Origin: an uncultured Shimia sp. | GTDB lineage: Bacteria > Pseudomonadota > Alphaproteobacteria > Rhodobacterales > Rhodobacteraceae | Direction: 5' to 3' | DNA length: 64,000 bases | Assembly (NCBI GenBank): GCA_937897325.1 | Contig: CALCOY010000051.1 | Span: 1 to 64,000, forward strand | Shown: positions 1 through 64,000 of the stretch, piece after piece | Position numbering within the stretch: position 1 is the first letter of the stretch | Layout: every line of letters starts with the position of its first letter | Notes under the pieces: generated by a model | The model's database searches: none | What the model saw: the letters and a program-made list of their open reading frames with translations, nothing else | Told to the model about the DNA's origin: nothing | Position numbers and translations under genes: made by a program

Positions 1-83
1 CCCCCCTCGCTTCCAGACCCGTGGAGCACACAGCACAACGCACATCAATGGGCCCTCAGCCTGGGTCGCACTGGCCTTGGCGG

Positions 84-977
84 TCAGGCCAAGGACGCCC
101 GATAAATCTGATCTATGTTGTCGCCCAGGGACCTATTGAACGATTCATCCGCCATTTCCCGTTGCAAGCCTTCCGTCAAAGCCCGAGAGAAGCTTGCGAT
201 CATCTTAGGGTTTTTGGCCAACAGCTGGCATGCATCGTCAGTAGAATACCCGCCCGAGAGCGCCACAACCCGGACAACCCGTGGATGGTCAGCCACTTCA
301 TCATAAAGCCCTGAGGTCGATGGCAGGGTTAACTTCAGCATCACGTCCTCACCTTCGCCAAGCTTCTCGATATGCTGAATCAACGCCGCTTTGAGCATTT
401 CTTCCGCCTCAGCCTTGGTTTCAGAATGAATGTTCACCTCGGGCTCAATGATCGGCACGAGCCCGGCCTCGATGACAACGCGCGCAACTTCAAACTGGTT
501 CTCGACAACTTTTTCAATGCCTGCTGCATTGGCCTCGTGAACCACGGAACGTTCCTTCGTGCCGAAAATGCCTTGCGTCTTTGCGGCAACCAGCGTTGCG
601 GGAAGGTCCGGAATGGGTTTCATGACCTGAACCCCGGCGGCCTGCTCTTCCAGACCCTTGTCGATCTTTAAAAACGGAACGATCCCCCGTTCGGACCAAA
701 GGTATTCAGGCACTTTCTTTCCATCAATCTCTTCCGAAAGGGTCTTCTCAAACAGGATGGCACCGATAACCTTGGCGTTTGTGAAGTCATCCGACAGAAT
801 TATGCGCGCGCGCATTTTTTGGATCTCGGCAAACATCTCGTCTTCCCCCGCATAGGCAGAGGCATCGACACCATAGAGTGCAAGCGCCTTGGGAGTTGAT
901 CCCCCGCTTTGATCAAGTGCAGCGATGAAACCTTGACCGCTTTTCATTTGTGCTCGCATCTTTTCAAAGTCGGACAT
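84..977 (-). CDS. Class I fructose-bisphosphate aldolase
   Basis: The 297-residue protein matches the bacterial class I (Schiff-base) aldolase family, which cleaves fructose 1,6-bisphosphate to dihydroxyacetone phosphate and glyceraldehyde 3-phosphate in the cytoplasm. The N-terminal block FIAALDQSGGSTPKAL (residues 17-32), the IIEPEVNIHS strand (176-185) and Lys215 in VMLKLTLPS fit; Lys215 is the expected Schiff-base residue. Near-C-terminal ALSGGYS is the usual phosphate-binding glycine loop. The ATG at 977 has GGAG seven bases upstream. It is the last of four minus-strand genes; the 90-bp gap from the P450 gene leaves room for its own promoter. Family call is confident; the preferred metabolic direction cannot be read from sequence. 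Confidence 0.93.
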   Translation of the reverse strand: MSDFEKMRAQMKSGQGFIAALDQSGGSTPKALALYGVDASAYAGEDEMFAEIQKMRARIILSDDFTNAKVIGAILFEKTLSEEIDGKKVPEYLWSERGIVPFLKIDKGLEEQAAGVQVMKPIPDLPATLVAAKTQGIFGTKERSVVHEANAAGIEKVVENQFEVARVVIEAGLVPIIEPEVNIHSETKAEAEEMLKAALIQHIEKLGEGEDVMLKLTLPSTSGLYDEVADHPRVVRVVALSGGYSTDDACQLLAKNPKMIASFSRALTEGLQREMADESFNRSLGDNIDQIYRASLA

Positions 978-1067
978 TGGATACTCCAGGGCAATTTCGA
1001 TTCTTTGGATGAGCAGTACCCCATTCCAATGAAACAGTTAAACGTCAAAGCCGTCGATCTGCTGCTG

Positions 1068-2423
1068 TTATCGCTCACGGGCGGTGAGCTGCAGATAAAT
1101 GCCCTCTTCCGATCGAACGGTAAGGTGCGCAACTGGTACCGGGGTTCGATTTTCCACCGGCAAAACGCGTGTATTGCGCAGAAGATGGGCAAGCAGTAGC
1201 GGGCCTTCGATCATCGCGAACCCGGCCCCCGGACAGACCCGCGGGCCTGCCGAAAACGGGATAAAAGCGTCGCGCAGGCATTTTTGGCCATTCTCAGTTT
1301 TCCAACGGTCTGGATCGAAAGCATCCGGCGCATGCCAGAGACGTTCGTGCCGATGCACGTGCCACGGACTGATTACCATCTGGCTTTTTCGTTGGATGTC
1401 GCGGTTGCGAAACCGTTCGGGCTTCTGACACTCTCGCACCATCATTGGTACAGGCGGGTAAAGGCGCAGCGCCTCCCGAAAGACATCCCGTGTGACCGAA
1501 AGCTGGGACATCATCTCAAAATGGTCTCCGTCGGCCCTCTCGATCTCTTCTGCGATGCGATCTTGCCATTCGGGGTATATCGCAACGAGATACAGCGCCC
1601 AGGCCAGCGCGGAAGCGCTGGTTTCATGTCCAGCCAGAAAGAAGATGGCAACCTGATCCACCATTTCATCCAAGTCGAAGATCTGACCGGTTAGCGGGTC
1701 TGGTGTCGTCATGATTTTGGTCGCCAGATCGTCTGGAGCGCTCCCGGTCTTCAGCTCCCGCTGCCGCTGATCCGTCAATGTCATGATAAGCGATCGGATT
1801 TGCCGCGCCTTGGAACGCGCGTCCCGGCGAAACAGCCTTGGTGCCCAAGATGGCAGCGGCACAAAGGCTCCCAAGTTCAGGATGGGTTGGCTGCGTTGAT
1901 ACTGCCGGAATGCTTCAAAAACTTGTCGGGCGATATCGTGTTCAATCGGGATGGAAAACAATGTCCGGAAAATCACGTCGGCGGCTGCATGACTTGCAAT
2001 CGCCTCGACCTCGACAAGCTGCTCCTGCTTTTCTTCGAACCGTCTTGCAGCACATTGCGCCGCCGCACGCATCGCAGGGAAAGTCTCTCGAATACGTCCC
2101 CCCTCAAAGGCCGGATCGATGATGCGGCGTTGTCGTTCCCAAGTGTCCCCATTCGTCAGAAAGACGGAGTTCCCCAGCAACGGACGCAACCCTTCAGCTA
2201 TGCGACTGGATTTGGGAAAGTCTTCGGGCCGCTCTTTGAGCAGCAAGCGGACAAGTTCCGGCTGATTGACCAGGTAGCTTTGAAAAAAGGGCGTTCTGAA
2301 CGCCGCCATCCACGCACGATAAAGCCTGGCGGGCTGAGCTGACAGGATGTCCCGCCGGAACAGGCGGACATAGCGCCACAGCGAAACGTTCTCTGCCCGG
2401 CTTTGTGGTTTTGGTGGGATCAT
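1068..2423 (-). CDS. Cytochrome P450
   Basis: This 451-residue soluble bacterial P450 uses haem and electrons from partner redox proteins to insert oxygen into an organic substrate. The diagnostic elements are all present: I-helix oxygen-binding AGHETSA (264-270), K-helix EALR (317-320), the PDAFDPDRW meander (366-374), and the haem loop FSAGPRVCPG with the thiolate ligand Cys397. There is no membrane anchor and no fused reductase, and no ferredoxin gene nearby. Its ATG overlaps the stop of the upstream hydrolase gene by four bases (ATGA), so the two are translationally coupled and probably act in one pathway. The substrate is unknown; fatty acid or terpenoid oxidation would be a guess. Confidence 0.93.
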   Translation of the reverse strand: MIPPKPQSRAENVSLWRYVRLFRRDILSAQPARLYRAWMAAFRTPFFQSYLVNQPELVRLLLKERPEDFPKSSRIAEGLRPLLGNSVFLTNGDTWERQRRIIDPAFEGGRIRETFPAMRAAAQCAARRFEEKQEQLVEVEAIASHAAADVIFRTLFSIPIEHDIARQVFEAFRQYQRSQPILNLGAFVPLPSWAPRLFRRDARSKARQIRSLIMTLTDQRQRELKTGSAPDDLATKIMTTPDPLTGQIFDLDEMVDQVAIFFLAGHETSASALAWALYLVAIYPEWQDRIAEEIERADGDHFEMMSQLSVTRDVFREALRLYPPVPMMVRECQKPERFRNRDIQRKSQMVISPWHVHRHERLWHAPDAFDPDRWKTENGQKCLRDAFIPFSAGPRVCPGAGFAMIEGPLLLAHLLRNTRVLPVENRTPVPVAHLTVRSEEGIYLQLTARER

Positions 2424-3634
2424 GCAGCGACAGAAGTGTACTTCGACAAAGGGCGCTCGATCCGGGATTTCGATGGGGCACGCCCCGAGAAGCGGTCACC
2501 AAGTGTCAGCGCACCGGCTGTAATCTGAAAGTAGTCGTAGTCCCCCGGGCGGTCGAAAGCACAAAGATATTGGAAGTGAAGGCGAAAGAACCGCCAGCGC
2601 AGGCGCTTCCATTTTTCAGGACTCAGCGTTTGGGTAAAAGCCGCAGACAAAACCAGGGGCCATCTTTTCCCGTCCGGTTGCAGGCCGGTTACCGCGACCG
2701 GATCGCAAAGCGCAAAACAGCAGCCATCGCCCGGCGCTGTCACATCCACCCAGGTCAGTTGATCGGACAGGCTCAGATCGCTCAAATCTGTGCGCAGATC
2801 ACGGGCTTGGGGCAAAAACGAAACCATGGGCACCACATGACCCAGTGTCAGCAATGACAGAACGGGCCCGTTTGCCGGGACCAAACCTGCACGCAGCAAC
2901 CTCGCCAGCGCCGAAATCGCCAGATGAGCGCCAGAGGAATGACCAACGACCAGCACCTCATCAACATCGCTGCGCAATGCATCGGCGATATGGCCCGCAA
3001 AAAGGTCGATCCGCTCATCGAGATTACGCGGAGTACCCCCCTTCAATTGAGCGGAGAATGCATAATCCTGCATCAGATAGTAGGCAAAGAAATGTCGGTC
3101 CTGCTGCCGAAACCATCGCAGCACCCATACCGTTGTCATCAGACCAAGAAATGCGCCAATGCCCGTCCAAAGGTTGGAAAACACTGTCCAGATCACCCAC
3201 CCGCACAGAAGGGCGAACGCAAGCTGCGCCAGCAGCATTGCGATCGGGTAAAGGGCGGCGATGACCGGTCCCTTGCGCAATCGCATCAGTCGAAAGATCG
3301 CACCGCTGAAAACATAGACCCCTATCGTTTGAAGCATGCGCCAGAAGGTCGTCGGAATGCCGGCTTTCATGGAGTCACGAACAAGGTCGGACCAGACGAG
3401 AATGCTGAAATCCGCAGAGCTAACTTGCCTGTCATGTTGCAATTCCGCATGCCAACCGAATGAGACAGCATCACCGGGGCACCCGGTTGTCGTGAGGCTG
3501 TAGTCAGAAAGGTTTGCCTGCACGGCCCCTTCTTTGCGAAACAACTCTCTGTATCGGCGCGGCGGGAATGGGTCGTAGCCCGGGATGTAAAACACCTTGC
3601 GATGTCTGACAGTTCCGCTTTCCCCCTTGTTCAT
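2420..3634 (-). CDS. Membrane-embedded alpha/beta-hydrolase-like protein
   Basis: I do not recognise a named family. The 404-residue protein (ATG at 3634; a GTG at 3661 in the same frame is less likely because AGGG precedes the ATG) begins with a beta strand typical of alpha/beta hydrolases (KVFYIPGYDPFPPRRY). It then carries two or three hydrophobic helices around residues 99-119, 127-151 and 156-174. A nucleophile-elbow motif VVGHSSGAH follows near 228-236, with Ser233 as the likely nucleophile. This suggests a serine esterase or lipase-like enzyme anchored in the inner membrane with its active site in the cytoplasm. It is coupled by a 4-base overlap to the P450 gene, so a shared lipophilic substrate is a reasonable inference. 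Confidence 0.72.
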   Translation of the reverse strand: MNKGESGTVRHRKVFYIPGYDPFPPRRYRELFRKEGAVQANLSDYSLTTTGCPGDAVSFGWHAELQHDRQVSSADFSILVWSDLVRDSMKAGIPTTFWRMLQTIGVYVFSGAIFRLMRLRKGPVIAALYPIAMLLAQLAFALLCGWVIWTVFSNLWTGIGAFLGLMTTVWVLRWFRQQDRHFFAYYLMQDYAFSAQLKGGTPRNLDERIDLFAGHIADALRSDVDEVLVVGHSSGAHLAISALARLLRAGLVPANGPVLSLLTLGHVVPMVSFLPQARDLRTDLSDLSLSDQLTWVDVTAPGDGCCFALCDPVAVTGLQPDGKRWPLVLSAAFTQTLSPEKWKRLRWRFFRLHFQYLCAFDRPGDYDYFQITAGALTLGDRFSGRAPSKSRIERPLSKYTSVAA

Positions 3635-3702
3635 TTTACGCCCTGTACGATGCAAGATCACAGCTAAGATAGCGCAAAATCACAGTTTTCTGAAGAAAAG
3701 CT

Positions 3703-4455
3703 TTAGCCGATCAACGCAAGCGCCGGGAATTGCTCTAGCAACCACCAGGAAAAGGCCGTGAAAGCGCCGGTCAGCATGGCAAGGCCGACTATGAGAAGCA
3801 GAGCGCCCATCGATTTCTCAATAATGTTCATATGTTTTTTGATGCGGTTCATCAGACCCATGGCGCGCGTCATAAACATGGCTGCCAGCAAGAATGGGAC
3901 ACCCAAACCCGCTGCATACACCCCCAACAGGAACGTTCCGCGGGTCACGGATGCTTCGGAAGCGGCCAGGGACAGGATGGCGCCTAGTTGGGGTCCGATA
4001 CAGGGCGTCCAACCAAAGGCGAAGGCGAGGCCGAGAACGTATGCCCCAAATGATGACCCACCCTGGTCGCCCGCGTCCAGGCGCGCCTCCTGGTCGAGAA
4101 ACGGGATGCGAAAGAGCCCAATGAAATGGAGCCCGAACACCATAACCACACCACCTGAGATTTGCGTGAAAAGCAATTGATTTCGAAGAAAAAACGCCCC
4201 AAACGCTGATGCGGTAAAACCTAAAATCAGGAAAACTGTCGAAAGGCCAAGAATGAAGAAAAGGGCCGCAACCATCGCCTTGCGGCGGGCCAGCGTGGCG
4301 CTTGACATCTCATTCACACTGACGCCGCTCATGTAAGCCAGATAAGGAGGCACAATCGGCAAAACGCAAGGCGAAAGAAAGCTGACGATCCCCGCAAGAA
4401 GGGCAACGGTCATGGCGGGCAGAAGACTTGCGTCGATGATGTCGATACCAAACAT
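3703..4455 (-). CDS. ccdA: CcdA/DsbD-type thiol-disulfide transporter
   Basis: This 250-residue polytopic membrane protein belongs to the CcdA (DsbD transmembrane domain) family. The family passes electrons from cytoplasmic thioredoxin across the inner membrane to periplasmic thiol proteins, mainly for cytochrome c maturation. Six hydrophobic helices are visible. The two redox cysteines lie in the hallmark segments FLSPCVLPIVPPYLAYMSG (Cys30) and FGWTPCIGPQLGAIL (Cys152). There is no fused periplasmic or thioredoxin domain, so it is the short form. AGGAGA stands just before the ATG. It is divergent from the TusA-like gene across a 93-bp gap and lies 68 bp upstream of the hydrolase gene. Confidence 0.92.
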   Translation of the reverse strand: MFGIDIIDASLLPAMTVALLAGIVSFLSPCVLPIVPPYLAYMSGVSVNEMSSATLARRKAMVAALFFILGLSTVFLILGFTASAFGAFFLRNQLLFTQISGGVVMVFGLHFIGLFRIPFLDQEARLDAGDQGGSSFGAYVLGLAFAFGWTPCIGPQLGAILSLAASEASVTRGTFLLGVYAAGLGVPFLLAAMFMTRAMGLMNRIKKHMNIIEKSMGALLLIVGLAMLTGAFTAFSWWLLEQFPALALIG

Positions 4456-4548
4456 TCTCCTGATCTAAATCATAACTTCGCGCGCGTCATCCGACATACG
4501 GTCACATCCTTGTGGACAGGCTGAAACATCGGATCTATCTCCGATCTC

Positions 4549-4776
4549 ATGAGTGATGCCGCCTTTTTGGATGCCGTTGGGCTGTTGTGCCCCCTGCCCG
4601 TTTTGAAAACCCGCAAAAGGCTGCAAGACCTTCAATCGGGGGACTGCCTGACTGTGCGCGCCGATGATCCTGCGGCAATTGTAGACATCCCCCACTTTTG
4701 TCAGGAAACTGGACACGAACTGGTCTCCTCGGAAGACGAAGGAGCAATACAGATCTACGTCATCCGCAAACGATAA
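4549..4776 (+). CDS. TusA/SirA-family sulfur carrier protein
   Basis: The 75-residue protein is a complete TusA-like domain. It has the signature CPLPVLKTRKRL with the acceptor Cys14, the predicted persulfide carrier, and the later strand pattern IQIYVIRK. Such proteins relay sulfur to tRNA thiolation, molybdenum cofactor synthesis or other sulfur-using enzymes. Its divergent neighbour CcdA is also a thiol protein, but nothing shows a direct link. There is no strong Shine-Dalgarno sequence before the ATG. It may be TusA itself or one of the other TusA-like proteins (YedF/YeeD type). The stop codon touches a bidirectional terminator. Confidence 0.88.
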   Translation: MSDAAFLDAVGLLCPLPVLKTRKRLQDLQSGDCLTVRADDPAAIVDIPHFCQETGHELVSSEDEGAIQIYVIRKR

Positions 4777-4798
4777 AGGCGGGTTCAACACCCGCCTT
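4776..4798. terminator. Bidirectional intrinsic terminator between tusA-like gene and rne
   Basis: A perfect 9-bp inverted repeat (AAGGCGGGT at 4776-4784, ACCCGCCTT at 4790-4798) encloses the 5-base loop TCAAC. It fills the 26-bp gap between two convergent genes and has A/T-rich flanks, as expected for a shared terminator. Confidence 0.85.
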
Positions 4799-4802
4799 CG
4801 CA

Positions 4803-7370
4803 TTATTTACCCAATGACCACCAACCACGCCGCTTTGGCTTGGGTGGCGTATCTTCGACCGGGGCGGCAGCCTCGAAAGGCTCAGCAACAGGTTCTTCAG
4901 AGGCAGATTTTTCCGGCGCTTTTGCTTCTTCCACAACCGCCACGGGTTCTTCCGTTGCGACCGCTGCAGCAGGCGTCTCCTCTGGTGCAGCCACAACCTC
5001 ATCTGCCTTGGCCTTCTTTCGTGTGCGTGTCCGCTTGGGTTTGGGCGCTTCGGCTTCTTCTGCAACGGGTGCGTCTGCGCCGGGCACGGACGCGTCATCG
5101 TCCGGCTGCACCTTCTTTTTCCGCGACCGCTTCGGCTTGGGCTTTTCGTTTGTCGGTGCCTCCACCTCAACCGACGCTGCTTCTGTCACCTCTTCGGATT
5201 TGGCTTCCTCTACGGCCGGTGTTTCGTCGTTCTGATTTGAAGGCTGTTCCTGCCCGTCAGGAGGTCCAGCATTCTCGTTTGACGACCGACGGCTGCGACG
5301 GCGACGGCGGCGGCGGCGCTTGGACCTGCTTTCACCGCCCTCTTCACTCTGTTCGACCTCGGCCGCTTCTTCCACGGTGTCGTCATCATCCACCTGTTCC
5401 ATCAGCGATGCATCCACTGACACCACCGGCGCTGGACCCGTCGTAACGGCACGCGTCGCTGTCTTGAACTTCTCAATGGCGAAATCCGGGCTGACGAGCG
5501 CAGGATCCCCCTCAAGCCGGACCGAAAGACCGTATCGCGCTTCGATCTGCGCGATGTGCTCGCGCTTCTGATTAACGAGAAAGTTTGTTATCCCAACTGG
5601 TGCTTTCAGCAGAACCTCACGGCTGCGACGGCGCGTGCCCTCCTCTTCGATCTGACGCAGGATGGACAATGCGAGGTTGTCATCGGACCGGATCAGCCCA
5701 GTGCCATGACAATGCGGACAAGGCTGGGTTGTCGCCTCTATCATGCCTGGACGCAGACGCTGGCGCGACATTTCCATAAGGCCAAACCCGCTGATGCGAC
5801 CCACCTGAATGCGCGCCCGGTCAGTCTTGAGCTTGTCCTTCATGCGTTTTTCGACGGCAGCATTGTTCTTCCGCTCGTCCATGTCGATGAAGTCGATGAC
5901 GATCAGCCCCGCAAGGTCGCGCAAACGCAATTGTCGAGCAACTTCCTCAGCGGCCTCCAGATTGGTCTTAAGCGCCGTTTCCTCAATCGAGCCTTCCTTG
6001 GTTGCGCGGCCCGAGTTTACGTCAATCGCCACAAGCGCCTCGGTAACCCCAATGACGATGTATCCTCCGGATTTCAGTTGAACCGTCGGGTTGAACATCC
6101 CGCCAAGGTAGCTCTCGACCTGATAGCGCGCGAAAAGCGGCAGGCTTTCTTGATACTGTTTCACGTTCTTGGCGTGGGACGGCATGATCATCTTCATGAA
6201 GTCCTTAGCGATGCGATAGCCCCGCTCGCCTTCCACAAACACCTCGTCAATCTCGCGGTTGTAAAGATCGCGGATCGAGCGTTTGATCAGATCACCTTCC
6301 TCATAGATCTTCGCCGGCGCTATGGATTTCAGCGTTAGTTCACGGATCTGTTCCCAAAGTCGTTGTAGATATTCATAGTCGCGCTTGATCTCGGCCTTGG
6401 TCCGCTTGGCACCTGCCGTGCGTACGATCAGGCCCGCACCCTGTGGTACCTCGATCCCGTTGGCGATGTCTTTCAGTTTCTTGCGGTCTGCCGCGTTGGT
6501 GATCTTGCGGCTGATGCCGCCACCGCGCGCCGTGTTGGGCATGAGCACACAATAGCGACCAGCGAGGCTGAGATACGTTGTGAGGGCCGCACCTTTGTTG
6601 CCCCTCTCTTCCTTAACCACCTGCACCAGCAGGATCTGGCGTACCTTGATGACTTCCTGGATCTTGTAGCGCCGTGGCCGTGGTTTGCGCGGCGGACGGA
6701 TATCTTCGCTATCGTCCTCATCGGCGACAGATTCTATGCTGTCATCTTTCGATGTCGCATCGGCCGCATCTTTGTCCTCGGCCTCATCGGTGTCGTCAAC
6801 ACCGGAAGAACTGTCTTCGACAGCCTCTTGCGCGTCTTCCTCAAGTGCTTCGCTGCTATGCGGTGTTTCAACCGGTGTTTCCCTGACCGTCTCCATGGGC
6901 GAAACAGCATCTGCGGTGTCATCTTCGTCGCCATCGCCCAGGTCGATCGTCTCCATCCCGCCGATTTCGCTGGTAACGACCGCATCATCGCTATCTGCCT
7001 GCGCGGCCTTGTTCCGGCTGGAACGGCGGCGCTTTGGGCGCGGTTTTTCCTCTGCCTCGTCCTTGGCTTTCATCGCCTCGGCATAGGCGCGCTCTTCTTC
7101 CATAAGCGCTTCGCGATCAGCGACGGGGATCTGGTAATAGTCGGGATGGATCTCAGAGAACGCAAGAAAGCCGTGACGATTGCCCCCATAGTCGACGAAA
7201 GCCGCCTGAAGCGATGGTTCGACCCGCGTGACCTTGGCTAGATAGATGTTCCCGGCAAGTTGGCGTTTATTCTCGGATTCAAAGTCAAACTCCTCAACCT
7301 TGTTTCCATCAACCACAACCACGCGGGTTTCTTCCGCGTGGGTGGCATCGATAAGCATTTTCTTTGGCAT
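4803..7370 (-). CDS. rne: Ribonuclease E (Rne/Rng family)
   Basis: This 855-residue endoribonuclease is the core of the RNA degradosome and processes rRNA, tRNA and mRNA. The ATG at 7370 gives the family's usual start MPKKMLIDATHAEETRVV. Order: an S1 domain split by a long acidic insert (about residues 95-230, typical of alphaproteobacteria), RNase H-like and 5'-sensor region, catalytic domain with metal-binding Asp in AIDVNSG (448-454) and VIDFIDMD (about 492-499), then the zinc-link CPHCHGTG (about 551-558). The last 210 residues form a disordered scaffold with alternating acidic and Arg/Lys-rich tracts, including SKRRRRRRRRSRRSS, and end in PKPKRRGWWSLGK. A GTG at 7385 could add five residues. 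Confidence 0.96.
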   Translation of the reverse strand: MPKKMLIDATHAEETRVVVVDGNKVEEFDFESENKRQLAGNIYLAKVTRVEPSLQAAFVDYGGNRHGFLAFSEIHPDYYQIPVADREALMEEERAYAEAMKAKDEAEEKPRPKRRRSSRNKAAQADSDDAVVTSEIGGMETIDLGDGDEDDTADAVSPMETVRETPVETPHSSEALEEDAQEAVEDSSSGVDDTDEAEDKDAADATSKDDSIESVADEDDSEDIRPPRKPRPRRYKIQEVIKVRQILLVQVVKEERGNKGAALTTYLSLAGRYCVLMPNTARGGGISRKITNAADRKKLKDIANGIEVPQGAGLIVRTAGAKRTKAEIKRDYEYLQRLWEQIRELTLKSIAPAKIYEEGDLIKRSIRDLYNREIDEVFVEGERGYRIAKDFMKMIMPSHAKNVKQYQESLPLFARYQVESYLGGMFNPTVQLKSGGYIVIGVTEALVAIDVNSGRATKEGSIEETALKTNLEAAEEVARQLRLRDLAGLIVIDFIDMDERKNNAAVEKRMKDKLKTDRARIQVGRISGFGLMEMSRQRLRPGMIEATTQPCPHCHGTGLIRSDDNLALSILRQIEEEGTRRRSREVLLKAPVGITNFLVNQKREHIAQIEARYGLSVRLEGDPALVSPDFAIEKFKTATRAVTTGPAPVVSVDASLMEQVDDDDTVEEAAEVEQSEEGGESRSKRRRRRRRRSRRSSNENAGPPDGQEQPSNQNDETPAVEEAKSEEVTEAASVEVEAPTNEKPKPKRSRKKKVQPDDDASVPGADAPVAEEAEAPKPKRTRTRKKAKADEVVAAPEETPAAAVATEEPVAVVEEAKAPEKSASEEPVAEPFEAAAPVEDTPPKPKRRGWWSLGK

Positions 7371-7877
7371 GAATGTCCATTGCACGCATCAGCTGCCACC
7401 GCCCCCGGGGGTGCGGCTGACTTCGGATGGTGACGTGTTTGGGCGATATCAGACGCAGCGCTCGGCACGGCCTCGTGGGCCCTCCTGCCTATGACTGTCT
7501 CGTCTGCGCGCGTCATCGCGGTTCTTCTCCGATGCAAGGGCCCTGGCCGCTGCATCCATTTTATGCTGCGTCAGGCATTTGCCTCCGTCAGCGTCTCGTG
7601 GCCGTTTCCGACCCAATCGGTCTGTCCGGGGATGCAACCACAGGTGGGCATCGGCGCGAACAGCGAAACTCATCTTGCCGGACGCAAATAAGCGTCTTCG
7701 CGGCTTTTTCACAGATAAGGGTTATTGGGGGTGGTTGACAATGGTCAATCTTTAAGTGGTCAGTCTGTGCCTATGGCGAAGCAGTGTTGTGCGGGCTCAA
7801 ACATTGTTTCTAAAAGTTAAAGATCGACACGAAATCGTCTTAAATCAGGTCCAATTCAGGCCGCTTTCGGACCGATG
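7371..7877. other. Intergenic region upstream of rne and the VPLPA-CTERM gene
   Basis: About 500 bp without a convincing gene; the open frames here lack ribosome-binding sites and family resemblance. It should hold the divergent promoters of rne and the VPLPA-CTERM gene. A GC-rich imperfect palindrome (about 7394-7416, GCCACCGCCCCC paired with GGGGGTGCGGC) lies 25-45 bases before the rne start, and would form a stable hairpin in the rne leader. A short inverted repeat TTGAC-AATG-GTCAA sits at 7735-7748 and includes a TTGACA -35-like hexamer on the plus strand. A long rne leader would suit RNase E autoregulation as known from enterobacteria, but that is inference. Confidence 0.4.
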
Positions 7878-7901
7878 CCTTGAACGTCAACAAGTTCAAG
7901 G
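7878..7901 (+). promoter_or_regulatory. Hairpin sequestering the ribosome-binding site
   Basis: CCTTGAAC (7878-7885) and GTTCAAGG (7894-7901) form a perfect 8-bp stem with the loop GTCAACAA. The 3' arm contains the first four bases of the Shine-Dalgarno sequence AAGGAA (7898-7903) of the downstream VPLPA-CTERM gene. In the mRNA this stem would hide the ribosome-binding site, a layout used by translational switches and RNA thermometers. The structure is read directly from sequence; a regulatory role is inference. Confidence 0.5.
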
Positions 7902-7909
7902 AATGGTAC

Positions 7910-8554
7910 ATGTTTCGATACACCCTCGTTGCGACAGTCAGCGCAATCGCGCTGTCTGCGGTCTCTGCGACCGGCGCGACGCTTACAAGCAACACGCTGA
8001 CCAATGCTTCGGTCTACGACTTTTCCGAAGGTCCATCGGTTCTGACCGGCGGCCCAGAGGTTCGCAGCATCGGCGATATCAGCTTCACTTTCACATCCGA
8101 AAACAACCGGTCCGTTTTTGACTATACCAATGGCTACGGTCTCGGTCTCAACGGACGCTGGACCTCCGGTCGCGACGGTTATGCCGGCACAAACAGCCGA
8201 ACGGCTGCGATGTCCTTCACCTTTTCGGAAGGGGTCAGTGGTGTTGGCGGATTGTTCAACTACGCGCCCACTTATGGTCAGGCAATCCTGCGGATCTTTG
8301 ACGGGTCCGACGCGCTGATTGAGGAATTCAACCTCACCTCCGCCGCACCCATCGCGACTTCGCGCGCTTCCAATGTTGGCGGTTTCCGCGGTTTCGATCT
8401 AGGCGAAAACGTCATCCATCGTTTCGAGGTGTCTGGCGCCTATGCCGTGATCGACGACTTAACGATCAGCCAAGTTCCACTTCCAGCCGGATTACCTATG
8501 CTTCTGGTTGGTTTGGGCGGTTTTGCGATGATGCGGCGCCGTCAGGCCGCTTGA
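7910..8554 (+). CDS. Secreted VPLPA-CTERM sorting-domain protein
   Basis: The 214-residue protein has an N-terminal signal peptide (FRYTLVATVSAIALSAVSA) and a C-terminal sorting tail: VPLPAGLPMLLVGLGGFAMM followed by RRRQAA. This is the PEP-CTERM-related VPLPA-CTERM signal used with exosortases and a rhombosortase-like system for cell-surface display in Rhodobacterales. The 150-residue body is rich in Ser, Thr, Gly and Asn with beta-strand periodicity and resembles PEP-CTERM cargo proteins without a catalytic motif. The ATG at 7910 follows AAGGAA with six bases spacing; a TTG at 7880 in frame is rejected because it would precede the signal peptide. No exosortase lies in the window. Function unknown beyond surface display. 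Confidence 0.82.
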   Translation: MFRYTLVATVSAIALSAVSATGATLTSNTLTNASVYDFSEGPSVLTGGPEVRSIGDISFTFTSENNRSVFDYTNGYGLGLNGRWTSGRDGYAGTNSRTAAMSFTFSEGVSGVGGLFNYAPTYGQAILRIFDGSDALIEEFNLTSAAPIATSRASNVGGFRGFDLGENVIHRFEVSGAYAVIDDLTISQVPLPAGLPMLLVGLGGFAMMRRRQAA

Positions 8555-8571
8555 TTTTCGCTCATCTTCAA

Positions 8572-8613
8572 AAGGAAGGGGTCGGATTTTCCCCGACCCT
8601 TTCCTTCATTTTT
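8572..8613 (+). terminator. Intrinsic terminator after the VPLPA-CTERM gene
   Basis: AAGGAAGGGGTCGG (8572-8585) pairs with CCGACCCTTTCCTT (8593-8606) with one G-U wobble and a 7-base loop, followed by CATTTTTG. It lies between convergent genes and could also serve dctD. Confidence 0.88.
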
Positions 8614-8623
8614 GCAGTGTCGC

Positions 8624-9958
8624 CTACAGATAGTCTGCGCGTTGCAAACCATACTTCGCCATCTTTTCGTTCAACGTCCGGCGCGGCAAGCATAGCTCTT
8701 CCATAACACTGGCAATGGACCCTTTGTGGCGGCGCATTGTGTTGTCGATCAGCATACGCTCAAACGCTTCAACATATTCCTTGAGCGGTTTGCCTTCCGT
8801 TGTCATCACTGGTTGCATTTCTTCGTGGTCGCTCATCAAAAGCGATGCAATCGTGCCGCTGCCACGACGGGCCTGAAGAACAGCCCTTTCCGCGATGTTG
8901 ATCAACTGACGCACATTGCCGGGCCAAGGCGCCTGCAGCAATTGCGCGGCTTCCTGAGCAGACACTTTAGGCGCATCGCAGCCATATTCGTCGGCAAATT
9001 GATCGCTGAGCCGAGTGAAAAGGGTTAGGATGTCTTCCCCACGCTGGCGCAGGGGCGGAACCGTGATCCGCAATGCCGCTAGGCGATAGAAAAGATCGGG
9101 GCGCAAGGCATCCTCGCAGGTCTTTCCCGCCTCCTGAAGGTTGCATATCCCGACGATCCGCGTTTCGCCGGGCATGCCCTGGTCGTTGATCACGCTCAGC
9201 AGTCGGGCCTGAAGGCTTTCACTGAGTGCTTCGATATCCTCGAGCACCAGCGTTCCTCCGCGCGCCTCTTCCATCGCGGGCAGTTGCGCATCTTCGGGTA
9301 GCATGGGCCCGAACAGCCGCTTGGCGAGCGCATCTTCTTCCAGGGCAGAGCAGCTCACCAACACAAATTTCTTGCCCGCCCGGCTGCCAACGGCATGGAG
9401 TGCATGTGCGACCAGGGTCTTACCGGTGCCCGTTTCGCCATCGATGAGCACATGACCGTCGGCCTGACCAAGATCAAGAATGTCTTCCCGCAGACGCTCC
9501 ATGGCCGGGCTTTGACCGATCAGCTTTTTCATCAGCTGACCGCCATCTGAGAGCTCGCGGCGCAAGGCGCGATTGTCCATAGTGAGTCGGCGCGCGCCCG
9601 TAGCCTTCTTCGCCAGTTCAGACATCCGGTCTGGGTTGAAGGGCTTCTCTAGGAAATCGAATGCGCCGACGCGCATCGCTTCAACCGCCATCGGCACATC
9701 ACCATGTCCGGTGATCATAATGACCGGCAAGGCAGAGTCGTTGCCCATAAGTTTCTTCAAAAACTGCATGCCGTCCATACCCGGCATTTTGATATCCGAG
9801 ATCACGATGCCGGGATAATCCGGCCCAAGCATTTTTAACGCATCCTCGGCGCTCGCGAAGGTCTCAGTGTCGTATCCCGAAAGCGCCAACCACTGGCTGA
9901 TAGATTGCCGCATATCTTTTTCATCATCGACAATCGCAATTTTCATCGCTTGGGTCAT
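8624..9958 (-). CDS. dctD: DctD-like response regulator with AAA+ domain lacking GAFTGA
   Basis: The 444-residue protein has a receiver domain (phospho-acceptor Asp55 in VISDIKMPG, Lys105 in FLEKPF), an AAA+ domain (Walker A GETGTGKT 174-181) and a Fis-type C-terminal helix-turn-helix. This is the architecture of DctD, the sigma54-dependent activator of C4-dicarboxylate uptake genes. However, the sigma54-contacting GAFTGA loop is absent: after the family's LFG (residues 215-217) the sequence reads PMLPEDAQLPAMEEARGGTL, shorter than normal. The Walker B Asp-Glu is replaced by Glu240-Asp241. Sensor II (APWPGNVRQL) is intact. It lies four bases after its kinase gene. It probably does not work through sigma54 in the standard way; targets are unknown here because no dctPQM genes are nearby. 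Confidence 0.88.
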   Translation of the reverse strand: MTQAMKIAIVDDEKDMRQSISQWLALSGYDTETFASAEDALKMLGPDYPGIVISDIKMPGMDGMQFLKKLMGNDSALPVIMITGHGDVPMAVEAMRVGAFDFLEKPFNPDRMSELAKKATGARRLTMDNRALRRELSDGGQLMKKLIGQSPAMERLREDILDLGQADGHVLIDGETGTGKTLVAHALHAVGSRAGKKFVLVSCSALEEDALAKRLFGPMLPEDAQLPAMEEARGGTLVLEDIEALSESLQARLLSVINDQGMPGETRIVGICNLQEAGKTCEDALRPDLFYRLAALRITVPPLRQRGEDILTLFTRLSDQFADEYGCDAPKVSAQEAAQLLQAPWPGNVRQLINIAERAVLQARRGSGTIASLLMSDHEEMQPVMTTEGKPLKEYVEAFERMLIDNTMRRHKGSIASVMEELCLPRRTLNEKMAKYGLQRADYL

Positions 9959-9962
9959 GGCC

Positions 9963-11735
9963 TTACTCCGCCGCTGCTACTCTATCATTGTCAGGTTCAT
10001 CCTCATCAGAGAGGATAGGAAGTTGCATTTCAAATACCGCGCCACCGCCCTGCCCGTTTCGGGCCGTCAGGCGTCCACCGAGATCACCAACGATCCCCGA
10101 TGATATGGCAAGCCCTAAACCAACACCATCACCGGGTTGTTTGGTTGTGTAGAAAGGCTCGAAAAGACTATCGAGATCCGCGATTCCTGGCCCATTGTCC
10201 CGCACTGTGAGCGTGGCCGTTTCGCCGGCGGAGAGGATTATATCGACCTGCGGTGCGCGCTCGGACTTCGTCGCGTCAAGCGCATTGCGCAGAAGGTTCA
10301 CCATAACCTGTTCAATCCTGAGGCGATCACCCATAACCCGAACGGGCTCGTCGGGCAGAATGCGACTGATCTGAACCTGACGTTGACGCAATTGCGGTTC
10401 CATCATCGAAAGTGATGATGCCAAAGCGTCCCCCATATCGACCGGGCTAAGCTCTTCCGCGCCTTTGCGCGCATACGACTTGAGTTGCCGGGTAATGGCC
10501 CCCATTCGTTCGATCAGATCATCGATGCGGCCAAAGCTTGAAAGCGCCTCATCTGGACGGTTGCGGCTAAGAAGCAATCGGGCACCGGCGAGATACGTCT
10601 TCATTGCGGCAAGGGGCTGATTCAGCTCGTGACTGACCGCCGCAGACATCTCGCCCAAAGCAGCCAATTTGCTGGATTGTTCAAGCGTTTGTTCTGCAAC
10701 AGCGAGGTCTTCCTGCACGCGTTTTCGCTCGGCAATTTCCCGCTGCAAACGTGCATTCAGCTGGCGAAGCTCTGCCGACTCGCGTTGAAAGAGAGCGACG
10801 CGGAGAGCCGAGCGTCGGCTCAAAAAATAGAAGGCAAGCGCTAAGAGTATGGCGAATCCCATGATTTCGAGCGCCAAGACGCCATTCACACGCTCGCGAA
10901 CACTCGCATAAGTAGTAAATGAAGCAATGCGCCAACCACGGAACCCGACCAGGCTTTCTTGTCGCATCACCCCTTCGCCCTGCAGGTAAGCATCGGCCGG
11001 AAGTGCCGCCCAATCCGCCGTCGCCCGGATCGCCCTTTCAATAGCGCTGCGTGGAGGTTGATTGGCGAGCGCATCCTTTTCCGTGCGCCCGCGCCAGCGT
11101 GGCTCTGTCGACAGCACGATCGTGCCCTCGCTGTCTGCCACCAAAACGGCCGCTGAGATGCCAGCCCATTGCCGTTCAAACTTCTGCAGATCGACCTCGG
11201 ACACAATAACGCCAAGCGTATCACCACCAGCCTGTATCCGCCGTGAGTGGAAGAAGGAGTAACCGGTGGATTCTTTCGGATCGACCGTAAATATCGTTTC
11301 GGCCGCTCTTAACGCATTGATAAAATAAGCGGCGTCCTTGTGATGGGAGCCGAGGCTGTTGCGATCCGTAGCCGCAACCACGCGCCCGTCCTTGTCGAGA
11401 AGCGTGAGAGACGCGGAGTCGATTTCCTCAACAAAAGACAGAAGACGCTGGGTCGATTGCTGGTAGTCTTCCGAATTCAAGGCGCCGATCAAAGTGGGAT
11501 CGCGGGACAGCAATTGCGGGACAATTGCATTCTGCCGCAATTCCGAAAGCAGGTTGCCGGAATTCAACGTCAGCGACAGCTCTGCCCTATTGCGCGTAGT
11601 TTCGGTAAATCGATCGGTCAGCAATCGATTGGTTGTGTATACGGTTGCGATTGCAACAACAGTCAGCACGACAAGGGCGACCCTAACCCGCCATCCTATC
11701 GTGCCGCCTTTTGTTATGCGCAATCCCTCAGCCAT
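9963..11735 (-). CDS. dctB: DctB-like sensor histidine kinase
   Basis: The protein (590 residues from the ATG at 11735; a TTG at 11771 would add 12) is a membrane histidine kinase of the DctB type. A first transmembrane helix (about 19-38) and a second (about 287-306) enclose a 240-residue periplasmic double-PAS/Cache sensor. A coiled coil follows (AELRQLNARLQREIAERK), then the H-box AAVSHELNQPLAAMKTY with phospho-His369 and the ATP-binding N, G1, F and G2 boxes (NLLRNALDA, VRDNGPGI, FEPFYTTK, GVGLGLAIS). DctB senses C4-dicarboxylates and phosphorylates DctD, whose gene starts four bases downstream. It begins directly after purQ, an arrangement suggesting read-through. No clear Shine-Dalgarno sequence decides the start. 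Confidence 0.9.
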   Translation of the reverse strand: MAEGLRITKGGTIGWRVRVALVVLTVVAIATVYTTNRLLTDRFTETTRNRAELSLTLNSGNLLSELRQNAIVPQLLSRDPTLIGALNSEDYQQSTQRLLSFVEEIDSASLTLLDKDGRVVAATDRNSLGSHHKDAAYFINALRAAETIFTVDPKESTGYSFFHSRRIQAGGDTLGVIVSEVDLQKFERQWAGISAAVLVADSEGTIVLSTEPRWRGRTEKDALANQPPRSAIERAIRATADWAALPADAYLQGEGVMRQESLVGFRGWRIASFTTYASVRERVNGVLALEIMGFAILLALAFYFLSRRSALRVALFQRESAELRQLNARLQREIAERKRVQEDLAVAEQTLEQSSKLAALGEMSAAVSHELNQPLAAMKTYLAGARLLLSRNRPDEALSSFGRIDDLIERMGAITRQLKSYARKGAEELSPVDMGDALASSLSMMEPQLRQRQVQISRILPDEPVRVMGDRLRIEQVMVNLLRNALDATKSERAPQVDIILSAGETATLTVRDNGPGIADLDSLFEPFYTTKQPGDGVGLGLAISSGIVGDLGGRLTARNGQGGGAVFEMQLPILSDEDEPDNDRVAAAE

Positions 11736-11772
11736 GCGCTTGAACGTACTGAGAGAGATGCGCGCACTCAAG

Positions 11773-12441
11773 TCACGCTACAGTCAGGTTGGTGGCCAAT
11801 GCGCGAAAAAGAGCCTGCCCGTCCGTTCCGCCATGGCCTGAATCCGCCGCCCTTTCAGGATGCGGCATCATGCCCAATACGCGACGGTTTGGTGAAAGGA
11901 TGCCCGCGATATCGTCCAGCGACCCATTTGGGTTGGCGGTATATCGAAAGGCAATGCGCTCTTCGGATTGCAGCATCTTTCGGGTTTCGGCGTCCGCGAA
12001 GTAATTGCCATCGTGATGCGCGATTGGGATATCTACGACATCCCCGGCATTGTAACCTTGGGTGAAAGCCGACGCCGACGTTTCGACCCGCAAACCAACA
12101 GTTTTGCAAATATACTTCAGGCCAGCATTTCGCAGCAGCACGCCCGGCAAGAGGCCCGTTTCGCTCAAGACCTGAAAGCCGTTGCAAATGCCCATGACAT
12201 ATCCGCCGCGCTCCGCATGCGCTTTGAGCGACCGGCAAATCGGTGAATTGGCCGCAATCGCACCACAGCGCAGGTAGTCCCCGAATGAAAAACCACCCGG
12301 CACGCCAACAAGATCGATATTTTCCGGAAGATCGCTATTTTTGTGCCAAACCATCGTCACGTCTGCACCGGCTGCGCGCAGAGCGACAGCAAGATCGCGG
12401 TCGCAATTTGACCCGGGAAAGACGATGACCGCGGCACGCAT
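11773..12441 (-). CDS. purQ: Phosphoribosylformylglycinamidine synthase subunit I (glutaminase)
   Basis: PurQ supplies ammonia from glutamine to PurL in purine biosynthesis, with PurS as bridging subunit. The 222-residue product begins [16 protein letters not shown], carries the class I amidotransferase nucleophile Cys86 in [12 protein letters not shown], and ends with the catalytic His/Glu segment [10 protein letters not shown]. The start ATG overlaps the purS stop in a TGATG junction; an adjacent upstream ATG at 12444 would give an ATGA overlap and one extra Met. The purC, RraB-like, purS and purQ genes form one tightly packed operon. purL is not in the window. Confidence 0.96.
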
Positions 12442-12671
12442 CATGATATCTCGATCTGATAGGATTCGATTACGGTGTTTGCGAGCAAACGCTCGCACAT
12501 CTGATGCACGTCCGCTTCGCTTGTGCCGTCAGCCAAATCAAGCTCTATAACCTTCCCCTGACGCACACCATGCACCCCATCAAATCCAAGCGCCCCGAGC
12601 GCGTGGCGAACAGCTTCTCCTTGCGGATCTAGAACGCCGTTCCTAAGCATCACCTCAACTCGCGCTTTCAT
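12441..12671 (-). CDS. purS: Phosphoribosylformylglycinamidine synthase subunit PurS
   Basis: The 76-residue protein is a full-length PurS, the small subunit that couples PurQ and PurL in the bacterial three-part FGAM synthase. The beginning [20 protein letters not shown] and the middle [15 protein letters not shown] are typical. It overlaps the 3' end of the upstream RraB-like gene by 17 bases and touches purQ downstream, so translation of all three is probably coupled. Confidence 0.94.
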
Positions 12672-13074
12672 TACCTGCTCCCGATGTTACAGCACATTCC
12701 CAACCATCGTAAGCCCATCCGATCGCTTCAAGTTCTTTGGCGAGCCTCTCGGTTAACTGATCGAAATCCTTGGGGGCCACCTCACGAGAGTGCCCCAAAA
12801 CGATCCCGGTCGCATCCGGGCTCTCAGTAAAGTTCTGACTGACCCAATGCACTACGTCTTGGGATTTCGATTTGCCGACTTGAGAATTGTTTTGTGGGTA
12901 AGCGAAGTGAACAACATGACGAACCGAAGGGCCGTCGTCACCCATATCACTCGGGTTTTTACGCAGAGCCTCGTTCGAATACACTTGCGTCCCCTCAAAC
13001 TGCTTCGAAATCCCTGAGAAAGCCTTTCCAGGTGTTTGGCGCTTTTGAAAGAGGTTCTGTAAAGTCGATCGCAT
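12655..13074 (-). CDS. RraB-like (ribonuclease E inhibitor family) protein
   Basis: This 139-residue protein sits between purC and purS. Its C-terminal half resembles the RraB/DUF1260 fold: a His-containing strand (RHVVHFAYP), a mid-domain strand (TGIVLGHSREV), a helix (FDQLTERLAKELEAIG), and the family-ending YDGWECAV. RraB binds the C-terminal scaffold of RNase E and alters its substrate choice in enterobacteria. The first 40 residues are unlike RraB. Start is uncertain: ATG at 13074 lies directly behind GAGG, while TTG at 13080 overlaps the purC stop. Operon position suggests expression with purine genes. Family assignment is from motif memory and is moderate. Confidence 0.6.
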   Translation of the reverse strand: MRSTLQNLFQKRQTPGKAFSGISKQFEGTQVYSNEALRKNPSDMGDDGPSVRHVVHFAYPQNNSQVGKSKSQDVVHWVSQNFTESPDATGIVLGHSREVAPKDFDQLTERLAKELEAIGWAYDGWECAVTSGAGNESAS

Positions 13075-13076
13075 CC

Positions 13077-13838
13077 TCAATTGATCAAAGTTGGTTTTGT
13101 GATTGGTGCTGAGTTCTTTGGCATGACGCCCAAACGACGGGCGACCTCCGTATAGGCATCGGCAAGGTTGCCGAGGTCACGTCGGAAGACATCCTTGTCG
13201 AGCTTCTGACCCGTTTCCAGATCCCACAAGCGGCAACTGTCCGGACTGATCTCATCCGCCACAACCAAACGCTGGAAGTCCCCATCGTAGATCCGCCCGA
13301 CCTCGATCTTGAAATCAACGAGGCGGATGCCGACGGCCATCATGACACCGCTGAGAAAGTCATTCACCCGCAAGGCAAGGCTCAGGATGTCGTCCATATC
13401 CTGCTGGCTTGCCCAACCGAACGCGGCGATGTGTTCTTCGGTGACAAGCGGATCTCCAAGATCGTCATCTTTATAGCAATATTCGACAATCGGGCGCGGC
13501 AATTGCGTGCCCTCCTCGATGCCCAGACGCTCGGTCAGAGTTCCTGCCGCATAGTTGCGAACGATCACCTCAAGCGGAATAATCTCGCACGCGCGCACCA
13601 GTTGCTCGCGCATGTTCAGGCGCTTTAGAAAATGCGTGGGCACCCCGATCTGGTTGAGGCCAGTCATGAAGAACTCGCTCAGGCGGTTGTTCAAAACACC
13701 CTTGCCGTCAATCACATCTTTCTTCTGTGCATTGAAGGCGGTCGCATCGTCCTTGAAGTACTGAACCAACGTGCCCGGCTCCGGCCCTTCGTAAAGGATC
13801 TTCGCCTTGCCTTCGTAGATTTTCTTGCGCCGGGCCAT
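13077..13838 (-). CDS. purC: SAICAR synthetase
   Basis: PurC joins aspartate to CAIR to make SAICAR in purine biosynthesis. The 253-residue product begins [18 protein letters not shown], with the phosphate-binding loop near the start, and holds the family blocks [15 protein letters not shown] and [14 protein letters not shown] (roughly one third and two thirds along). The ATG at 13838 is preceded by AAAGGA at five bases; an in-frame start at 13856 adds only an unconserved MNERMR. It is the first gene of the purC, RraB-like, purS, purQ operon and is divergent from the ATPase zeta gene. Confidence 0.96.
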
Positions 13839-13986
13839 GCGCATCCTTTCGTTCAAGGGGTGCGGTTTGATACCATCAGATGCGTCCTCTTAAGCGAAGG
13901 GGGACCCCCCCGCAAGCAAGGGCTTGCACGTCAGGTCGAGGCCTCGCATATCTTCTTCAACATACGGCCCAACAGGAGAGAGCCAA

Positions 13987-14301
13987 ATGAGCACGTTTGA
14001 CGACAGAGAAAACGCGTTTGAATCAAAGTACGCCCATGACGCCGAAATGCAGTTCAAGGCCGAAGCACGTCGAAACAAGCTTTTGGGTCTTTGGGCGGCT
14101 GAACTGCTCGGCAAAGCCGACGCTGATGCGGCCGAATACGCCAAAGAGGTCATCAAGGCCGATTTTGAAGAGGCCGGTGATGAGGACGTCTACCGCAAAG
14201 TGTCCGGCGATCTGGGCGACAAGGCGGATGAGGAGACAATCCGCACGAAAATGGTCGAACTTATGTCAGAGGCCAAAGCTCAGATCATGAACGAGCTTTA
14301 A
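13987..14301 (+). CDS. DUF1476 protein, F1-ATPase zeta-subunit type inhibitor
   Basis: The 104-residue protein matches DUF1476, known from Paracoccus as the zeta subunit that blocks ATP hydrolysis by the F1Fo-ATP synthase. It starts MSTFDDRENAFESKYAHDAE, continues with a mostly helical, highly charged body and a conserved KLLGLWAAELLG helix, and has no membrane segment, in keeping with a soluble F1-binding factor. AGGAGAGAG lies before the ATG at 13987; the longer in-frame start at 13924 has no support. It is followed by an intrinsic terminator, so it is probably monocistronic. Assignment to the family is firm; inhibitory function is inferred from Paracoccus. Confidence 0.9.
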   Translation: MSTFDDRENAFESKYAHDAEMQFKAEARRNKLLGLWAAELLGKADADAAEYAKEVIKADFEEAGDEDVYRKVSGDLGDKADEETIRTKMVELMSEAKAQIMNEL

Positions 14302-14326
14302 CTCGCTTTCAAAATGCGGTTCTGGA

Positions 14327-14359
14327 TGTGCCCATCAATCCTGAATGGGCGCATTTTAT
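14327..14359 (+). terminator. Intrinsic terminator after the zeta-inhibitor gene
   Basis: TGTGCCCAT (14327-14335) pairs with ATGGGCGCA (14345-14353) with one wobble and a 9-base loop, followed by TTTTATCT. An outer AAAATGCG/CGCATTTT pair (starting at 14311) can extend the structure. Confidence 0.85.
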
Positions 14360-14440
14360 CTATTCCGGTGGCCTATTTAACGAAAGCCTCACGCGGATGT
14401 TGCTAGTTTGTTCCAGATGGTGGTGTAGGATGGGACAGAT

Positions 14441-16327
14441 ATGCGCAACAGAGTATTTCTTGGATGCGGTCAGACGCTTCGTTTTGCGGTGCCGTTCGCC
14501 GTTGTTACGGTCTGCCTCTATTTGATCGGCGAAAGATTTGACTTTGCGCTTCTGGCATCCATCCCAGATCGATTGGGCTCCATACCACTTTGGGCCCTTC
14601 TGCTTTCCCTGGCTTTGACCGCCATCAGCTTCTGGGCTGTCGGAAAAAACGAACAGGTCGCACATACCTATCTTCAAACTGGCATCTCTGGTCGCCATGC
14701 GTGGCTTTCGGGCTGCTTTTCGGTCTCGCTCAGCCAGATCTTGGGCTTTGGCGCCGTTACAGGCGCGATCGCGCGCTGGCGCATCCTGCCTTCACTTACG
14801 GCAACACAGGCCGCTTTCGTCTCTTGTGCCGTTTGCGTTTTCTTCCTGTCATCCTTTGCAGTTGTCGCAGCTTTGGCATGTCTCTTTCTGCCCGCGCCGG
14901 GCTGGACACTTCCTGTTGCGTTGTCGGTCCTTTTGTGCGCGCAAATCGGCCTGATCGCGCTGTTCTTTTTTCCAGCGTTAAACGCGAGGGGCCGTGTATT
15001 CCAACTGCCTAGCATTCACCTGGCTTTTCGCTGTCTTCTTTGGACCTGCCTGGATGTCACGGCCGCAGCACTGGCTTTTTTTGTTCTGCTTCCGGCGGGG
15101 ACAGAGCTTGGATTTGCAGCCTTCTTTCCACTGTTCTGCATCGCGCTTGGCTCCGCTCTCTTGTCAAACGCACCGGGCGGTGTGGGACCTTTTGAACTTT
15201 TGTTAATGATAGCGTTACCACAAGTGCCTGCAGCTGATCTTCTGGCCAGCGTGATTGCCTTCCGCCTGATCTACTATGCCCTGCCCGCCTGCATCGGCGT
15301 TGTCGCGCTTTTGCGTCCTTTTTCGGTTGAAGCGGCGGGCCTTCGCCCCCTGCGCGAAAGGCCGAACATTACAAGCGGAAAACGGAGTGAGATCGGTGTT
15401 ATTCGCCAAAACGGGGGAACCGCTATCCATCTTCTGGACGGCGCGGCCGCTGTCTGGCCAACGGGTCAGACTGTCACAGCGCTCGGCGATCCCATACATG
15501 GAAGCACTTTTTACTTGATGCACGGCTTACCGCATCTTGGTCGACGTCATGGACGCATCCCGCTGGTCTACAAGTGTTCGGCGCGCATTGCGGCTTACCT
15601 TCGATACGGTGGTTGGTCGGTGCTGCACATCGCAGATGACGCGATCATCGATCTGAACGACTTCTCGCTCGAGACACCAAAGCGGCGCACGCTCAGACGC
15701 AAGATCCGAAAAGCAGAGCGTGCTGGGCTGGAAGTGGATGTGCCCCATATGCGGCCATGGGCGGATCTGGAGCGGATTGACTCGCGCTGGCAGCAAATCA
15801 ATGGCCCCGCGAAGGGCGGCACCATGGGCCGCTACAGTCCGGCTTATGTCGATCAGCAATGGATCGCAACCGCGTCGATCGACGGCAAGGTCGTGGCTTT
15901 TGTGACGTTCCATATCGGCCAGTATGAGTGGTGCCTGGATCTCATGCGATCAGATGCAGATGCCCCTGACGGCACGATGCATGCTCTGGTCGAAGCAGGC
16001 ATTCGTTCTGCTCGCGCCGCCGGCGCGCAAGAGGTATGTTTAGCAGCAACACAAGCCTGCCCAGATCCGAATTCGGCCTTCTGGCGGTGGGCATCATTCA
16101 AGCTGGCCCACTACATAAAGGCAGATGGTTTGCGGCAGTTCAAATCGAGCTTCGGTCCAACTTGGAGGCCACGCTACGCAGCGGCCCCAAACAGCGCGCA
16201 GCTGGTGATCGGCCTCTGCGACGTCGCTAAGGAGGTTCTGCGCCCGCCGGAACTGGACATGCAAATACCAAGTCTTGCTCATAATTTTGATGAAGATAAT
16301 GAACTGGATTCAATCCGCCGGGCGTGA
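14441..16327 (+). CDS. MprF-like membrane protein with C-terminal aminoacyl-PG transferase domain
   Basis: The 628-residue protein has about eight transmembrane helices in its first 310 residues, then a cytoplasmic DUF2156 (dupli-GNAT) domain. MprF enzymes transfer lysine or alanine from tRNA to phosphatidylglycerol and flip the product, lowering surface charge. Family marks in the C-terminal half include RRTLRRKIRKAERAGLEV, the central LDLMRSDADAPDGTMHAL and the end segment GLRQFKSSFGPTWRPRYAA. It is about 200 residues shorter than classical MprF, mainly in the flippase part, and its loop GTMGRYSP differs from the usual FSMG-type motif. Substrate amino acid cannot be told. It follows a terminator and precedes the methionine synthase genes. 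Confidence 0.82.
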   Translation: MRNRVFLGCGQTLRFAVPFAVVTVCLYLIGERFDFALLASIPDRLGSIPLWALLLSLALTAISFWAVGKNEQVAHTYLQTGISGRHAWLSGCFSVSLSQILGFGAVTGAIARWRILPSLTATQAAFVSCAVCVFFLSSFAVVAALACLFLPAPGWTLPVALSVLLCAQIGLIALFFFPALNARGRVFQLPSIHLAFRCLLWTCLDVTAAALAFFVLLPAGTELGFAAFFPLFCIALGSALLSNAPGGVGPFELLLMIALPQVPAADLLASVIAFRLIYYALPACIGVVALLRPFSVEAAGLRPLRERPNITSGKRSEIGVIRQNGGTAIHLLDGAAAVWPTGQTVTALGDPIHGSTFYLMHGLPHLGRRHGRIPLVYKCSARIAAYLRYGGWSVLHIADDAIIDLNDFSLETPKRRTLRRKIRKAERAGLEVDVPHMRPWADLERIDSRWQQINGPAKGGTMGRYSPAYVDQQWIATASIDGKVVAFVTFHIGQYEWCLDLMRSDADAPDGTMHALVEAGIRSARAAGAQEVCLAATQACPDPNSAFWRWASFKLAHYIKADGLRQFKSSFGPTWRPRYAAAPNSAQLVIGLCDVAKEVLRPPELDMQIPSLAHNFDEDNELDSIRRA

Positions 16328-16361
16328 GAGACATTAGCACCGCGTAGAAGGAGCCATCATC

Positions 16362-17372
16362 GTGCCGAGTATCCTCACTGAAATGCTTCAAGCAAAAGGC
16401 GCCCTGCTGGCAGATGGCGCGACGGGGACAAACCTTTTCAACATGGGGCTGATGTCCGGTGATGCACCGGAAATGTGGAACGATGAAGAACCCGAGAAAA
16501 TCCGCCAGCTTTATCGTGGCGCAGTGGACGCGGGGAGCGATATTTTCCTGACCAATTCGTTTGGTGCAAATGCGTCCCGGCTAAAGTTGCACAATGCGGA
16601 AAAGCGCGCCCATGAACTGAGCCGCATCTCCGCTGAGATCGCGCGCGACATTGCGGATGCTTCGGACCGGAAGGTTATCGTGGCCGGGTCTGTCGGCCCC
16701 ACGGGCGAGATCATGGAACCTGTCGGCGCACTCAGCCACACTCTCGCAGTTGAGATGTTTCACGAAACTGCGGACGGGCTCAAAGAAGGTGGGGCGGATA
16801 TCGGCTGGGTCGAAACGATCTCAGCGCCTGAAGAGTTTCGCGCCGCCGCCGAAGGATTTGCCCGCGCAGATCTCGCATGGTGCGGCACAATGAGTTTTGA
16901 CACGGCCGGTCGGACCATGATGGGTGTAACCAGTTTGGATATGGCCAAGCTGGTTGAGGACATACCAAACAAGCCACTTGCTTTTGGCGCAAATTGCGGC
17001 ACCGGGGCCTCGGATCTTTTGAGAACGATCCTCGGCTTTGCAGCAAGCGGCACATCGCGCGCCCTGATCGCAAAAGGCAACGCTGGCATCCCGAAGTATC
17101 ATGACGGTCACATCCATTACGACGGCACGCCAGAATTGATGGCAGACTACGTTGAACTGGCCCGAAACTGCGGTGCCAGTATCATCGGAGGATGCTGCGG
17201 TACGACACCGGAGCATCTGCGCCATATGCGCGAAGCCCTCGACACAAGACCGACAGCCGGGGCTCCCGAGCTTGAAGAGATTGTGGCTAAGCTGGGAGCA
17301 TTTTCATCCGAAAGCGATGGAACAGGCGATGGCGACAAGCCCAAACGTCGCCGCCGCCGCCGCGCCGCATGA
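16362..17372 (+). CDS. bmt: Homocysteine S-methyltransferase (split MetH homocysteine module)
   Basis: The 336-residue protein is a zinc-dependent homocysteine methyltransferase barrel. The zinc triad is Cys212 (GANCGTG) and Cys278/Cys279 (IIGGCCGTTPEH), and the N-terminal LLADGATGTNLF is typical. It is usually annotated betaine-homocysteine methyltransferase, but nearby genes for a corrinoid protein (18655) and a DUF1638 protein (19564) suggest it is the homocysteine-binding module of a split B12-dependent methionine synthase, as I recall proposed for Phaeobacter relatives. The start is GTG with AAGGAG nine bases upstream. The C-terminus is an odd basic tail (KPKRRRRRRAA) encoded by CGC/CGT repeats. 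Confidence 0.85.
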   Translation: MPSILTEMLQAKGALLADGATGTNLFNMGLMSGDAPEMWNDEEPEKIRQLYRGAVDAGSDIFLTNSFGANASRLKLHNAEKRAHELSRISAEIARDIADASDRKVIVAGSVGPTGEIMEPVGALSHTLAVEMFHETADGLKEGGADIGWVETISAPEEFRAAAEGFARADLAWCGTMSFDTAGRTMMGVTSLDMAKLVEDIPNKPLAFGANCGTGASDLLRTILGFAASGTSRALIAKGNAGIPKYHDGHIHYDGTPELMADYVELARNCGASIIGGCCGTTPEHLRHMREALDTRPTAGAPELEEIVAKLGAFSSESDGTGDGDKPKRRRRRRAA

Positions 17373-17385
17373 CTTGAGTTCAGGT

Positions 17386-18471
17386 CTAGAACAACGACAT
17401 TTGTCCGTCGAGATCGGCGGGCGGTCGGAAGTGGTGATTCTGAAGAGTCGGCAAGCGATCTACAAAGCCCAACCGTTTAACCGCAAGAGCAAACCGATGC
17501 GCGATCATCTCGGCATAAGGTCCCTCCCCCCGCATACGATGTCCCCATCTGGCGTCGTAGTCTTTACCGCCGTGCATCTCCCGCAACCGCGCCATGATCT
17601 TGGCCGCGCGTCCCGGTACATGCTGCCAAAGCCATTCCTGCACCAGCGGCGACACTTCTCTGGGCAAACGCAGCATGCTCCAACTGGCCGTCATTGCGCC
17701 AGCGTCCCGACCGGCCTCGAGTATGGATTCCAGCTCGGTGTCGGTGAGACCTGGAAAGATCGGCGATGCCATCACGCGAACCGGAATGCCCGCATCGGTC
17801 AACGCCGAGATCATCTTCAAGCGCCGAACGGGCGTCGGTGCGCGTGGTTCGAGACTGCGACCCAGATCGCGATCAAGCGTCGTGACAGAAATGCCCACGG
17901 CGACCAGGCCGCGACGCGCCATTTCGGCCAAAATGTCGATATCACGCTCTATCAAACTGCCCTTAGTGACAATAGCAACCGGATGCCGACACGCAGCCAG
18001 AACCTCAAGACAATCAAGCATGATCCTGAAATCTTTCTCGATCGGCTGATACGGGTCGGTGTTGGTGCCAACTGCGATCGTATCGACCATATACCTTTTG
18101 TGCGCAAGCTCGCGCTTCAGCACGTCGGCTGCATCCGGTCGTGCTATCAAACGCGTCTCGAAATCGAGGCCCGGGGAAAGGCCAAGATAAGCGTGGGTCG
18201 GGCGGGCAAAGCAATAAACGCAGCCGTGCTCACAACCGCGATAAGGGTTTATGGACCGATCAAAGGGCAAATCGGGCGACTTGTTGTACGTGATCAGCGT
18301 ACGTGGTCGTTCGATTTGCACTTCCGTGCGCAACGGCGGCAAATCCTCTCTCGTGCCACCCCATCCATCATCAAACACCTCGTGCTTAAGCGGATCGAAG
18401 CGGCTTACCTCGTTGCTGATCGCGCCGCGACCTTTGGGAACGCCTGTGAGAACGGACTTGGTCATGACCAT
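17386..18471 (-). CDS. PA0069-family radical SAM protein (SplB-like)
   Basis: This protein of about 361 residues belongs to the PA0069 family of radical SAM enzymes, grouped with spore-photoproduct-lyase-like DNA repair proteins (COG1533). The cluster motif is GCEHGCVYCFARPTHAY (Cys80, Cys84, Cys87), preceded by NKSPDLPFDRSINPYRG. Conserved blocks TNTDPYQPIEK and TKGSLIERDIDIL follow. The start is ATG 18471 or 18465; neither has a Shine-Dalgarno sequence. A perfect LexA box (18479-18493) lies 8 bases upstream, so I infer SOS control and perhaps a leaderless mRNA. It runs against the flanking methyltransferase and corrinoid genes, so co-location may be incidental. The reaction is not established. 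Confidence 0.88.
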   Translation of the reverse strand: MVMTKSVLTGVPKGRGAISNEVSRFDPLKHEVFDDGWGGTREDLPPLRTEVQIERPRTLITYNKSPDLPFDRSINPYRGCEHGCVYCFARPTHAYLGLSPGLDFETRLIARPDAADVLKRELAHKRYMVDTIAVGTNTDPYQPIEKDFRIMLDCLEVLAACRHPVAIVTKGSLIERDIDILAEMARRGLVAVGISVTTLDRDLGRSLEPRAPTPVRRLKMISALTDAGIPVRVMASPIFPGLTDTELESILEAGRDAGAMTASWSMLRLPREVSPLVQEWLWQHVPGRAAKIMARLREMHGGKDYDARWGHRMRGEGPYAEMIAHRFALAVKRLGFVDRLPTLQNHHFRPPADLDGQMSLF

Positions 18472-18478
18472 AAAAATA

Positions 18479-18493
18479 GAACAAAAAAAGAAC
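18479..18493 (-). promoter_or_regulatory. LexA (SOS) box before the radical SAM gene
   Basis: On the plus strand the site reads GAAC, seven A, GAAC; on the coding strand it is GTTC-N7-GTTC, an exact match to the alphaproteobacterial LexA consensus. It ends 8 bases upstream of the first ATG, so a bound repressor would cover the promoter or start region. Confidence 0.72.
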
Positions 18494-18654
18494 AAACGCC
18501 AGAATGATAATGAAATCAGTCGATCAATTGACGGTCAAAGAAGGCTTTGCGTCGCCCTTGAAGCCACCGATGTCGCAATTCGCTTAGTCACATTGCGGCA
18601 TTCTGTCTTTAACAAAGCCATCGAGAGCCAGCTGCCTACGCAAAAGGAAGCGCC

Positions 18655-19353
18655 ATGTCAGATGAAGATGAGATCATCCTGAGCGAACTTGATGACGAAG
18701 AACTCGTCCAGCAGATGTTCGACGACCTTTATGACGGTCTGAAGGAGGAAATCGAAGAAGGCGTGAATATCCTTCTTGAGCGTGGATGGGAACCTTACCG
18801 GATCCTTACCGAAGCTCTTGTCGGTGGAATGACAATTGTCGGCGCTGATTTCCGGGACGGTATTCTGTTTGTGCCCGAGGTGCTGTTAGCCGCAAATTCT
18901 ATGAAAGGCGGCATGTCGATCCTGAAACCGCTCCTGGCCGAAACCGGTGCGCCGCGTGTTGGGAAGATGGTCATTGGTACGGTCAAGGGCGACATACATG
19001 ATATCGGCAAGAACCTTGTATCCATGATGATGGAAGGCGCAGGTTTCGAGGTTGTTGATCTTGGGATCAATAACCCGGTGGAAAGCTATCTGGAGGCGCT
19101 CGAGAAAGAAGAGCCTGACATTCTTGGAATGTCCGCGCTTCTGACGACGACGATGCCTTACATGAAAGTTGTGATTGACACCATGATCGAGCAAGGCAAG
19201 CGCGATGACTACATCGTTCTGGTCGGCGGTGCCCCACTGAACGAAGAATTTGGCAAGGCAATTGGCGCGGATGCATATTGTCGGGATGCTGCCGTCGCTG
19301 TTGAGACCGCAAAGGAATTTGTGGCGCGCAAACACAACCAACTGCGGAACTGA
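18655..19353 (+). CDS. Corrinoid (B12-binding) protein of methyltransferase system
   Basis: The 232-residue protein has the two-part structure of methyltransferase corrinoid proteins: an N-terminal helical cap (about 20-100) and a Rossmann B12-binding domain. The cobalt-ligating motif is GDIHDIGKN with His115 (DxHxxG at 113-118), followed by MSALLTTTM and the VLVGGAPL glycine turn. It resembles MtbC/MttC and the B12 modules of MetH. Here it most likely carries the methyl group between a methyltetrahydrofolate-dependent partner, not seen in this window, and the homocysteine methyltransferase at 16362. AAAGGAAG precedes the ATG. The 183-bp gap to the divergent radical SAM gene should contain its promoter. 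Confidence 0.9.
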   Translation: MSDEDEIILSELDDEELVQQMFDDLYDGLKEEIEEGVNILLERGWEPYRILTEALVGGMTIVGADFRDGILFVPEVLLAANSMKGGMSILKPLLAETGAPRVGKMVIGTVKGDIHDIGKNLVSMMMEGAGFEVVDLGINNPVESYLEALEKEEPDILGMSALLTTTMPYMKVVIDTMIEQGKRDDYIVLVGGAPLNEEFGKAIGADAYCRDAAVAVETAKEFVARKHNQLRN

Positions 19354-19563
19354 TCAAAAACGGGCATACCGGACAATCGTTACAAAAACTCTGACAGATG
19401 CGCGCAAGCCGACGAGCCCATAACGGCTGCATACACTGAGCGAAGGAACCTGTTGCTGTGCCTCAAGTATCTGAGGGCAAGAAATCTGGGTCTGACTGAT
19501 CGCTCCATGCCTTAAGCGTTCGCTCGCGACGAGCCTTCCTGATTGGTGTAAAGCCCTGATAGA

Positions 19564-20247
19564 ATGACGAATATGAAGCGCGCCCGATCAAATCATCCTG
19601 TCGTCCGAATTGATGATGCGAACCTGACCGAAGAGGGTTTGACCGAACGGGCAAATGGCTCCATCCTTTTGATTGCTTGCGGTGCCTTGGCACGAGAGAT
19701 ACTCGATCTGAAAGCGGCGAACGGCTGGCAGCACATGGATCTCACTTGTCTTCCAGCCAAGCTGCATCTTTTTCCCGATCAAATCGCCGACGCGGTGCGC
19801 AAGGCGGTGGCTGTGCATCGCGAACAATACGAGACGATCTTCGTGGTCTACGCCGATTGCGGAACCGGTGGTCTTTTGCAAGCAGCTTGCGATGACATGG
19901 GTGTACAAATGATCGAGGGTCCGCATTGCTACAGCTTTTTTGAAGGAAATGAGACGTTTGCGCGGCACAGTGAAAGTGAGATCACGACGTTCTATCTGAC
20001 GGATTTTCTAGTTCGGCAATTCGACGCGTTTGTCTGGAAGCCCATGGGGCTGGATCGGCACCCGGAGCTAAGAGATATGTACTTTGGGAATTACGAAAAG
20101 CTGGTCTACCAAGCACAAACCGACGATCCCGATCTGACCCAAAAGGCGCGCGACTGCGCCGACCGCCTGGGGCTCTCCTTCGAGCGGCGCTTGACCGGCT
20201 ATGGCGATCTTGGAAAAGTGTTGAGCGCTTTGGAACGTGATAGCTAA
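19564..20247 (+). CDS. DUF1638 protein, candidate B12-reactivation factor
   Basis: The 227-residue cytoplasmic protein belongs to DUF1638. Visible traits are a first strand ILLIACGALAREILDLK, a LTCLPAKLHLFPDQI segment, the Cys-containing VYADCGTGG loop, and IEGPHCYSFFEG. These are typical for the family, which occurs near corrinoid methyltransferases. From memory, genetic work in Phaeobacter-type bacteria linked DUF1638 to methionine synthesis, possibly reactivating the B12 cofactor that split MetH cannot reactivate itself. The neighbouring corrinoid gene 211 bp upstream fits. Start could be ATG 19564 or the ATG three codons later. It overlaps the convergent sufE end by four bases. Confidence 0.82.
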   Translation: MTNMKRARSNHPVVRIDDANLTEEGLTERANGSILLIACGALAREILDLKAANGWQHMDLTCLPAKLHLFPDQIADAVRKAVAVHREQYETIFVVYADCGTGGLLQAACDDMGVQMIEGPHCYSFFEGNETFARHSESEITTFYLTDFLVRQFDAFVWKPMGLDRHPELRDMYFGNYEKLVYQAQTDDPDLTQKARDCADRLGLSFERRLTGYGDLGKVLSALERDS

Positions 20248-20654
20248 GCCGCTTCGGCCGCCGCCTGCCGAATGCGCTCAATCATCGCCCGGAGCCCATT
20301 GGATCGCTGGGCCGACAAATGGTCGTTCAGGCCAAGCCGCCCCAATTCCGCTCTTGCATCAACCCCAAGGACGGCGTTTGGCGTTAAACCATTGTAGAGT
20401 CGCCGCAAGACAGCGATGAGGCCGCGTACGATCATCGCATCACTTTCACCATCAAAACGAAAGACTCCATTTTCGATGACGGCATGCAACCAAACCTGGC
20501 TAGCGCATCCGTCAACCTTGGTCGCGGGTACGCGCAGCGCTTGATCCAGCGGGGTCATTGCTTTGCCTTGCTCAATCACGTACCGATACCTGTCTTCCCA
20601 GTCCTCCAGAAATTCGAAATCTTCCACGATCTCTTCAAAGGCTTCGGTTGTCAT
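20244..20654 (-). CDS. sufE: SufE-family sulfur acceptor protein
   Basis: SufE accepts persulfide sulfur from the cysteine desulfurase SufS and passes it to the SufBCD scaffold for iron-sulfur cluster assembly. The 136-residue product starts MTTEAFEEIVEDFEFLEDWE and has the acceptor cysteine in KVDGCASQVWL. The remaining blocks (DGESDAMIVRGLIAVLRR, LGVDARAELGRLGLNDHLS) are characteristic. No suf genes adjoin it, but an IscU-like gene lies 1.1 kb away. A 15-base direct duplication (20651-20680) gives two in-frame ATGs (20654 and 20669), each with GGAG six bases upstream, so either can initiate and the longer form adds five residues. Confidence 0.93.
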   Translation of the reverse strand: MTTEAFEEIVEDFEFLEDWEDRYRYVIEQGKAMTPLDQALRVPATKVDGCASQVWLHAVIENGVFRFDGESDAMIVRGLIAVLRRLYNGLTPNAVLGVDARAELGRLGLNDHLSAQRSNGLRAMIERIRQAAAEAA

Positions 20655-20680
20655 TGCCAACTCCGTCATTGCCAACTCCG
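20651..20680 (-). repeat. 15-bp tandem duplication of ribosome-binding site and start codon
   Basis: Two adjacent identical copies (20651-20665 and 20666-20680) read CGGAGTTGGCAATGA on the coding strand. Each holds a Shine-Dalgarno GGAG and an ATG in the sufE frame, duplicating the initiation site. Confidence 0.9.
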
Positions 20681-20792
20681 ATTGTGTCCACCGACACCTA
20701 GGCACCCGATGGATGTTCGTCCAGCCACGACTTCGGCTTTTCAATATCGGCATCATCCGCTACCACAGGAAAAAGATTGATGGGACTGTGCC

Positions 20793-21329
20793 ATGCGTAT
20801 TTGGATTGCCACGCTTTTGATTTCCGCGACTGTCTTGTCTGCCTGCGCAACGGTCCGCGATAGCCGCATCAACCCGGCGAACTGGTTCGGATCAAGCCGC
20901 CCGGCGCCCGCCCCGGTTATTGATCAATCGACCGACGCCGCCAATCCTCTCATTCCACAAAGACGGCGCGGATTTCTCAGCGCGAGACGCGAGCGCGAGG
21001 CCATCTATCAGGGGCAGCCCGTTCAGGCCATCAGAGATCTCGCCATCGATCGCGTGCCTGGCGGAGCAATTATTCGTGCGACAGGCGTCGCGGCCCGCGA
21101 CGGTGTTCATTCCGTACAATTGACGCCGGAAAACGAAGACCTTGTGCCGATCGACGGCGTGCTGCTTTTTCGCTTGGAGGGCATCACCCCTGAGGTCACA
21201 GGACTTAGCCCCAATCCACGCACACGCACCGTTGTTGCAGCCTACACCCTTACCGACCAAGAGCTGGCCGGGGTGGACACTATTCGTGTCGAAGCGGCGA
21301 CCAATGCACGCTCGTCCCGTCGGCGTTAA
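20793..21329 (+). CDS. Predicted lipoprotein of unknown function
   Basis: The 178-residue protein has a lipoprotein signal (MRIWIATLLISATVLSAC, lipidated Cys18) followed by ATVRDSRINPANWFGSS, so it should be anchored in an envelope membrane facing the periplasm. A Pro/Arg-rich linker (about 35-65) leads to a small beta-rich domain with VPGGAIIRATGVAARDGV and TRTVVAAYTLTDQEL. I do not recognise a named family, though this length and start look like a conserved Rhodobacterales lipoprotein. It is divergent from sufE across 123 bp and its last four bases overlap the convergent hisI gene. Confidence 0.75.
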   Translation: MRIWIATLLISATVLSACATVRDSRINPANWFGSSRPAPAPVIDQSTDAANPLIPQRRRGFLSARREREAIYQGQPVQAIRDLAIDRVPGGAIIRATGVAARDGVHSVQLTPENEDLVPIDGVLLFRLEGITPEVTGLSPNPRTRTVVAAYTLTDQELAGVDTIRVEAATNARSSRRR

Positions 21330-21670
21330 AGTTCGATTTCGACCTCGTCCCGAACAGCGGTGAAAAAGCAGACGTCGCGCCCGGTATGACAGGCCGGTCC
21401 AATCTGTTTGACCTGAAGCAGAAGGCAGTCCCGGTCGCAGTCGAGTCGAAAGTCGATCAGTTCTTGTGTGTGACCGCTTGTTTCACCCTTGATCCAGAAG
21501 GATTGACGCGACCGGCTCCAATAGGTGACGCGACCTGTATTCAGTGTCTTAGAGACGGCCTCGGCATTCATCCACGCCATCATCAAGACCGCGCCCGATT
21601 TGTGGTCTTGCGCGATCGCCGGAATAAGACCTTGATCGTCATAGACAAGCGTGGCCGGATCAAACGACAT
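21326..21670 (-). CDS. hisI: Phosphoribosyl-AMP cyclohydrolase
   Basis: HisI opens the purine ring of phosphoribosyl-AMP in the third step of histidine biosynthesis. The 114-residue, stand-alone (not fused to HisE) enzyme shows MMAWMNAEAVSKTL, VTYWSRSRQSFWIKGE, and the zinc-binding region LDCDRDCLLLQVKQIGPACH followed by TGRDVCFF. This order and length are normal for the proteobacterial single-domain form. No other his gene is in the window. It is divergent from the IscU-like gene with about 65 bp between starts. Confidence 0.95.
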   Translation of the reverse strand: MSFDPATLVYDDQGLIPAIAQDHKSGAVLMMAWMNAEAVSKTLNTGRVTYWSRSRQSFWIKGETSGHTQELIDFRLDCDRDCLLLQVKQIGPACHTGRDVCFFTAVRDEVEIEL

Positions 21671-21735
21671 TTTGGCACCTTTTGTTTTTAGTGACGATCC
21701 GCTTATGTAGGCAACAGACAGGTAAGGAAACAGGC

Positions 21736-22188
21736 ATGAGTGCTGATACCGATCTGATTAAGCTCTATTCGTCCCGCATTCTGGCGTTGGCGGCTGATAT
21801 CCCCCATCACGGTCGCCTTGACGCGCCGGATGCGACAGTCAAGCGACGCTCGCCGCTTTGCGGATCGACTGTCACAGTCGACATCACTGTGAAAGACGGA
21901 CGGATCACCGGTTTTGGTCAGGACGTCAAGGCTTGCGCTTTAGGCCAGGCAGCAGCGGCTGTCACCGGGAGCGGCGTCATAGGATGCAACCTCAATGAAG
22001 TAAGTGCGGCCCGCGATGCTTTGAAAGAGATGCTAAAGGCAGACGGGCCCGTTCCCCCTGCTCCTTTCGAAGGGTTTGAAGTTCTGGAGCCCGCACGCGG
22101 CTATAAAAACAGACACGCGTCCATCCTTCTCAGCATCGAAGCCACAGCTGAGGCTATGGAAAAAGCACTGCAATCCGACTGCGCATGA
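21736..22188 (+). CDS. IscU/NifU-N-like iron-sulfur scaffold protein
   Basis: The 150-residue protein is an iron-sulfur cluster assembly scaffold of the IscU/NifU N-terminal family. Ligand cysteines sit in RRSPLCGSTVTVDI, DVKACALGQAAAA and GVIGCNL, and the last residues are SDCA. TAAGGAAAC precedes the ATG at 21736; the in-frame TTG-type start at 21682 is rejected. Rhodobacterales lack a full isc operon and rely on suf, so this may be a SufU-like or auxiliary scaffold; zinc rather than iron binding is possible. sufE lies nearby on the other strand. Confidence 0.85.
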   Translation: MSADTDLIKLYSSRILALAADIPHHGRLDAPDATVKRRSPLCGSTVTVDITVKDGRITGFGQDVKACALGQAAAAVTGSGVIGCNLNEVSAARDALKEMLKADGPVPPAPFEGFEVLEPARGYKNRHASILLSIEATAEAMEKALQSDCA

Positions 22189-22356
22189 CATCCAGTCAAA
22201 AAAAGCGCCGCACATCCGAGGGGATGGCGGCGCAGGAAGGCGTTTCTCGTGAGGGACCAGACGCTACCAGATCAGAGCGGGCTGACCTGCCTTAGGCAAA
22301 TGCACATTAAAGGGACATAAGTGCATGTAACGACTGCACGAGATCGCAGGCAGAAC

Positions 22357-22485
22357 TCAGACCAGAACAGGAAGATGAAGGCCAACGACAAGCATGACGG
22401 TCAGCGCCGCCAGCCCGATGGCATCTTGAAACAACGTGGCATCAGAGCGGTTCGTGATCTGCTTAATCTGGTGAAGAGCGGTCAT
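22357..22485 (-). CDS. 42-residue single-pass membrane protein under a LexA box
   Basis: This short gene starts with ATG at 22485, preceded by AAGGAG at six bases spacing. It encodes a polar N-terminus (MTALHQIKQITNRSDATLFQ) followed by one hydrophobic helix (residues 20-42, about DAIGLAALTVMLVVGLHL, then PVLV). A perfect LexA box lies 58 bases upstream, directly before a TACAAT -10 element. I recognise no named family. Size, single helix and SOS control resemble the Caulobacter division inhibitor SidA and TisB-type toxins, but there is no sequence proof. It lies downstream of recG on the same strand with its own promoter. Confidence 0.68.
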   Translation of the reverse strand: MTALHQIKQITNRSDATLFQDAIGLAALTVMLVVGLHLPVLV

Positions 22486-22513
22486 GTCAGTCTCCTTAGC
22501 CTTAAGTTGCCAC

Positions 22514-22561
22514 TTTGTTCTCATATCGTTAGGGGATTGTAAAGAACTTTATGAGAACAAA
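22514..22561. repeat. Perfect 12-bp inverted repeat around SOS promoter
   Basis: TTTGTTCTCATA (22514-22525) and TATGAGAACAAA (22550-22561) are exact inverse copies separated by 24 bases. The right arm contributes half of the LexA box; the left arm begins a near-match (GTTC-N7-GTTA at 22517-22531) on the other strand. Confidence 0.85.
22544..22558 (-). promoter_or_regulatory. LexA (SOS) box upstream of the 42-residue membrane protein
   Basis: GAAC-TTTATGA-GAAC on the plus strand, i.e. GTTC-N7-GTTC on the coding strand, exactly matches the alphaproteobacterial LexA consensus. It abuts the -10-like TACAAT (plus-strand positions 22536-22541), so LexA binding would block RNA polymerase. Confidence 0.8.
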
Positions 22562-22577
22562 TGTGAACTTTTATAGT

Positions 22578-27053
<4,476 letters not shown>

Positions 27054-27082
27054 AAAAAAAAAGACGCGCCCGATGGCGCGCC
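27054..27082 (-). terminator. Intrinsic terminator of ctrA
   Basis: On the coding strand GGCGCGCC (27082-27075) pairs with GGCGCGTC (27070-27063) around a 4-base loop with one G-U pair, followed by nine T. Confidence 0.9.
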
Positions 27083-27114
27083 TTTCCTGCCCCGTTTTCT
27101 GTCTTTCGGTCGGA

Positions 27115-27834
27115 TCAGGCCCCGACAGCCAGTCTTTGATCATCTTCGCTTGGCTTCGGCTCTGGATCACGCAGAACGTATCCACGGCCCCAAACCGTTT
27201 CGATGTAATTTTGCCCGCCGGTCGCGTTGCTCAATTTTTTGCGGAGTTTGCAAATGAACACATCAATGATTTTCAGCTCCGGTTCGTCCATGCCACCGTA
27301 AAGATGATTAAGGAACATCTCCTTCGTCAGTGTGGTGCCCTTGCGCAGCGATAGCAGTTCCAGCATCTGATACTCTTTGCCAGTCAGATGAACTGTCTTG
27401 TCATCTACACTGACGGTCTTCGCGTCGAGGTTCACTGCAACGTCGCCCGTTTTGATTACTGACTGCGAATGCCCTTTGGAACGCCGGATGATCGCATGGA
27501 TGCGCGCAACCAATTCCTCGCGGTGGAATGGCTTGGTCAGATAGTCATCGGCACCAAAGCCAAAGCCTTTGATTTTATTGTCCGTGTCATCGGATCCGGT
27601 CAGGATGAGGATCGGCGTTTCAATCCGGGCCAGGCGCAATTGGCGCAGAACCTCATGACCGTTCATATCCGGAAGATCCAGGTCGAGAAGGATCAGATCG
27701 TAATCATAAAGCTTCGCCAGATCTATGCCTTCCTCCCCCAGATCCGTCGCGTAGACATTGAGGTTGGCATGGGTCAGCATCAATTCGATGCTTTTGGATG
27801 TCGTGGGGTCGTCTTCTACAAGCAGCACACGCAT
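27115..27834 (-). CDS. ctrA: Cell cycle response regulator CtrA
   Basis: CtrA is the master OmpR-type regulator that in Caulobacter controls cell cycle and polarity. In Rhodobacterales it mainly drives motility, gene transfer agent and quorum-sensing-linked genes. The 239-residue product starts [20 protein letters not shown], has phospho-acceptor Asp51 ([17 protein letters not shown]) and a winged-helix DNA-binding domain with [14 protein letters not shown] and [19 protein letters not shown] stands seven bases before ATG 27834; an upstream in-frame start at 27894 is rejected. A SciP-like gene lies 94 bp upstream on the same strand, and a near CtrA box (27887-27901) stands between them, suggesting autoregulation. 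Confidence 0.96.
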
Positions 27835-27886
27835 TTTTTTCTCCGCGTCTCGGACCAGCAATCTCCTTAACGGTGGACAAAAAAGG

Positions 27887-27901
27887 TTAACCACCCGTTA
27901 C
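27887..27901. promoter_or_regulatory. Near-consensus CtrA box upstream of ctrA
   Basis: TTAA-CCACCCG-TTAC differs by one base from the CtrA consensus TTAA-N7-TTAA. It lies 53-67 bases upstream of the ctrA start codon, where it could mediate autoregulation. Confidence 0.45.
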
Positions 27902-27928
27902 CGGCGTGGAAAATGCTAAATGAGCAAC

Positions 27929-28207
27929 TTAAAGTTGTCTATATCTTTGTAGTGCTGTGGTCTTCAAAGCCTCTTCCCCGTGTTCGGCCACCGCCTTGAC
28001 CCATTGCTGAAATTCTTCCTTGCTAAGCGCATAGCGGTCACAAGCACCCGTCTCGCTTATCAAACCGTAAACAACGCCACGCACGACAGCCGCCTTACGA
28101 GAAGCCACCCAGCGACGTGTCGTCGGCGGAGGCAGATCTGCCTGGGTCATTATGCTGCCATCGGCAAGCTTCACGGATCGCGGCGCGTCGATTTTCTTAA
28201 CATACAT
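27929..28207 (-). CDS. sciP: DUF1153 protein, SciP-like CtrA inhibitor
   Basis: The 92-residue protein is a DUF1153 member. Caulobacter SciP, of the same family, binds CtrA and blocks its activation of target promoters. Family marks are SVKLADGSIMTQADLPPPTT, the RRWVASRKAAVVRGV helix, a helix-turn-helix-like region (ACDRYALSKEEFQQWVKAV) and the basic end TTALQRYRQL. It lies directly upstream of ctrA, same strand, so regulator and antagonist are likely co-controlled. The gene-level match is strong; the inhibitory role is inferred from Caulobacter. Confidence 0.87.
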   Translation of the reverse strand: MYVKKIDAPRSVKLADGSIMTQADLPPPTTRRWVASRKAAVVRGVVYGLISETGACDRYALSKEEFQQWVKAVAEHGEEALKTTALQRYRQL

Positions 28208-28332
28208 TGGTCTGCTCTTGCTGAACTCACACTGGGAACATGCGTTTTCAGTCTTAATGATGGGTGAAACAGCCCCTTGAGAGTGTTTAGGATTTTCCTA
28301 TATTGCTGTCGGTCTTTCCGCGGAGCTTATGG

Positions 28333-29472
28333 ATGCTTGACCAAACCACGCCTCTGAATTCCTTGGGCTTTCGTAAACCCGAAGCTGAAACGCGTGTCGT
28401 CGTGGCTATGTCCGGTGGCGTCGACAGTTCCGTCGTTGCAGCACTTTTGGCCGATCAGGGCTATGACGTCGTCGGCGTAACACTCCAACTATACGACCAC
28501 GGCGCGGCACTGGCTAAGAAGGGTGCCTGTTGTGCGGGCCGGGACATTCATGATGCGCGCCGCGTTGCGGAAGACATGGGCTTCCCACATTATGTCCTTG
28601 ATTACGAAAACATATTCAAAGACGCGGTAATCAATGAATTCGCCGAAAGCTACCTTGGCGGAGCCACACCAGTTCCGTGCATTCGGTGCAATGAGCGGGT
28701 GAAGTTCAAGGATCTGTTGCACACGGCGAAAGACCTTGATGCAGATTGCATGGCAACCGGGCACTACATTCAACGCAAGATGGGCGAAGCCGGAGCAGAG
28801 CTTCACTGCGCCGCGGATGCAGCGCGCGATCAAAGCTATTTTCTGTTCTCCACAACATCGGAACAGCTTGATTTTCTGCGTTTCCCGCTCGGTCATCTGC
28901 CTTCGAAGAACGATACGCGTGCACTGGCCGAAAGATACGGGCTGATCGTCGCGGACAAACCCGACAGCCAGGACATCTGCTTTGTGCCAAACGGGGACTA
29001 TGCCTCTGTCATTCGCAAGCTGCGGCCAGAAGCCGCAGCGCCCGGTGAGATCGTCGATGTGTCAGGACAAGTGCTTGGCAAGCATGACGGCGTGATCAAC
29101 TATACGATCGGGCAACGTCGCGGTCTTGGCATTGGTGGGCTAAGCGAGCCGCTTTTTGTTATCAAACTGGACCCTGATACAAGGCAGGTTATCGTGGGGC
29201 CCAAGGACATGCTGGCCAAGCGAACCGTACCTGTGCGTGAAATCAATTGGCTGGGCGACGCGCCTTTTGCATCCCGGGAAGCATGGGACGTGGCCGTAAA
29301 GGTTCGCTCTACCAGACCACCGACCGACGCCGCCTTGCGCCCTATCTCAGACACAGAGGCGGTCGTCGAATTGACAGTGCCGGAAGAAGGCGTGTCACCT
29401 GGTCAGGCCTGCGTTTTCTACGACCGCGAGACATCCCGCATTTTGGGTGGCGGCTGGATTCACAAGGGCTGA
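28333..29472 (+). CDS. mnmA: tRNA-specific 2-thiouridylase
   Basis: MnmA adds sulfur to U34 of Lys, Glu and Gln tRNAs. The 379-residue product has the PP-loop [17 protein letters not shown], the catalytic cysteine region [17 protein letters not shown], the second catalytic cysteine in [15 protein letters not shown], and the C-terminal beta-barrel domains ([12 protein letters not shown] onward). An extra CCAGRD pair near the start ([14 protein letters not shown]) is common in alphaproteobacteria. GGAG lies seven bases before the ATG at 28333; the in-frame start at 28303 is rejected. The TusA-like protein at 4549 could be part of its sulfur relay. Confidence 0.96.
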
Positions 29473-29531
29473 ACTGGACAAGTGCCACGCACCTGCCTAC
29501 CCCTTGCGAAAGCGGATCAGGGGAGGCGCTC

Positions 29532-30287
29532 ATGAAACTGGCAACCACATCGGCAATAGTCACGGGCGGTGCATCAGGCCTTGGTGAGGCGACAGCCCGT
29601 CATTTCGCGGAGCAAGGAGCGACAGTTACCCTTTTGGACCGAGATGCCGAACGGGGGAAGTCTGTCGCAGAAGATGTTGGTGGCCATTTTGCTCAGACCG
29701 ATGTTACGGATGAGGCCTCAGTCACATCTGCGATTGATCTCGCTCTAAACCGGATGGGCAAGATAGATATCGCCGTGAACTGCGCTGGCATTGCTTATGG
29801 GATCAAAACGGTCGGCAAGGACGGCCCGCACCCGCTGGACGCTTTTCAGCGTACGATTGACATTAACCTGGTCGGCACCTTCAACGTGGCGCGTCTGGCC
29901 GCACAAGCGATGGCGAAAAATGACCCGGAACCTGATGGCGGGCGTGGTGTGATCATTAACACGGCCTCGATTGCGGCCTTCGACGGACAAAAAGGACAAG
30001 CCGCCTATTCTGCCTCGAAGGGCGGCGTGGCCGGCATGACGTTGCCGATGGCCCGCGATCTTGCATCGATCGGTGTGCGCGTGATGACAATCGCACCTGG
30101 CATCTTCATGACACCGATGTTGGCGGGCCTCCCCGATGATGTTCGAGCGTCTCTCGCAGCTGATGTGCCCAACCCTCCCCGCTTGGGCGATCCCGCCGAA
30201 TACGGCCGACTGGCCGGTTTCATCGTGGAGATGGGTTACCTCAATGGCGAAGTAATCCGTATCGACGGCGCACTACGGATGCGCTGA
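29532..30287 (+). CDS. HSD10-like short-chain dehydrogenase
   Basis: The 251-residue SDR closely resembles type 2 3-hydroxyacyl-CoA dehydrogenase/HSD17B10, which oxidises 3-hydroxy-2-methylbutyryl-CoA in isoleucine breakdown. Evidence: [15 protein letters not shown] with an acidic end of strand 2 (LLDRD, NAD-preferring), [13 protein letters not shown], catalytic Ser146 (INTASIAAF) and Tyr159/Lys163 ([12 protein letters not shown]), and the end [25 protein letters not shown] precedes the ATG at 29532; the much longer frame from 29247 overlaps mnmA and is not real at its start. It overlaps the next gene by one base. Confidence 0.9.
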
Positions 30288-30841
30288 TGACATCTGAACG
30301 CGAGAAGATGGTGGCAGGGGACTGGTACACTTGCCTTGACGAGGAACTTGAAATGTTGCGGTTGGCGGCTCTTAACGCCACGCATGCACACAATCATCTG
30401 CCGCCTGCACACCGCCGCACGCTTAGCGCGCCATTGGCTCGATTGCTGAAGGCCCATGGCAATGACTGCCTGATCGAGGTGCCGTTTCACTGCTCTTACG
30501 GGATCAATATTGTCCTGGGCCGGGAAGTCTTCATCAACAGCGGTTGCGTCATCCTGGACAGTGCCCCCGTGACTATTGGCGACCACACGATGATTGGGCC
30601 CTGCGTGCAGATTTATTGCGCGCAGCATCACAAAACGGCCGAGAAAAGGCGCGGCGGTGTAGAAATCGCCTACCCTGTGACCATTGGCGCCGATGTATGG
30701 ATCGGCGGCGGTGCGATCGTTATGCCTGACGTAACAATCGGCGATGCGGCCATCGTTGGCGCAGGATCGGTCGTCACAAAAGACGTCGCCCCGGGAGACA
30801 CCGTGGTTGGATCCCCGGCACGATCTATCAGGGTGTGCTGA
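30287..30841 (+). CDS. Maltose/galactoside O-acetyltransferase-like protein
   Basis: The 184-residue protein is a left-handed beta-helix acetyltransferase of the Maa/NodL/LacA group, which moves acetyl from acetyl-CoA to sugars. The N-terminal Mac domain ([20 protein letters not shown]) is followed by hexapeptide repeats; the catalytic His sits in [13 protein letters not shown], and the coil [20 protein letters not shown] is typical. The start overlaps the dehydrogenase stop (TGATG), so they are co-translated, though no common pathway is obvious. Its 3' end overlaps convergent anmK by 14 bases. The acceptor is unknown. Confidence 0.9.
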
Positions 30842-31931
30842 GGGTCCCGCCACCCACCGGTGACGGCACGCCCGTTGTGCCCGGGCAACTTGTCGGAAGG
30901 TTGCGCGTGACGCGGACGGCGAGATAGGCAAAAGCCTGCGCTTCCAGCATGTCGCCATCCAGCCCAGCATCCTCAACCGGCCGCACGGCGCAGTCCAGAT
31001 GTACGCAAAGCCGTGCCATCAGTACAGGATTATGCCGCCCGCCGCCCGTCACCAAAACCTGACGCGGCGGCGTCGGACAGTGCGACATGCCCCTCGCGAC
31101 AGAGACGGCGACGAATTCAGTCAGCGTGGCGATGGCGTCCGCATCTGAAAGGTGCCGGACACGGCCTGCAGCCTGCGCAAAAGCGTTTCGATCCAGAGAC
31201 TTTGGCGGCTTCTGCTCAAAATACCGACTTGTGAGGAAGTCCGCGACCACGTCATCGTTCACGACGCCCGTCGCCGCAATTGCTCCGTCCCTATCAAATG
31301 GCATTCCAAACCGCGCCTGCATGGCATCATTGATCGGCGCATTTGCCGGCCCGGTATCAAAGGCCAAAAGAGCGCCGGGATCCTCTGGCGCTTGGGCTGT
31401 CGGATCGATCCATGTGATGTTGCCAACGCCGCCCAGATTGAGAAAGGCGAGCGGTTCGTTAGCCCCCATCCAATGCGCGCAAGCGAAGTGATAGAAACAG
31501 GCAAGTGGCGCACCTTCGCCCCCTTTTGCCACATCCTCACTCCGAAAATCCCAAACAACCGGCGTGCCGACTGACTTCGCCAAGGCTGCACCGTCACCCA
31601 CTTGTAACGTACCCTGATCGCGCGGCGCATGGGCCAAGGTCTGGCCGTGAAAACCGATAAGGTCGCAAGGTTCAAAGCGCCCTATAAGCTCTTGATGAAC
31701 TTGCTCAATAACCGCCTGTGCCGCTCTCACTTGGGCCCCCGACCATTGTCCGAGCGCTTCGGACAAAATTGCGCGTTCGTCGGGCATATATGGCTGGTAT
31801 TCACTAGGCCCGAAGTCGAAGATCTGCTGACCATCCGTTTCAATCGCGGCCGCATCGACACCGTCTAGAGATGTTCCGCTCATTAGGCCGAGGGCGCGCA
31901 AAACCAAATGTTGATCGGTCAGCCTGCTCAT
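30828..31931 (-). CDS. anmK: Anhydro-N-acetylmuramic acid kinase
   Basis: AnmK hydrolyses and phosphorylates 1,6-anhydro-MurNAc to MurNAc 6-phosphate during cell wall recycling. The 367-residue ASKHA-fold protein has the ATP-binding start [62 protein letters not shown] and the late [17 protein letters not shown] precedes ATG 31931. It is divergent from tyrS with 64 bp between starts, a common arrangement in Rhodobacterales. Confidence 0.95.
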
Positions 31932-31995
31932 GCTCTTTTCCTTTGCCTGCCCGGCCTCTATAGGGTGCCTTATCAAAAGTCCCAAGGACAGAAAA

Positions 31996-33249
31996 ATGGC
32001 GTACACACCACGATCCGATTTTCTGCATGCAATACAGAGCCGGGGTTTTCTGGCCGATTGCACCGACCTGGAAGCCTTGGATGAAAAACTCCGCAGCGGA
32101 CCCCAGACGGCCTATATCGGCTATGATGCAACCGCTGCGTCCCTTCATGTCGGCCATCAGATGAACATCATGGTGCTGCGCTGGTTTCAGAAGACGGGCA
32201 ACCGGCCCGTCACCCTGATGGGTGGGGGGACGACTAAGGTGGGCGATCCGTCGTTCCGCAGCGACGAACGGCCCTTGCTGACGCCAGGCGCAATTGATGG
32301 CAACATCGACCGGATGAAACAGGCATTTTCCGCTTTTCTTGACTATGGCGACGGCGCAACCGATGCGGTCATGCTCAACAACGCCGAATGGCTCGACGGG
32401 CTGAAGTATCTGGATTTTCTGCGGGACATCGGGCGGCACTTTTCGGTCAACCGAATGCTATCGTTCGAATCCGTAAAATCTCGACTGGACCGCGAACAAT
32501 CGCTGTCCTTCCTGGAATTCAACTACATGATCCTGCAAGCCTATGACTTCATGGAGCTTTACCGACGTGAGAATTGCATCCTGCAGATGGGAGGCTCTGA
32601 TCAATGGGGCAATATCGTCAATGGGATCGATCTGACACGGCGCGTTGTTGACAAAGAGGTCTACGGGCTGACGACCCCCCTTCTAACCACGTCTGACGGG
32701 CGAAAAATGGGCAAAAGCGCAGGCGGTGCGGTCTGGCTAAATGCAGACATGCTGAGCCCCTATGAGTATTGGCAGTTCTGGCGCAACACGACCGATGCCG
32801 ATGTTGGGCGGTTCCTAAAGCTTTTTACCGAACTGCCAGTGGACGAGTGTGAACGTCTTGGGGCCTTGGAAGGATCCGAAATCAACGAGGCGAAAGCACT
32901 TCTTGCCACAGAGGTCACGACGCTGATGCATGGGGCCGAAGCGGCAGCAACCGCAGCCAAGACGGCCCGCGAGGTTTTCGAGAAAGGGGGGATCGGTGAT
33001 GACCTGCCCACGCTGATCCTGTCTACCGAGGATGTATCCGAAGGCATCAGCGTAGTACAGCTCATCGTCCGATCGGGCCTTGCCAAGTCCGGCAAAGACG
33101 CCAAGCGGTTGATCGCAGAGAATGGCGCGCGGCTGAACGATGAGCCTTTGACAGATGCGGGTTTAATGATCGACGTAGAGGCGTTGGCCGGTCCCATCAA
33201 GCTAAGCGCCGGCAAGAAGCGCCACGCGCTGGTGACACTCGAAAACTAG
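31996..33249 (+). CDS. tyrS: Tyrosyl-tRNA synthetase
   Basis: The 417-residue class I synthetase charges tRNA-Tyr. It has the tyrosine pocket [15 protein letters not shown] with the HIGH-type HVGH, the [12 protein letters not shown] loop, the KMSKS-type KMGKSAGG, and a C-terminal S4 RNA-binding domain ([20 protein letters not shown]). AAGGAC precedes ATG 31996; an earlier in-frame start at 31930 is rejected. It ends with a 4-base overlap with the convergent lpxB gene. Confidence 0.97.
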
Positions 33250-34400
33250 AGCCTCTCCAAAACGGCCCGAGCCGCCCGCAACCCGGGCGGTTCACCACCC
33301 TGCCCCAAAAGCTGCATCGTCTTGCGCATCGCGTCCCGCTGCGGTTCAGGCTCTTCCATTAAGCCGGCGAGCCCCTCCGCGATTAGATCCGCCTTGCAAC
33401 GCGCCCCGACAAATTCGGGCACATGGCGGGTGTCTGACACCAAGTTGATCAGATTGCCGGTATCGACCTTCACCATTCGTTGAATGATTTCCCGACTGAT
33501 CCAATTGAGGTCAAACGCGCTGACCATGGGGGTGTCCGCCGCCGCCAGTTCAAGTGCAACCGTACCTGAAACTGCCAGAGCGAAGTCGGCAGCCTTGAAC
33601 GCAGTGCGCTTCTCCGTCTGCGCCGCGGCTACCTCAGAGATTGTCGGATCGAGGATGATCGGGCGGCTGGGCCAGTCTTTTGTCAATGTACGAACAAGAT
33701 CGATAACGGGTCCGGCGGCAGGCAATACGACGCGCATGTCCGGATGATGTGCATGAACCGACTGAAGCGCATCCCCCAGGATGGGACCCAGTCGACCCGC
33801 CTCCCCACGGCGCGATCCGGGCAACACCAAAAGCAGCGGGGCTGCAGCCTCAAGCCCATGTTTTTGCCGGAAGCCCTGCGCGTCGGCCGTGCTGACCTGT
33901 GGTTGGGCAACGACCGGATGCCCGACAAAATCGCATTCCATTCCTGCCGCCTCCATGTATGGCGGTTCAAACGGGAAGAGCGCGAGCACATGGTCGATCA
34001 TCTGCGCCATCTTTTGCGCCCGGCCCGGACGCCAGGCCCAGACGGTTGGCGCGACATAATGCACGCAACGAATGTCGGAGACGGCCTTGACCTGTCTGGC
34101 CACGCGCAACGAGAAGTCCGGACTATCGATGGTGATCAGTACATCGGGTCGCGTTTCGGCCACCGCTTCCGCCGTTTCTTTGATCCGCCGTTTCAGATGA
34201 AAGTACTTCGGCAAGATCTCGGCAATGCCCATCAGGCTTAACTCGTCCATTGGAAAGCGGCTTTCGAGGCCTTCTGCCTGCATTATTGTGCCGCCGACCC
34301 CTTTGAATGTAACCTCGGGCTTCAGTTGTTTCAGCCCAGCCATCAGCGCACCACCCAACAGATCGCCCGAGGGCTCTCCGGCGATAAGAAAGACTTTCAC
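33246..34400 (-). CDS. lpxB: Lipid-A-disaccharide synthase
   Basis: LpxB condenses UDP-2,3-diacylglucosamine with lipid X to form the lipid A disaccharide at the inner membrane surface. The 384-residue GT19 enzyme starts at a GTG (34400) as [20 protein letters not shown] and contains [44 protein letters not shown] and [20 protein letters not shown]. The GTG overlaps the lpxI stop by four bases (GTGA). It is the last gene of the envelope operon. Confidence 0.96.
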
Positions 34401-35296
34401 GGCTGACGCACCCAAAGAAACATGTCCTGGCTGTTGAGAACGTCGAGGACCGCCTGCAGATCCAGCACAATGACGCCTCCCGCCTCGACCACAATGCCCG
34501 CAAGACCGGCATGCGCCGCCGCCCTTGCCGTCGTCGGCCCGATCGTTGGCAAATCGGCACGTCTGTCTTGCGTCGTTTTCGGTGCCTTGAATAGGAAGCC
34601 GTTCCGGTTGGTGATCGGTCTTTCTTCCAGCCCGCTCAGCCAATCCGCAGCGTCCCCAAGCATGTGGCCGACCGCGTCGAGCGTCCAGTTGATCGGATCT
34701 TCTGCATCTGACCGGGCGTCCGGATTGCCCAATTGCGACAACATCTCGTCGGTTCCGCCATCGTCCTCACGCGCGATGACCTGTCCGTCTTGCACAACGC
34801 AGGCTTGCCCAAGGTCATTCTGAGACATGTCAATCAAAGCCGCCTCGGCCAAGTGGAGCGCATCTTCGACATCCGGCCCAGGCTGAGCACTCGTCAGAAC
34901 GCCACTCTGCGGCAAAAGATCTGGCGCAAGCTCATGCGCCGCCTTCATCGCAAAGCCAGCCTCTTCAAAGATCGTCATAACCTCGCGCAACGCACCGTCA
35001 TCGCCCCTTTGCATGGCAGCGACAATTCTTGGTACGAAAGGCATCGTGGCCGCATCGATTGCCATAGGATCAACAGGCGGGCGACGGATCGAGCCGCAAA
35101 GGCAGATCGAGGCAATGCCGCGGTCGTTCAGGTCGCCCAGCAAAGTGCCCAGCGTTTCGATCCGGAATGTCAGATCTGGCGTTAAACCGGTGGGAAGAAA
35201 GCCATCGAGCGCGCAAACGAATGGCGCAGGCGTTTGTGCGCTTGCGACCTCAGCAGGCAATGCCCCGGTGCCGCAGATAAGAGCAAGGGCCGTCAT
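34397..35296 (-). CDS. lpxI: UDP-2,3-diacylglucosamine diphosphatase LpxI
   Basis: LpxI (DUF1009) hydrolyses UDP-2,3-diacylglucosamine to lipid X; it is the alphaproteobacterial replacement for LpxH and unrelated to it. The 299-residue protein has the N-terminal ALALICGTGALPAEVASA, the SICLCGSIRRPPVD block, the key acidic MQRGDDGALREVMTIFEEAG, and the late DLPTIGPTTARAAAHAGLAG. It is coupled by ATGA overlap to lpxA upstream and GTGA overlap to lpxB downstream, giving the expected order of lipid A steps. Confidence 0.95.
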   Translation of the reverse strand: MTALALICGTGALPAEVASAQTPAPFVCALDGFLPTGLTPDLTFRIETLGTLLGDLNDRGIASICLCGSIRRPPVDPMAIDAATMPFVPRIVAAMQRGDDGALREVMTIFEEAGFAMKAAHELAPDLLPQSGVLTSAQPGPDVEDALHLAEAALIDMSQNDLGQACVVQDGQVIAREDDGGTDEMLSQLGNPDARSDAEDPINWTLDAVGHMLGDAADWLSGLEERPITNRNGFLFKAPKTTQDRRADLPTIGPTTARAAAHAGLAGIVVEAGGVIVLDLQAVLDVLNSQDMFLWVRQP

Positions 35297-36081
35297 CGCG
35301 GCGTCAGAAACGATCGTTCGCTATCGCCCATAACGAAAGCCACGATCCGTTTGACATAGTCGCTTTCCGTCTCTGCGCCAAGACGTTCGGCGCGGTCATG
35401 AAAGGTGCCTTCACCTTGTGCAAGCATCTGAAACGCCGCCCTTAACGCCGTGATGTCCGATCGCGCCACGCCCCGGCGCTTTAGACCGACAAGGTTCAGG
35501 CCGTCCAACTCTCCGCGCGGGGCTTGAACAAGACCGTAGGGGATGACGTCATTCGTCACCATCGTAACAGCGCCGATGATGGCGCCGCGGCCGATACGAA
35601 CAAACTGATGAACACCAGACAACCCGCCAACGATCACCTCGTCTTCCAGAACGCAATGCCCTGCAATTGCGGCTGAATTCACGACAATGACCCGGTCACC
35701 TACCTGTGCATCATGCGCAATATGGCAGCCGGCCATGAAAAGCCCGTCATCGCCAATCCGCGTCACGCCACCGCCGCCTTCGGTGCCGCTGTTCATGGTG
35801 ACATGTTCCCGGATCCGGTTGCGCTCACCAACGACAAGGGCGCTTTCCTCCCCCTTGAATTTCAGATCCTGCGGGATCTCACCCAGCACTGCGAACGGAA
35901 AGACCAGTGTGCCCTCTCCGATTGTCGTTTTGCCCGTGACAACCACATGGCTGCGCAGTTCGACATCGGGGCCAATTTGTACATCTTTGCCAACCACACA
36001 GAACGGGCCAATTCGTGCCGTCGGATGTATTTGCGCCCCGTCTTCCACAATAGCCGAACTGTGTATCATGGGCCCTGTCAT
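35293..36081 (-). CDS. lpxA: UDP-N-acetylglucosamine acyltransferase
   Basis: LpxA starts lipid A synthesis by transferring a 3-hydroxyacyl chain from ACP to UDP-GlcNAc. The 262-residue left-handed beta-helix protein carries hexapeptide repeats over the first 190 residues, the catalytic His123 in [14 protein letters not shown], and the C-terminal helical part ([20 protein letters not shown]). Starts possible at Met1 (36081) or Met5. It overlaps fabZ and lpxI by ATGA junctions. Confidence 0.96.
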
Positions 36082-36542
36082 TCCGATGGCAGTTCCATCA
36101 TGGCGGTGAACTCGGCTTCGCAGGCAAGTTCACCTTCTACCTCAGCCACCCCGCCGAAACGCCAGACCTTGCCGCCGGGTTTGCCACGCAATGTTTTCAC
36201 TCGAAGCATCAAACGGTCCCCTGGCACGACCATGCGCCGAAACTTGCACTTCTCAATTGCCATGAAGTACACGAGCAGATTCTGATCAGCTGTGTCCATC
36301 GACACACCGACCATAACAGCGCTTGTCTGTGCCATTGCCTCAATAATTGTTACACCGGGCATGATCGGTTTTCCGGGGAAATGCCCCTGAAAATGCGGTT
36401 CGTTCATGGTGACGTTCTTGATGCCTAAGGCACTTTCGCAGCCGTCAATATCAGTTACACGGTCAACCAGCAAAAAGGGATATCTGTGGGGCAGGATACG
36501 CTGGATCAAACCAATATCGGCCGTCTTGAGATCTGTCGTCAT
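36078..36542 (-). CDS. fabZ: 3-hydroxyacyl-[ACP] dehydratase FabZ
   Basis: FabZ dehydrates 3-hydroxyacyl-ACP in fatty acid elongation and competes with LpxA for 3-hydroxymyristoyl-ACP. The 154-residue hot-dog-fold enzyme has [14 protein letters not shown], the active-site His54 and Glu68 in [16 protein letters not shown] and IIEAMAQ, and [13 protein letters not shown]. Overlap ATGA with lpxA ties the two competing activities together, as in most proteobacteria. Confidence 0.96.
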
Positions 36543-36603
36543 GGGTGTCTTTCGCTTGCTCTTTGACGCAAAGGCCTAACAAGCCGACCAGAGCGGGGCA
36601 AGG

Positions 36604-37149
36604 TTACTCGGACGGGATCATGGCCTCTTCATCTATGGCTGAATTGATACGCGCAATGGCGACATCGGTGATATCGATGGCGCGCACCCACAAAACAACG
36701 CTGCGTCTGTCGAGGATCACGGCTGCCTCCGCTTCCCGCATGATTTCATTCATCACTGGTTCAGCTGCCCGCCAAAAGCGCTGTTCCTGGACATCGATCT
36801 GCTGATTAAGTTCTCGATTCTCGGCATCCCTGTCACGCCGGATCTGAATGACCTTCCGATCAAAGTCCTGAGCCAATTCTCGAAACTGCTCCACGGTCAG
36901 TGACTCGCGCTGATTTGTAATCGCGGTTTCCTCGGCCTCCAGTTCAGCGACGATCCGCTCATTTTCGAGCTCAAGCGCCCTGCCCCTGGCTTCTATGACC
37001 GCGACGGCTCGTTTACCGAAATCGCTTTCGACAAACAGGCGCCGGTCGTCAATCACCAGAATAGGACTTTTGGGAACGCTCAATTCCTGCGCAAGTGCCG
37101 AATGTGCAAAACATATCGACATGAGGCCCGCGAGGACGAGCCGATGCAT
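36604..37149 (-). CDS. skp: OmpH/Skp-family periplasmic chaperone
   Basis: The 181-residue protein has a signal peptide ending AHSALAQ and a long charged coiled-coil (about residues 45-130, alternating Glu/Arg helices), typical of Skp/OmpH, the periplasmic holdase that delivers unfolded outer membrane proteins. Its gene lies four bases downstream of bamA, whose product inserts those proteins. Family conservation is low in sequence, so assignment rests on architecture and position. No lpxD gene lies between it and fabZ. Confidence 0.88.
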   Translation of the reverse strand: MHRLVLAGLMSICFAHSALAQELSVPKSPILVIDDRRLFVESDFGKRAVAVIEARGRALELENERIVAELEAEETAITNQRESLTVEQFRELAQDFDRKVIQIRRDRDAENRELNQQIDVQEQRFWRAAEPVMNEIMREAEAAVILDRRSVVLWVRAIDITDVAIARINSAIDEEAMIPSE

Positions 37150-37153
37150 TGAT

Positions 37154-39505
37154 CTAGAACCGCGTTGAAAGGGTCAGGTCAAATCTCTGTTCGCGGTCGA
37201 ACTCTTCCTTGCGGATCGCGTCGGAAAAGTTGAAACGCAGAGGACCAAAGGCCGTATCCCATAAGATCGAAAAGCCGACGACATGGCGGAATGAGCCGTC
37301 TTCCCCGACTACGCCTGCAGCGCCGGACGCAGCAGAGTCATCAAGGTTCCACAAGTTTCCAATGTCGTAAAAAAGCCCTCCGCGAATGCCATATTCCTCT
37401 GGCAGACCCAATGGGAACTCTGCTTCGAAACGGGCCACGGCATAGAGGTTTCCGCCCAGAGCATTGCTGTCGGCCACATTGTTGTCGCGTGGACCAAAAC
37501 CGCCCGGCTCAAAACCACGCATGATATTCGGGCCAAGGATGAAGCGATCAACAGTTCGGTTGGTTCCGCTGGACCAGCTCAATGCACCACCCTCAAGTGT
37601 TGCGCGCAGCGTGACTTCTTCGTTCAGGATTGTCCTCTGTCCGACAATCTTTGCCGTTGTCTTGATGTAGTCGCTATCACCACCCAGCTTAGCGAAATCC
37701 TGGCTGAACTGGAAAAGGAAGCCTGCATTCGGGTTCAAACCGGTGCGGCGCGTGTCATATGTATACTCGTAGCCAATCGCGCTGCTGAATTGCTCGCCCA
37801 CTGCGATTTCAGCACCGATGATCGCGCCATTCACCGCCGGGTCACGCGCCTCCATCTCGTTTTCGATTGCCGTGTAGCGTATCTGCAAACGACCGTTTTC
37901 GCTCACGGGAAATGTCAGGCTCGGTCTAAATGTCAGCGCGCTGGTGTCGAATGATAGCGAACTGCTGTCGGTCTCGGCATAGTCAAGTTCGAAGCCGAAC
38001 GCGACATCGCGACCAAGAAAGCGCGGTTCGACAAAGCGGAGACCGTACCGCTCGTTTTCCGTTGCGGCAGCGACATTGAGCGACAGGGTCTGCCCGCGAC
38101 CGAGAAAGTTTCTTTCGACAAAGCCCACTGAAACGCCGAAGCCATCGTTGACGGAGTAAGAGCCACCAAAGTTAAGCGAACCGGTTGGTTGCTCGACAAC
38201 GTCAACATCAACAATGACCTGATCGCCTGTCGAACCTTCCCGAGCGTTTACCTCGGCCGTTTCAAAATAGTCGAGCGCTCGGATCCGCTCTGCTGCCTCG
38301 CGAATTGCGCGCGGGTTGAAAGGATCGCCCTCTGCGATCCTGAATTGCTGCCTGATGACGCGGTCGAGGGTTGTCGTGTTCCCTTCGATATCGATACGCT
38401 CAACGAAAACACGCGGACCTCGTGTCAAAAGAAACTCAACATCAAGCGTCAGGTCACGGTCGTTGCGACTGATCCGCGGTTCTACCCGCAGGAAATCCAC
38501 CCCGTTGCGAATGGCCAGTCTTTCCATCCGGGCGATTTCGGCCTCGACCAGTGTCGGAGAGTACACAACACCGGGGCGGATCTTCGTAACGTTCTGATAT
38601 TCTTCCGCATCCGCTTCGGGGACTTCGGATGTTGTGGTGATTTGACCGAACTTGAACTGCTGTCCCTCGGTGATGTTGAAAACCAGGAAGTACCCGTCAC
38701 GCTCCTCCGTCAGTTCGGCATTTACTGAATTGATGCGAAAATCGACGAAGCCGCGCGACTGATAGAAGTCCTGAAGCACCTGACGATCAAATTGAATACG
38801 GTCTTCAACGAACGTGTCAGATTGGATGAGCGCCCGGAAAAGGCCTGCCTGTTTTGTGTCGAGTACGCGGCGCAAGCGGCGGTCTGAATAAAAACGGTTG
38901 CCGACGAAGCTCAGACGTTCAACCTCTACGACATCGCCTTCGAAGATCTCGAATACGAGATCCACACGGTTGTCATTGCGACGAATGATGCGCGGGGTAA
39001 CGCGAGCGGCGGTTCGTCCCTGATTTGCGTAGGCTTCCGAGATTGCAGAGGCGTCCTGTTCGGCCTGGGTCGGGCTGAAAACACGCCGCTCCGTGCTTTC
39101 GATCAAGGCGGAGAGCGCTTCGTCATCGACCCGGCGATTGCCTTCGAAGCTGATGCGGTTGATGGTTGGGAATTCGACAACGACGATCCTTAATGTGCTG
39201 CCTTGCGGATCAATGCTCACTGTCTCGAAGAGGCCGCTGTTCTGGAGCCGTTGCAACGCATCATTCAACTGACCGGCGCCGATGGCTTCTCCGCGTGCGA
39301 TTCCTGCGCGGCTGATGATGGCGGCATCGCCAATGCGCTGGTTGCCATCAATCACGATTTGATTGAAGCGATACTGCTGGGCAACGGCTACACTTGCTTG
39401 TGTTAACCAAGCGCCTGAAACCAATGTAGAAATCACAAATGCCCGGATCAAAGTTGCAGCGAATAGGGTATTTCTTCCGCTGTTGCCCGTAGTCCCCAGT
39501 CCCAT
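37154..39505 (-). CDS. bamA: Outer membrane protein assembly factor BamA
   Basis: BamA is the essential core of the outer membrane beta-barrel insertion machine. The 783-residue precursor has a signal peptide (about 40 residues, ending ASVAVAQ), five POTRA domains beginning YRFNQIVIDGNQRIGDAAI, and a C-terminal 16-strand barrel with the lid-loop FILGPNIMRGFEPGGFGPRD and GLFYDIGNLW. It ends LTLSTRF with the C-terminal aromatic residue required for assembly. ATG 39505 is chosen; a TTG at 39517 adds four residues. It lies in the order rseP, small gene, bamA, skp. Confidence 0.96.
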   Translation of the reverse strand: MGLGTTGNSGRNTLFAATLIRAFVISTLVSGAWLTQASVAVAQQYRFNQIVIDGNQRIGDAAIISRAGIARGEAIGAGQLNDALQRLQNSGLFETVSIDPQGSTLRIVVVEFPTINRISFEGNRRVDDEALSALIESTERRVFSPTQAEQDASAISEAYANQGRTAARVTPRIIRRNDNRVDLVFEIFEGDVVEVERLSFVGNRFYSDRRLRRVLDTKQAGLFRALIQSDTFVEDRIQFDRQVLQDFYQSRGFVDFRINSVNAELTEERDGYFLVFNITEGQQFKFGQITTTSEVPEADAEEYQNVTKIRPGVVYSPTLVEAEIARMERLAIRNGVDFLRVEPRISRNDRDLTLDVEFLLTRGPRVFVERIDIEGNTTTLDRVIRQQFRIAEGDPFNPRAIREAAERIRALDYFETAEVNAREGSTGDQVIVDVDVVEQPTGSLNFGGSYSVNDGFGVSVGFVERNFLGRGQTLSLNVAAATENERYGLRFVEPRFLGRDVAFGFELDYAETDSSSLSFDTSALTFRPSLTFPVSENGRLQIRYTAIENEMEARDPAVNGAIIGAEIAVGEQFSSAIGYEYTYDTRRTGLNPNAGFLFQFSQDFAKLGGDSDYIKTTAKIVGQRTILNEEVTLRATLEGGALSWSSGTNRTVDRFILGPNIMRGFEPGGFGPRDNNVADSNALGGNLYAVARFEAEFPLGLPEEYGIRGGLFYDIGNLWNLDDSAASGAAGVVGEDGSFRHVVGFSILWDTAFGPLRFNFSDAIRKEEFDREQRFDLTLSTRF

Positions 39506-39629
39506 GGTTTGCCCCAAGTTAACCGCCTTTTATGCCTTCTGGTTACTTGGAATACCCCACCTTGTCAAAGACGTGCTGGCGCTAAAGTGCGGGTTTTGTG
39601 GCAAAAATTTTGGGTGTCGCTCAAACGGC

Positions 39630-39755
39630 TCAGAGACTGCCGATCCAGGCACCAAACATCAACGCAATGAGTATCGTACACAGGTAGAGTGCGCGATCCC
39701 AGTTAAGCGTCATAAGCAGGCCAAGGGCCGGATATCTGGTCTGAATCATCTGCAT
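39630..39755 (-). CDS. 41-residue single-pass membrane protein between rseP and bamA
   Basis: An ATG at 39755 with a purine-rich AAGGGGG seven bases upstream opens a short gene encoding MQMIQTRYPALGLLMTLNWD followed by one hydrophobic helix (RALYLCTILIALMFGAWIG, then SL). It is in the same direction as the rseP and bamA genes, 87 bp after rseP and 124 bp before bamA. I recognise no named family. Position between an intramembrane protease and the outer-membrane assembly factor makes an envelope role plausible but unproven. Confidence 0.6.
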   Translation of the reverse strand: MQMIQTRYPALGLLMTLNWDRALYLCTILIALMFGAWIGSL

Positions 39756-39842
39756 CTTCTTTCCCCCTTGTATCTTTTACAGAAGGATTGAGACCTAAAT
39801 TTGATCAAATGTGGCGACAATGCGGCAGCGACCGAAACCAGA

Positions 39843-41192
39843 TCAGGGACAGAAGATGTCGTTGAAGAGTGCGAACAACATCAAAGTTAGAACCAGAGAC
39901 AACCCCACAGCCATCAAGACACGCAACGCGCGGTCGCTTGGCGGCGTTCCTGTGACCGCCTCATACGCATAGAAGACCAAGTGCCCACCATCAAGTGCGG
40001 GGATCGGGAAAAGGTTGAGCAATCCAACCGCGGTGCTGAGAACCGCGATGAACCAAATAAAAGACTGCGCACCCTGGCTGGCCATGGCGCCGGATGTCTG
40101 CGCAATGCCGATAGGTCCCGAGAGATTGCAAGTGCTAATCGCTCCGGTGATCATGTGCCCCAGACCTGAGATTGATCCTTCCACGATACGCCACGTCTGG
40201 GCCATCCCGCCAACCAGAGCCATACCTATACCGGGCGACTCAGTTGCCGGATCAAAGGCGTTTCCGCTTGCGATGCCGATCCGCCATTGACGGGCGAAGC
40301 CGCCGGTTGCCTGCGGTTCATCCACACGGCGCGGCACCAGAGTTTTCTGAAGCTCCTGGCCGTTGCGCCAAACAGTCAGTGCAAGTGCACGACCGTCAGA
40401 GCTTTCTACGGCCTCTTTCAGCTCAGAAAACGCAAAGACGGGCTCACCGTCGATTGCGGTTATGACATCGCCGCGCTCCAGATCGGCGTCCATGGCCGCT
40501 GATTGCGGGCTCAGACGATCTATCAGAGGCGGTTGGATAAAAGGGCCCATGACGTTTGTCTGCAGGCCATCCCGCTCAACCGTGTAGTCAAGATATTCCT
40601 CCGCAGGTAGCGCCGAGATGAAATCGACGTAGGCCGGATCATCCAGTGATGGAACCACCACCCCGTTGATCGCCAAGACCACATCGCCTGCTTGCAGACC
40701 CGATTGTTCCGCCGGAAGCGGCCGTAGTTCCCCGACCGTCAGGGGATCGCGGGCCACCCCGCTTGTGACCACGACGGCGGTGAAAACGATAATGGAAAGT
40801 GCGAAGTTGAATATCGGCCCAGCAGCGACCGTCGCCGCCCGCGCCCAAAGAGGTGCGCCATGCATCGTCCGCCTCAGCGCAGTTGGATCATTAGCCGCTG
40901 CTTCCATCTGCTGTTCGTCTTTGCCGGAGGCTGCATTGGCATCACCGGCAAATTTCACGTATCCGCCAAACGGCAAGGCAGCAATCTGCCAACGCGTCCC
41001 GCGCTTATCAACACTGCTCCACAGGATTGGGCCGAACCCGATCGAGAACACGTCAGCATGTATGCCGGACCAGCGTCCGACGATGTAATGGCCGTATTCA
41101 TGAATCGCAACGATGACGCTAAGCGCCACGATGAATGCCAAAACCGTCCAGATCAGCCCGCCAAATGCGGGGATCAGTGCCAAAAGATCCAA
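39843..41192 (-). CDS. rseP: RIP zinc metalloprotease RseP
   Basis: RseP is the inner membrane site-2 protease that cuts anti-sigma factors and clears signal peptide remnants. The 449-residue protein has the zinc motif VAIHEYGHYIVGRWSG (HExxH at 31-35) in the first helix, two PDZ domains (starting about LQAGDVVLAINGV and ERGDVITAIDGEPV), and the C-terminal LDG motif FPIPALDGGHLVFYAYEAV. It follows dxr by four bases in the usual isoprenoid/envelope cluster. Confidence 0.96.
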   Translation of the reverse strand: MDLLALIPAFGGLIWTVLAFIVALSVIVAIHEYGHYIVGRWSGIHADVFSIGFGPILWSSVDKRGTRWQIAALPFGGYVKFAGDANAASGKDEQQMEAAANDPTALRRTMHGAPLWARAATVAAGPIFNFALSIIVFTAVVVTSGVARDPLTVGELRPLPAEQSGLQAGDVVLAINGVVVPSLDDPAYVDFISALPAEEYLDYTVERDGLQTNVMGPFIQPPLIDRLSPQSAAMDADLERGDVITAIDGEPVFAFSELKEAVESSDGRALALTVWRNGQELQKTLVPRRVDEPQATGGFARQWRIGIASGNAFDPATESPGIGMALVGGMAQTWRIVEGSISGLGHMITGAISTCNLSGPIGIAQTSGAMASQGAQSFIWFIAVLSTAVGLLNLFPIPALDGGHLVFYAYEAVTGTPPSDRALRVLMAVGLSLVLTLMLFALFNDIFCP

Positions 41193-41196
41193 ATGT

Positions 41197-42369
41197 CTAT
41201 CCTGCTCTTTTTTCGATCAGGGCGCGTGCTGCATGACGAGCCACATGGTCTGCTTGTTCGACGTTATCAAGGGTCATTTTGGCATCAATATGACTCGGAT
41301 TGATGCTATTGAGCACTTCTTCGACAACTTCCGCCATTTTTGGAAAGCCGATCCGTCCATCGATAAAACCATCCAAAGCGCATTCTTTCGCCGCATTGAA
41401 GACGGCGCCCGAAAGGCCTCCCCGATCCATGACATCGCGGGCCAGGCGCAGAGCGGGCCACCTTTTTTCGTCCGGCACGCGAAAATTGAGCTGACCAATG
41501 GCTGCAAGATCCAGACGCTCTACTGGCAATTGCTTCCGCTTCGGCCAATTCAGCGCAAATCCGATCGCATGACGCATGTCATGCGGTCCAACATGCGCCA
41601 TTAAGGCGCCGTCACGAAAACCCACGAACGCGTGGATCAGCGATTCCGGGTGCACCACGGCCTCGATCTGATCTGATGAAACGCCAAAGAACTCCTTAGT
41701 CTCAATTAGTTCCAATGCCTTGTTGAACATCGATGCGCTGTCGATTGTAATCCTTTGCCCCATGCTCCAATTCGGGTGTGAGGCGGCTTGTTCTGGCGTG
41801 GCCTGCGCGAGCTTTTCAATCGGCCAATCCCGGAATGCCCCCCCACTGGCCGTGATGATGATGCGTTCGACGCTTTCGATGTCTTCGCCAACAAGACTTT
41901 GGAATACTGCCGAATGTTCACTGTCTACTGGCAAGATACACGCGTCGTTCTTGCGCGCTGTCTCAAGCAGCAGACCACCTGCACATACCAAAGACTCCTT
42001 GTTAGCGAGCGCGAGGGTCGTTCCGGCCTCAAGCGCGGCGAGGCCAGGCGCCAGTCCGGCCGCGCCAACAATCGCAGACATTACCCAATCCGCAGACCGC
42101 GTCGCCGCTTCGACAATTGCGGTTTGTCCGGCCCCAGCTTCGACATCGGAACCCGCCAGCGCCGACTTGAGATCCGGCAAGAGGTCTTGATGGGCCGTAA
42201 CTGCGACCTCCGCCTGCAGATCGATCGCGTCGCAGGCCAATTGCGAAATATTGCTTGCCCCAGTCAACGCAACGACGTCGAAGGCTTTGCTGTCACGACG
42301 GATGAGATCAATTGTATTCTGACCGATTGACCCTGTCGCACCCAAAATGCTGATGCGCCGCCGTGTCAT
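41197..42369 (-). CDS. dxr: 1-deoxy-D-xylulose 5-phosphate reductoisomerase
   Basis: Dxr makes 2-C-methyl-D-erythritol 4-phosphate, the first committed step of the non-mevalonate isoprenoid pathway. The 390-residue NADPH enzyme has ISILGATGSIGQNTIDLIRR, LANKESLVCAGGLL, the metal/substrate site LPVDSEHSAVFQSL and the loop ITASGGAFRDWP, and WSMGQRITIDSASMFNKALE. It overlaps cdsA by four bases (ATGA), linking supply of undecaprenyl precursor with phospholipid synthesis. Confidence 0.97.
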   Translation of the reverse strand: MTRRRISILGATGSIGQNTIDLIRRDSKAFDVVALTGASNISQLACDAIDLQAEVAVTAHQDLLPDLKSALAGSDVEAGAGQTAIVEAATRSADWVMSAIVGAAGLAPGLAALEAGTTLALANKESLVCAGGLLLETARKNDACILPVDSEHSAVFQSLVGEDIESVERIIITASGGAFRDWPIEKLAQATPEQAASHPNWSMGQRITIDSASMFNKALELIETKEFFGVSSDQIEAVVHPESLIHAFVGFRDGALMAHVGPHDMRHAIGFALNWPKRKQLPVERLDLAAIGQLNFRVPDEKRWPALRLARDVMDRGGLSGAVFNAAKECALDGFIDGRIGFPKMAEVVEEVLNSINPSHIDAKMTLDNVEQADHVARHAARALIEKRAG

Positions 42370-43157
42370 GACACGCCAGGCGGAAAGCCGAGGTACTTCA
42401 ATGGCAGCATCATAAGGGCTGCACCCATGAACCCGTCGAACCGGTCAAACACGCCGCCATGGCCCGGTATCAACATGCTTGAATCTTTCACCCCCATCTT
42501 TCGCTTCACCGCGCTTTCCGCAATGTCACCCATCTGCGAGGCAAAAGACAAAACGAAAGAGATCGAGACAATCAGCAGCATCGCGCCTGAGTTATAGGCA
42601 AACACTGCGCCCACCAATCCGCCAGCGATCCATCCGGCGCTTGTGCCCGCCCAGGTCTTTTTGGGGCTTACAGTCGGCCAAAACTTCGGGCCACCAATCA
42701 AGCGCCCGGCAAAGTAACCAGCGACATCTGTTGCCACCACCAATGAAATCAGCCAGACCATCCACGAAAGGCCCAAACCGTCCCTCACGAAGATCATTGA
42801 AAAGCCTGACAGACAAATCATCACCGAAAAAGTGACGAAAAGCGCTCTGTTCTGGTCCAGAACAAAACCGCCCATTGCGGCTGGGACCAGCAGGATCAGG
42901 AAACCCAACAGAAAAGGTACCTCGATCGCAATCAGTATCGAAACCCCGGTGAAAATGCCGAGGTTCCAGGATCGCTTCAGATTGGTGGGTGACACCATGC
43001 GAGTCAGTTCCCAGCACATCAGGCCGCAGATAATTGCAACAAAAACGTGGAAGATATCGCCGCCTGACCAGATGCCCCAGATGCCGAGCAGAACCATGAC
43101 AAGGGCCGATCCAATCCGTGTTGCAAGATCAGACCATCTGCCGGTCGTGGACCTCAC
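42366..43157 (-). CDS. cdsA: Phosphatidate cytidylyltransferase
   Basis: CdsA converts phosphatidic acid and CTP to CDP-diacylglycerol for phospholipid synthesis. The 263-residue protein has seven to eight membrane helices and the C-terminal family signature SQMGDIAESAVKRKMGVKDS followed by PGHGGVFDRFDGFMGAAL. Its start overlaps the uppS stop by four bases and its stop overlaps dxr. Confidence 0.96.
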   Translation of the reverse strand: MRSTTGRWSDLATRIGSALVMVLLGIWGIWSGGDIFHVFVAIICGLMCWELTRMVSPTNLKRSWNLGIFTGVSILIAIEVPFLLGFLILLVPAAMGGFVLDQNRALFVTFSVMICLSGFSMIFVRDGLGLSWMVWLISLVVATDVAGYFAGRLIGGPKFWPTVSPKKTWAGTSAGWIAGGLVGAVFAYNSGAMLLIVSISFVLSFASQMGDIAESAVKRKMGVKDSSMLIPGHGGVFDRFDGFMGAALMMLPLKYLGFPPGVS

Positions 43158-43924
43158 ACGGTGACCCCACCGAAGCGCCGCTCACGGCCACCATACGCTT
43201 CACAAAGCCGCGTGAATTCATCTGCCGAAAAGTCAGGCCAAAGCGTGTCAATGAATTCGTATTCCGCATAAGCGGACTGCCATAGAAGAAAGTTGGAGAT
43301 CCGCGCCTCTCCGCTTGTACGAATGACAAGGTCTGGATCCGGTAAAACGCAGGTATCCAAATACTTTGGCAGCGTTTCTTGATCTACCTTGGCGGGATCC
43401 AGAATGCCTTTTGCCACGTCTTCAGCCAGCCGCTGGGTTGCACGCGCCACCTCATCCCGTCCGCCGTAGTTAAGCGCGATTGTCAGATGAACGACGTCAT
43501 TGTTTTCGGTCAGTTGCTCAAGCTCGTCCATGAGCTTGACCAGCTTGTCATCAAGCCGGACGCGATCCCCAATAAACCGCACGCGTACCCCAAATTCCTT
43601 GAGCGCACGCGCCTCTTTCGTGATGTAGCGTCGGAAAAGGCTCATCAGCCCTGCAACCTCAGTCTGGGTCCGCTTCCAGTTTTCGGTCGAGAATGCGAAA
43701 ATCGTCAGATAACCGACACCGATTTCCGGGCACCGTTCAACAACCTCACGCACACGCCGGGCACCGGCATGATGCCCAAATAGGCGCGGCCTGCCCCGCT
43801 GCGTCGCCCAACGCCCGTTGCCATCCATGATGATGGCCACATGGCGTGGTCCGGTATGTCGCATCGTGTCCGGGATGATATTCTCCGTTGACTTGTCGCC
43901 CGATGCGACCTGCGGCCCTATCAT
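43154..43924 (-). CDS. uppS: Undecaprenyl diphosphate synthase
   Basis: UppS extends farnesyl diphosphate to the C55 lipid carrier for peptidoglycan and O-antigen synthesis. The 256-residue cis-prenyltransferase shows VAIIMDGNGRWATQRG (catalytic Asp34), YLTIFAFSTENWKR, LTIALNYGGRDEVARA, and the end DLVIRTSGEARISNFLLWQ with EFIDTLWPDFS. AAGG precedes ATG 43924. Met21 (43864) would also be a possible start. It follows frr by five bases. Confidence 0.97.
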   Translation of the reverse strand: MIGPQVASGDKSTENIIPDTMRHTGPRHVAIIMDGNGRWATQRGRPRLFGHHAGARRVREVVERCPEIGVGYLTIFAFSTENWKRTQTEVAGLMSLFRRYITKEARALKEFGVRVRFIGDRVRLDDKLVKLMDELEQLTENNDVVHLTIALNYGGRDEVARATQRLAEDVAKGILDPAKVDQETLPKYLDTCVLPDPDLVIRTSGEARISNFLLWQSAYAEYEFIDTLWPDFSADEFTRLCEAYGGRERRFGGVTV

Positions 43925-43929
43925 GCGCC

Positions 43930-44490
43930 TTATACCTGCATGATCTCGGATTGTTTTGTTTCCAGCGCGCTGTCAACGAGTTTGATGTAGTTGTCGGTCA
44001 TCTCTTGGACCGCGTTTTCCCAGAACTTCTGGTCATCGTCCGACATCCCGTCCTTGGCTTTCTTTATCTGATCCATCCCGTCACGGCGCACGTTGCGCAC
44101 TGCGACACGCGCGCTTTCGGCATATTGCCCGGCGACTTTGCCCAATTCGCGGCGGCGCTCTTCGTTCAATTCAGGAATGGGCAGCATAATGATCGTGCCG
44201 TTGAGCTGAGGGTTGATCCCAAGGCCAGATTCGCGAATGGCCTTTTCCACCGCATTGACCATAGACTTGTCCCAGACATTGACGGTCACCATGCGCGGTT
44301 CGGGCACATTCACCGTACCGACCTGATTGACCGGCGTTTTCTGGCCATAAGCCTCGACCATGACAGGTTCGAGCATCGAAGCAGACGCGCGGCCCGTCCT
44401 CAGGGACGCAAACTCGGTTCTCAGCGCATTCATTGCGCCTTCCATACGCCGCTCAATATCGTCGGTGTCGAGCATGAAATCGTCTGACAT
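43930..44490 (-). CDS. frr: Ribosome recycling factor
   Basis: RRF dissociates post-termination ribosomes with EF-G. The 186-residue product is full length, with the N-terminal [20 protein letters not shown], the hinge and domain [17 protein letters not shown], and the conserved [18 protein letters not shown] and [16 protein letters not shown]. It lies 174 bp downstream of pyrH on the same strand, so it may have its own promoter; the usual rpsB and tsf genes are not adjacent. Confidence 0.97.
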
Positions 44491-44664
44491 CTGGTCTTCC
44501 TGTCTTTGCGATCAGTCTGTTTTTGGTTTTGACCGGGTATAGATCAAGCGATGTGCAGAAAGCCAGTCGGTTTCGTGCAGAGCATGCACAGGGCAGCCGC
44601 GCAAATCCCAGATTTGGGATCTCAAAGCGATCGGTCAGCGGAAAATGGCCCGATGTGCAACACT

Positions 44665-45387
44665 TTATCCATGCACCCGCGTATAGGTCCCCTGTCCGGC
44701 CAGGATGCCGCGAAAACCACCAGGTTCATCAAGAGAAAACACGATGATTGGCATGTTGTTGTCGCGGGTCAATGCGATGGCCGAGGCGTCCATGACCCCC
44801 AATCGTTTTGCCAGCACATCGTCGAAGCTGATCACATCGAACCGCTTTGCATCATGGTGCTTCTTGGGGTCCTTGTCATAAACACCATCGACCTGTTTGC
44901 CCATGAAAATGGCTTCGCAGGCCATTTCGCTGGCCCGCAGGGCTGCCGCCGTGTCGGTTGTAAAATAGGGGTTGCCCGTGCCCGCTGCGAAGATACAGAC
45001 CCGTTTTTTTTCAAGGTGGCGTACGGCACGGCGGCGAATATAGGGCTCTGCCACCTCGTTCATGGTTATCGCTGAAATGACCCGCGTGTGAATGCCCAGC
45101 CCTTCAAGGGCGGATTGCATGGCAAGCGCATTCATGACTGTGGCCAGCATTCCCATGTAGTCGGCGGTCGTCCGCTCCATCCCCTGTGCGGAGCCCTGCA
45201 GGCCGCGGAAAATGTTTCCCCCACCGATCACCATGCAGATCTCAACCCCCAAATCATGGACCGATTGAACCTCGCGGGCGACCCTTTCGACGGTTGGGGG
45301 ATGCAGACCGAAGCCCTGGTCGCCCATAAGCGCCTCGCCCGAGATTTTCAACATGACCCGCTTGAAGGTCGTTTCCCGTTCGGTCAT
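44665..45387 (-). CDS. pyrH: UMP kinase
   Basis: PyrH phosphorylates UMP to UDP and is an allosteric hexamer. The 240-residue amino-acid-kinase-fold protein has [19 protein letters not shown], the [13 protein letters not shown] loop, [39 protein letters not shown], and the end [17 protein letters not shown]. It is the first gene of the minus-strand envelope block and is divergent from miaA with about 77 bp between. Confidence 0.97.
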
Positions 45388-45464
45388 CGCATGCCCGCCC
45401 CTATGTGGTGATTGGCGGCAACCTGTCTTAAAATGCTTCTCAGTTCAATGCGGAGTGCGCGGAT

Positions 45465-46355
45465 TTGGAGCAGCTTCTGGCCGATGTATCACCTTACCAT
45501 CCCGTGCTGATTGCAGGGCCCACCGCATCCGGCAAATCCGCGCTGGCCATTGCCATTGCCGAAGCGCAGGGCGGTGTGGTGGTCAATGCTGATGCAAGTC
45601 AGGTCTATGCGTGCTGGCGGGTTCTGACGGCCCGACCGACAAAGCTTGACGAAACACGCGCGCCGCACAGACTGTTCGGTCATCTTTCGCATGACGCCCC
45701 CTACTCAACCGGACACTGGCTGAGGGAAGTCGCCCCTTTTCTAAATGAGTCCGACCGCCCCATAATCGTCGGTGGCACGGGGCTTTACCTTTCGGCGCTC
45801 ACCCAAGGGCTCGCTGACATACCCGCCGTGCCTGCCGAGATACGCGCGCGCGCCAACGCACTGACGCATAGCGCGATGCTCGCAGACATATCGACAGCAT
45901 CTGCGGCCCGTGTCGATACAAAGAATCGCGCGCGGGTGCAGCGCGCCTGGGAGGTCGAAGAAGCAACCGGGCGCTCTCTTGCCGACTGGCATAGCGACAC
46001 GCCTGGTCCGCTCTTGCCTCGTGAGAGGGCGACGTGTCTGTTGCTTGACGCGCCAAAGGAATGGCTCACCCCGCGGATAGAATTAAGGTTTGCGCGGATG
46101 CTGGACAACGGCGGACTGGAGGAGGCCGAGGCGATGCGAGACAGCTATGACCCAGCTTTGTTGTCTTGTAAGGCAATCGGCGTAGCCGAAGCTATGGGCG
46201 TGGTCACCGGCACGATGAGCCGCGAGGCAGCCATCACATCGGCCACGATCGCGACACGACAATATGCAAAACGTCAGCGCACCTGGTTCCGGTCTAAGAT
46301 GGCAGATTGGCGATGGGTCGACGGGGCTCGGCTTTCCATGACGATGACCAATTGA
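45465..46355 (+). CDS. miaA: tRNA dimethylallyltransferase
   Basis: MiaA transfers an isoprenyl group from DMAPP to A37 of tRNAs reading U-starting codons. The 296-residue product has the P-loop [52 protein letters not shown]-like [17 protein letters not shown], and the C-terminal [14 protein letters not shown]. The family-typical second Gln/Asp-Met region is slightly changed (DASQVY for DSMQVY). The only suitable start is TTG at 45465, with GGAG nine bases upstream. Confidence 0.93.
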
Positions 46356-46368
46356 CAATCCGGGACCC

Positions 46369-47190
46369 ATGGGCGCGAAACCGACACGCATATTCAGCTT
46401 CGGCCAGTGGACCGCTGGGGAGGACTGGCGGGTGCAACTGGCCCACGACGCGTCAGACTACACACTTTTGTGGACGACGCGGGGACAGGGGCGGATCCTG
46501 TTAAATGGCGCTCAGGCCGGTCTCGGCACGCACAACGCCATTGCGATTCCGCCAAACGAAGTTTTCGCATTCGACCCGGGCCGCCAGGGGATCGGCTTTG
46601 TAGCGCTCGTGGCAGCGGATCATGGATTTGCCCTGCCCGAAAAACCGCGCCATCTGCGCATTCGCGAGACCGGCGCAATCAGCGAAATGACGGTTCTCTT
46701 CGAAACGGCGATGCGGGAATTCAGTACTGGACGCCCCCTCGCGCAATCTGCGCTCGACGCGCATATGACGCTTGTATCGGTCTGGTGGCAACGTCAGATC
46801 GCACTGCCCGATCATTTGCCCACCGCGCCCAATGCGGCGGCCCGGCTTGCGCAGCGTCTGACCAGCCTGATGGCGCAGCCTGAGAACTTGGGGCTGAACG
46901 TGGCGGATTATGCAACGCGGCTGAGCGTCACGCCGACCCATCTGTCACGCGCATGCAAGGCCTCTACCGGGCGAACGGCGGCGGATCTCATTGCGGAATA
47001 CAACCTTCATTCCGCGCGGCGCGCCCTAACGGAAACCGACGCATCCGTTCAGGACATCGCACGGCATCTCGGTTTTGGATCTGCGGCTTATTTCACCCGT
47101 TTCGTTCAAACCAAAACGGGCCAGACCCCCACACATTTGCGCAAAACTGCGGCAAAGGCGGCGCGGTCAGCTCTTTCGCCGCGCGCATAA
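46369..47190 (+). CDS. AraC-family transcriptional regulator
   Basis: The 273-residue protein has an N-terminal cupin-like effector domain (about 10-120, with TRGQGRILLNG and HNAIAIPPNEVFAF) and a C-terminal double helix-turn-helix of AraC type (about 165-260: LNVADYATRLSVTPTHLSRA, and SVQDIARHLGFGSAAYFTRF with QTKTGQTPTHLRK). The gene begins 13 bases after miaA, so they may be co-transcribed, while the peptide transporter starts 293 bp downstream and is a possible target. Effector unknown. Confidence 0.9.
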   Translation: MGAKPTRIFSFGQWTAGEDWRVQLAHDASDYTLLWTTRGQGRILLNGAQAGLGTHNAIAIPPNEVFAFDPGRQGIGFVALVAADHGFALPEKPRHLRIRETGAISEMTVLFETAMREFSTGRPLAQSALDAHMTLVSVWWQRQIALPDHLPTAPNAAARLAQRLTSLMAQPENLGLNVADYATRLSVTPTHLSRACKASTGRTAADLIAEYNLHSARRALTETDASVQDIARHLGFGSAAYFTRFVQTKTGQTPTHLRKTAAKAARSALSPRA

Positions 47191-47277
47191 ACCAATTGCA
47201 AAAACCGAAAATCACCAAAATTTTTGCAACACAACATTGACCTGCGGTTTGATCTGTTGCCTCATGCTTTCAGGGGA

Positions 47278-47379
47278 ATGATCGCGGCACCGGCAAAAAT
47301 TAAGCCTGAACTAAGGCAACTAGACAAGCAAGCCCGGACGGCGCGAAAGCTAGCAAAGAGGATCCAGCGCAAAGCCTGA
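47278..47379 (+). CDS. Possible 33-residue basic peptide
   Basis: In the 293-bp gap between the AraC gene and the transporter, an ATG at 47278 opens a short frame encoding an Arg/Lys-rich, probably helical peptide (MIAAPAKIKPELRQLDKQAR, then TARKLAKRIQRKA). AGGGG lies only two bases before the ATG, closer than usual. No family is recognised. It may be chance; it is listed because it lies where a substrate-binding protein gene would be expected. Confidence 0.25.
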   Translation: MIAAPAKIKPELRQLDKQARTARKLAKRIQRKA

Positions 47380-47483
47380 CCGTCATTGGCGGCCAAACAG
47401 CGAAGGCGACAGGAGCAAAAGACACCTGAGCCGAAATCAACAGCAGGGCAAACCTGCCTGACCTCATCCAACAGGGGCGCAGC

Positions 47484-48530
47484 ATGGGACTATTCATACT
47501 CAGACGCTTGGGTTTGATGCTTTTGACCGCATTATGCCTGACGTTCATCGTCTTTTTCTTGACCAACCTTTACCCAAACCTGGAGAAGCTGGCAAAGACA
47601 CAGGGCAATTTCCGTATGTCGGAAGAAGCGGTGGAAAGCTGGCTTGGCGATCGCGGCTATACCGACAACATGTTCGTTAAATATGGGCGCTGGTTGGGCG
47701 TCGCGCCCGGCTGGGTAACGGAGAAAGAAGATGGCACCGTCACGGGCCAGTGCTTTGCGGAAAATGCTCTGGAAGACAGTCGGGACAGGTATTGCGGCGT
47801 CCTGCAGGGGGACTGGGGCAGATCGCTTGTCTTCAAGGATGATGTGGCCAGCCTGATTTCCACGCGCCTTGCGGCGACGGGCAAGCTGATGGGCTTTGTT
47901 CTTCTGGTTATGGTACCCATGGCCCTGATCGTTGGGGTCCTTGCCGGAATGCGCGAAGGATCGGGGCTCGATCGGTCGTTATCGACATTCTCGATCACCA
48001 CAACAGCAACCCCGGAATACGTCTCGGGTGTCATATTTGTTGCGATCTTCGCCTCATCCGCTTTCGGGCTGAAATGGTTCAAAGGCTCAGCAACGCAAGC
48101 CATCGAGAACGCAACGTTCGAAAATTTCTTCCTGCCTGTCATCACGATCGCCCTTTACGGCATGGGATACATCGCGCGGATGACCCGCGCGAGCATGACC
48201 GAGGTGATGACAGCGCAATACATCCGCACAGCCCGGCTGAAAGGCGTGAGCTTTCCGAACATCGTTCTGAAGCACGCCTTGCGAAACGCACTTATAGCGC
48301 CGTTCACGGTGATCATGCTACAGATCCCGTGGCTTTTGAACGGCGTGGTGATCGTCGAAACCCTGTTCAACTACAAGGGGTTTGGCTGGTTGCTGGTTCA
48401 GGCGGCAAGCAACAACGACATCCAACTTTTGCTGGCCGTGTCGGTTGTGTCAGTGGTCGTCGTACTGATAACCCAGCTGATCTCGGACATCGGCTATGTC
48501 TATCTCAACCCGCGCATTCGGATTTCGTAA
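47484..48530 (+). CDS. Peptide-type ABC transporter permease (DppB/OppB-like)
   Basis: The 348-residue inner membrane protein is a first permease of the oligopeptide/dipeptide ABC class. Helix 1 is at residues 10-30 (LMLLTALCLTFIVFFLTNLY), a periplasmic region of about 90 residues follows, then five helices. The coupling segment is YIRTARLKGVSFPNIVLKHA with the EAA-type loop before LRNALIAPF. It is followed 13 bases later by a second permease gene and then a fused ATPase. No substrate-binding protein gene lies near. Confidence 0.9.
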   Translation: MGLFILRRLGLMLLTALCLTFIVFFLTNLYPNLEKLAKTQGNFRMSEEAVESWLGDRGYTDNMFVKYGRWLGVAPGWVTEKEDGTVTGQCFAENALEDSRDRYCGVLQGDWGRSLVFKDDVASLISTRLAATGKLMGFVLLVMVPMALIVGVLAGMREGSGLDRSLSTFSITTTATPEYVSGVIFVAIFASSAFGLKWFKGSATQAIENATFENFFLPVITIALYGMGYIARMTRASMTEVMTAQYIRTARLKGVSFPNIVLKHALRNALIAPFTVIMLQIPWLLNGVVIVETLFNYKGFGWLLVQAASNNDIQLLLAVSVVSVVVVLITQLISDIGYVYLNPRIRIS

Positions 48531-48542
48531 GGGAGGCTGATC

Positions 48543-49991
48543 ATGGAACCTTTGACATGGACTGGCCCCCTTGGTGCCTATCTTGATACGATAACGCTTG
48601 CCCTTGCAGCAGCCTTTTTCGTCGCGGTTCTGGCGATGATCGCCTTGAACGCGGCTGGCGCGACGGGCCGTGTTGTCACCAATCCAGACGGAACGCTGAG
48701 CACATCCGGCAGCCCTTACGATCTGTTGGCGAGCGCTGTGAAGTGGATTGGCGTTGCGCTGATCGGTCTGGTGCTTGCCTATTTCGTGGTCGGTGTTTTC
48801 GGCGGACCGGATGCAGGCGGGATCGTCGGTGCATTGAGCCAACGGATGACGCCCGTCTGGATTGCGTTGCTGCTGACATTTGCTATTTCCATCGGCTTCA
48901 AACGTAAGCTGGGCCTATATGGAAAGCTCTTCGATTCCACTGTCGGCATGATCGGTTTTGCGCTCGTGATGTTCTGGGTATTCACCGGTGTCTTTGGTGC
49001 ACTTGACATGATCATCACGCATGACCCGCTCAGCCAGGTGTCGGGCATGAAAAACAAGGTGCCGGGCACACCTCTGAGCGGGGCGGAGGAAGGGGATTAC
49101 CAATGGTACCTTCTGGGGGGGGACAACCTCGCCCGAGATGTGTTCAGCCGAGTGGTCAAAGGGGCTTGGGTGGTTGTTCAAATTGCCCCCTTGGCGACAC
49201 TCTTTGCGTTTATGGTGGGCATCACTCTGGGACTTCCTGCGGGATTCTATGCCGGTAAGCTCGACACTGTTCTGTCCTTTATCGCAAACCTGATCCTCGC
49301 CTTCCCGGTAATTCTGCTATTCTATCTGCTGGTCACGCCCGAAATCGTGGCGACGGGGCTGCCAAACTACATGGCGGCAGTTCTGTTCATCTTTCCCCTG
49401 ATCTTTGTGGGTGTCCTCCTGAATGCGCGCTACTACACACAACCATCGATCCGAACACCTTTGCTGCTTGTGGTCTTGGGCTTCTTGGGCTGGATCTATC
49501 TGTCGCTGATCTCGGCCAGCGGGACAAAGATCAACATACTGCCCGCCTCGCTTGATCTGTTCGACATTCCGGGCGGCATTTTGGTGGTGTTTGTGTCGGT
49601 CGTTTTTGTGAATGCGCCGACGGTCTTTCGGATCGTGCGGGGCTTGGCGCTCGATATCAAGACTCGGGACTATGTGGCGGCGGCCCAAACGCGGGGCGAA
49701 GGTCCCTGGTACATCATGCTCTGGGAAATCCTGCCGAATGCGCGAGGGCCGCTAATCGTCGATTTCTGCCTTCGGATCGGCTACACGACGATACTCCTGG
49801 GCACACTTGGCTTTTTTGGCCTTGGGCTGCCGCCCGAAAGCCCGGATTGGGGGACCACAATCAATGACGGGCGTCGGCTTTTGTCGATTTATCCGCATGC
49901 CGCGCTGGTACCGGCGCTTGCGCTTCTGACGCTCGTGCTCGGGTTGAACCTGCTCGCTGATGGCTTGCGGGAGGAATCGCTGAAAGACTGA
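48543..49991 (+). CDS. Peptide-type ABC transporter permease (DppC/OppC-like), extended
   Basis: The 482-residue protein is the second permease; it is longer than the usual 290-320 residues because of about 150 N-terminal residues with three or four extra helices (for example about residues 13-38, 65-85 and 100-118), and extra helices in the middle (about 285-330). The standard coupling region is YVAAAQTRGEGPWYIMLWEI with LPNARGPLIVDF. The ending LGFFGLGLPPESPDWG is typical of OppC/DppC. Stop is followed directly by a G10/C7 hairpin before the ATPase gene. Confidence 0.9.
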   Translation: MEPLTWTGPLGAYLDTITLALAAAFFVAVLAMIALNAAGATGRVVTNPDGTLSTSGSPYDLLASAVKWIGVALIGLVLAYFVVGVFGGPDAGGIVGALSQRMTPVWIALLLTFAISIGFKRKLGLYGKLFDSTVGMIGFALVMFWVFTGVFGALDMIITHDPLSQVSGMKNKVPGTPLSGAEEGDYQWYLLGGDNLARDVFSRVVKGAWVVVQIAPLATLFAFMVGITLGLPAGFYAGKLDTVLSFIANLILAFPVILLFYLLVTPEIVATGLPNYMAAVLFIFPLIFVGVLLNARYYTQPSIRTPLLLVVLGFLGWIYLSLISASGTKINILPASLDLFDIPGGILVVFVSVVFVNAPTVFRIVRGLALDIKTRDYVAAAQTRGEGPWYIMLWEILPNARGPLIVDFCLRIGYTTILLGTLGFFGLGLPPESPDWGTTINDGRRLLSIYPHAALVPALALLTLVLGLNLLADGLREESLKD

Positions 49992-49995
49992 TGTC

Positions 49996-50030
49996 GGGGG
50001 GGGGGCGCTCCCCCCCGCCTCCCGGAATAC
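49996..50030. repeat. G10-CGCT-C7 hairpin with trailing CCTCCCGGAATACTT
   Basis: Ten G (49996-50005), CGCT overlapping seven C (50010-50016), then GCCTCCCGGAATAC form a very GC-rich palindrome in the gap between the second permease and the ATPase genes. It resembles an intergenic repeat I associate with Rhodobacterales genomes (C/G runs followed by CCCGG and an A/T-rich tail). It could act as mRNA stabiliser or partial terminator. Long homopolymers are also prone to sequencing or replication slippage. Confidence 0.5.
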
Positions 50031-50086
50031 TTCTGACCCAGAGAAGCAGCACAGGCTGCGCAACCAGGTCCAAGAGGAAACGTGAA

Positions 50087-52171
50087 ATGGCAAAATCGGA
50101 TTATGACGGCCCCATCCTAGAAATTGATAAGCTCTCGATTTCATTCTTCACCCGATTGCGGGAAATCCCAGCCGTTATGGATTTCTCGGTTACGGTTCAG
50201 CCCGGCGAGGCAGTGGGGTTGGTGGGCGAATCCGGCTGCGGCAAATCGACGGTCGCATTGGGCGTCATGCAGGACCTTGGCAAGAATGGCCGTATCGTCG
50301 GCGGGACGATCAAGTTCAAAGGCCGAGACCTGAGCGAGATGAGCCAGGAAGAACTACGTGACATACGCGGATCCGAGATCGCAATGATTTATCAGGAGCC
50401 GATGGCGTCGTTGAACCCGGCCATGAAGATCGGCAAACAACTGATGGAAGTGCCGATGATCCATCAAGGCATGGGCGAGAAAGAGGCCTATGACCGGGCG
50501 CTGCAGGTCGTGACGGATGTGAAGCTGCCCGACCCAAAGCGGATTCTAGACGCCTATCCGCATCAGCTTTCCGGCGGCCAGCAGCAACGTATTGTCATAG
50601 CAATGGCGCTCATGTCGGAACCGTCGCTGCTGATCCTAGACGAGCCGACAACCGCCCTTGACGTGACCGTTGAGGCGGCTGTCGTAGAACTGGTAAAGGA
50701 CCTGGGCAAAAAATACGGCACCTCCATGCTGTTCATCTCACACAATCTGGGCCTGGTTCTTGAGACCTGCGACCGGATCTGCGTGATGTATTCCGGGGAA
50801 GCCGTGGAGCGTGGGTCGATCCAAGATGTGTTCAACAAAATGCAGCACCCCTATACGCAGGCACTGTTCCGGTCGATACCGCTGCCGGGTGCGGACAAAA
50901 ACAGTCGGCCGCTGATCGCCATTCCCGGCAACTTTCCCCTGCCTCATGAGCGCCCCCAAGGATGTAATTTTGGGCCGCGCTGCGACTATTTTGAAGCGGG
51001 GCGCTGTGATCACGGGGACATCACAATGTCGCCCGTCGCAGGGGATGACCGGCATCATACGAGGTGCCTGCGATTTGAAGAGATCGATTGGGATGCCCCG
51101 CCGGCTATCGGCGACGCGAAGGAAAGAAGCGAACCCGGACAAGTCGTTCTCAAGATGGACAACCTCAAGAAGTACTACGAAGTGGCTGCCTCGGCCCTGT
51201 TTGGCGGGGGTGAGAAGAAGGTCGTGAAGGCCAACGAAACGCTCAGCTTTGAAGCGCGCGAAAGCGAAACACTGGCCATTGTAGGAGAATCAGGATGCGG
51301 CAAGTCGACCTTCGCCAAGGTCCTGATGGGGCTCGAAACGGCGACGGATGGGACAATCACGCTCGATAACAATAGCATCGAGGATATCCCGATCGAGGCA
51401 AGAGACACCAAGACGATTGCGGACGTACAGATGGTGTTCCAGAACCCGTTTGACACGCTAAACCCATCCATGACAGTCGGCAGACAGATCATCCGGGCGC
51501 TCGAAATTTTTAAGGTGGGCAAGAACGAAAGGGAACGGCATCAGCGGATGCTGGAACTTCTGGACCTGGTGAAGCTGCCCCGCGCCTTTGCTGATCGTAT
51601 GCCAAGGCAATTGTCCGGCGGGCAAAAGCAGCGTGTTGGAATTGCCCGTGCTTTTGCGGGGGATGCGCGTATCGTAGTGGCCGACGAGCCTGTCTCGGCC
51701 CTGGATGTGTCGGTGCAGGCGGCAGTCACGGATCTGCTGATGGAGATCCAGCGCGAGCAGAAGACAACCCTGCTTTTTATCAGTCATGATCTCTCCATCG
51801 TGCGGTATCTGAGCGATCGCGTGATGGTGATGTATCTTGGTCATGTGGTCGAGCTTGGCAGCACAGATCAGGTCTTCGCACCGCCCTATCACCCCTACAC
51901 CGAGGCGCTGTTGTCAGCCGTGCCTATTGCCGACACGTCGGTGGAGAAAAAACATATTGTGCTTGAGGGCGACATTCCGTCCGCCATGAACCCACCCCCC
52001 GGATGTCCTTTCCAAACACGCTGTCGGTGGAAGTCGGAAGTCGCAGACGGGCTTTGTGAGAAAGAGGTGCCTCCGGTTCGTCAGGTCGCCGATGGGCACC
52101 AGATCAAATGTCACCTGTCCTCGGAAGCACTTGATCGCATGGAGGCTGTGATCAAACTTGCAGCAGAATAG
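50087..52171 (+). CDS. Fused two-domain peptide ABC transporter ATP-binding protein
   Basis: The 694-residue protein contains two complete ATPase domains, equivalent to DppD plus DppF. First: Walker A GESGCGKST, signature LSGGQQQRIVIAMAL, Walker B LLILDEPTTALD, and the Oppc-type C-terminal region with Cys residues (GCNFGPRCDYFEAGRCDH). Second: GESGCGKST again, QLSGGQKQRVGIARAFA, IVVADEPVSALD, and the Cys-rich PPPGCPFQTRCRWKSEV end, which binds a 4Fe-4S cluster in DppD-type proteins. GAGGAA precedes ATG 50087; the longer frame from 49991 runs through the G/C hairpin and is not translated. Energises the two upstream permeases. Confidence 0.94.
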   Translation: MAKSDYDGPILEIDKLSISFFTRLREIPAVMDFSVTVQPGEAVGLVGESGCGKSTVALGVMQDLGKNGRIVGGTIKFKGRDLSEMSQEELRDIRGSEIAMIYQEPMASLNPAMKIGKQLMEVPMIHQGMGEKEAYDRALQVVTDVKLPDPKRILDAYPHQLSGGQQQRIVIAMALMSEPSLLILDEPTTALDVTVEAAVVELVKDLGKKYGTSMLFISHNLGLVLETCDRICVMYSGEAVERGSIQDVFNKMQHPYTQALFRSIPLPGADKNSRPLIAIPGNFPLPHERPQGCNFGPRCDYFEAGRCDHGDITMSPVAGDDRHHTRCLRFEEIDWDAPPAIGDAKERSEPGQVVLKMDNLKKYYEVAASALFGGGEKKVVKANETLSFEARESETLAIVGESGCGKSTFAKVLMGLETATDGTITLDNNSIEDIPIEARDTKTIADVQMVFQNPFDTLNPSMTVGRQIIRALEIFKVGKNERERHQRMLELLDLVKLPRAFADRMPRQLSGGQKQRVGIARAFAGDARIVVADEPVSALDVSVQAAVTDLLMEIQREQKTTLLFISHDLSIVRYLSDRVMVMYLGHVVELGSTDQVFAPPYHPYTEALLSAVPIADTSVEKKHIVLEGDIPSAMNPPPGCPFQTRCRWKSEVADGLCEKEVPPVRQVADGHQIKCHLSSEALDRMEAVIKLAAE

Positions 52172-52177
52172 CCCCAA

Positions 52178-52199
52178 GCCCGAGGATCATGCCCCGGGC
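52178..52199. terminator. Hairpin between convergent genes
   Basis: GCCCGAGG (52178-52185) and CCCCGGGC (52192-52199) form an 8-bp stem with one mismatch between the ATPase gene and the convergent membrane protein gene. No T-run follows on either side, so termination is only suggested. Confidence 0.4.
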
Positions 52200-52639
52200 A
52201 ATGGAATGGCGGCGATTGTCTCGTAGACTTCGATGACACCGTTGTAGTTCGCACCGCATGCAGCAATCAGGTAGCCGATCCAAAAGTAATAGGCCGATGG
52301 TACGCGGTAGCTGAGCATCAGTGCGGCAATGAAGCCCAAAGGCGCCAGCAAGACGCCTGCAGTCAGACCAGCCGCAACCAGATTGGCCGACAACACCTCG
52401 TAAAGCTCTTGCGAAGGCACCTCAAGAACAAAGAGCAGGCCGACGCGGAGGTCGAAAAGGTAGCCGATTGTCCCGCCCACAAGAGCACCAAAGACAAGCA
52501 TGGCCCACAGGAGGCTTTTGCTTTCGGTTGCATCCTCCACCACAGCAGCCGGGGCTTTGGTGGGTGCTGCCGGAGCTGACGGACCGGCTTCTTGGACTTT
52601 CATACGGGCGAGCCGGTCTTCGAATGTGGAACTAGGCAT
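52187..52639 (-). CDS. Membrane protein of unknown function
   Basis: The 150-residue protein has a Pro/Ala-rich cytoplasmic N-terminus (about 1-42) and three to four hydrophobic helices (about 43-62, 64-80, 88-110 and 115-133). No catalytic motif or named family is recognised. The ATG at 52639 is preceded by AGGAT-like sequence in GATAGGGAAG. It lies between the transporter and the lytic transglycosylase genes and is convergent with the former. Confidence 0.65.
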   Translation of the reverse strand: MPSSTFEDRLARMKVQEAGPSAPAAPTKAPAAVVEDATESKSLLWAMLVFGALVGGTIGYLFDLRVGLLFVLEVPSQELYEVLSANLVAAGLTAGVLLAPLGFIAALMLSYRVPSAYYFWIGYLIAACGANYNGVIEVYETIAAIPLPGA

Positions 52640-52783
52640 TGCGATCTTCCCTATCCTCTTTCATCAAAAGCTAGAAAGGAAACGGGGCAAGACTGGGGTC
52701 AGATCCAGACATTGGTAAGAATCTGTTGACCATTTTGCGGCGCTGACCGGCAACTAAGGTCAGATTGTTCGATATTGGGGCGA

Positions 52784-53368
52784 TCAGCTGCCCCAAATCA
52801 CCTTCACGTAATTGCGCGTCTCATTAAACGGTGGGACGCCACCGTGACGACGAACAGCGCCAGGCCCGGCATTGTAAGCTGCCAGGGCCAAACGCCAGGT
52901 GCCGAACGTTCGATACTGCTGCTTCAGGTAACGGGCGCCACCGTCAAGGTTCTGATAGGGATCCTTGGGGTCCACATTCAGCTTCTTCGCAGTGGCCGGC
53001 ATCAGTTGAGCCAGACCAAGGGCTCCCTTGTGCGAAACAGCTTGCGGGTTCCAATTCGATTCTTGCTGAACAAGTCTCAGAAACAGGTCCTCCGGCACGC
53101 CATGACGCCGAGCGGCATCCTTTGCCATCGCCAGGAACTTACCCTTATAGCGTCCATCATAGGCCTTGGCGCTGCCCCACTTTGTTGGGGTGTTGATCGG
53201 CGCAGGTTTCAAACGGACCGAATTGTTGTATTGGGCCGCCGCCCGCGTATCGAGAATCTTTGTTTGCGACTTGAAAAGGTTCGCGCGATTGCTGGATGAA
53301 AAAATATCAGCATAGGCGCTTTGCCCGGCAAACACTAAAATAACCATGGTGGCGACAATTCCACGCAT
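52784..53368 (-). CDS. Lytic murein transglycosylase (SLT domain)
   Basis: The 194-residue exported protein has a signal peptide ([20 protein letters not shown]) and an SLT/goose-lysozyme-like domain (about 75-190): catalytic Glu103 in [14 protein letters not shown], then [31 protein letters not shown] and [13 protein letters not shown]. Such enzymes cut glycan strands of peptidoglycan with formation of 1,6-anhydro ends, the substrate later handled by AnmK. The ATG 53368 is chosen; a TTG at 53377 is in frame. It is divergent from ssb. Confidence 0.94.
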
Positions 53369-53539
53369 AATCCCCAACCCTATGTTCTCTCAGCCAATGC
53401 GTCGAAGACTATACGAACTTTTGTCCACAGCGCCAGCCTTTCCAATCTTTACCGAGTTTGCACCAATTTTCGATGGGTATAACGTGACCCAAACACAACG
53501 GATGGATTCGCGGACCATCCACTCAGAAAAGGAAACGCC

Positions 53540-54013
53540 ATGGCAGGCTCGGTCAACAAAGTGATCCTCGTGGGAAATCTGGGGCGCGACCCCGAAGTGC
53601 GCAGCTTTCAGAACGGTGGCAAGGTCTGCAACCTGCGTATTGCAACATCGGAAAACTGGAAAGACCGCAACACGGGTGAACGGCGCGAACGGACGGAGTG
53701 GCATTCGGTTGCGATCTTCAACGAGAACCTTGCCCGCTTGGCCGAGCAGTATCTGCGCAAAGGGTCCAAAGTATATATAGAAGGCAAGCTGGAGACCCGA
53801 AAATGGCAGGACCAATCCGGTCAGGACCGCTACAGCACCGAAGTTGTTCTGCGTCCCTATGCGGGGGAGCTGACATTCCTTGACGGACGGGATAGCGGCC
53901 AGGGTGGTGACTTTGGCGGCGGCGGTGGCGGGTCCATGGGCTATGATGATCGCGGCGCCGGTGGAGCAGCCCCGGCCCCATCACGCGATCTGGACGACGA
54001 AATCCCCTTCTGA
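53540..54013 (+). CDS. ssb: Single-stranded DNA-binding protein
   Basis: The 157-residue protein has an OB fold (1-108: [58 protein letters not shown]), a Gly/Asp-rich flexible linker, and the acidic tip DLDDEIPF that binds SSB-interacting proteins such as RecG. AAAAGGAA precedes the ATG. In several alphaproteobacteria ssb is in the SOS regulon with uvrA opposite, but here I see no LexA box upstream and the neighbour is a lytic transglycosylase. Confidence 0.96.
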
Positions 54014-54183
54014 TGCCGATCTCGTTCGGCCGGTTGATGCTGTCGGAAGCCGATGCAGCACTTTGCCTTGTGGTCGATTCCTTCGTCTGACACTTTGAGT
54101 TGGTCGGTTCCCGCTAGAAGTTCCAGAGCTTGAGCGGCTGCTTGCGGAATTGCAAGCAGCTGAAAAAGCCATTTGATGCCAAT
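54014..54183. other. Intergenic region with hairpin and possible gene remnant
   Basis: About 170 bp between ssb and convergent aroB. A 25-codon frame overlaps the ssb stop (ATG 54013), and a later segment in another frame (about 54114-54176) encodes a clean amphipathic helix (LEVPELERLLAELQAAEKAI, stop). The two halves look like a small gene broken by a frameshift. A perfect 9-bp hairpin GCTGCTTGC-GGAATT-GCAAGCAGC lies at 54137-54160. Confidence 0.3.
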
Positions 54184-55290
54184 CTAATCCTGTAATGCGG
54201 CATTCAACACATCCAAAACTGCATCGGCCGTGACATCGGACGTCACAAAAGCTTCACCAACTCCACGCGCGAGGACGAAGTGCAAACTACCGTCGATCAC
54301 CTTCTTGTCCTGCGCCATCAGATCCAGAAGCGCCTGCGCCTCCGGCAGACCGCCGGGAATGTCTCGAAGATTTCGCATCAACTGCATGTCGCCTAGATGC
54401 GCATGCACGCGGCTTGGATCCTCCTGACTGCAGAAGCCAAGCCGGGATGACAGGTCAAAGGCGAGCGCACAGCCCAACGCCACGCCTTCGCCATGCAACA
54501 GCCTATCTGAATAGCCCGTCGCGGCTTCCAGCGCATGACAAAAGGTGTGACCCAGATTCAAAAGCGCGCGGTCGCCTTGTTCTGTCTCGTCGCGCATGAC
54601 GATCTCGGCTTTCATCTCGACCGACCTCTTGACGGCCCGGACCAGGTCGTCGGGCCTATCGCGCAACGTCGGCCCATTTGATTCAAGCCAACTGAAAAAG
54701 CCCGCGTCTCCCAGAAGACCGTACTTCATCACCTCGCCATATCCTGCACGAAAATCTCGATCACTCAGGGTGCTCAGGACGTCCGTATCTGCCAGAACAA
54801 GCGATGGCTGGTGAAACGCACCGACCAGGTTCTTGCCATGGCGCGTGTTGACGCCCGTCTTGCCGCCGACCGAACTATCGACCTGCGCCAGAAGAGATGT
54901 CGGGATCTGCACGAAACGCACGCCGCGCCGCAGGACGGCAGCCGCGAAGCCGACCAGATCGCCGATGACCCCGCCCCCAAGCGCAATGACAATATCGCGA
55001 CGCTCGACCTTTTGGTCGAGCAGCCACTCGACCGTCTGTGTCAGATACGTCCAGCTTTTGGTCGCCTCACCTGAAGGTAAAACCAGCGCATCTGACGCGC
55101 AGCCGGCGTTTGCAAGTCCATCCTGCAGACGTTTAAGATGCAGATCGGCGACGATTTCATCAGAAACAATCGCCACCGACAATCTTTGCAGAAGCGGCGC
55201 GATCAGATCGCCCGCTGAATCAAGCAGGCCCGGACCGATTTCGACATCATATGCGCGGCCGGGCAAATCGACCCGAACGGTTTCAGACAT
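54184..55290 (-). CDS. aroB: 3-dehydroquinate synthase
   Basis: AroB makes 3-dehydroquinate in the shikimate pathway, using NAD and zinc. The 368-residue product has the NAD region VIALGGGVIGDLVGFAAAVL, RFVQIPTSLLAQVDSSVGGK with NTRHGKNLVGAFHQP, and the zinc ligands ALLNLGHTFCHALEAATGYS and LLHGEGVALGCALA. The ATG at 55290 lies in the 3' end of aroK (8-base overlap); a longer in-frame start at 55335 would lie within aroK and is rejected. The order aroK, aroB is common. Confidence 0.96.
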   Translation of the reverse strand: MSETVRVDLPGRAYDVEIGPGLLDSAGDLIAPLLQRLSVAIVSDEIVADLHLKRLQDGLANAGCASDALVLPSGEATKSWTYLTQTVEWLLDQKVERRDIVIALGGGVIGDLVGFAAAVLRRGVRFVQIPTSLLAQVDSSVGGKTGVNTRHGKNLVGAFHQPSLVLADTDVLSTLSDRDFRAGYGEVMKYGLLGDAGFFSWLESNGPTLRDRPDDLVRAVKRSVEMKAEIVMRDETEQGDRALLNLGHTFCHALEAATGYSDRLLHGEGVALGCALAFDLSSRLGFCSQEDPSRVHAHLGDMQLMRNLRDIPGGLPEAQALLDLMAQDKKVIDGSLHFVLARGVGEAFVTSDVTADAVLDVLNAALQD

Positions 55291-55861
55291 GATGGCTCTT
55301 CTCCAGAACATCTTGCCGCTGCAAAAGAGCCTCAATCACTTTTTGCGCCATGTTCTCAATGGAATAGCTGGCGGAGGATTCCACGCGGATGTCGGCCGTC
55401 GCGTAGATCGGGACACGGCTGTTGAAGAGTTTGCTCAATGTCGCGCGGGGATCAGATGTCCGCAACAAAGGGCGCGTACTTTTGTGCTGCACCCGGCTCC
55501 AAAGCAAATCCAGATCGGCATCCAGCCAAACCGAAATGCCCTTGGCCGTGATGTTTTTGCGATTGTCTTCGGCCAGAAATGCACCACCGCCTGTCGAAAG
55601 AACACACCGCTCTGTTTCCAGCAGGCGTTTGATTACCTGCGCCTCTTTCCGGCGAAAAAACGGCTCACCATCACGTTCAAAAATCTCTTGCACACTCATA
55701 TTGGCTGCAGACTCGATCTCAACATCGCTATCTAGGAAAGGCACGCCAAGCTGGGCTGAGAGGGCTCGGCCTACCGCCGTTTTTCCCGCCCCCATCATCC
55801 CCACCATCGCAATCGTCTTCTTGAGATGAAAGGCCGTCGGTAACTGCCGAATTTCGCTCAT
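55283..55861 (-). CDS. aroK: Shikimate kinase
   Basis: AroK phosphorylates shikimate with ATP. The 192-residue product has the P-loop MVGMMGAGKTAVGRALS, the shikimate-binding FLDSDVEIESAANMSVQEIF with FRRKEAQVI, the GGG block VLSTGGGAFLAEDNR and the lid Arg region STRPLLRTSDP. The ATG 55861 follows an A/G-rich stretch (AAAAGAG). An earlier in-frame start at 55939 is rejected. It is divergent from the small membrane protein gene at 55944. Confidence 0.95.
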   Translation of the reverse strand: MSEIRQLPTAFHLKKTIAMVGMMGAGKTAVGRALSAQLGVPFLDSDVEIESAANMSVQEIFERDGEPFFRRKEAQVIKRLLETERCVLSTGGGAFLAEDNRKNITAKGISVWLDADLDLLWSRVQHKSTRPLLRTSDPRATLSKLFNSRVPIYATADIRVESSASYSIENMAQKVIEALLQRQDVLEKSHHV

Positions 55862-55943
55862 TCTCTTTTCAATGACGTGATTTTGCAAAAAAGGCCATAT
55901 ATGCTTTGGGAAAAATGAGAAAATAACGAGGCAGAGCACGAAG

Positions 55944-56093
55944 ATGTGGCGTATCCTTAAATTATTGGTTTATCTCGCCATTCTTGGATTCATCGGGCTT
56001 GTGGGCTATGCCTATGTCGGCCCTTATTTTGGGGTGGATTTCTCTGCCCCGCAATCTGAGACCCGCGAACCAGTGACGCTTGATGTGGACTAG
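55944..56093 (+). CDS. 49-residue single-pass membrane protein upstream of xerD
   Basis: ATG 55944 opens a short gene encoding MWRILKLLVYLAILGFIGLV then GYAYVGPYFGVDFSAPQSET and REPVTLDVD, a membrane helix followed by a short periplasmic or cytoplasmic tail. The sequence at 55929-55943 is GGCAGAGCACGAAG, purine-rich. Its stop lies within the next gene (11-base overlap with ATG 56083), which supports its reality through translational coupling. No known family is recognised. Confidence 0.68.
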   Translation: MWRILKLLVYLAILGFIGLVGYAYVGPYFGVDFSAPQSETREPVTLDVD

Positions 56094-57576
56094 AGCATTT
56101 CTTGCAGGATTGTGTCTTTATGCGCACACGGCATGGGCGCAGGATGCATCCCCTTTGTCGGTCATCGACTGGCTGAACGAACAACCTGACGAAATCGTGC
56201 CGCAGGTGAATGAACCCGACGTGACCCAGTCTGGCGATATTCCGACCATCACGACGCGTCCCCTGCTGGAGGATGGCACGAGACGGATTGGTCTTGCCGC
56301 GGCCGAGCTTGCGGGGTTGCCTGCCGATCTCTGGTCGCAAAGCGACGGCCGAACGCTGGCACAGCAGATCCAGCGAATGCCTTCGCTACATTTGCCCGCC
56401 GCACAAGGCCTTCTGTTCAAAGCTATTCTTCTGGAGGCCGATCCGGCAAAGGGCTCGTCTGATGTGGTGGATCTGGCGCGGGTGGACGCGCTGACCGCGC
56501 GCGGAGCTCTTGATCCGGCGCTGACGCTTTTGAAGCAGATCGGACCGGATCGAACGCCTGCGCATTTTGCGCGCTTCGCTGATCTAAGCCTGCTCAACGG
56601 CACCGAAGCAGAAGCCTGTGCGATGCTGATAGACATGCCGCACCTGTCTCCCGGTGAAGCCATGCGGATATTCTGTATTGCACGCACCGACGATTGGGAG
56701 ACGGCGGCGCTTATCCTCGGAACCAGCGCGGCCGTCGAAACGCTGACTGAACAGGATGCGGATGCGCTGGCGCGTTTTCTCGATCCAGACCTTTTCGAAG
56801 GGTCCCCGCCGCTGAGCCTGCCCGATAACGTCGACCCGCTGCGTTTCAAGGTGTTCGCGGCGATCGGCCAGCCCATCCCCACACGCACGCTGCCGGTTAT
56901 CTTTGCAAATGCGGATCTGAGTCCAGATGCAGGATGGAAAGGCCAGCTTGAAGCGGCAGAGCGACTTGGCCAGCAGGGGGCGCTGCCGGAAAATCGTTTG
57001 ATTGGGATCTATTCAAACAGACGTCCTGCCGCGTCGGGAGGAGTTTGGGATCGGGTGCAAGCGGTCCAGCGTCTAGAGGCCGCAATTGCCACGGGCAGCG
57101 ATGACGCCGTCAACAAGACCCTGCCCGTCATGTGGAAGATGGTGAAGGAAAACCGCCTCGCCCTTCCAATGGCGCGCCTGTTTGCGGAGCAACTTGATCC
57201 AACCCGCATGACGCCGGCAGCCAGAAGGGCCGCGACCGAAATGCAATTGCTTAGCGGTGTAGCGACGGAAACCCAAGATCCAATACTGCTGGCCATTGCA
57301 ACTGACGCGTCAGAGTGGCCTACAAACGTGTCAGCAAAAGAGCGCGCCGTAATGCGGGGATTGCGGGACGCAATACCTGACGGCAAATCAGCATCACTGA
57401 TCCAGCGCGGCGAAACGGGTGCAGCACTTTTGCGGTCGATTGAGCAGTTACATACTGGTGCAGGTGGCGATGTTTCGGCCCTGACTTCTGCGCTCGCCAC
57501 GCTCAGGGCCCTGGACCAGAAAGTGGCCGCTCGGCAGGCCGCACTTGAAATTCTCATCCTTGGATCTGCATCATGA
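56083..57576 (+). CDS. Large exported protein of unknown function
   Basis: The 497-residue protein has a signal peptide (MWTRAFLAGLCLYAHTAWA) and a long Ala/Leu-rich, mostly helical body suggestive of tetratricopeptide-like repeats (for example residues about 110-250) with few cysteines. I do not recognise a named domain. It is coupled upstream to the 49-residue membrane protein and overlaps xerD by four bases, so the three genes form one transcription unit. The mature protein should act in the periplasm. Confidence 0.7.
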   Translation: MWTRAFLAGLCLYAHTAWAQDASPLSVIDWLNEQPDEIVPQVNEPDVTQSGDIPTITTRPLLEDGTRRIGLAAAELAGLPADLWSQSDGRTLAQQIQRMPSLHLPAAQGLLFKAILLEADPAKGSSDVVDLARVDALTARGALDPALTLLKQIGPDRTPAHFARFADLSLLNGTEAEACAMLIDMPHLSPGEAMRIFCIARTDDWETAALILGTSAAVETLTEQDADALARFLDPDLFEGSPPLSLPDNVDPLRFKVFAAIGQPIPTRTLPVIFANADLSPDAGWKGQLEAAERLGQQGALPENRLIGIYSNRRPAASGGVWDRVQAVQRLEAAIATGSDDAVNKTLPVMWKMVKENRLALPMARLFAEQLDPTRMTPAARRAATEMQLLSGVATETQDPILLAIATDASEWPTNVSAKERAVMRGLRDAIPDGKSASLIQRGETGAALLRSIEQLHTGAGGDVSALTSALATLRALDQKVAARQAALEILILGSAS

Positions 57577-58505
57577 GAGATGCGCTGTGGATCTCGACTT
57601 TTCTTGAGGCTCAGGCCGCCGAACTTGGCGCCGCCCGAAACACCTTGCTGGCCTATGGCCGCGATCTGAAAGACGCGGCGAGCTGGTTAAAGGATCAGGG
57701 CCATGATTTCCAAAGCGCCACGCAGATGCAGGTCGAGGCCTATCTTGTCTATTGCGACGCCCAAGGTTTGTCCAAAGCCACCCGAGCGCGACGGTTAAGT
57801 GCGCTTAAGCAGCTTTACCGATTTGCCTTTGAAGAGGGCTGGCGCACTGACAATCCAGCCATTCAGGTCCCCAGCCCCGGCTTGGACCGCCGCCTGCCAA
57901 AGACGGTCGATTTCGAGGCGGTCGAACGTCTTCTTGCGGCTGCACGCGACTTTGGAAGAACCAAAGCCGATCGCCTGCGCAACACCTGTCTGATGGAAGT
58001 ACTGTATGCGACAGGCATGCGCGTGACGGAACTCGTGAGCCTGCCTGTTAGCGCCGCGCGCGGTGATCCTGAAATGCTGCTGGTGCAAGGAAAGGGCGGC
58101 AAGGAACGACTGGTGCCCTTGTCACCTTCGGCGCGTGCGACGCTGGCCCTCTGGATAAAGGCGCGTGATGTGATCGAGGACGAAGGGACGGCGAAAGGCG
58201 GCACTGCGTCACGATTTCTCTTTCCGTCCCGCAGCAAAGCCGGGCATCTCACCCGGATCTGGTTCTATACCTTCATCAAGGATCTTGCGGTCCGTGCTGA
58301 TGTGGACCCAGCAAAGTTGACGCCACACACGCTGCGCCACGCATTTGCAACGCATCTTCTGGCTGGCGGGGCCGATCTCCGCTCAATCCAATCCATGCTG
58401 GGCCATGCTGATGTGGCGACGACCGAGATCTACACACATGTCGTCGATGCGCAACTGACCGAACTGGTGCTGGAACATCACCCATTGGCCAAAAAGGCCA
58501 AATGA
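57573..58505 (+). CDS. xerD: Tyrosine recombinase XerD
   Basis: XerD with XerC resolves chromosome dimers at dif under FtsK control. The 310-residue product has the N-terminal SAM-like core-binding domain (1-105) and the catalytic domain with Arg150 (YATGMRVTELVSL), Lys174 (VQGKGGKERLVPL), His252 and Arg255 (PHTLRHAFATHLLAGG), His278 (LGHADVATTEIYTHV) and nucleophile Tyr287. The sequence is more XerD- than XerC-like by memory; length fits. Its ATG overlaps the previous stop by four bases (ATGA). Confidence 0.93.
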   Translation: MRDALWISTFLEAQAAELGAARNTLLAYGRDLKDAASWLKDQGHDFQSATQMQVEAYLVYCDAQGLSKATRARRLSALKQLYRFAFEEGWRTDNPAIQVPSPGLDRRLPKTVDFEAVERLLAAARDFGRTKADRLRNTCLMEVLYATGMRVTELVSLPVSAARGDPEMLLVQGKGGKERLVPLSPSARATLALWIKARDVIEDEGTAKGGTASRFLFPSRSKAGHLTRIWFYTFIKDLAVRADVDPAKLTPHTLRHAFATHLLAGGADLRSIQSMLGHADVATTEIYTHVVDAQLTELVLEHHPLAKKAK

Positions 58506-58590
58506 TGCGCGCCGCTTGCCTGCTGCTATCTCTTGAACGGATTGCCGCCCACCCCCATAACCCATGGCAACAAATTGACAGCCGGGATTG

Positions 58591-59901
58591 ATGGACGAGC
58601 CAGCCGCCATGCTTGATGCAGCCTTCTGGATCACCTGCGGGGTGATCCTGTTTCTTCTCGTTCTGTCGGGGTTCTTCTCTGGATCCGAGACCGCGCTAAC
58701 GGCGGCCTCTCGTGGCAAACTGCGCAGCCAAGCCGACAAGGGCTCACGCGGAGCGGAGCGGGCACTGACCATCACCGAAGACAACGAACGCCTCATTGGC
58801 TCGGTCCTTTTGGGCAACAACCTTGTCAACATCCTCGCGGCTTCGCTTGCCACAGCGATCTTCACACGCGCTTTTGGAGAAAGCGGGGTGGCGCTCGCCA
58901 CTCTGGTCATGACGCTGCTGGTGCTGATCTTCGCCGAGGTTCTGCCAAAGACATACGCCATCACCAATGCCGAAAAGGCGGCTGCCGCCGTTTCCGGGCC
59001 GATTTCTCTGATCGTCAGGGTATTCTCACCGATTGTCGCGGCTGTTCGGTTACTCGTCCGAGGTGTGCTACGCGTCTTTGGCGTGCAGATCGATCCTGAC
59101 AGCCACATCATGGCGGTGCGCGAGGAAATCGCGGGTGCCCTCCAACTTGGTCATTCAGAGGGCGTCGTCGAAAAGGAAGACCGCGACCGGATCCTTGGCG
59201 CACTGGATCTGAGCGACCGCGTTGTTGAAGAGATCATGCTACACCGCTCAGGCATCGAAATGCTGGATCTTGGGGATGATCCGCAAAAAATCCTGGAACA
59301 ATGCCTGCATTCAAACCACACGCGACTACCGGTTTTCCGGGATGAGCAGGAAAACATCATCGGTGTTATCCACGCAAAAGATCTGTTGCGAGCCATGTAC
59401 CAAACAATCGGCGGGCCTGACGGGGATGCGTCCCAATTGAAGAATTTCGACGTCGCCGCCGTTGCTATGAAACCGTACTTCATTCCGGAGACCACGACGC
59501 TAGATGAACAGATGCGCCAGTTCTTGCGTATGCGGACGCATTTTGCGCTGGTGGTGGATGAATACGGATCGCTGCAGGGTTTGATCACGCTCGAAGACAT
59601 TCTGGAAGAAATCGTAGGCGAGATCACCGACGAATTCGACCCGGATGCCAACGATGCTCCCGAACAAAGCAGCGACGGTCACTTCCTGATCGACGGCGCC
59701 ATGACGATCCGGGATCTCAACCGCGCCACGGATTGGAGCCTGCCCGACGATGAAGCCAATACGATCGCGGGTTTGGTGATCCATGAGGCGCAGATGATCC
59801 CAACGGTCGGCCAAGTCTTCAGCTTCCACGGCTTCCGGTTTGAAGTCACAGGGCGTGACGGCAACCGGATCACCGGCCTGAAGATCAAGGCGCTCGGCTG
59901 A
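58591..59901 (+). CDS. CorC/HlyC-family membrane protein with CBS domains
   Basis: The 436-residue protein has the DUF21/CNNM domain with four helices (starting FLLVLSGFFSGSETALTAAS, the conserved Ser-Glu-Thr-Ala), a CBS pair (about 205-335, with HSNHTRLPVFRDEQENIIGV) and a CorC_HlyC transporter-associated C-terminal domain (about 350-430). Related proteins regulate or carry magnesium. The motif LVLIFAEVLPKTYAITNAEK and VVDEYGSLQGLITLEDILEE are typical. ATG 58591 is chosen over the TTG just before. No close functional neighbour. Confidence 0.92.
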   Translation: MDEPAAMLDAAFWITCGVILFLLVLSGFFSGSETALTAASRGKLRSQADKGSRGAERALTITEDNERLIGSVLLGNNLVNILAASLATAIFTRAFGESGVALATLVMTLLVLIFAEVLPKTYAITNAEKAAAAVSGPISLIVRVFSPIVAAVRLLVRGVLRVFGVQIDPDSHIMAVREEIAGALQLGHSEGVVEKEDRDRILGALDLSDRVVEEIMLHRSGIEMLDLGDDPQKILEQCLHSNHTRLPVFRDEQENIIGVIHAKDLLRAMYQTIGGPDGDASQLKNFDVAAVAMKPYFIPETTTLDEQMRQFLRMRTHFALVVDEYGSLQGLITLEDILEEIVGEITDEFDPDANDAPEQSSDGHFLIDGAMTIRDLNRATDWSLPDDEANTIAGLVIHEAQMIPTVGQVFSFHGFRFEVTGRDGNRITGLKIKALG

Positions 59902-59940
59902 ATTAGTCCAATCTTCACGTGCGGCTGCTAACGCGGTCTG

Positions 59941-60963
59941 ATGGCGCACTGGCTGGCATTCGGCATCTACGCGATCAGATCTGACTGGTCTGGCCGGAAT
60001 GTTTTTCTGGGCTTCCTGCTGTTTATTGCATCGGGCTTGGACGCGCGCGCTGATGATGTGAACTGCCCGGCTCTTCCAAGTTTCGCCCAACTTGTTCGCA
60101 CGGAGGGTGCGTCGTTTGGCCCAAATGACTTGCCCTCCAGGACTGCTCTTCGCACCTTGCGTAACAGGCTTGAACAGACCGATATCCGATCCCTGAAGTA
60201 CCAGTTGGACGCCGTGGGCCACGGACATCAATTTGCCGCCACAACTGCTTTCATCACCGAAATCGCCACGTTTTCGTCTGCCGGTTTGCGATTTGGTCCA
60301 GAGGCAGCGCGCGCGGTTGCATCACGCCCGAGCTTTCAAGGGATGCTTCGGAAAACACGCCACTTGCTCTTGCAGGTTTGCAGCGCGCCCAACGCGGACC
60401 GGTCCAAGGAAGTTGATACGGAAGAGACCGAACCAAATGCCATTGATCGTACATATCGCCGGATCCGCGACGCCACATTCGGCTCAAACCGGCCCGGACT
60501 TCGCGTGGCCTCGGTGTTCGGTGTTTGGATGATGGCCTTGTGCTTGCTGACCGCTTTGCAGCTTCTGGCGGTCATGGCTCGGGCCTATATCCAACACCGC
60601 TACGCCTGCCGCATCCCCGCAGTGGTCGATATTGGCGCATGGCGCCTTCAGGGACATGTCTCCCTTATCAGCGTCAAAGGGTTCCGGTTTCAGCCATCCG
60701 ACAACACGCTGAATGAGGTGAAAATGCTTGGCCATCGTGGGCTCATTTGCGAGATTAGCTTTGGCAAAGACAAACTGACCAGCCGCACGCACAAGATCAG
60801 TGGGGGTCAGGTGACGGCGTTTTTTGACGAACGCAAACCAAGGACCTTGATCACGGATCTGCTGAACCGCTCCACTTTGTCGGTCCGCAGAACGATCTGG
60901 CAAGGCCAACGCATTGGTCCGGTCACCTGGGTGTCCGAGGATCTGGCCCGCGATCACCTTTGA
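59941..60963 (+). CDS. Membrane protein of unknown function with possible PilZ-like end
   Basis: The 340-residue protein has a hydrophobic N-terminus ending GLDARADDV (signal peptide, possibly with ATG at 59941 but without Shine-Dalgarno), a periplasmic region of about 150 residues with several Arg-rich helices, a transmembrane helix near 178-198 (FGVWMMALCLLTALQLLAVM) and a cytoplasmic beta-rich end of about 120 residues. RYACRIPAVVDIGAWRLQGH at about 209-228 faintly resembles a degenerate PilZ (c-di-GMP) domain, but the RxxxR and DxSxxG residues are not all present. Function unknown. Confidence 0.65.
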   Translation: MAHWLAFGIYAIRSDWSGRNVFLGFLLFIASGLDARADDVNCPALPSFAQLVRTEGASFGPNDLPSRTALRTLRNRLEQTDIRSLKYQLDAVGHGHQFAATTAFITEIATFSSAGLRFGPEAARAVASRPSFQGMLRKTRHLLLQVCSAPNADRSKEVDTEETEPNAIDRTYRRIRDATFGSNRPGLRVASVFGVWMMALCLLTALQLLAVMARAYIQHRYACRIPAVVDIGAWRLQGHVSLISVKGFRFQPSDNTLNEVKMLGHRGLICEISFGKDKLTSRTHKISGGQVTAFFDERKPRTLITDLLNRSTLSVRRTIWQGQRIGPVTWVSEDLARDHL

Positions 60964-60964
60964 T

Positions 60965-63385
60965 CTAAGCGCGAAGCCGCAAGCCTTCCGGATCGAACGG
61001 GGGCGCATCAAGGATGACAGCGCGATGCGCCTGACCAAGCACCATGACATCGACCTGATCACCGGCCTCTGCCCCGGTTACAAACCCCATGGCAAGGCTT
61101 TGTCCGACGCTGTAACCGTAGGCACCTGATGTGACACGTCCGATACCCTCCCCGTCTTTGAAAACGGGCTCACCTCCTGTCGCGTCTGCCCAGGATGCGT
61201 CCGTCTCTTTTGCATTTAGCGCAAAAAGGGTCAGCCTTTCGCGCGGTGCCACTTGAAGGACCTCCTGGAGCGCCGACTTGTTCAAGAAAGACTTGTCAAG
61301 TTTACACAACCGCTCCAATCCGACCTCATGCGGCCAATACTCGGGCGAATACTCCCTCCCCCATGAGCCATAGCCCTTCTCCAAGCGAAGACTCATTAGC
61401 GCACGACTGCCAACCGGCCCAACGCCAAGATCGCGGCCCGCGTCCAGCAGCGCGGCATAAAGCTGCGCCTGATCCGAAACGTCGCAATGCAATTCCCAGC
61501 CGAGATCGCCTGTGAATGACACCCGCAAGGCGAGACAGGATACGCCGGCGATTTCGATCCGGGCGGAGCGCATGAATGGAAATTCCCCGTCGTCCAGAGA
61601 GGCATTCGTCAACCGCTGGAGTAAATTGCGACTTTGCGGTCCGGCAATACTGAACCCGCACGTCTTGTCGGTGATGGATTGAAACGCCGTGCCTTCGGGC
61701 ATTGGTACAGATCTGAAGAAACGCTTGTGATAGCGTTCCGCCATACCCGATCCGATGACCCAAAAGGCTGTTTCTCCTGTGCGGGTCACCGTGAAATCCC
61801 CAGCGATCCCGCCGCGCTGGCCGATCAGTGGCGTGAGGCAAGACCGCCCGATCTCCTTTGGCATACGATTTGCGAATACGGCATTGAGCCAATCCTCGGC
61901 CCCAGGCCCCTCACAATGGTATTTGGCAAAGTTCGAAATATCGATGATACCGGCCTTCGAGCGCAACATCCTGCATTCCTGGCCAACGGGTTCCCACCAG
62001 TTCTGACGCCTGAAGCCGTCGGTATCCTTGACCCCTGGCGCATCCGCAAACCACAACGGATGTTCCCACCCGGCATTCAGTCCCATGACTGCGCCCATAT
62101 CGCTTTGCTGCTCATGAACGGGCCGCGTTCGAACCGGACGGCCCGCCTCACGCTCTTCATTCGGGAAGTGGATCTTAAAGCGGTTGGCATATTGATCACC
62201 GACCCGCGCCTTGGTGAATTGCTTCGTGGCCCAAGGACCAAACCGTGCCATGTCCCAGGCGAACATATCATGCCTGGTTTCGCCCTCGACAATCCACTGC
62301 GCGGCCATCAGCCCCATGCCGCCCGACTGCGAAAACCCCGGAATGATGCCGTTGCAGCAGAAATACCCGGAAAGTTCGGGCACAGGGCCAAAAAGCGCGT
62401 TTGCATCCGGCGACCAGATCATCGGCCCGTTGATCACCCGCTTGATGCCCGCTTGCCCGATCGATGGCACACGATCGATGGCGCGCATCATGTTAGGCTC
62501 GATCCTTTCAAGATCATCCGCAAAAAGCTCATGACCGAAATCGGAGGGTGTACCGTCCTGCGCCCAGAAGCGCACATCCTTTTCATATGCGCCGATCAAC
62601 AGGCCCTGCCCCTCCTGGCGGAGATAGTATTCACCGTCGCGGTCCGCGATCGAAGGCAGGCGGCGGTCCAAGGCGGCGATCTCGGGCAGCATTTCAGTGA
62701 CAAAATACTGGTGCTCGGTCGGCAAAAGCGGCAGATCAATGCCCGCCATTGCAGCAACCTCCCGGCCCCAAAGGCCAGCCGCATTGATCACCCAGTCCGT
62801 TTTGACGTCACCCATATGCGTGCGGACGATCCAACGACCATCTTTTTGCATTTCGGTCGCGGTCACAGGCGTGAAGCGATGGATCTCGGCCCCCATGGCC
62901 CGCGCGCCTGCTGCATAGGCGTTGGTGACCCCGGACGGATCGACATTGCCGCCATCTGGCTCCCACATGATGCAGCGGATGCCATCGAAATCCACCAGAG
63001 GATTCAGCCGCTCTGCCTCCGCCCGGTCAATCTCGTGAAAGTTCATGCCATAAAGCTTGGCCTTGGCGGCTTGCAATTGCAGTTGATGCACGCGGTCTTC
63101 TGTCTGAGCGAGGTAGAGTGATCCGGGCTGAAAGACGCCGCAGCCCTGCCCGGTTTCCTGCTCGATCTCTTTGTAAAGTCCCATCGTGTAGTGCTGTAGT
63201 CGGCTGATATTCGTACTGTCGTGCAAGCCATGGATGTTGGCCGCTGCATGCCAGGTCGAGCCGGAGGTTAGCTCGTCCCGTTCCAGAAGCATCACGTCCG
63301 TCCAACCGAGTTTTGCAAGATGGTAGAGAACCGAGCAACCGATGACACCGCCACCGATGACGACGGCCTGGGCGTGACTGCGCAT
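60965..63385 (-). CDS. Dimethylglycine/sarcosine dehydrogenase-type flavoprotein
   Basis: The 806-residue protein has the DMGDH architecture: an N-terminal FAD-binding DAO domain (VVIGGGVIGCSVLYHLAKLG, and SGSTWHAAANIHG with His46 as the likely covalent FAD site) and a C-terminal glycine-cleavage-T-like, tetrahydrofolate-binding part (about 430-800). Such enzymes demethylate dimethylglycine or sarcosine and pass the one-carbon unit to folate. Rhodobacterales have many paralogues, and the exact substrate cannot be read. ATG 63385 lies at the edge of an unassigned region. Possible link: osmolyte (glycine betaine) breakdown, consistent with bmt in the window. Confidence 0.9.
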   Translation of the reverse strand: MRSHAQAVVIGGGVIGCSVLYHLAKLGWTDVMLLERDELTSGSTWHAAANIHGLHDSTNISRLQHYTMGLYKEIEQETGQGCGVFQPGSLYLAQTEDRVHQLQLQAAKAKLYGMNFHEIDRAEAERLNPLVDFDGIRCIMWEPDGGNVDPSGVTNAYAAGARAMGAEIHRFTPVTATEMQKDGRWIVRTHMGDVKTDWVINAAGLWGREVAAMAGIDLPLLPTEHQYFVTEMLPEIAALDRRLPSIADRDGEYYLRQEGQGLLIGAYEKDVRFWAQDGTPSDFGHELFADDLERIEPNMMRAIDRVPSIGQAGIKRVINGPMIWSPDANALFGPVPELSGYFCCNGIIPGFSQSGGMGLMAAQWIVEGETRHDMFAWDMARFGPWATKQFTKARVGDQYANRFKIHFPNEEREAGRPVRTRPVHEQQSDMGAVMGLNAGWEHPLWFADAPGVKDTDGFRRQNWWEPVGQECRMLRSKAGIIDISNFAKYHCEGPGAEDWLNAVFANRMPKEIGRSCLTPLIGQRGGIAGDFTVTRTGETAFWVIGSGMAERYHKRFFRSVPMPEGTAFQSITDKTCGFSIAGPQSRNLLQRLTNASLDDGEFPFMRSARIEIAGVSCLALRVSFTGDLGWELHCDVSDQAQLYAALLDAGRDLGVGPVGSRALMSLRLEKGYGSWGREYSPEYWPHEVGLERLCKLDKSFLNKSALQEVLQVAPRERLTLFALNAKETDASWADATGGEPVFKDGEGIGRVTSGAYGYSVGQSLAMGFVTGAEAGDQVDVMVLGQAHRAVILDAPPFDPEGLRLRA

Positions 63386-64000
63386 GAGAAGACCCTTTTT
63401 TGATCAAGCTAGCAGCGAGCATGAAGGTGCCTTCTGGTGTCAAGATGTCTTGCCGCGACAGTCTTCGTCGTCTTTGTCCAACATTTGTGGTTTTTTGCGC
63501 TCGAACGGGTGTCGGGATGAACCCCTGCCAAAATCCGACTACAATCCGCATACCATTCCAACGCAGCAAGCGCGCGGCTGAGATACCCCCCGGGGGGGGG
63601 TTGACGGCTGTCCGAAACCCCCATCCGGATGCTCCATCAGTCCCGCAAATATGGATTGCAGATGCATCTGCAGCTCTGTCTGATCCACCCCGTCCCGCGA
63701 GACAGCGCCGAATGAGTCGATGATCAGTTCGCCCCGATACAAAGGAGGTGCCTAGAACCGCCGACAAGCCGGTTCGGCATCTGCAACCGTTTGGTCCTTA
63801 CAAAGTGGACGGATCCGGCCGATGCGGTTCAATATGCCGATTACCGTACCCAGATCGTTGACGCCGGGCGACAGGCCTTGCTGCCGATCTCGGACATGAT
63901 CATCGGACCCCCGAACCCGGTGACACGGGGCGTCCGGATGCACCCCCAGCGGCCCAGGAACTGGGCGACATCGCCCGAGGGGATGCCCAATCTGTGGCGG
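63386..64000. other. Unassigned end of window
   Basis: About 615 bp with no gene I can support. It contains C6 followed by G9 (63586-63600), a strong ribosome-binding-site-like AAAGGAGGT (63741-63749) with no start codon at the right distance, and, from about 63772 to the window end, an open frame on the plus strand (for example VQYADYRTQIVDAGRQALLP) that lacks an ATG start and runs off the edge. An overlapping minus-strand frame is also open here. It may be the damaged start of a gene or a pseudogene. Confidence 0.35.

Follow-up and report, generated by a model that had tools for sequence, protein, structure and literature searches.

The window analysed here, a stretch of 64,000 nucleotides from an uncultured Shimia sp., carries on its minus strand a short open reading frame (22357..22485) that runs from an ATG at 22485 to a stop at 22357 and encodes a peptide of 42 residues. 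The initial annotation had proposed this previously unlisted frame as a gene, and our analysis of its translation, homologues and substitution ratios showed that it is real (pN/pS 0.13 over 149 close pairs). The good Shine-Dalgarno sequence also described there was seen as AAGGAG at 22492..22497 (minus strand), ending 6 nt ahead of the ATG. Upstream and codirectional with the peptide gene are recG (22578..24665, minus strand), identified by its Pfam RecG domains and with its stop 92 bp from the peptide frame, and ligA for NAD-dependent DNA ligase (24662..26782, minus strand), which overlaps the recG start. Since these two genes are codirectional and the downstream gene is convergent, the promoter described below most plausibly serves the peptide frame alone. 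A GC-rich stem with seven T at 22198..22233 (minus strand), recognised from the sequence and RNA folding, is a likely intrinsic terminator common to the peptide gene and its convergent neighbour, and the transcript could end near 22198; the consensus scan did not flag a terminator at this position.

Between recG and the peptide gene is an exact GTTC-N7-GTTC LexA box, present as first annotated (box 1, GTTCTCATAAAGTTC, 22544..22558, minus strand), with a third GTTC half-site 6 bp further upstream at 22565..22568 (minus strand), also as claimed and just beyond the end of the segment first annotated. A -35 hexamer TTTACA (22538..22543, minus strand) abuts box 1 and is followed by a facing LexA box with one changed base (box 2, GAACAAAGTGGCAAC, 22506..22520, minus strand) that covers the presumed -10. 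The facing operators make an inverted repeat, computed at 22514..22561, with arms of 17 nt (22514-22530 and 22545-22561) that match at 88% and include 12 nt of perfect match. The 12-bp perfect inverted repeat noted earlier is thus real, and it belongs with two facing LexA operators placed around the -35 and over the presumed -10.

Selection on the encoded protein was evident from 149 pairs of coding sequences that were 80-99% identical, where pN/pS was 0.127, the ratio was below 1 in every pair for which it was defined, and differences by codon position numbered 522/184/1814. A tblastn search with the 42 residues gave matches in 32 of 61 same-family genomes at E up to 10, with 23 of the 61 below E 0.01 (the window's own genome counted), and identity to the window copy ranged from 26 to 68% among 37 relatives. 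The family profile, built from 17 tblastn relatives, matched 263 of 295 genomes at E up to 0.1, these being an even sample of the window's taxonomic family. In a class-wide sample, 15 of 289 genomes matched at the same threshold, where four belonged to the window's own family (own genome included) with E 1.4e-12 or better and the other 11 had E 0.0065 or worse, mostly within unrelated longer frames. Overall, the profile found nothing convincing outside Rhodobacteraceae among these 289 genomes, and a search with one family member at E up to 0.01 found no plasmid copies. The peptide frame is a real gene, and its conservation in relatives, on which the initial annotation had staked its claim, was checked and leaves that claim standing.

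Gene neighbourhoods were compared in 153 input loci, reduced to 138 by removing repeats and loci without a profile match, and to 137 members by excluding one non-member (L024); this set joins the best profile matches with the weakest ones and is a non-random choice. A codirectional recG lay no more than 400 bp upstream in 132 of the 137 distinct loci, with 47-312 bp (median 108.5) between the recG stop and the peptide ATG, while the five exceptions comprised four loci without recG in the available stretch and one with recG 620 bp off. This adjacency holds down to members of 18.7 bits, which are too weak to secure by sequence alone. A second set of loci from titled public genome records, including Ruegeria, Sulfitobacter, Phaeobacter, Tritonibacter, Rhodovulum and others with some metagenome assemblies, had recG upstream in 80 of 80 cases; this set, the top 80 of 198 matches in one search, is biased to close relatives and shares 14 loci with the first. 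An extension of the gene to other families of the class by position was rejected, since no LexA box was found within 400 bp of recG in any of 26 readable loci (recG was present in 29 of 30 genomes searched, and three of its loci could not be read). LexA sites have been predicted for recG in some alphaproteobacteria, in a set that takes in Rhodobacter sphaeroides and Paracoccus denitrificans (PMC3323433), and our guess is that some of the sites assigned to recG there correspond to the box described here.

The promoter arrangement was conserved along with the gene. An exact GTTCN7GTTC was found upstream in 130 of 137 loci, so that the earlier claim also stands where it had been tied to conservation of the box in relatives; box 1 was present in 79 of 80 public-record loci and in 195 of 203 loci when both sets were pooled and repeats removed. 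The additional GTTCN6GTTC spacing occurred in 106 of 137 loci, and the remaining spacings up to 15 were seen in 0-7 loci each. The hexamer following box 1 was counted in 209 of 217 box-bearing loci (14 of the 217 being in both sets) and read TTTACA in 132, TTTACC/T/G in 50, TTGACN in 10 and otherwise in 17. These counts identify a -35 (TTTACA/TTGACN) abutting the box, and the initial reading of TACAAT as a -10 was therefore wrong and is rejected. GAACA followed exactly 17 bp past the -35 in 184 of the 209 loci; in the window the -10 region reads GAACAA, and a sigma-70 scan gave no promoter match here. The box-anchored alignment of 208 loci read tttGTTC.CaAATGTTCTcAaAAAGTTCTTTACa, eleven unconserved bases, then AtaTGAGAACAAAggggCAACAaa, where the two GTTC of box 1 and the following TT were fixed by locus selection and the other conserved columns were free. 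The 11 bases past the -35 were near random while the operator arrangement was conserved. Box 2 faces box 1 and usually reads GAACN7CAAC, one base away from a LexA box; it was exact (GAACN7GAAC) in 16 of 137 loci, including three of the seven loci without box 1 compared with 13 of the 130 with it (p 0.035); four of the 137 had no exact LexA box in either direction. Among 600 pairs with coding DNA 60-70% identical, identity was 80% in the promoter (a figure aided by anchoring on the box), 64% in the coding region and 63% in the leader and 3' DNA, against a shuffled level of 58-60% for the latter; distant pairs were used because very close pairs are alike in all regions and uninformative.

The frequency of the box was rejected as evidence for regulation, as it stood at chance level both in the window (3 GTTCN7GTTC against 2.3 expected) and in the genome (184 against 195 for a reversed control pattern). 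SOS control of the peptide gene is strongly inferred instead from the conservation of the operators in relatives, which supports the regulation first proposed well. A conserved GTTCN7GTTC operator in the promoter is the mark of the alphaproteobacterial LexA regulon, to which the gene would belong by this measure, and on sequence grounds we consider it very probable that the locus encodes a real SOS-controlled membrane peptide. The GTTCN7GTTC operator, on the other strand, was also found ahead of recA in 30 of 30 loci and ahead of 28 of the 29 lexA frames that were parsed (the remaining one was a wrong frame, and a 30th locus was left unparsed). The recA promoters (L136-L165) often showed a GTTC-N7-GATC closely followed by an exact GAACN7GAAC, that is, facing boxes, and double facing operators may be a general trait of SOS promoters in Rhodobacteraceae. 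The lexA promoters of L107, L109, L110, L111, L114, L124 and L127 carried a third in-phase GAAC (GAACN7GAACN7GAAC). lexA has reportedly been studied in R. capsulatus. In Dinoroseobacter, in-silico LexA targets have been named, with predicted sites at dprA, gene-transfer-agent (GTA), pilus and flagellar genes, and the peptide gene is not among the targets named in the relevant section of that report (PMC6473078).

Family genomes seemingly without the peptide were inspected behind recG in 30 cases, comprising 28 of the 32 non-matching genomes and two with weak matches. recG was found in 21, of which 20 had readable loci, and the other nine had no recG match beyond other helicases. An exact LexA box in one or other direction was seen in 12 of the 20 readable loci and a frame of 36-44 residues with a hydrophobic end, judged by eye, in 12 of the 20, with both together in 11; the partial cases were one contig ending inside the promoter and one frame without a full box, and seven of the 20 had neither box nor peptide-like frame. 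LexA (PF01726) was detected in 13 of 13 genomes with a sign of the peptide compared with four of seven without. When the 13 were pooled with 30 other peptide-bearing genomes, LexA was present in 43 of 43 against four of the seven peptide-less genomes that keep recG (p 0.0018), where G008, with weak LexA matches only, was scored as lacking LexA; counting its weak match (5/7) gave p 0.017, and dropping the two partial cases gave p 0.002. This co-occurrence of peptide and LexA is supportive in strength, since several assemblies are incomplete, and four LexA-bearing genomes with recG have no recognisable peptide at that site. Family genomes G219, G191, G029, G033, G083, G146 and G257 gave no LexA match, with recG missing as well in G029, G083, G146 and G257, and may either have lost the SOS response naturally or be incompletely assembled.

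The peptide is predicted to be a single-helix membrane protein with its N-terminus inside and its C-terminus outside. The one hydrophobic segment noted earlier was recovered (Kyte-Doolittle 2.28 over 19 residues), and AlphaFold2 modelled one helix over residues 3-41 (mean pLDDT 81.5, pTM 0.42). Among 190 distinct members with an ATG start, 34-50 residues and no unknown residue, 189 had 19 consecutive residues with a mean hydropathy of at least 1.6, the mean net charge ahead of this segment was +0.69, and none of the 190 had K or R after it; the predicted topology follows from this positive N-terminal part and the lack of K/R after the helix. Numbered as in the 136 members that are 40 residues long, the most constant positions after M1 in those members were D19 (99%), G22 (99%), L34 (99%), P37 (96%), L26 (95%) and L30 (93%), within a conserved DxxGxxxLxxxLxx(G/A)xxxP. 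D19, G22, L26, L30 and P37 share one helix face, and L34 is off this face and equally conserved. The conservation moment at 100 degrees was as high in 18 of 5000 shuffles; this test used unseeded shuffles of a single alignment whose sequences are related. A conserved helix face argues for a specific partner, and action through a protein partner rather than on the bulk membrane is, in our assessment, likely.

Searches of family libraries support the initial view of a membrane peptide outside named families. None of 38 members matched a Pfam family at E up to 0.1, and NCBIfam gave nothing at cut-off, with three weak matches of one member each (E 0.045-0.071), that of the window peptide scoring 13.9 bits where the cut-off is 124. 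Two members searched against PADLOC and PHROGs at E up to 1 gave no family, no PDB sequence matched the peptide, and a limited literature search by titles and the opening of abstracts returned no such gene. By sequence comparison, this would be a membrane peptide family without an existing name. An RNA gene or structured leader was rejected, as Rfam gave no match at the locus, the RNA fold scored z -1.4 and was equalled by 11 of 100 shuffles, and the leader and 3' DNA were near shuffled level.

Several known SOS-induced proteins can be compared with the peptide. SidA of Caulobacter crescentus is described as an SOS-induced inner-membrane protein of 29 residues, likewise tiny and alphaproteobacterial, and the LexA motif given for C. 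crescentus is GTTCN7GTTC, as at the peptide gene. SidA interacts with FtsW and FtsN by experiment, whereas the peptide is known here from sequence and is likened to SidA by description only, as a small single helix under LexA according to prediction and a conserved operator. Small SOS- or damage-induced membrane inhibitors of FtsW or FtsN are reported from other bacteria (PMC4211646, PMC13396833); YneA, ChiZ and SosA resemble the peptide in being small membrane proteins induced in this way, and the YneA helix is reported to bind TM7 of FtsW (PMC13396833). YneA and ChiZ carry a LysM domain, whereas the peptide has 40-42 residues with a helix nearly to its C-terminus, and no LysM was found in the family (0 Pfam families for 38 members). 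SulA, which would share the proposed role as an SOS division block, is described as acting on FtsZ (PMC4211646); it was found in none of the 61 family genomes searched, and its domain (PF03846) is absent from the peptide, which has no Pfam hit. DinQ and TisB of E. coli are SOS-controlled membrane peptides of 27 and 29 residues (PMC3567139 for DinQ), and the window peptide gave no alignment with either at E up to 100, which bears out the initial impression that it does not match TisB. DinQ and TisB have annotated small RNAs alongside, whereas the peptide locus has no such sign: there was no Rfam match and the leader and 3' DNA were near shuffled level, a check that a fast-evolving antisense RNA could escape.

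Our main reading, to which we give a probability of roughly one half, is that this LexA-repressed inner-membrane peptide may be a SidA-like DNA-damage division checkpoint of Rhodobacteraceae. In undamaged cells, LexA bound at both facing operators, around the -35 and over the presumed -10, would keep the peptide from being made, as the conserved operators suggest. RecA-driven cleavage, established for LexA generally, would free the promoter after damage, and the protein of 40-42 residues would insert with its on-average positive N-terminus inside and its C-terminus outside. The helix face of D19, G22, L26, L30, G/A33 and P37 would then dock on a specific membrane partner, by analogy with SidA most likely the septal wall synthase FtsW/FtsI/FtsN, and hold septation until repair is done. 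That division is the affected process has about even odds by this analogy, and is proposed because SulA is missing (0/61), small inhibitors act elsewhere and a single-site gene in most of the family looks like part of a checkpoint rather than an addictive toxin. Rapid divergence (26-68% identity) is not by itself predicted by a conserved divisome target, and DinQ, an SOS-controlled single-helix peptide reported to have no effect on filamentation (PMC3567139), is a warning against the division reading. Rhodobacteraceae are abundant in the sea and include the laboratory models Rhodobacter, Paracoccus, Ruegeria and Phaeobacter. With no SulA found in the 61 genomes searched, one short gene at a predictable site would offer a handle on how these bacteria arrest division after DNA damage. 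A new family comparable with SidA and YneA may also help to learn in what way a helix alone could block the synthesis of septal wall.

The evidence for SOS control and a specific helix partner would fit equally well a peptide that regulates some other membrane process after damage, such as a membrane protease, DNA uptake, gene-transfer-agent release, respiration or motility. The LexA sites predicted at dprA, GTA, pilus and flagellar genes of Dinoroseobacter (PMC6473078) favour this explanation, but no positional or sequence link to such systems was seen and the constant neighbour is recG, and we regard it as possible though doubtful. An unlikely alternative is a membrane-depolarising SOS toxin of the TisB/DinQ type, which would lower energy metabolism and promote dormancy; SOS control, size and a single helix are as expected of such a toxin, whereas the failure to align with TisB or DinQ, the absence of K/R beyond the helix in all 190 proteins, the conserved helix face, the one fixed site across most of the family and the lack of an antisense-antitoxin sign (no Rfam match; leader and 3' DNA near shuffled level in distant pairs) all speak against it. 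We would hold as speculative, and slightly less probable again, that the peptide is an ancestral SOS effector of the whole Rhodobacteraceae, consisting of a helix only, with a membrane target unlike that of known divisome inhibitors. It would have held its place downstream of recG even as its sequence turned over quickly, with phages or gene-transfer agents that make use of the SOS response perhaps exerting the pressure; a similar helix occurs on a Mu-like element of the same genome. A chance frame, at a LexA site that is itself fortuitous or directs an RNA, with RNA or nothing as the product, is compatible with the chance frequency of the box alone but is contradicted by protein-level selection (pN/pS 0.127), the 263 of 295 matching genomes and operator conservation, and deserves hardly any credence.

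Additionally, a 108-residue protein (L397:6231-6557; G000 contig C21) ended in a helix that matched the peptide profile (E 1.1e-5). Its gene lies near genes for a Mu-like transposase and transposition protein and is itself without a PHROG, and the helix could have arisen by convergence or have been copied by a phage from the SOS helix of its host.
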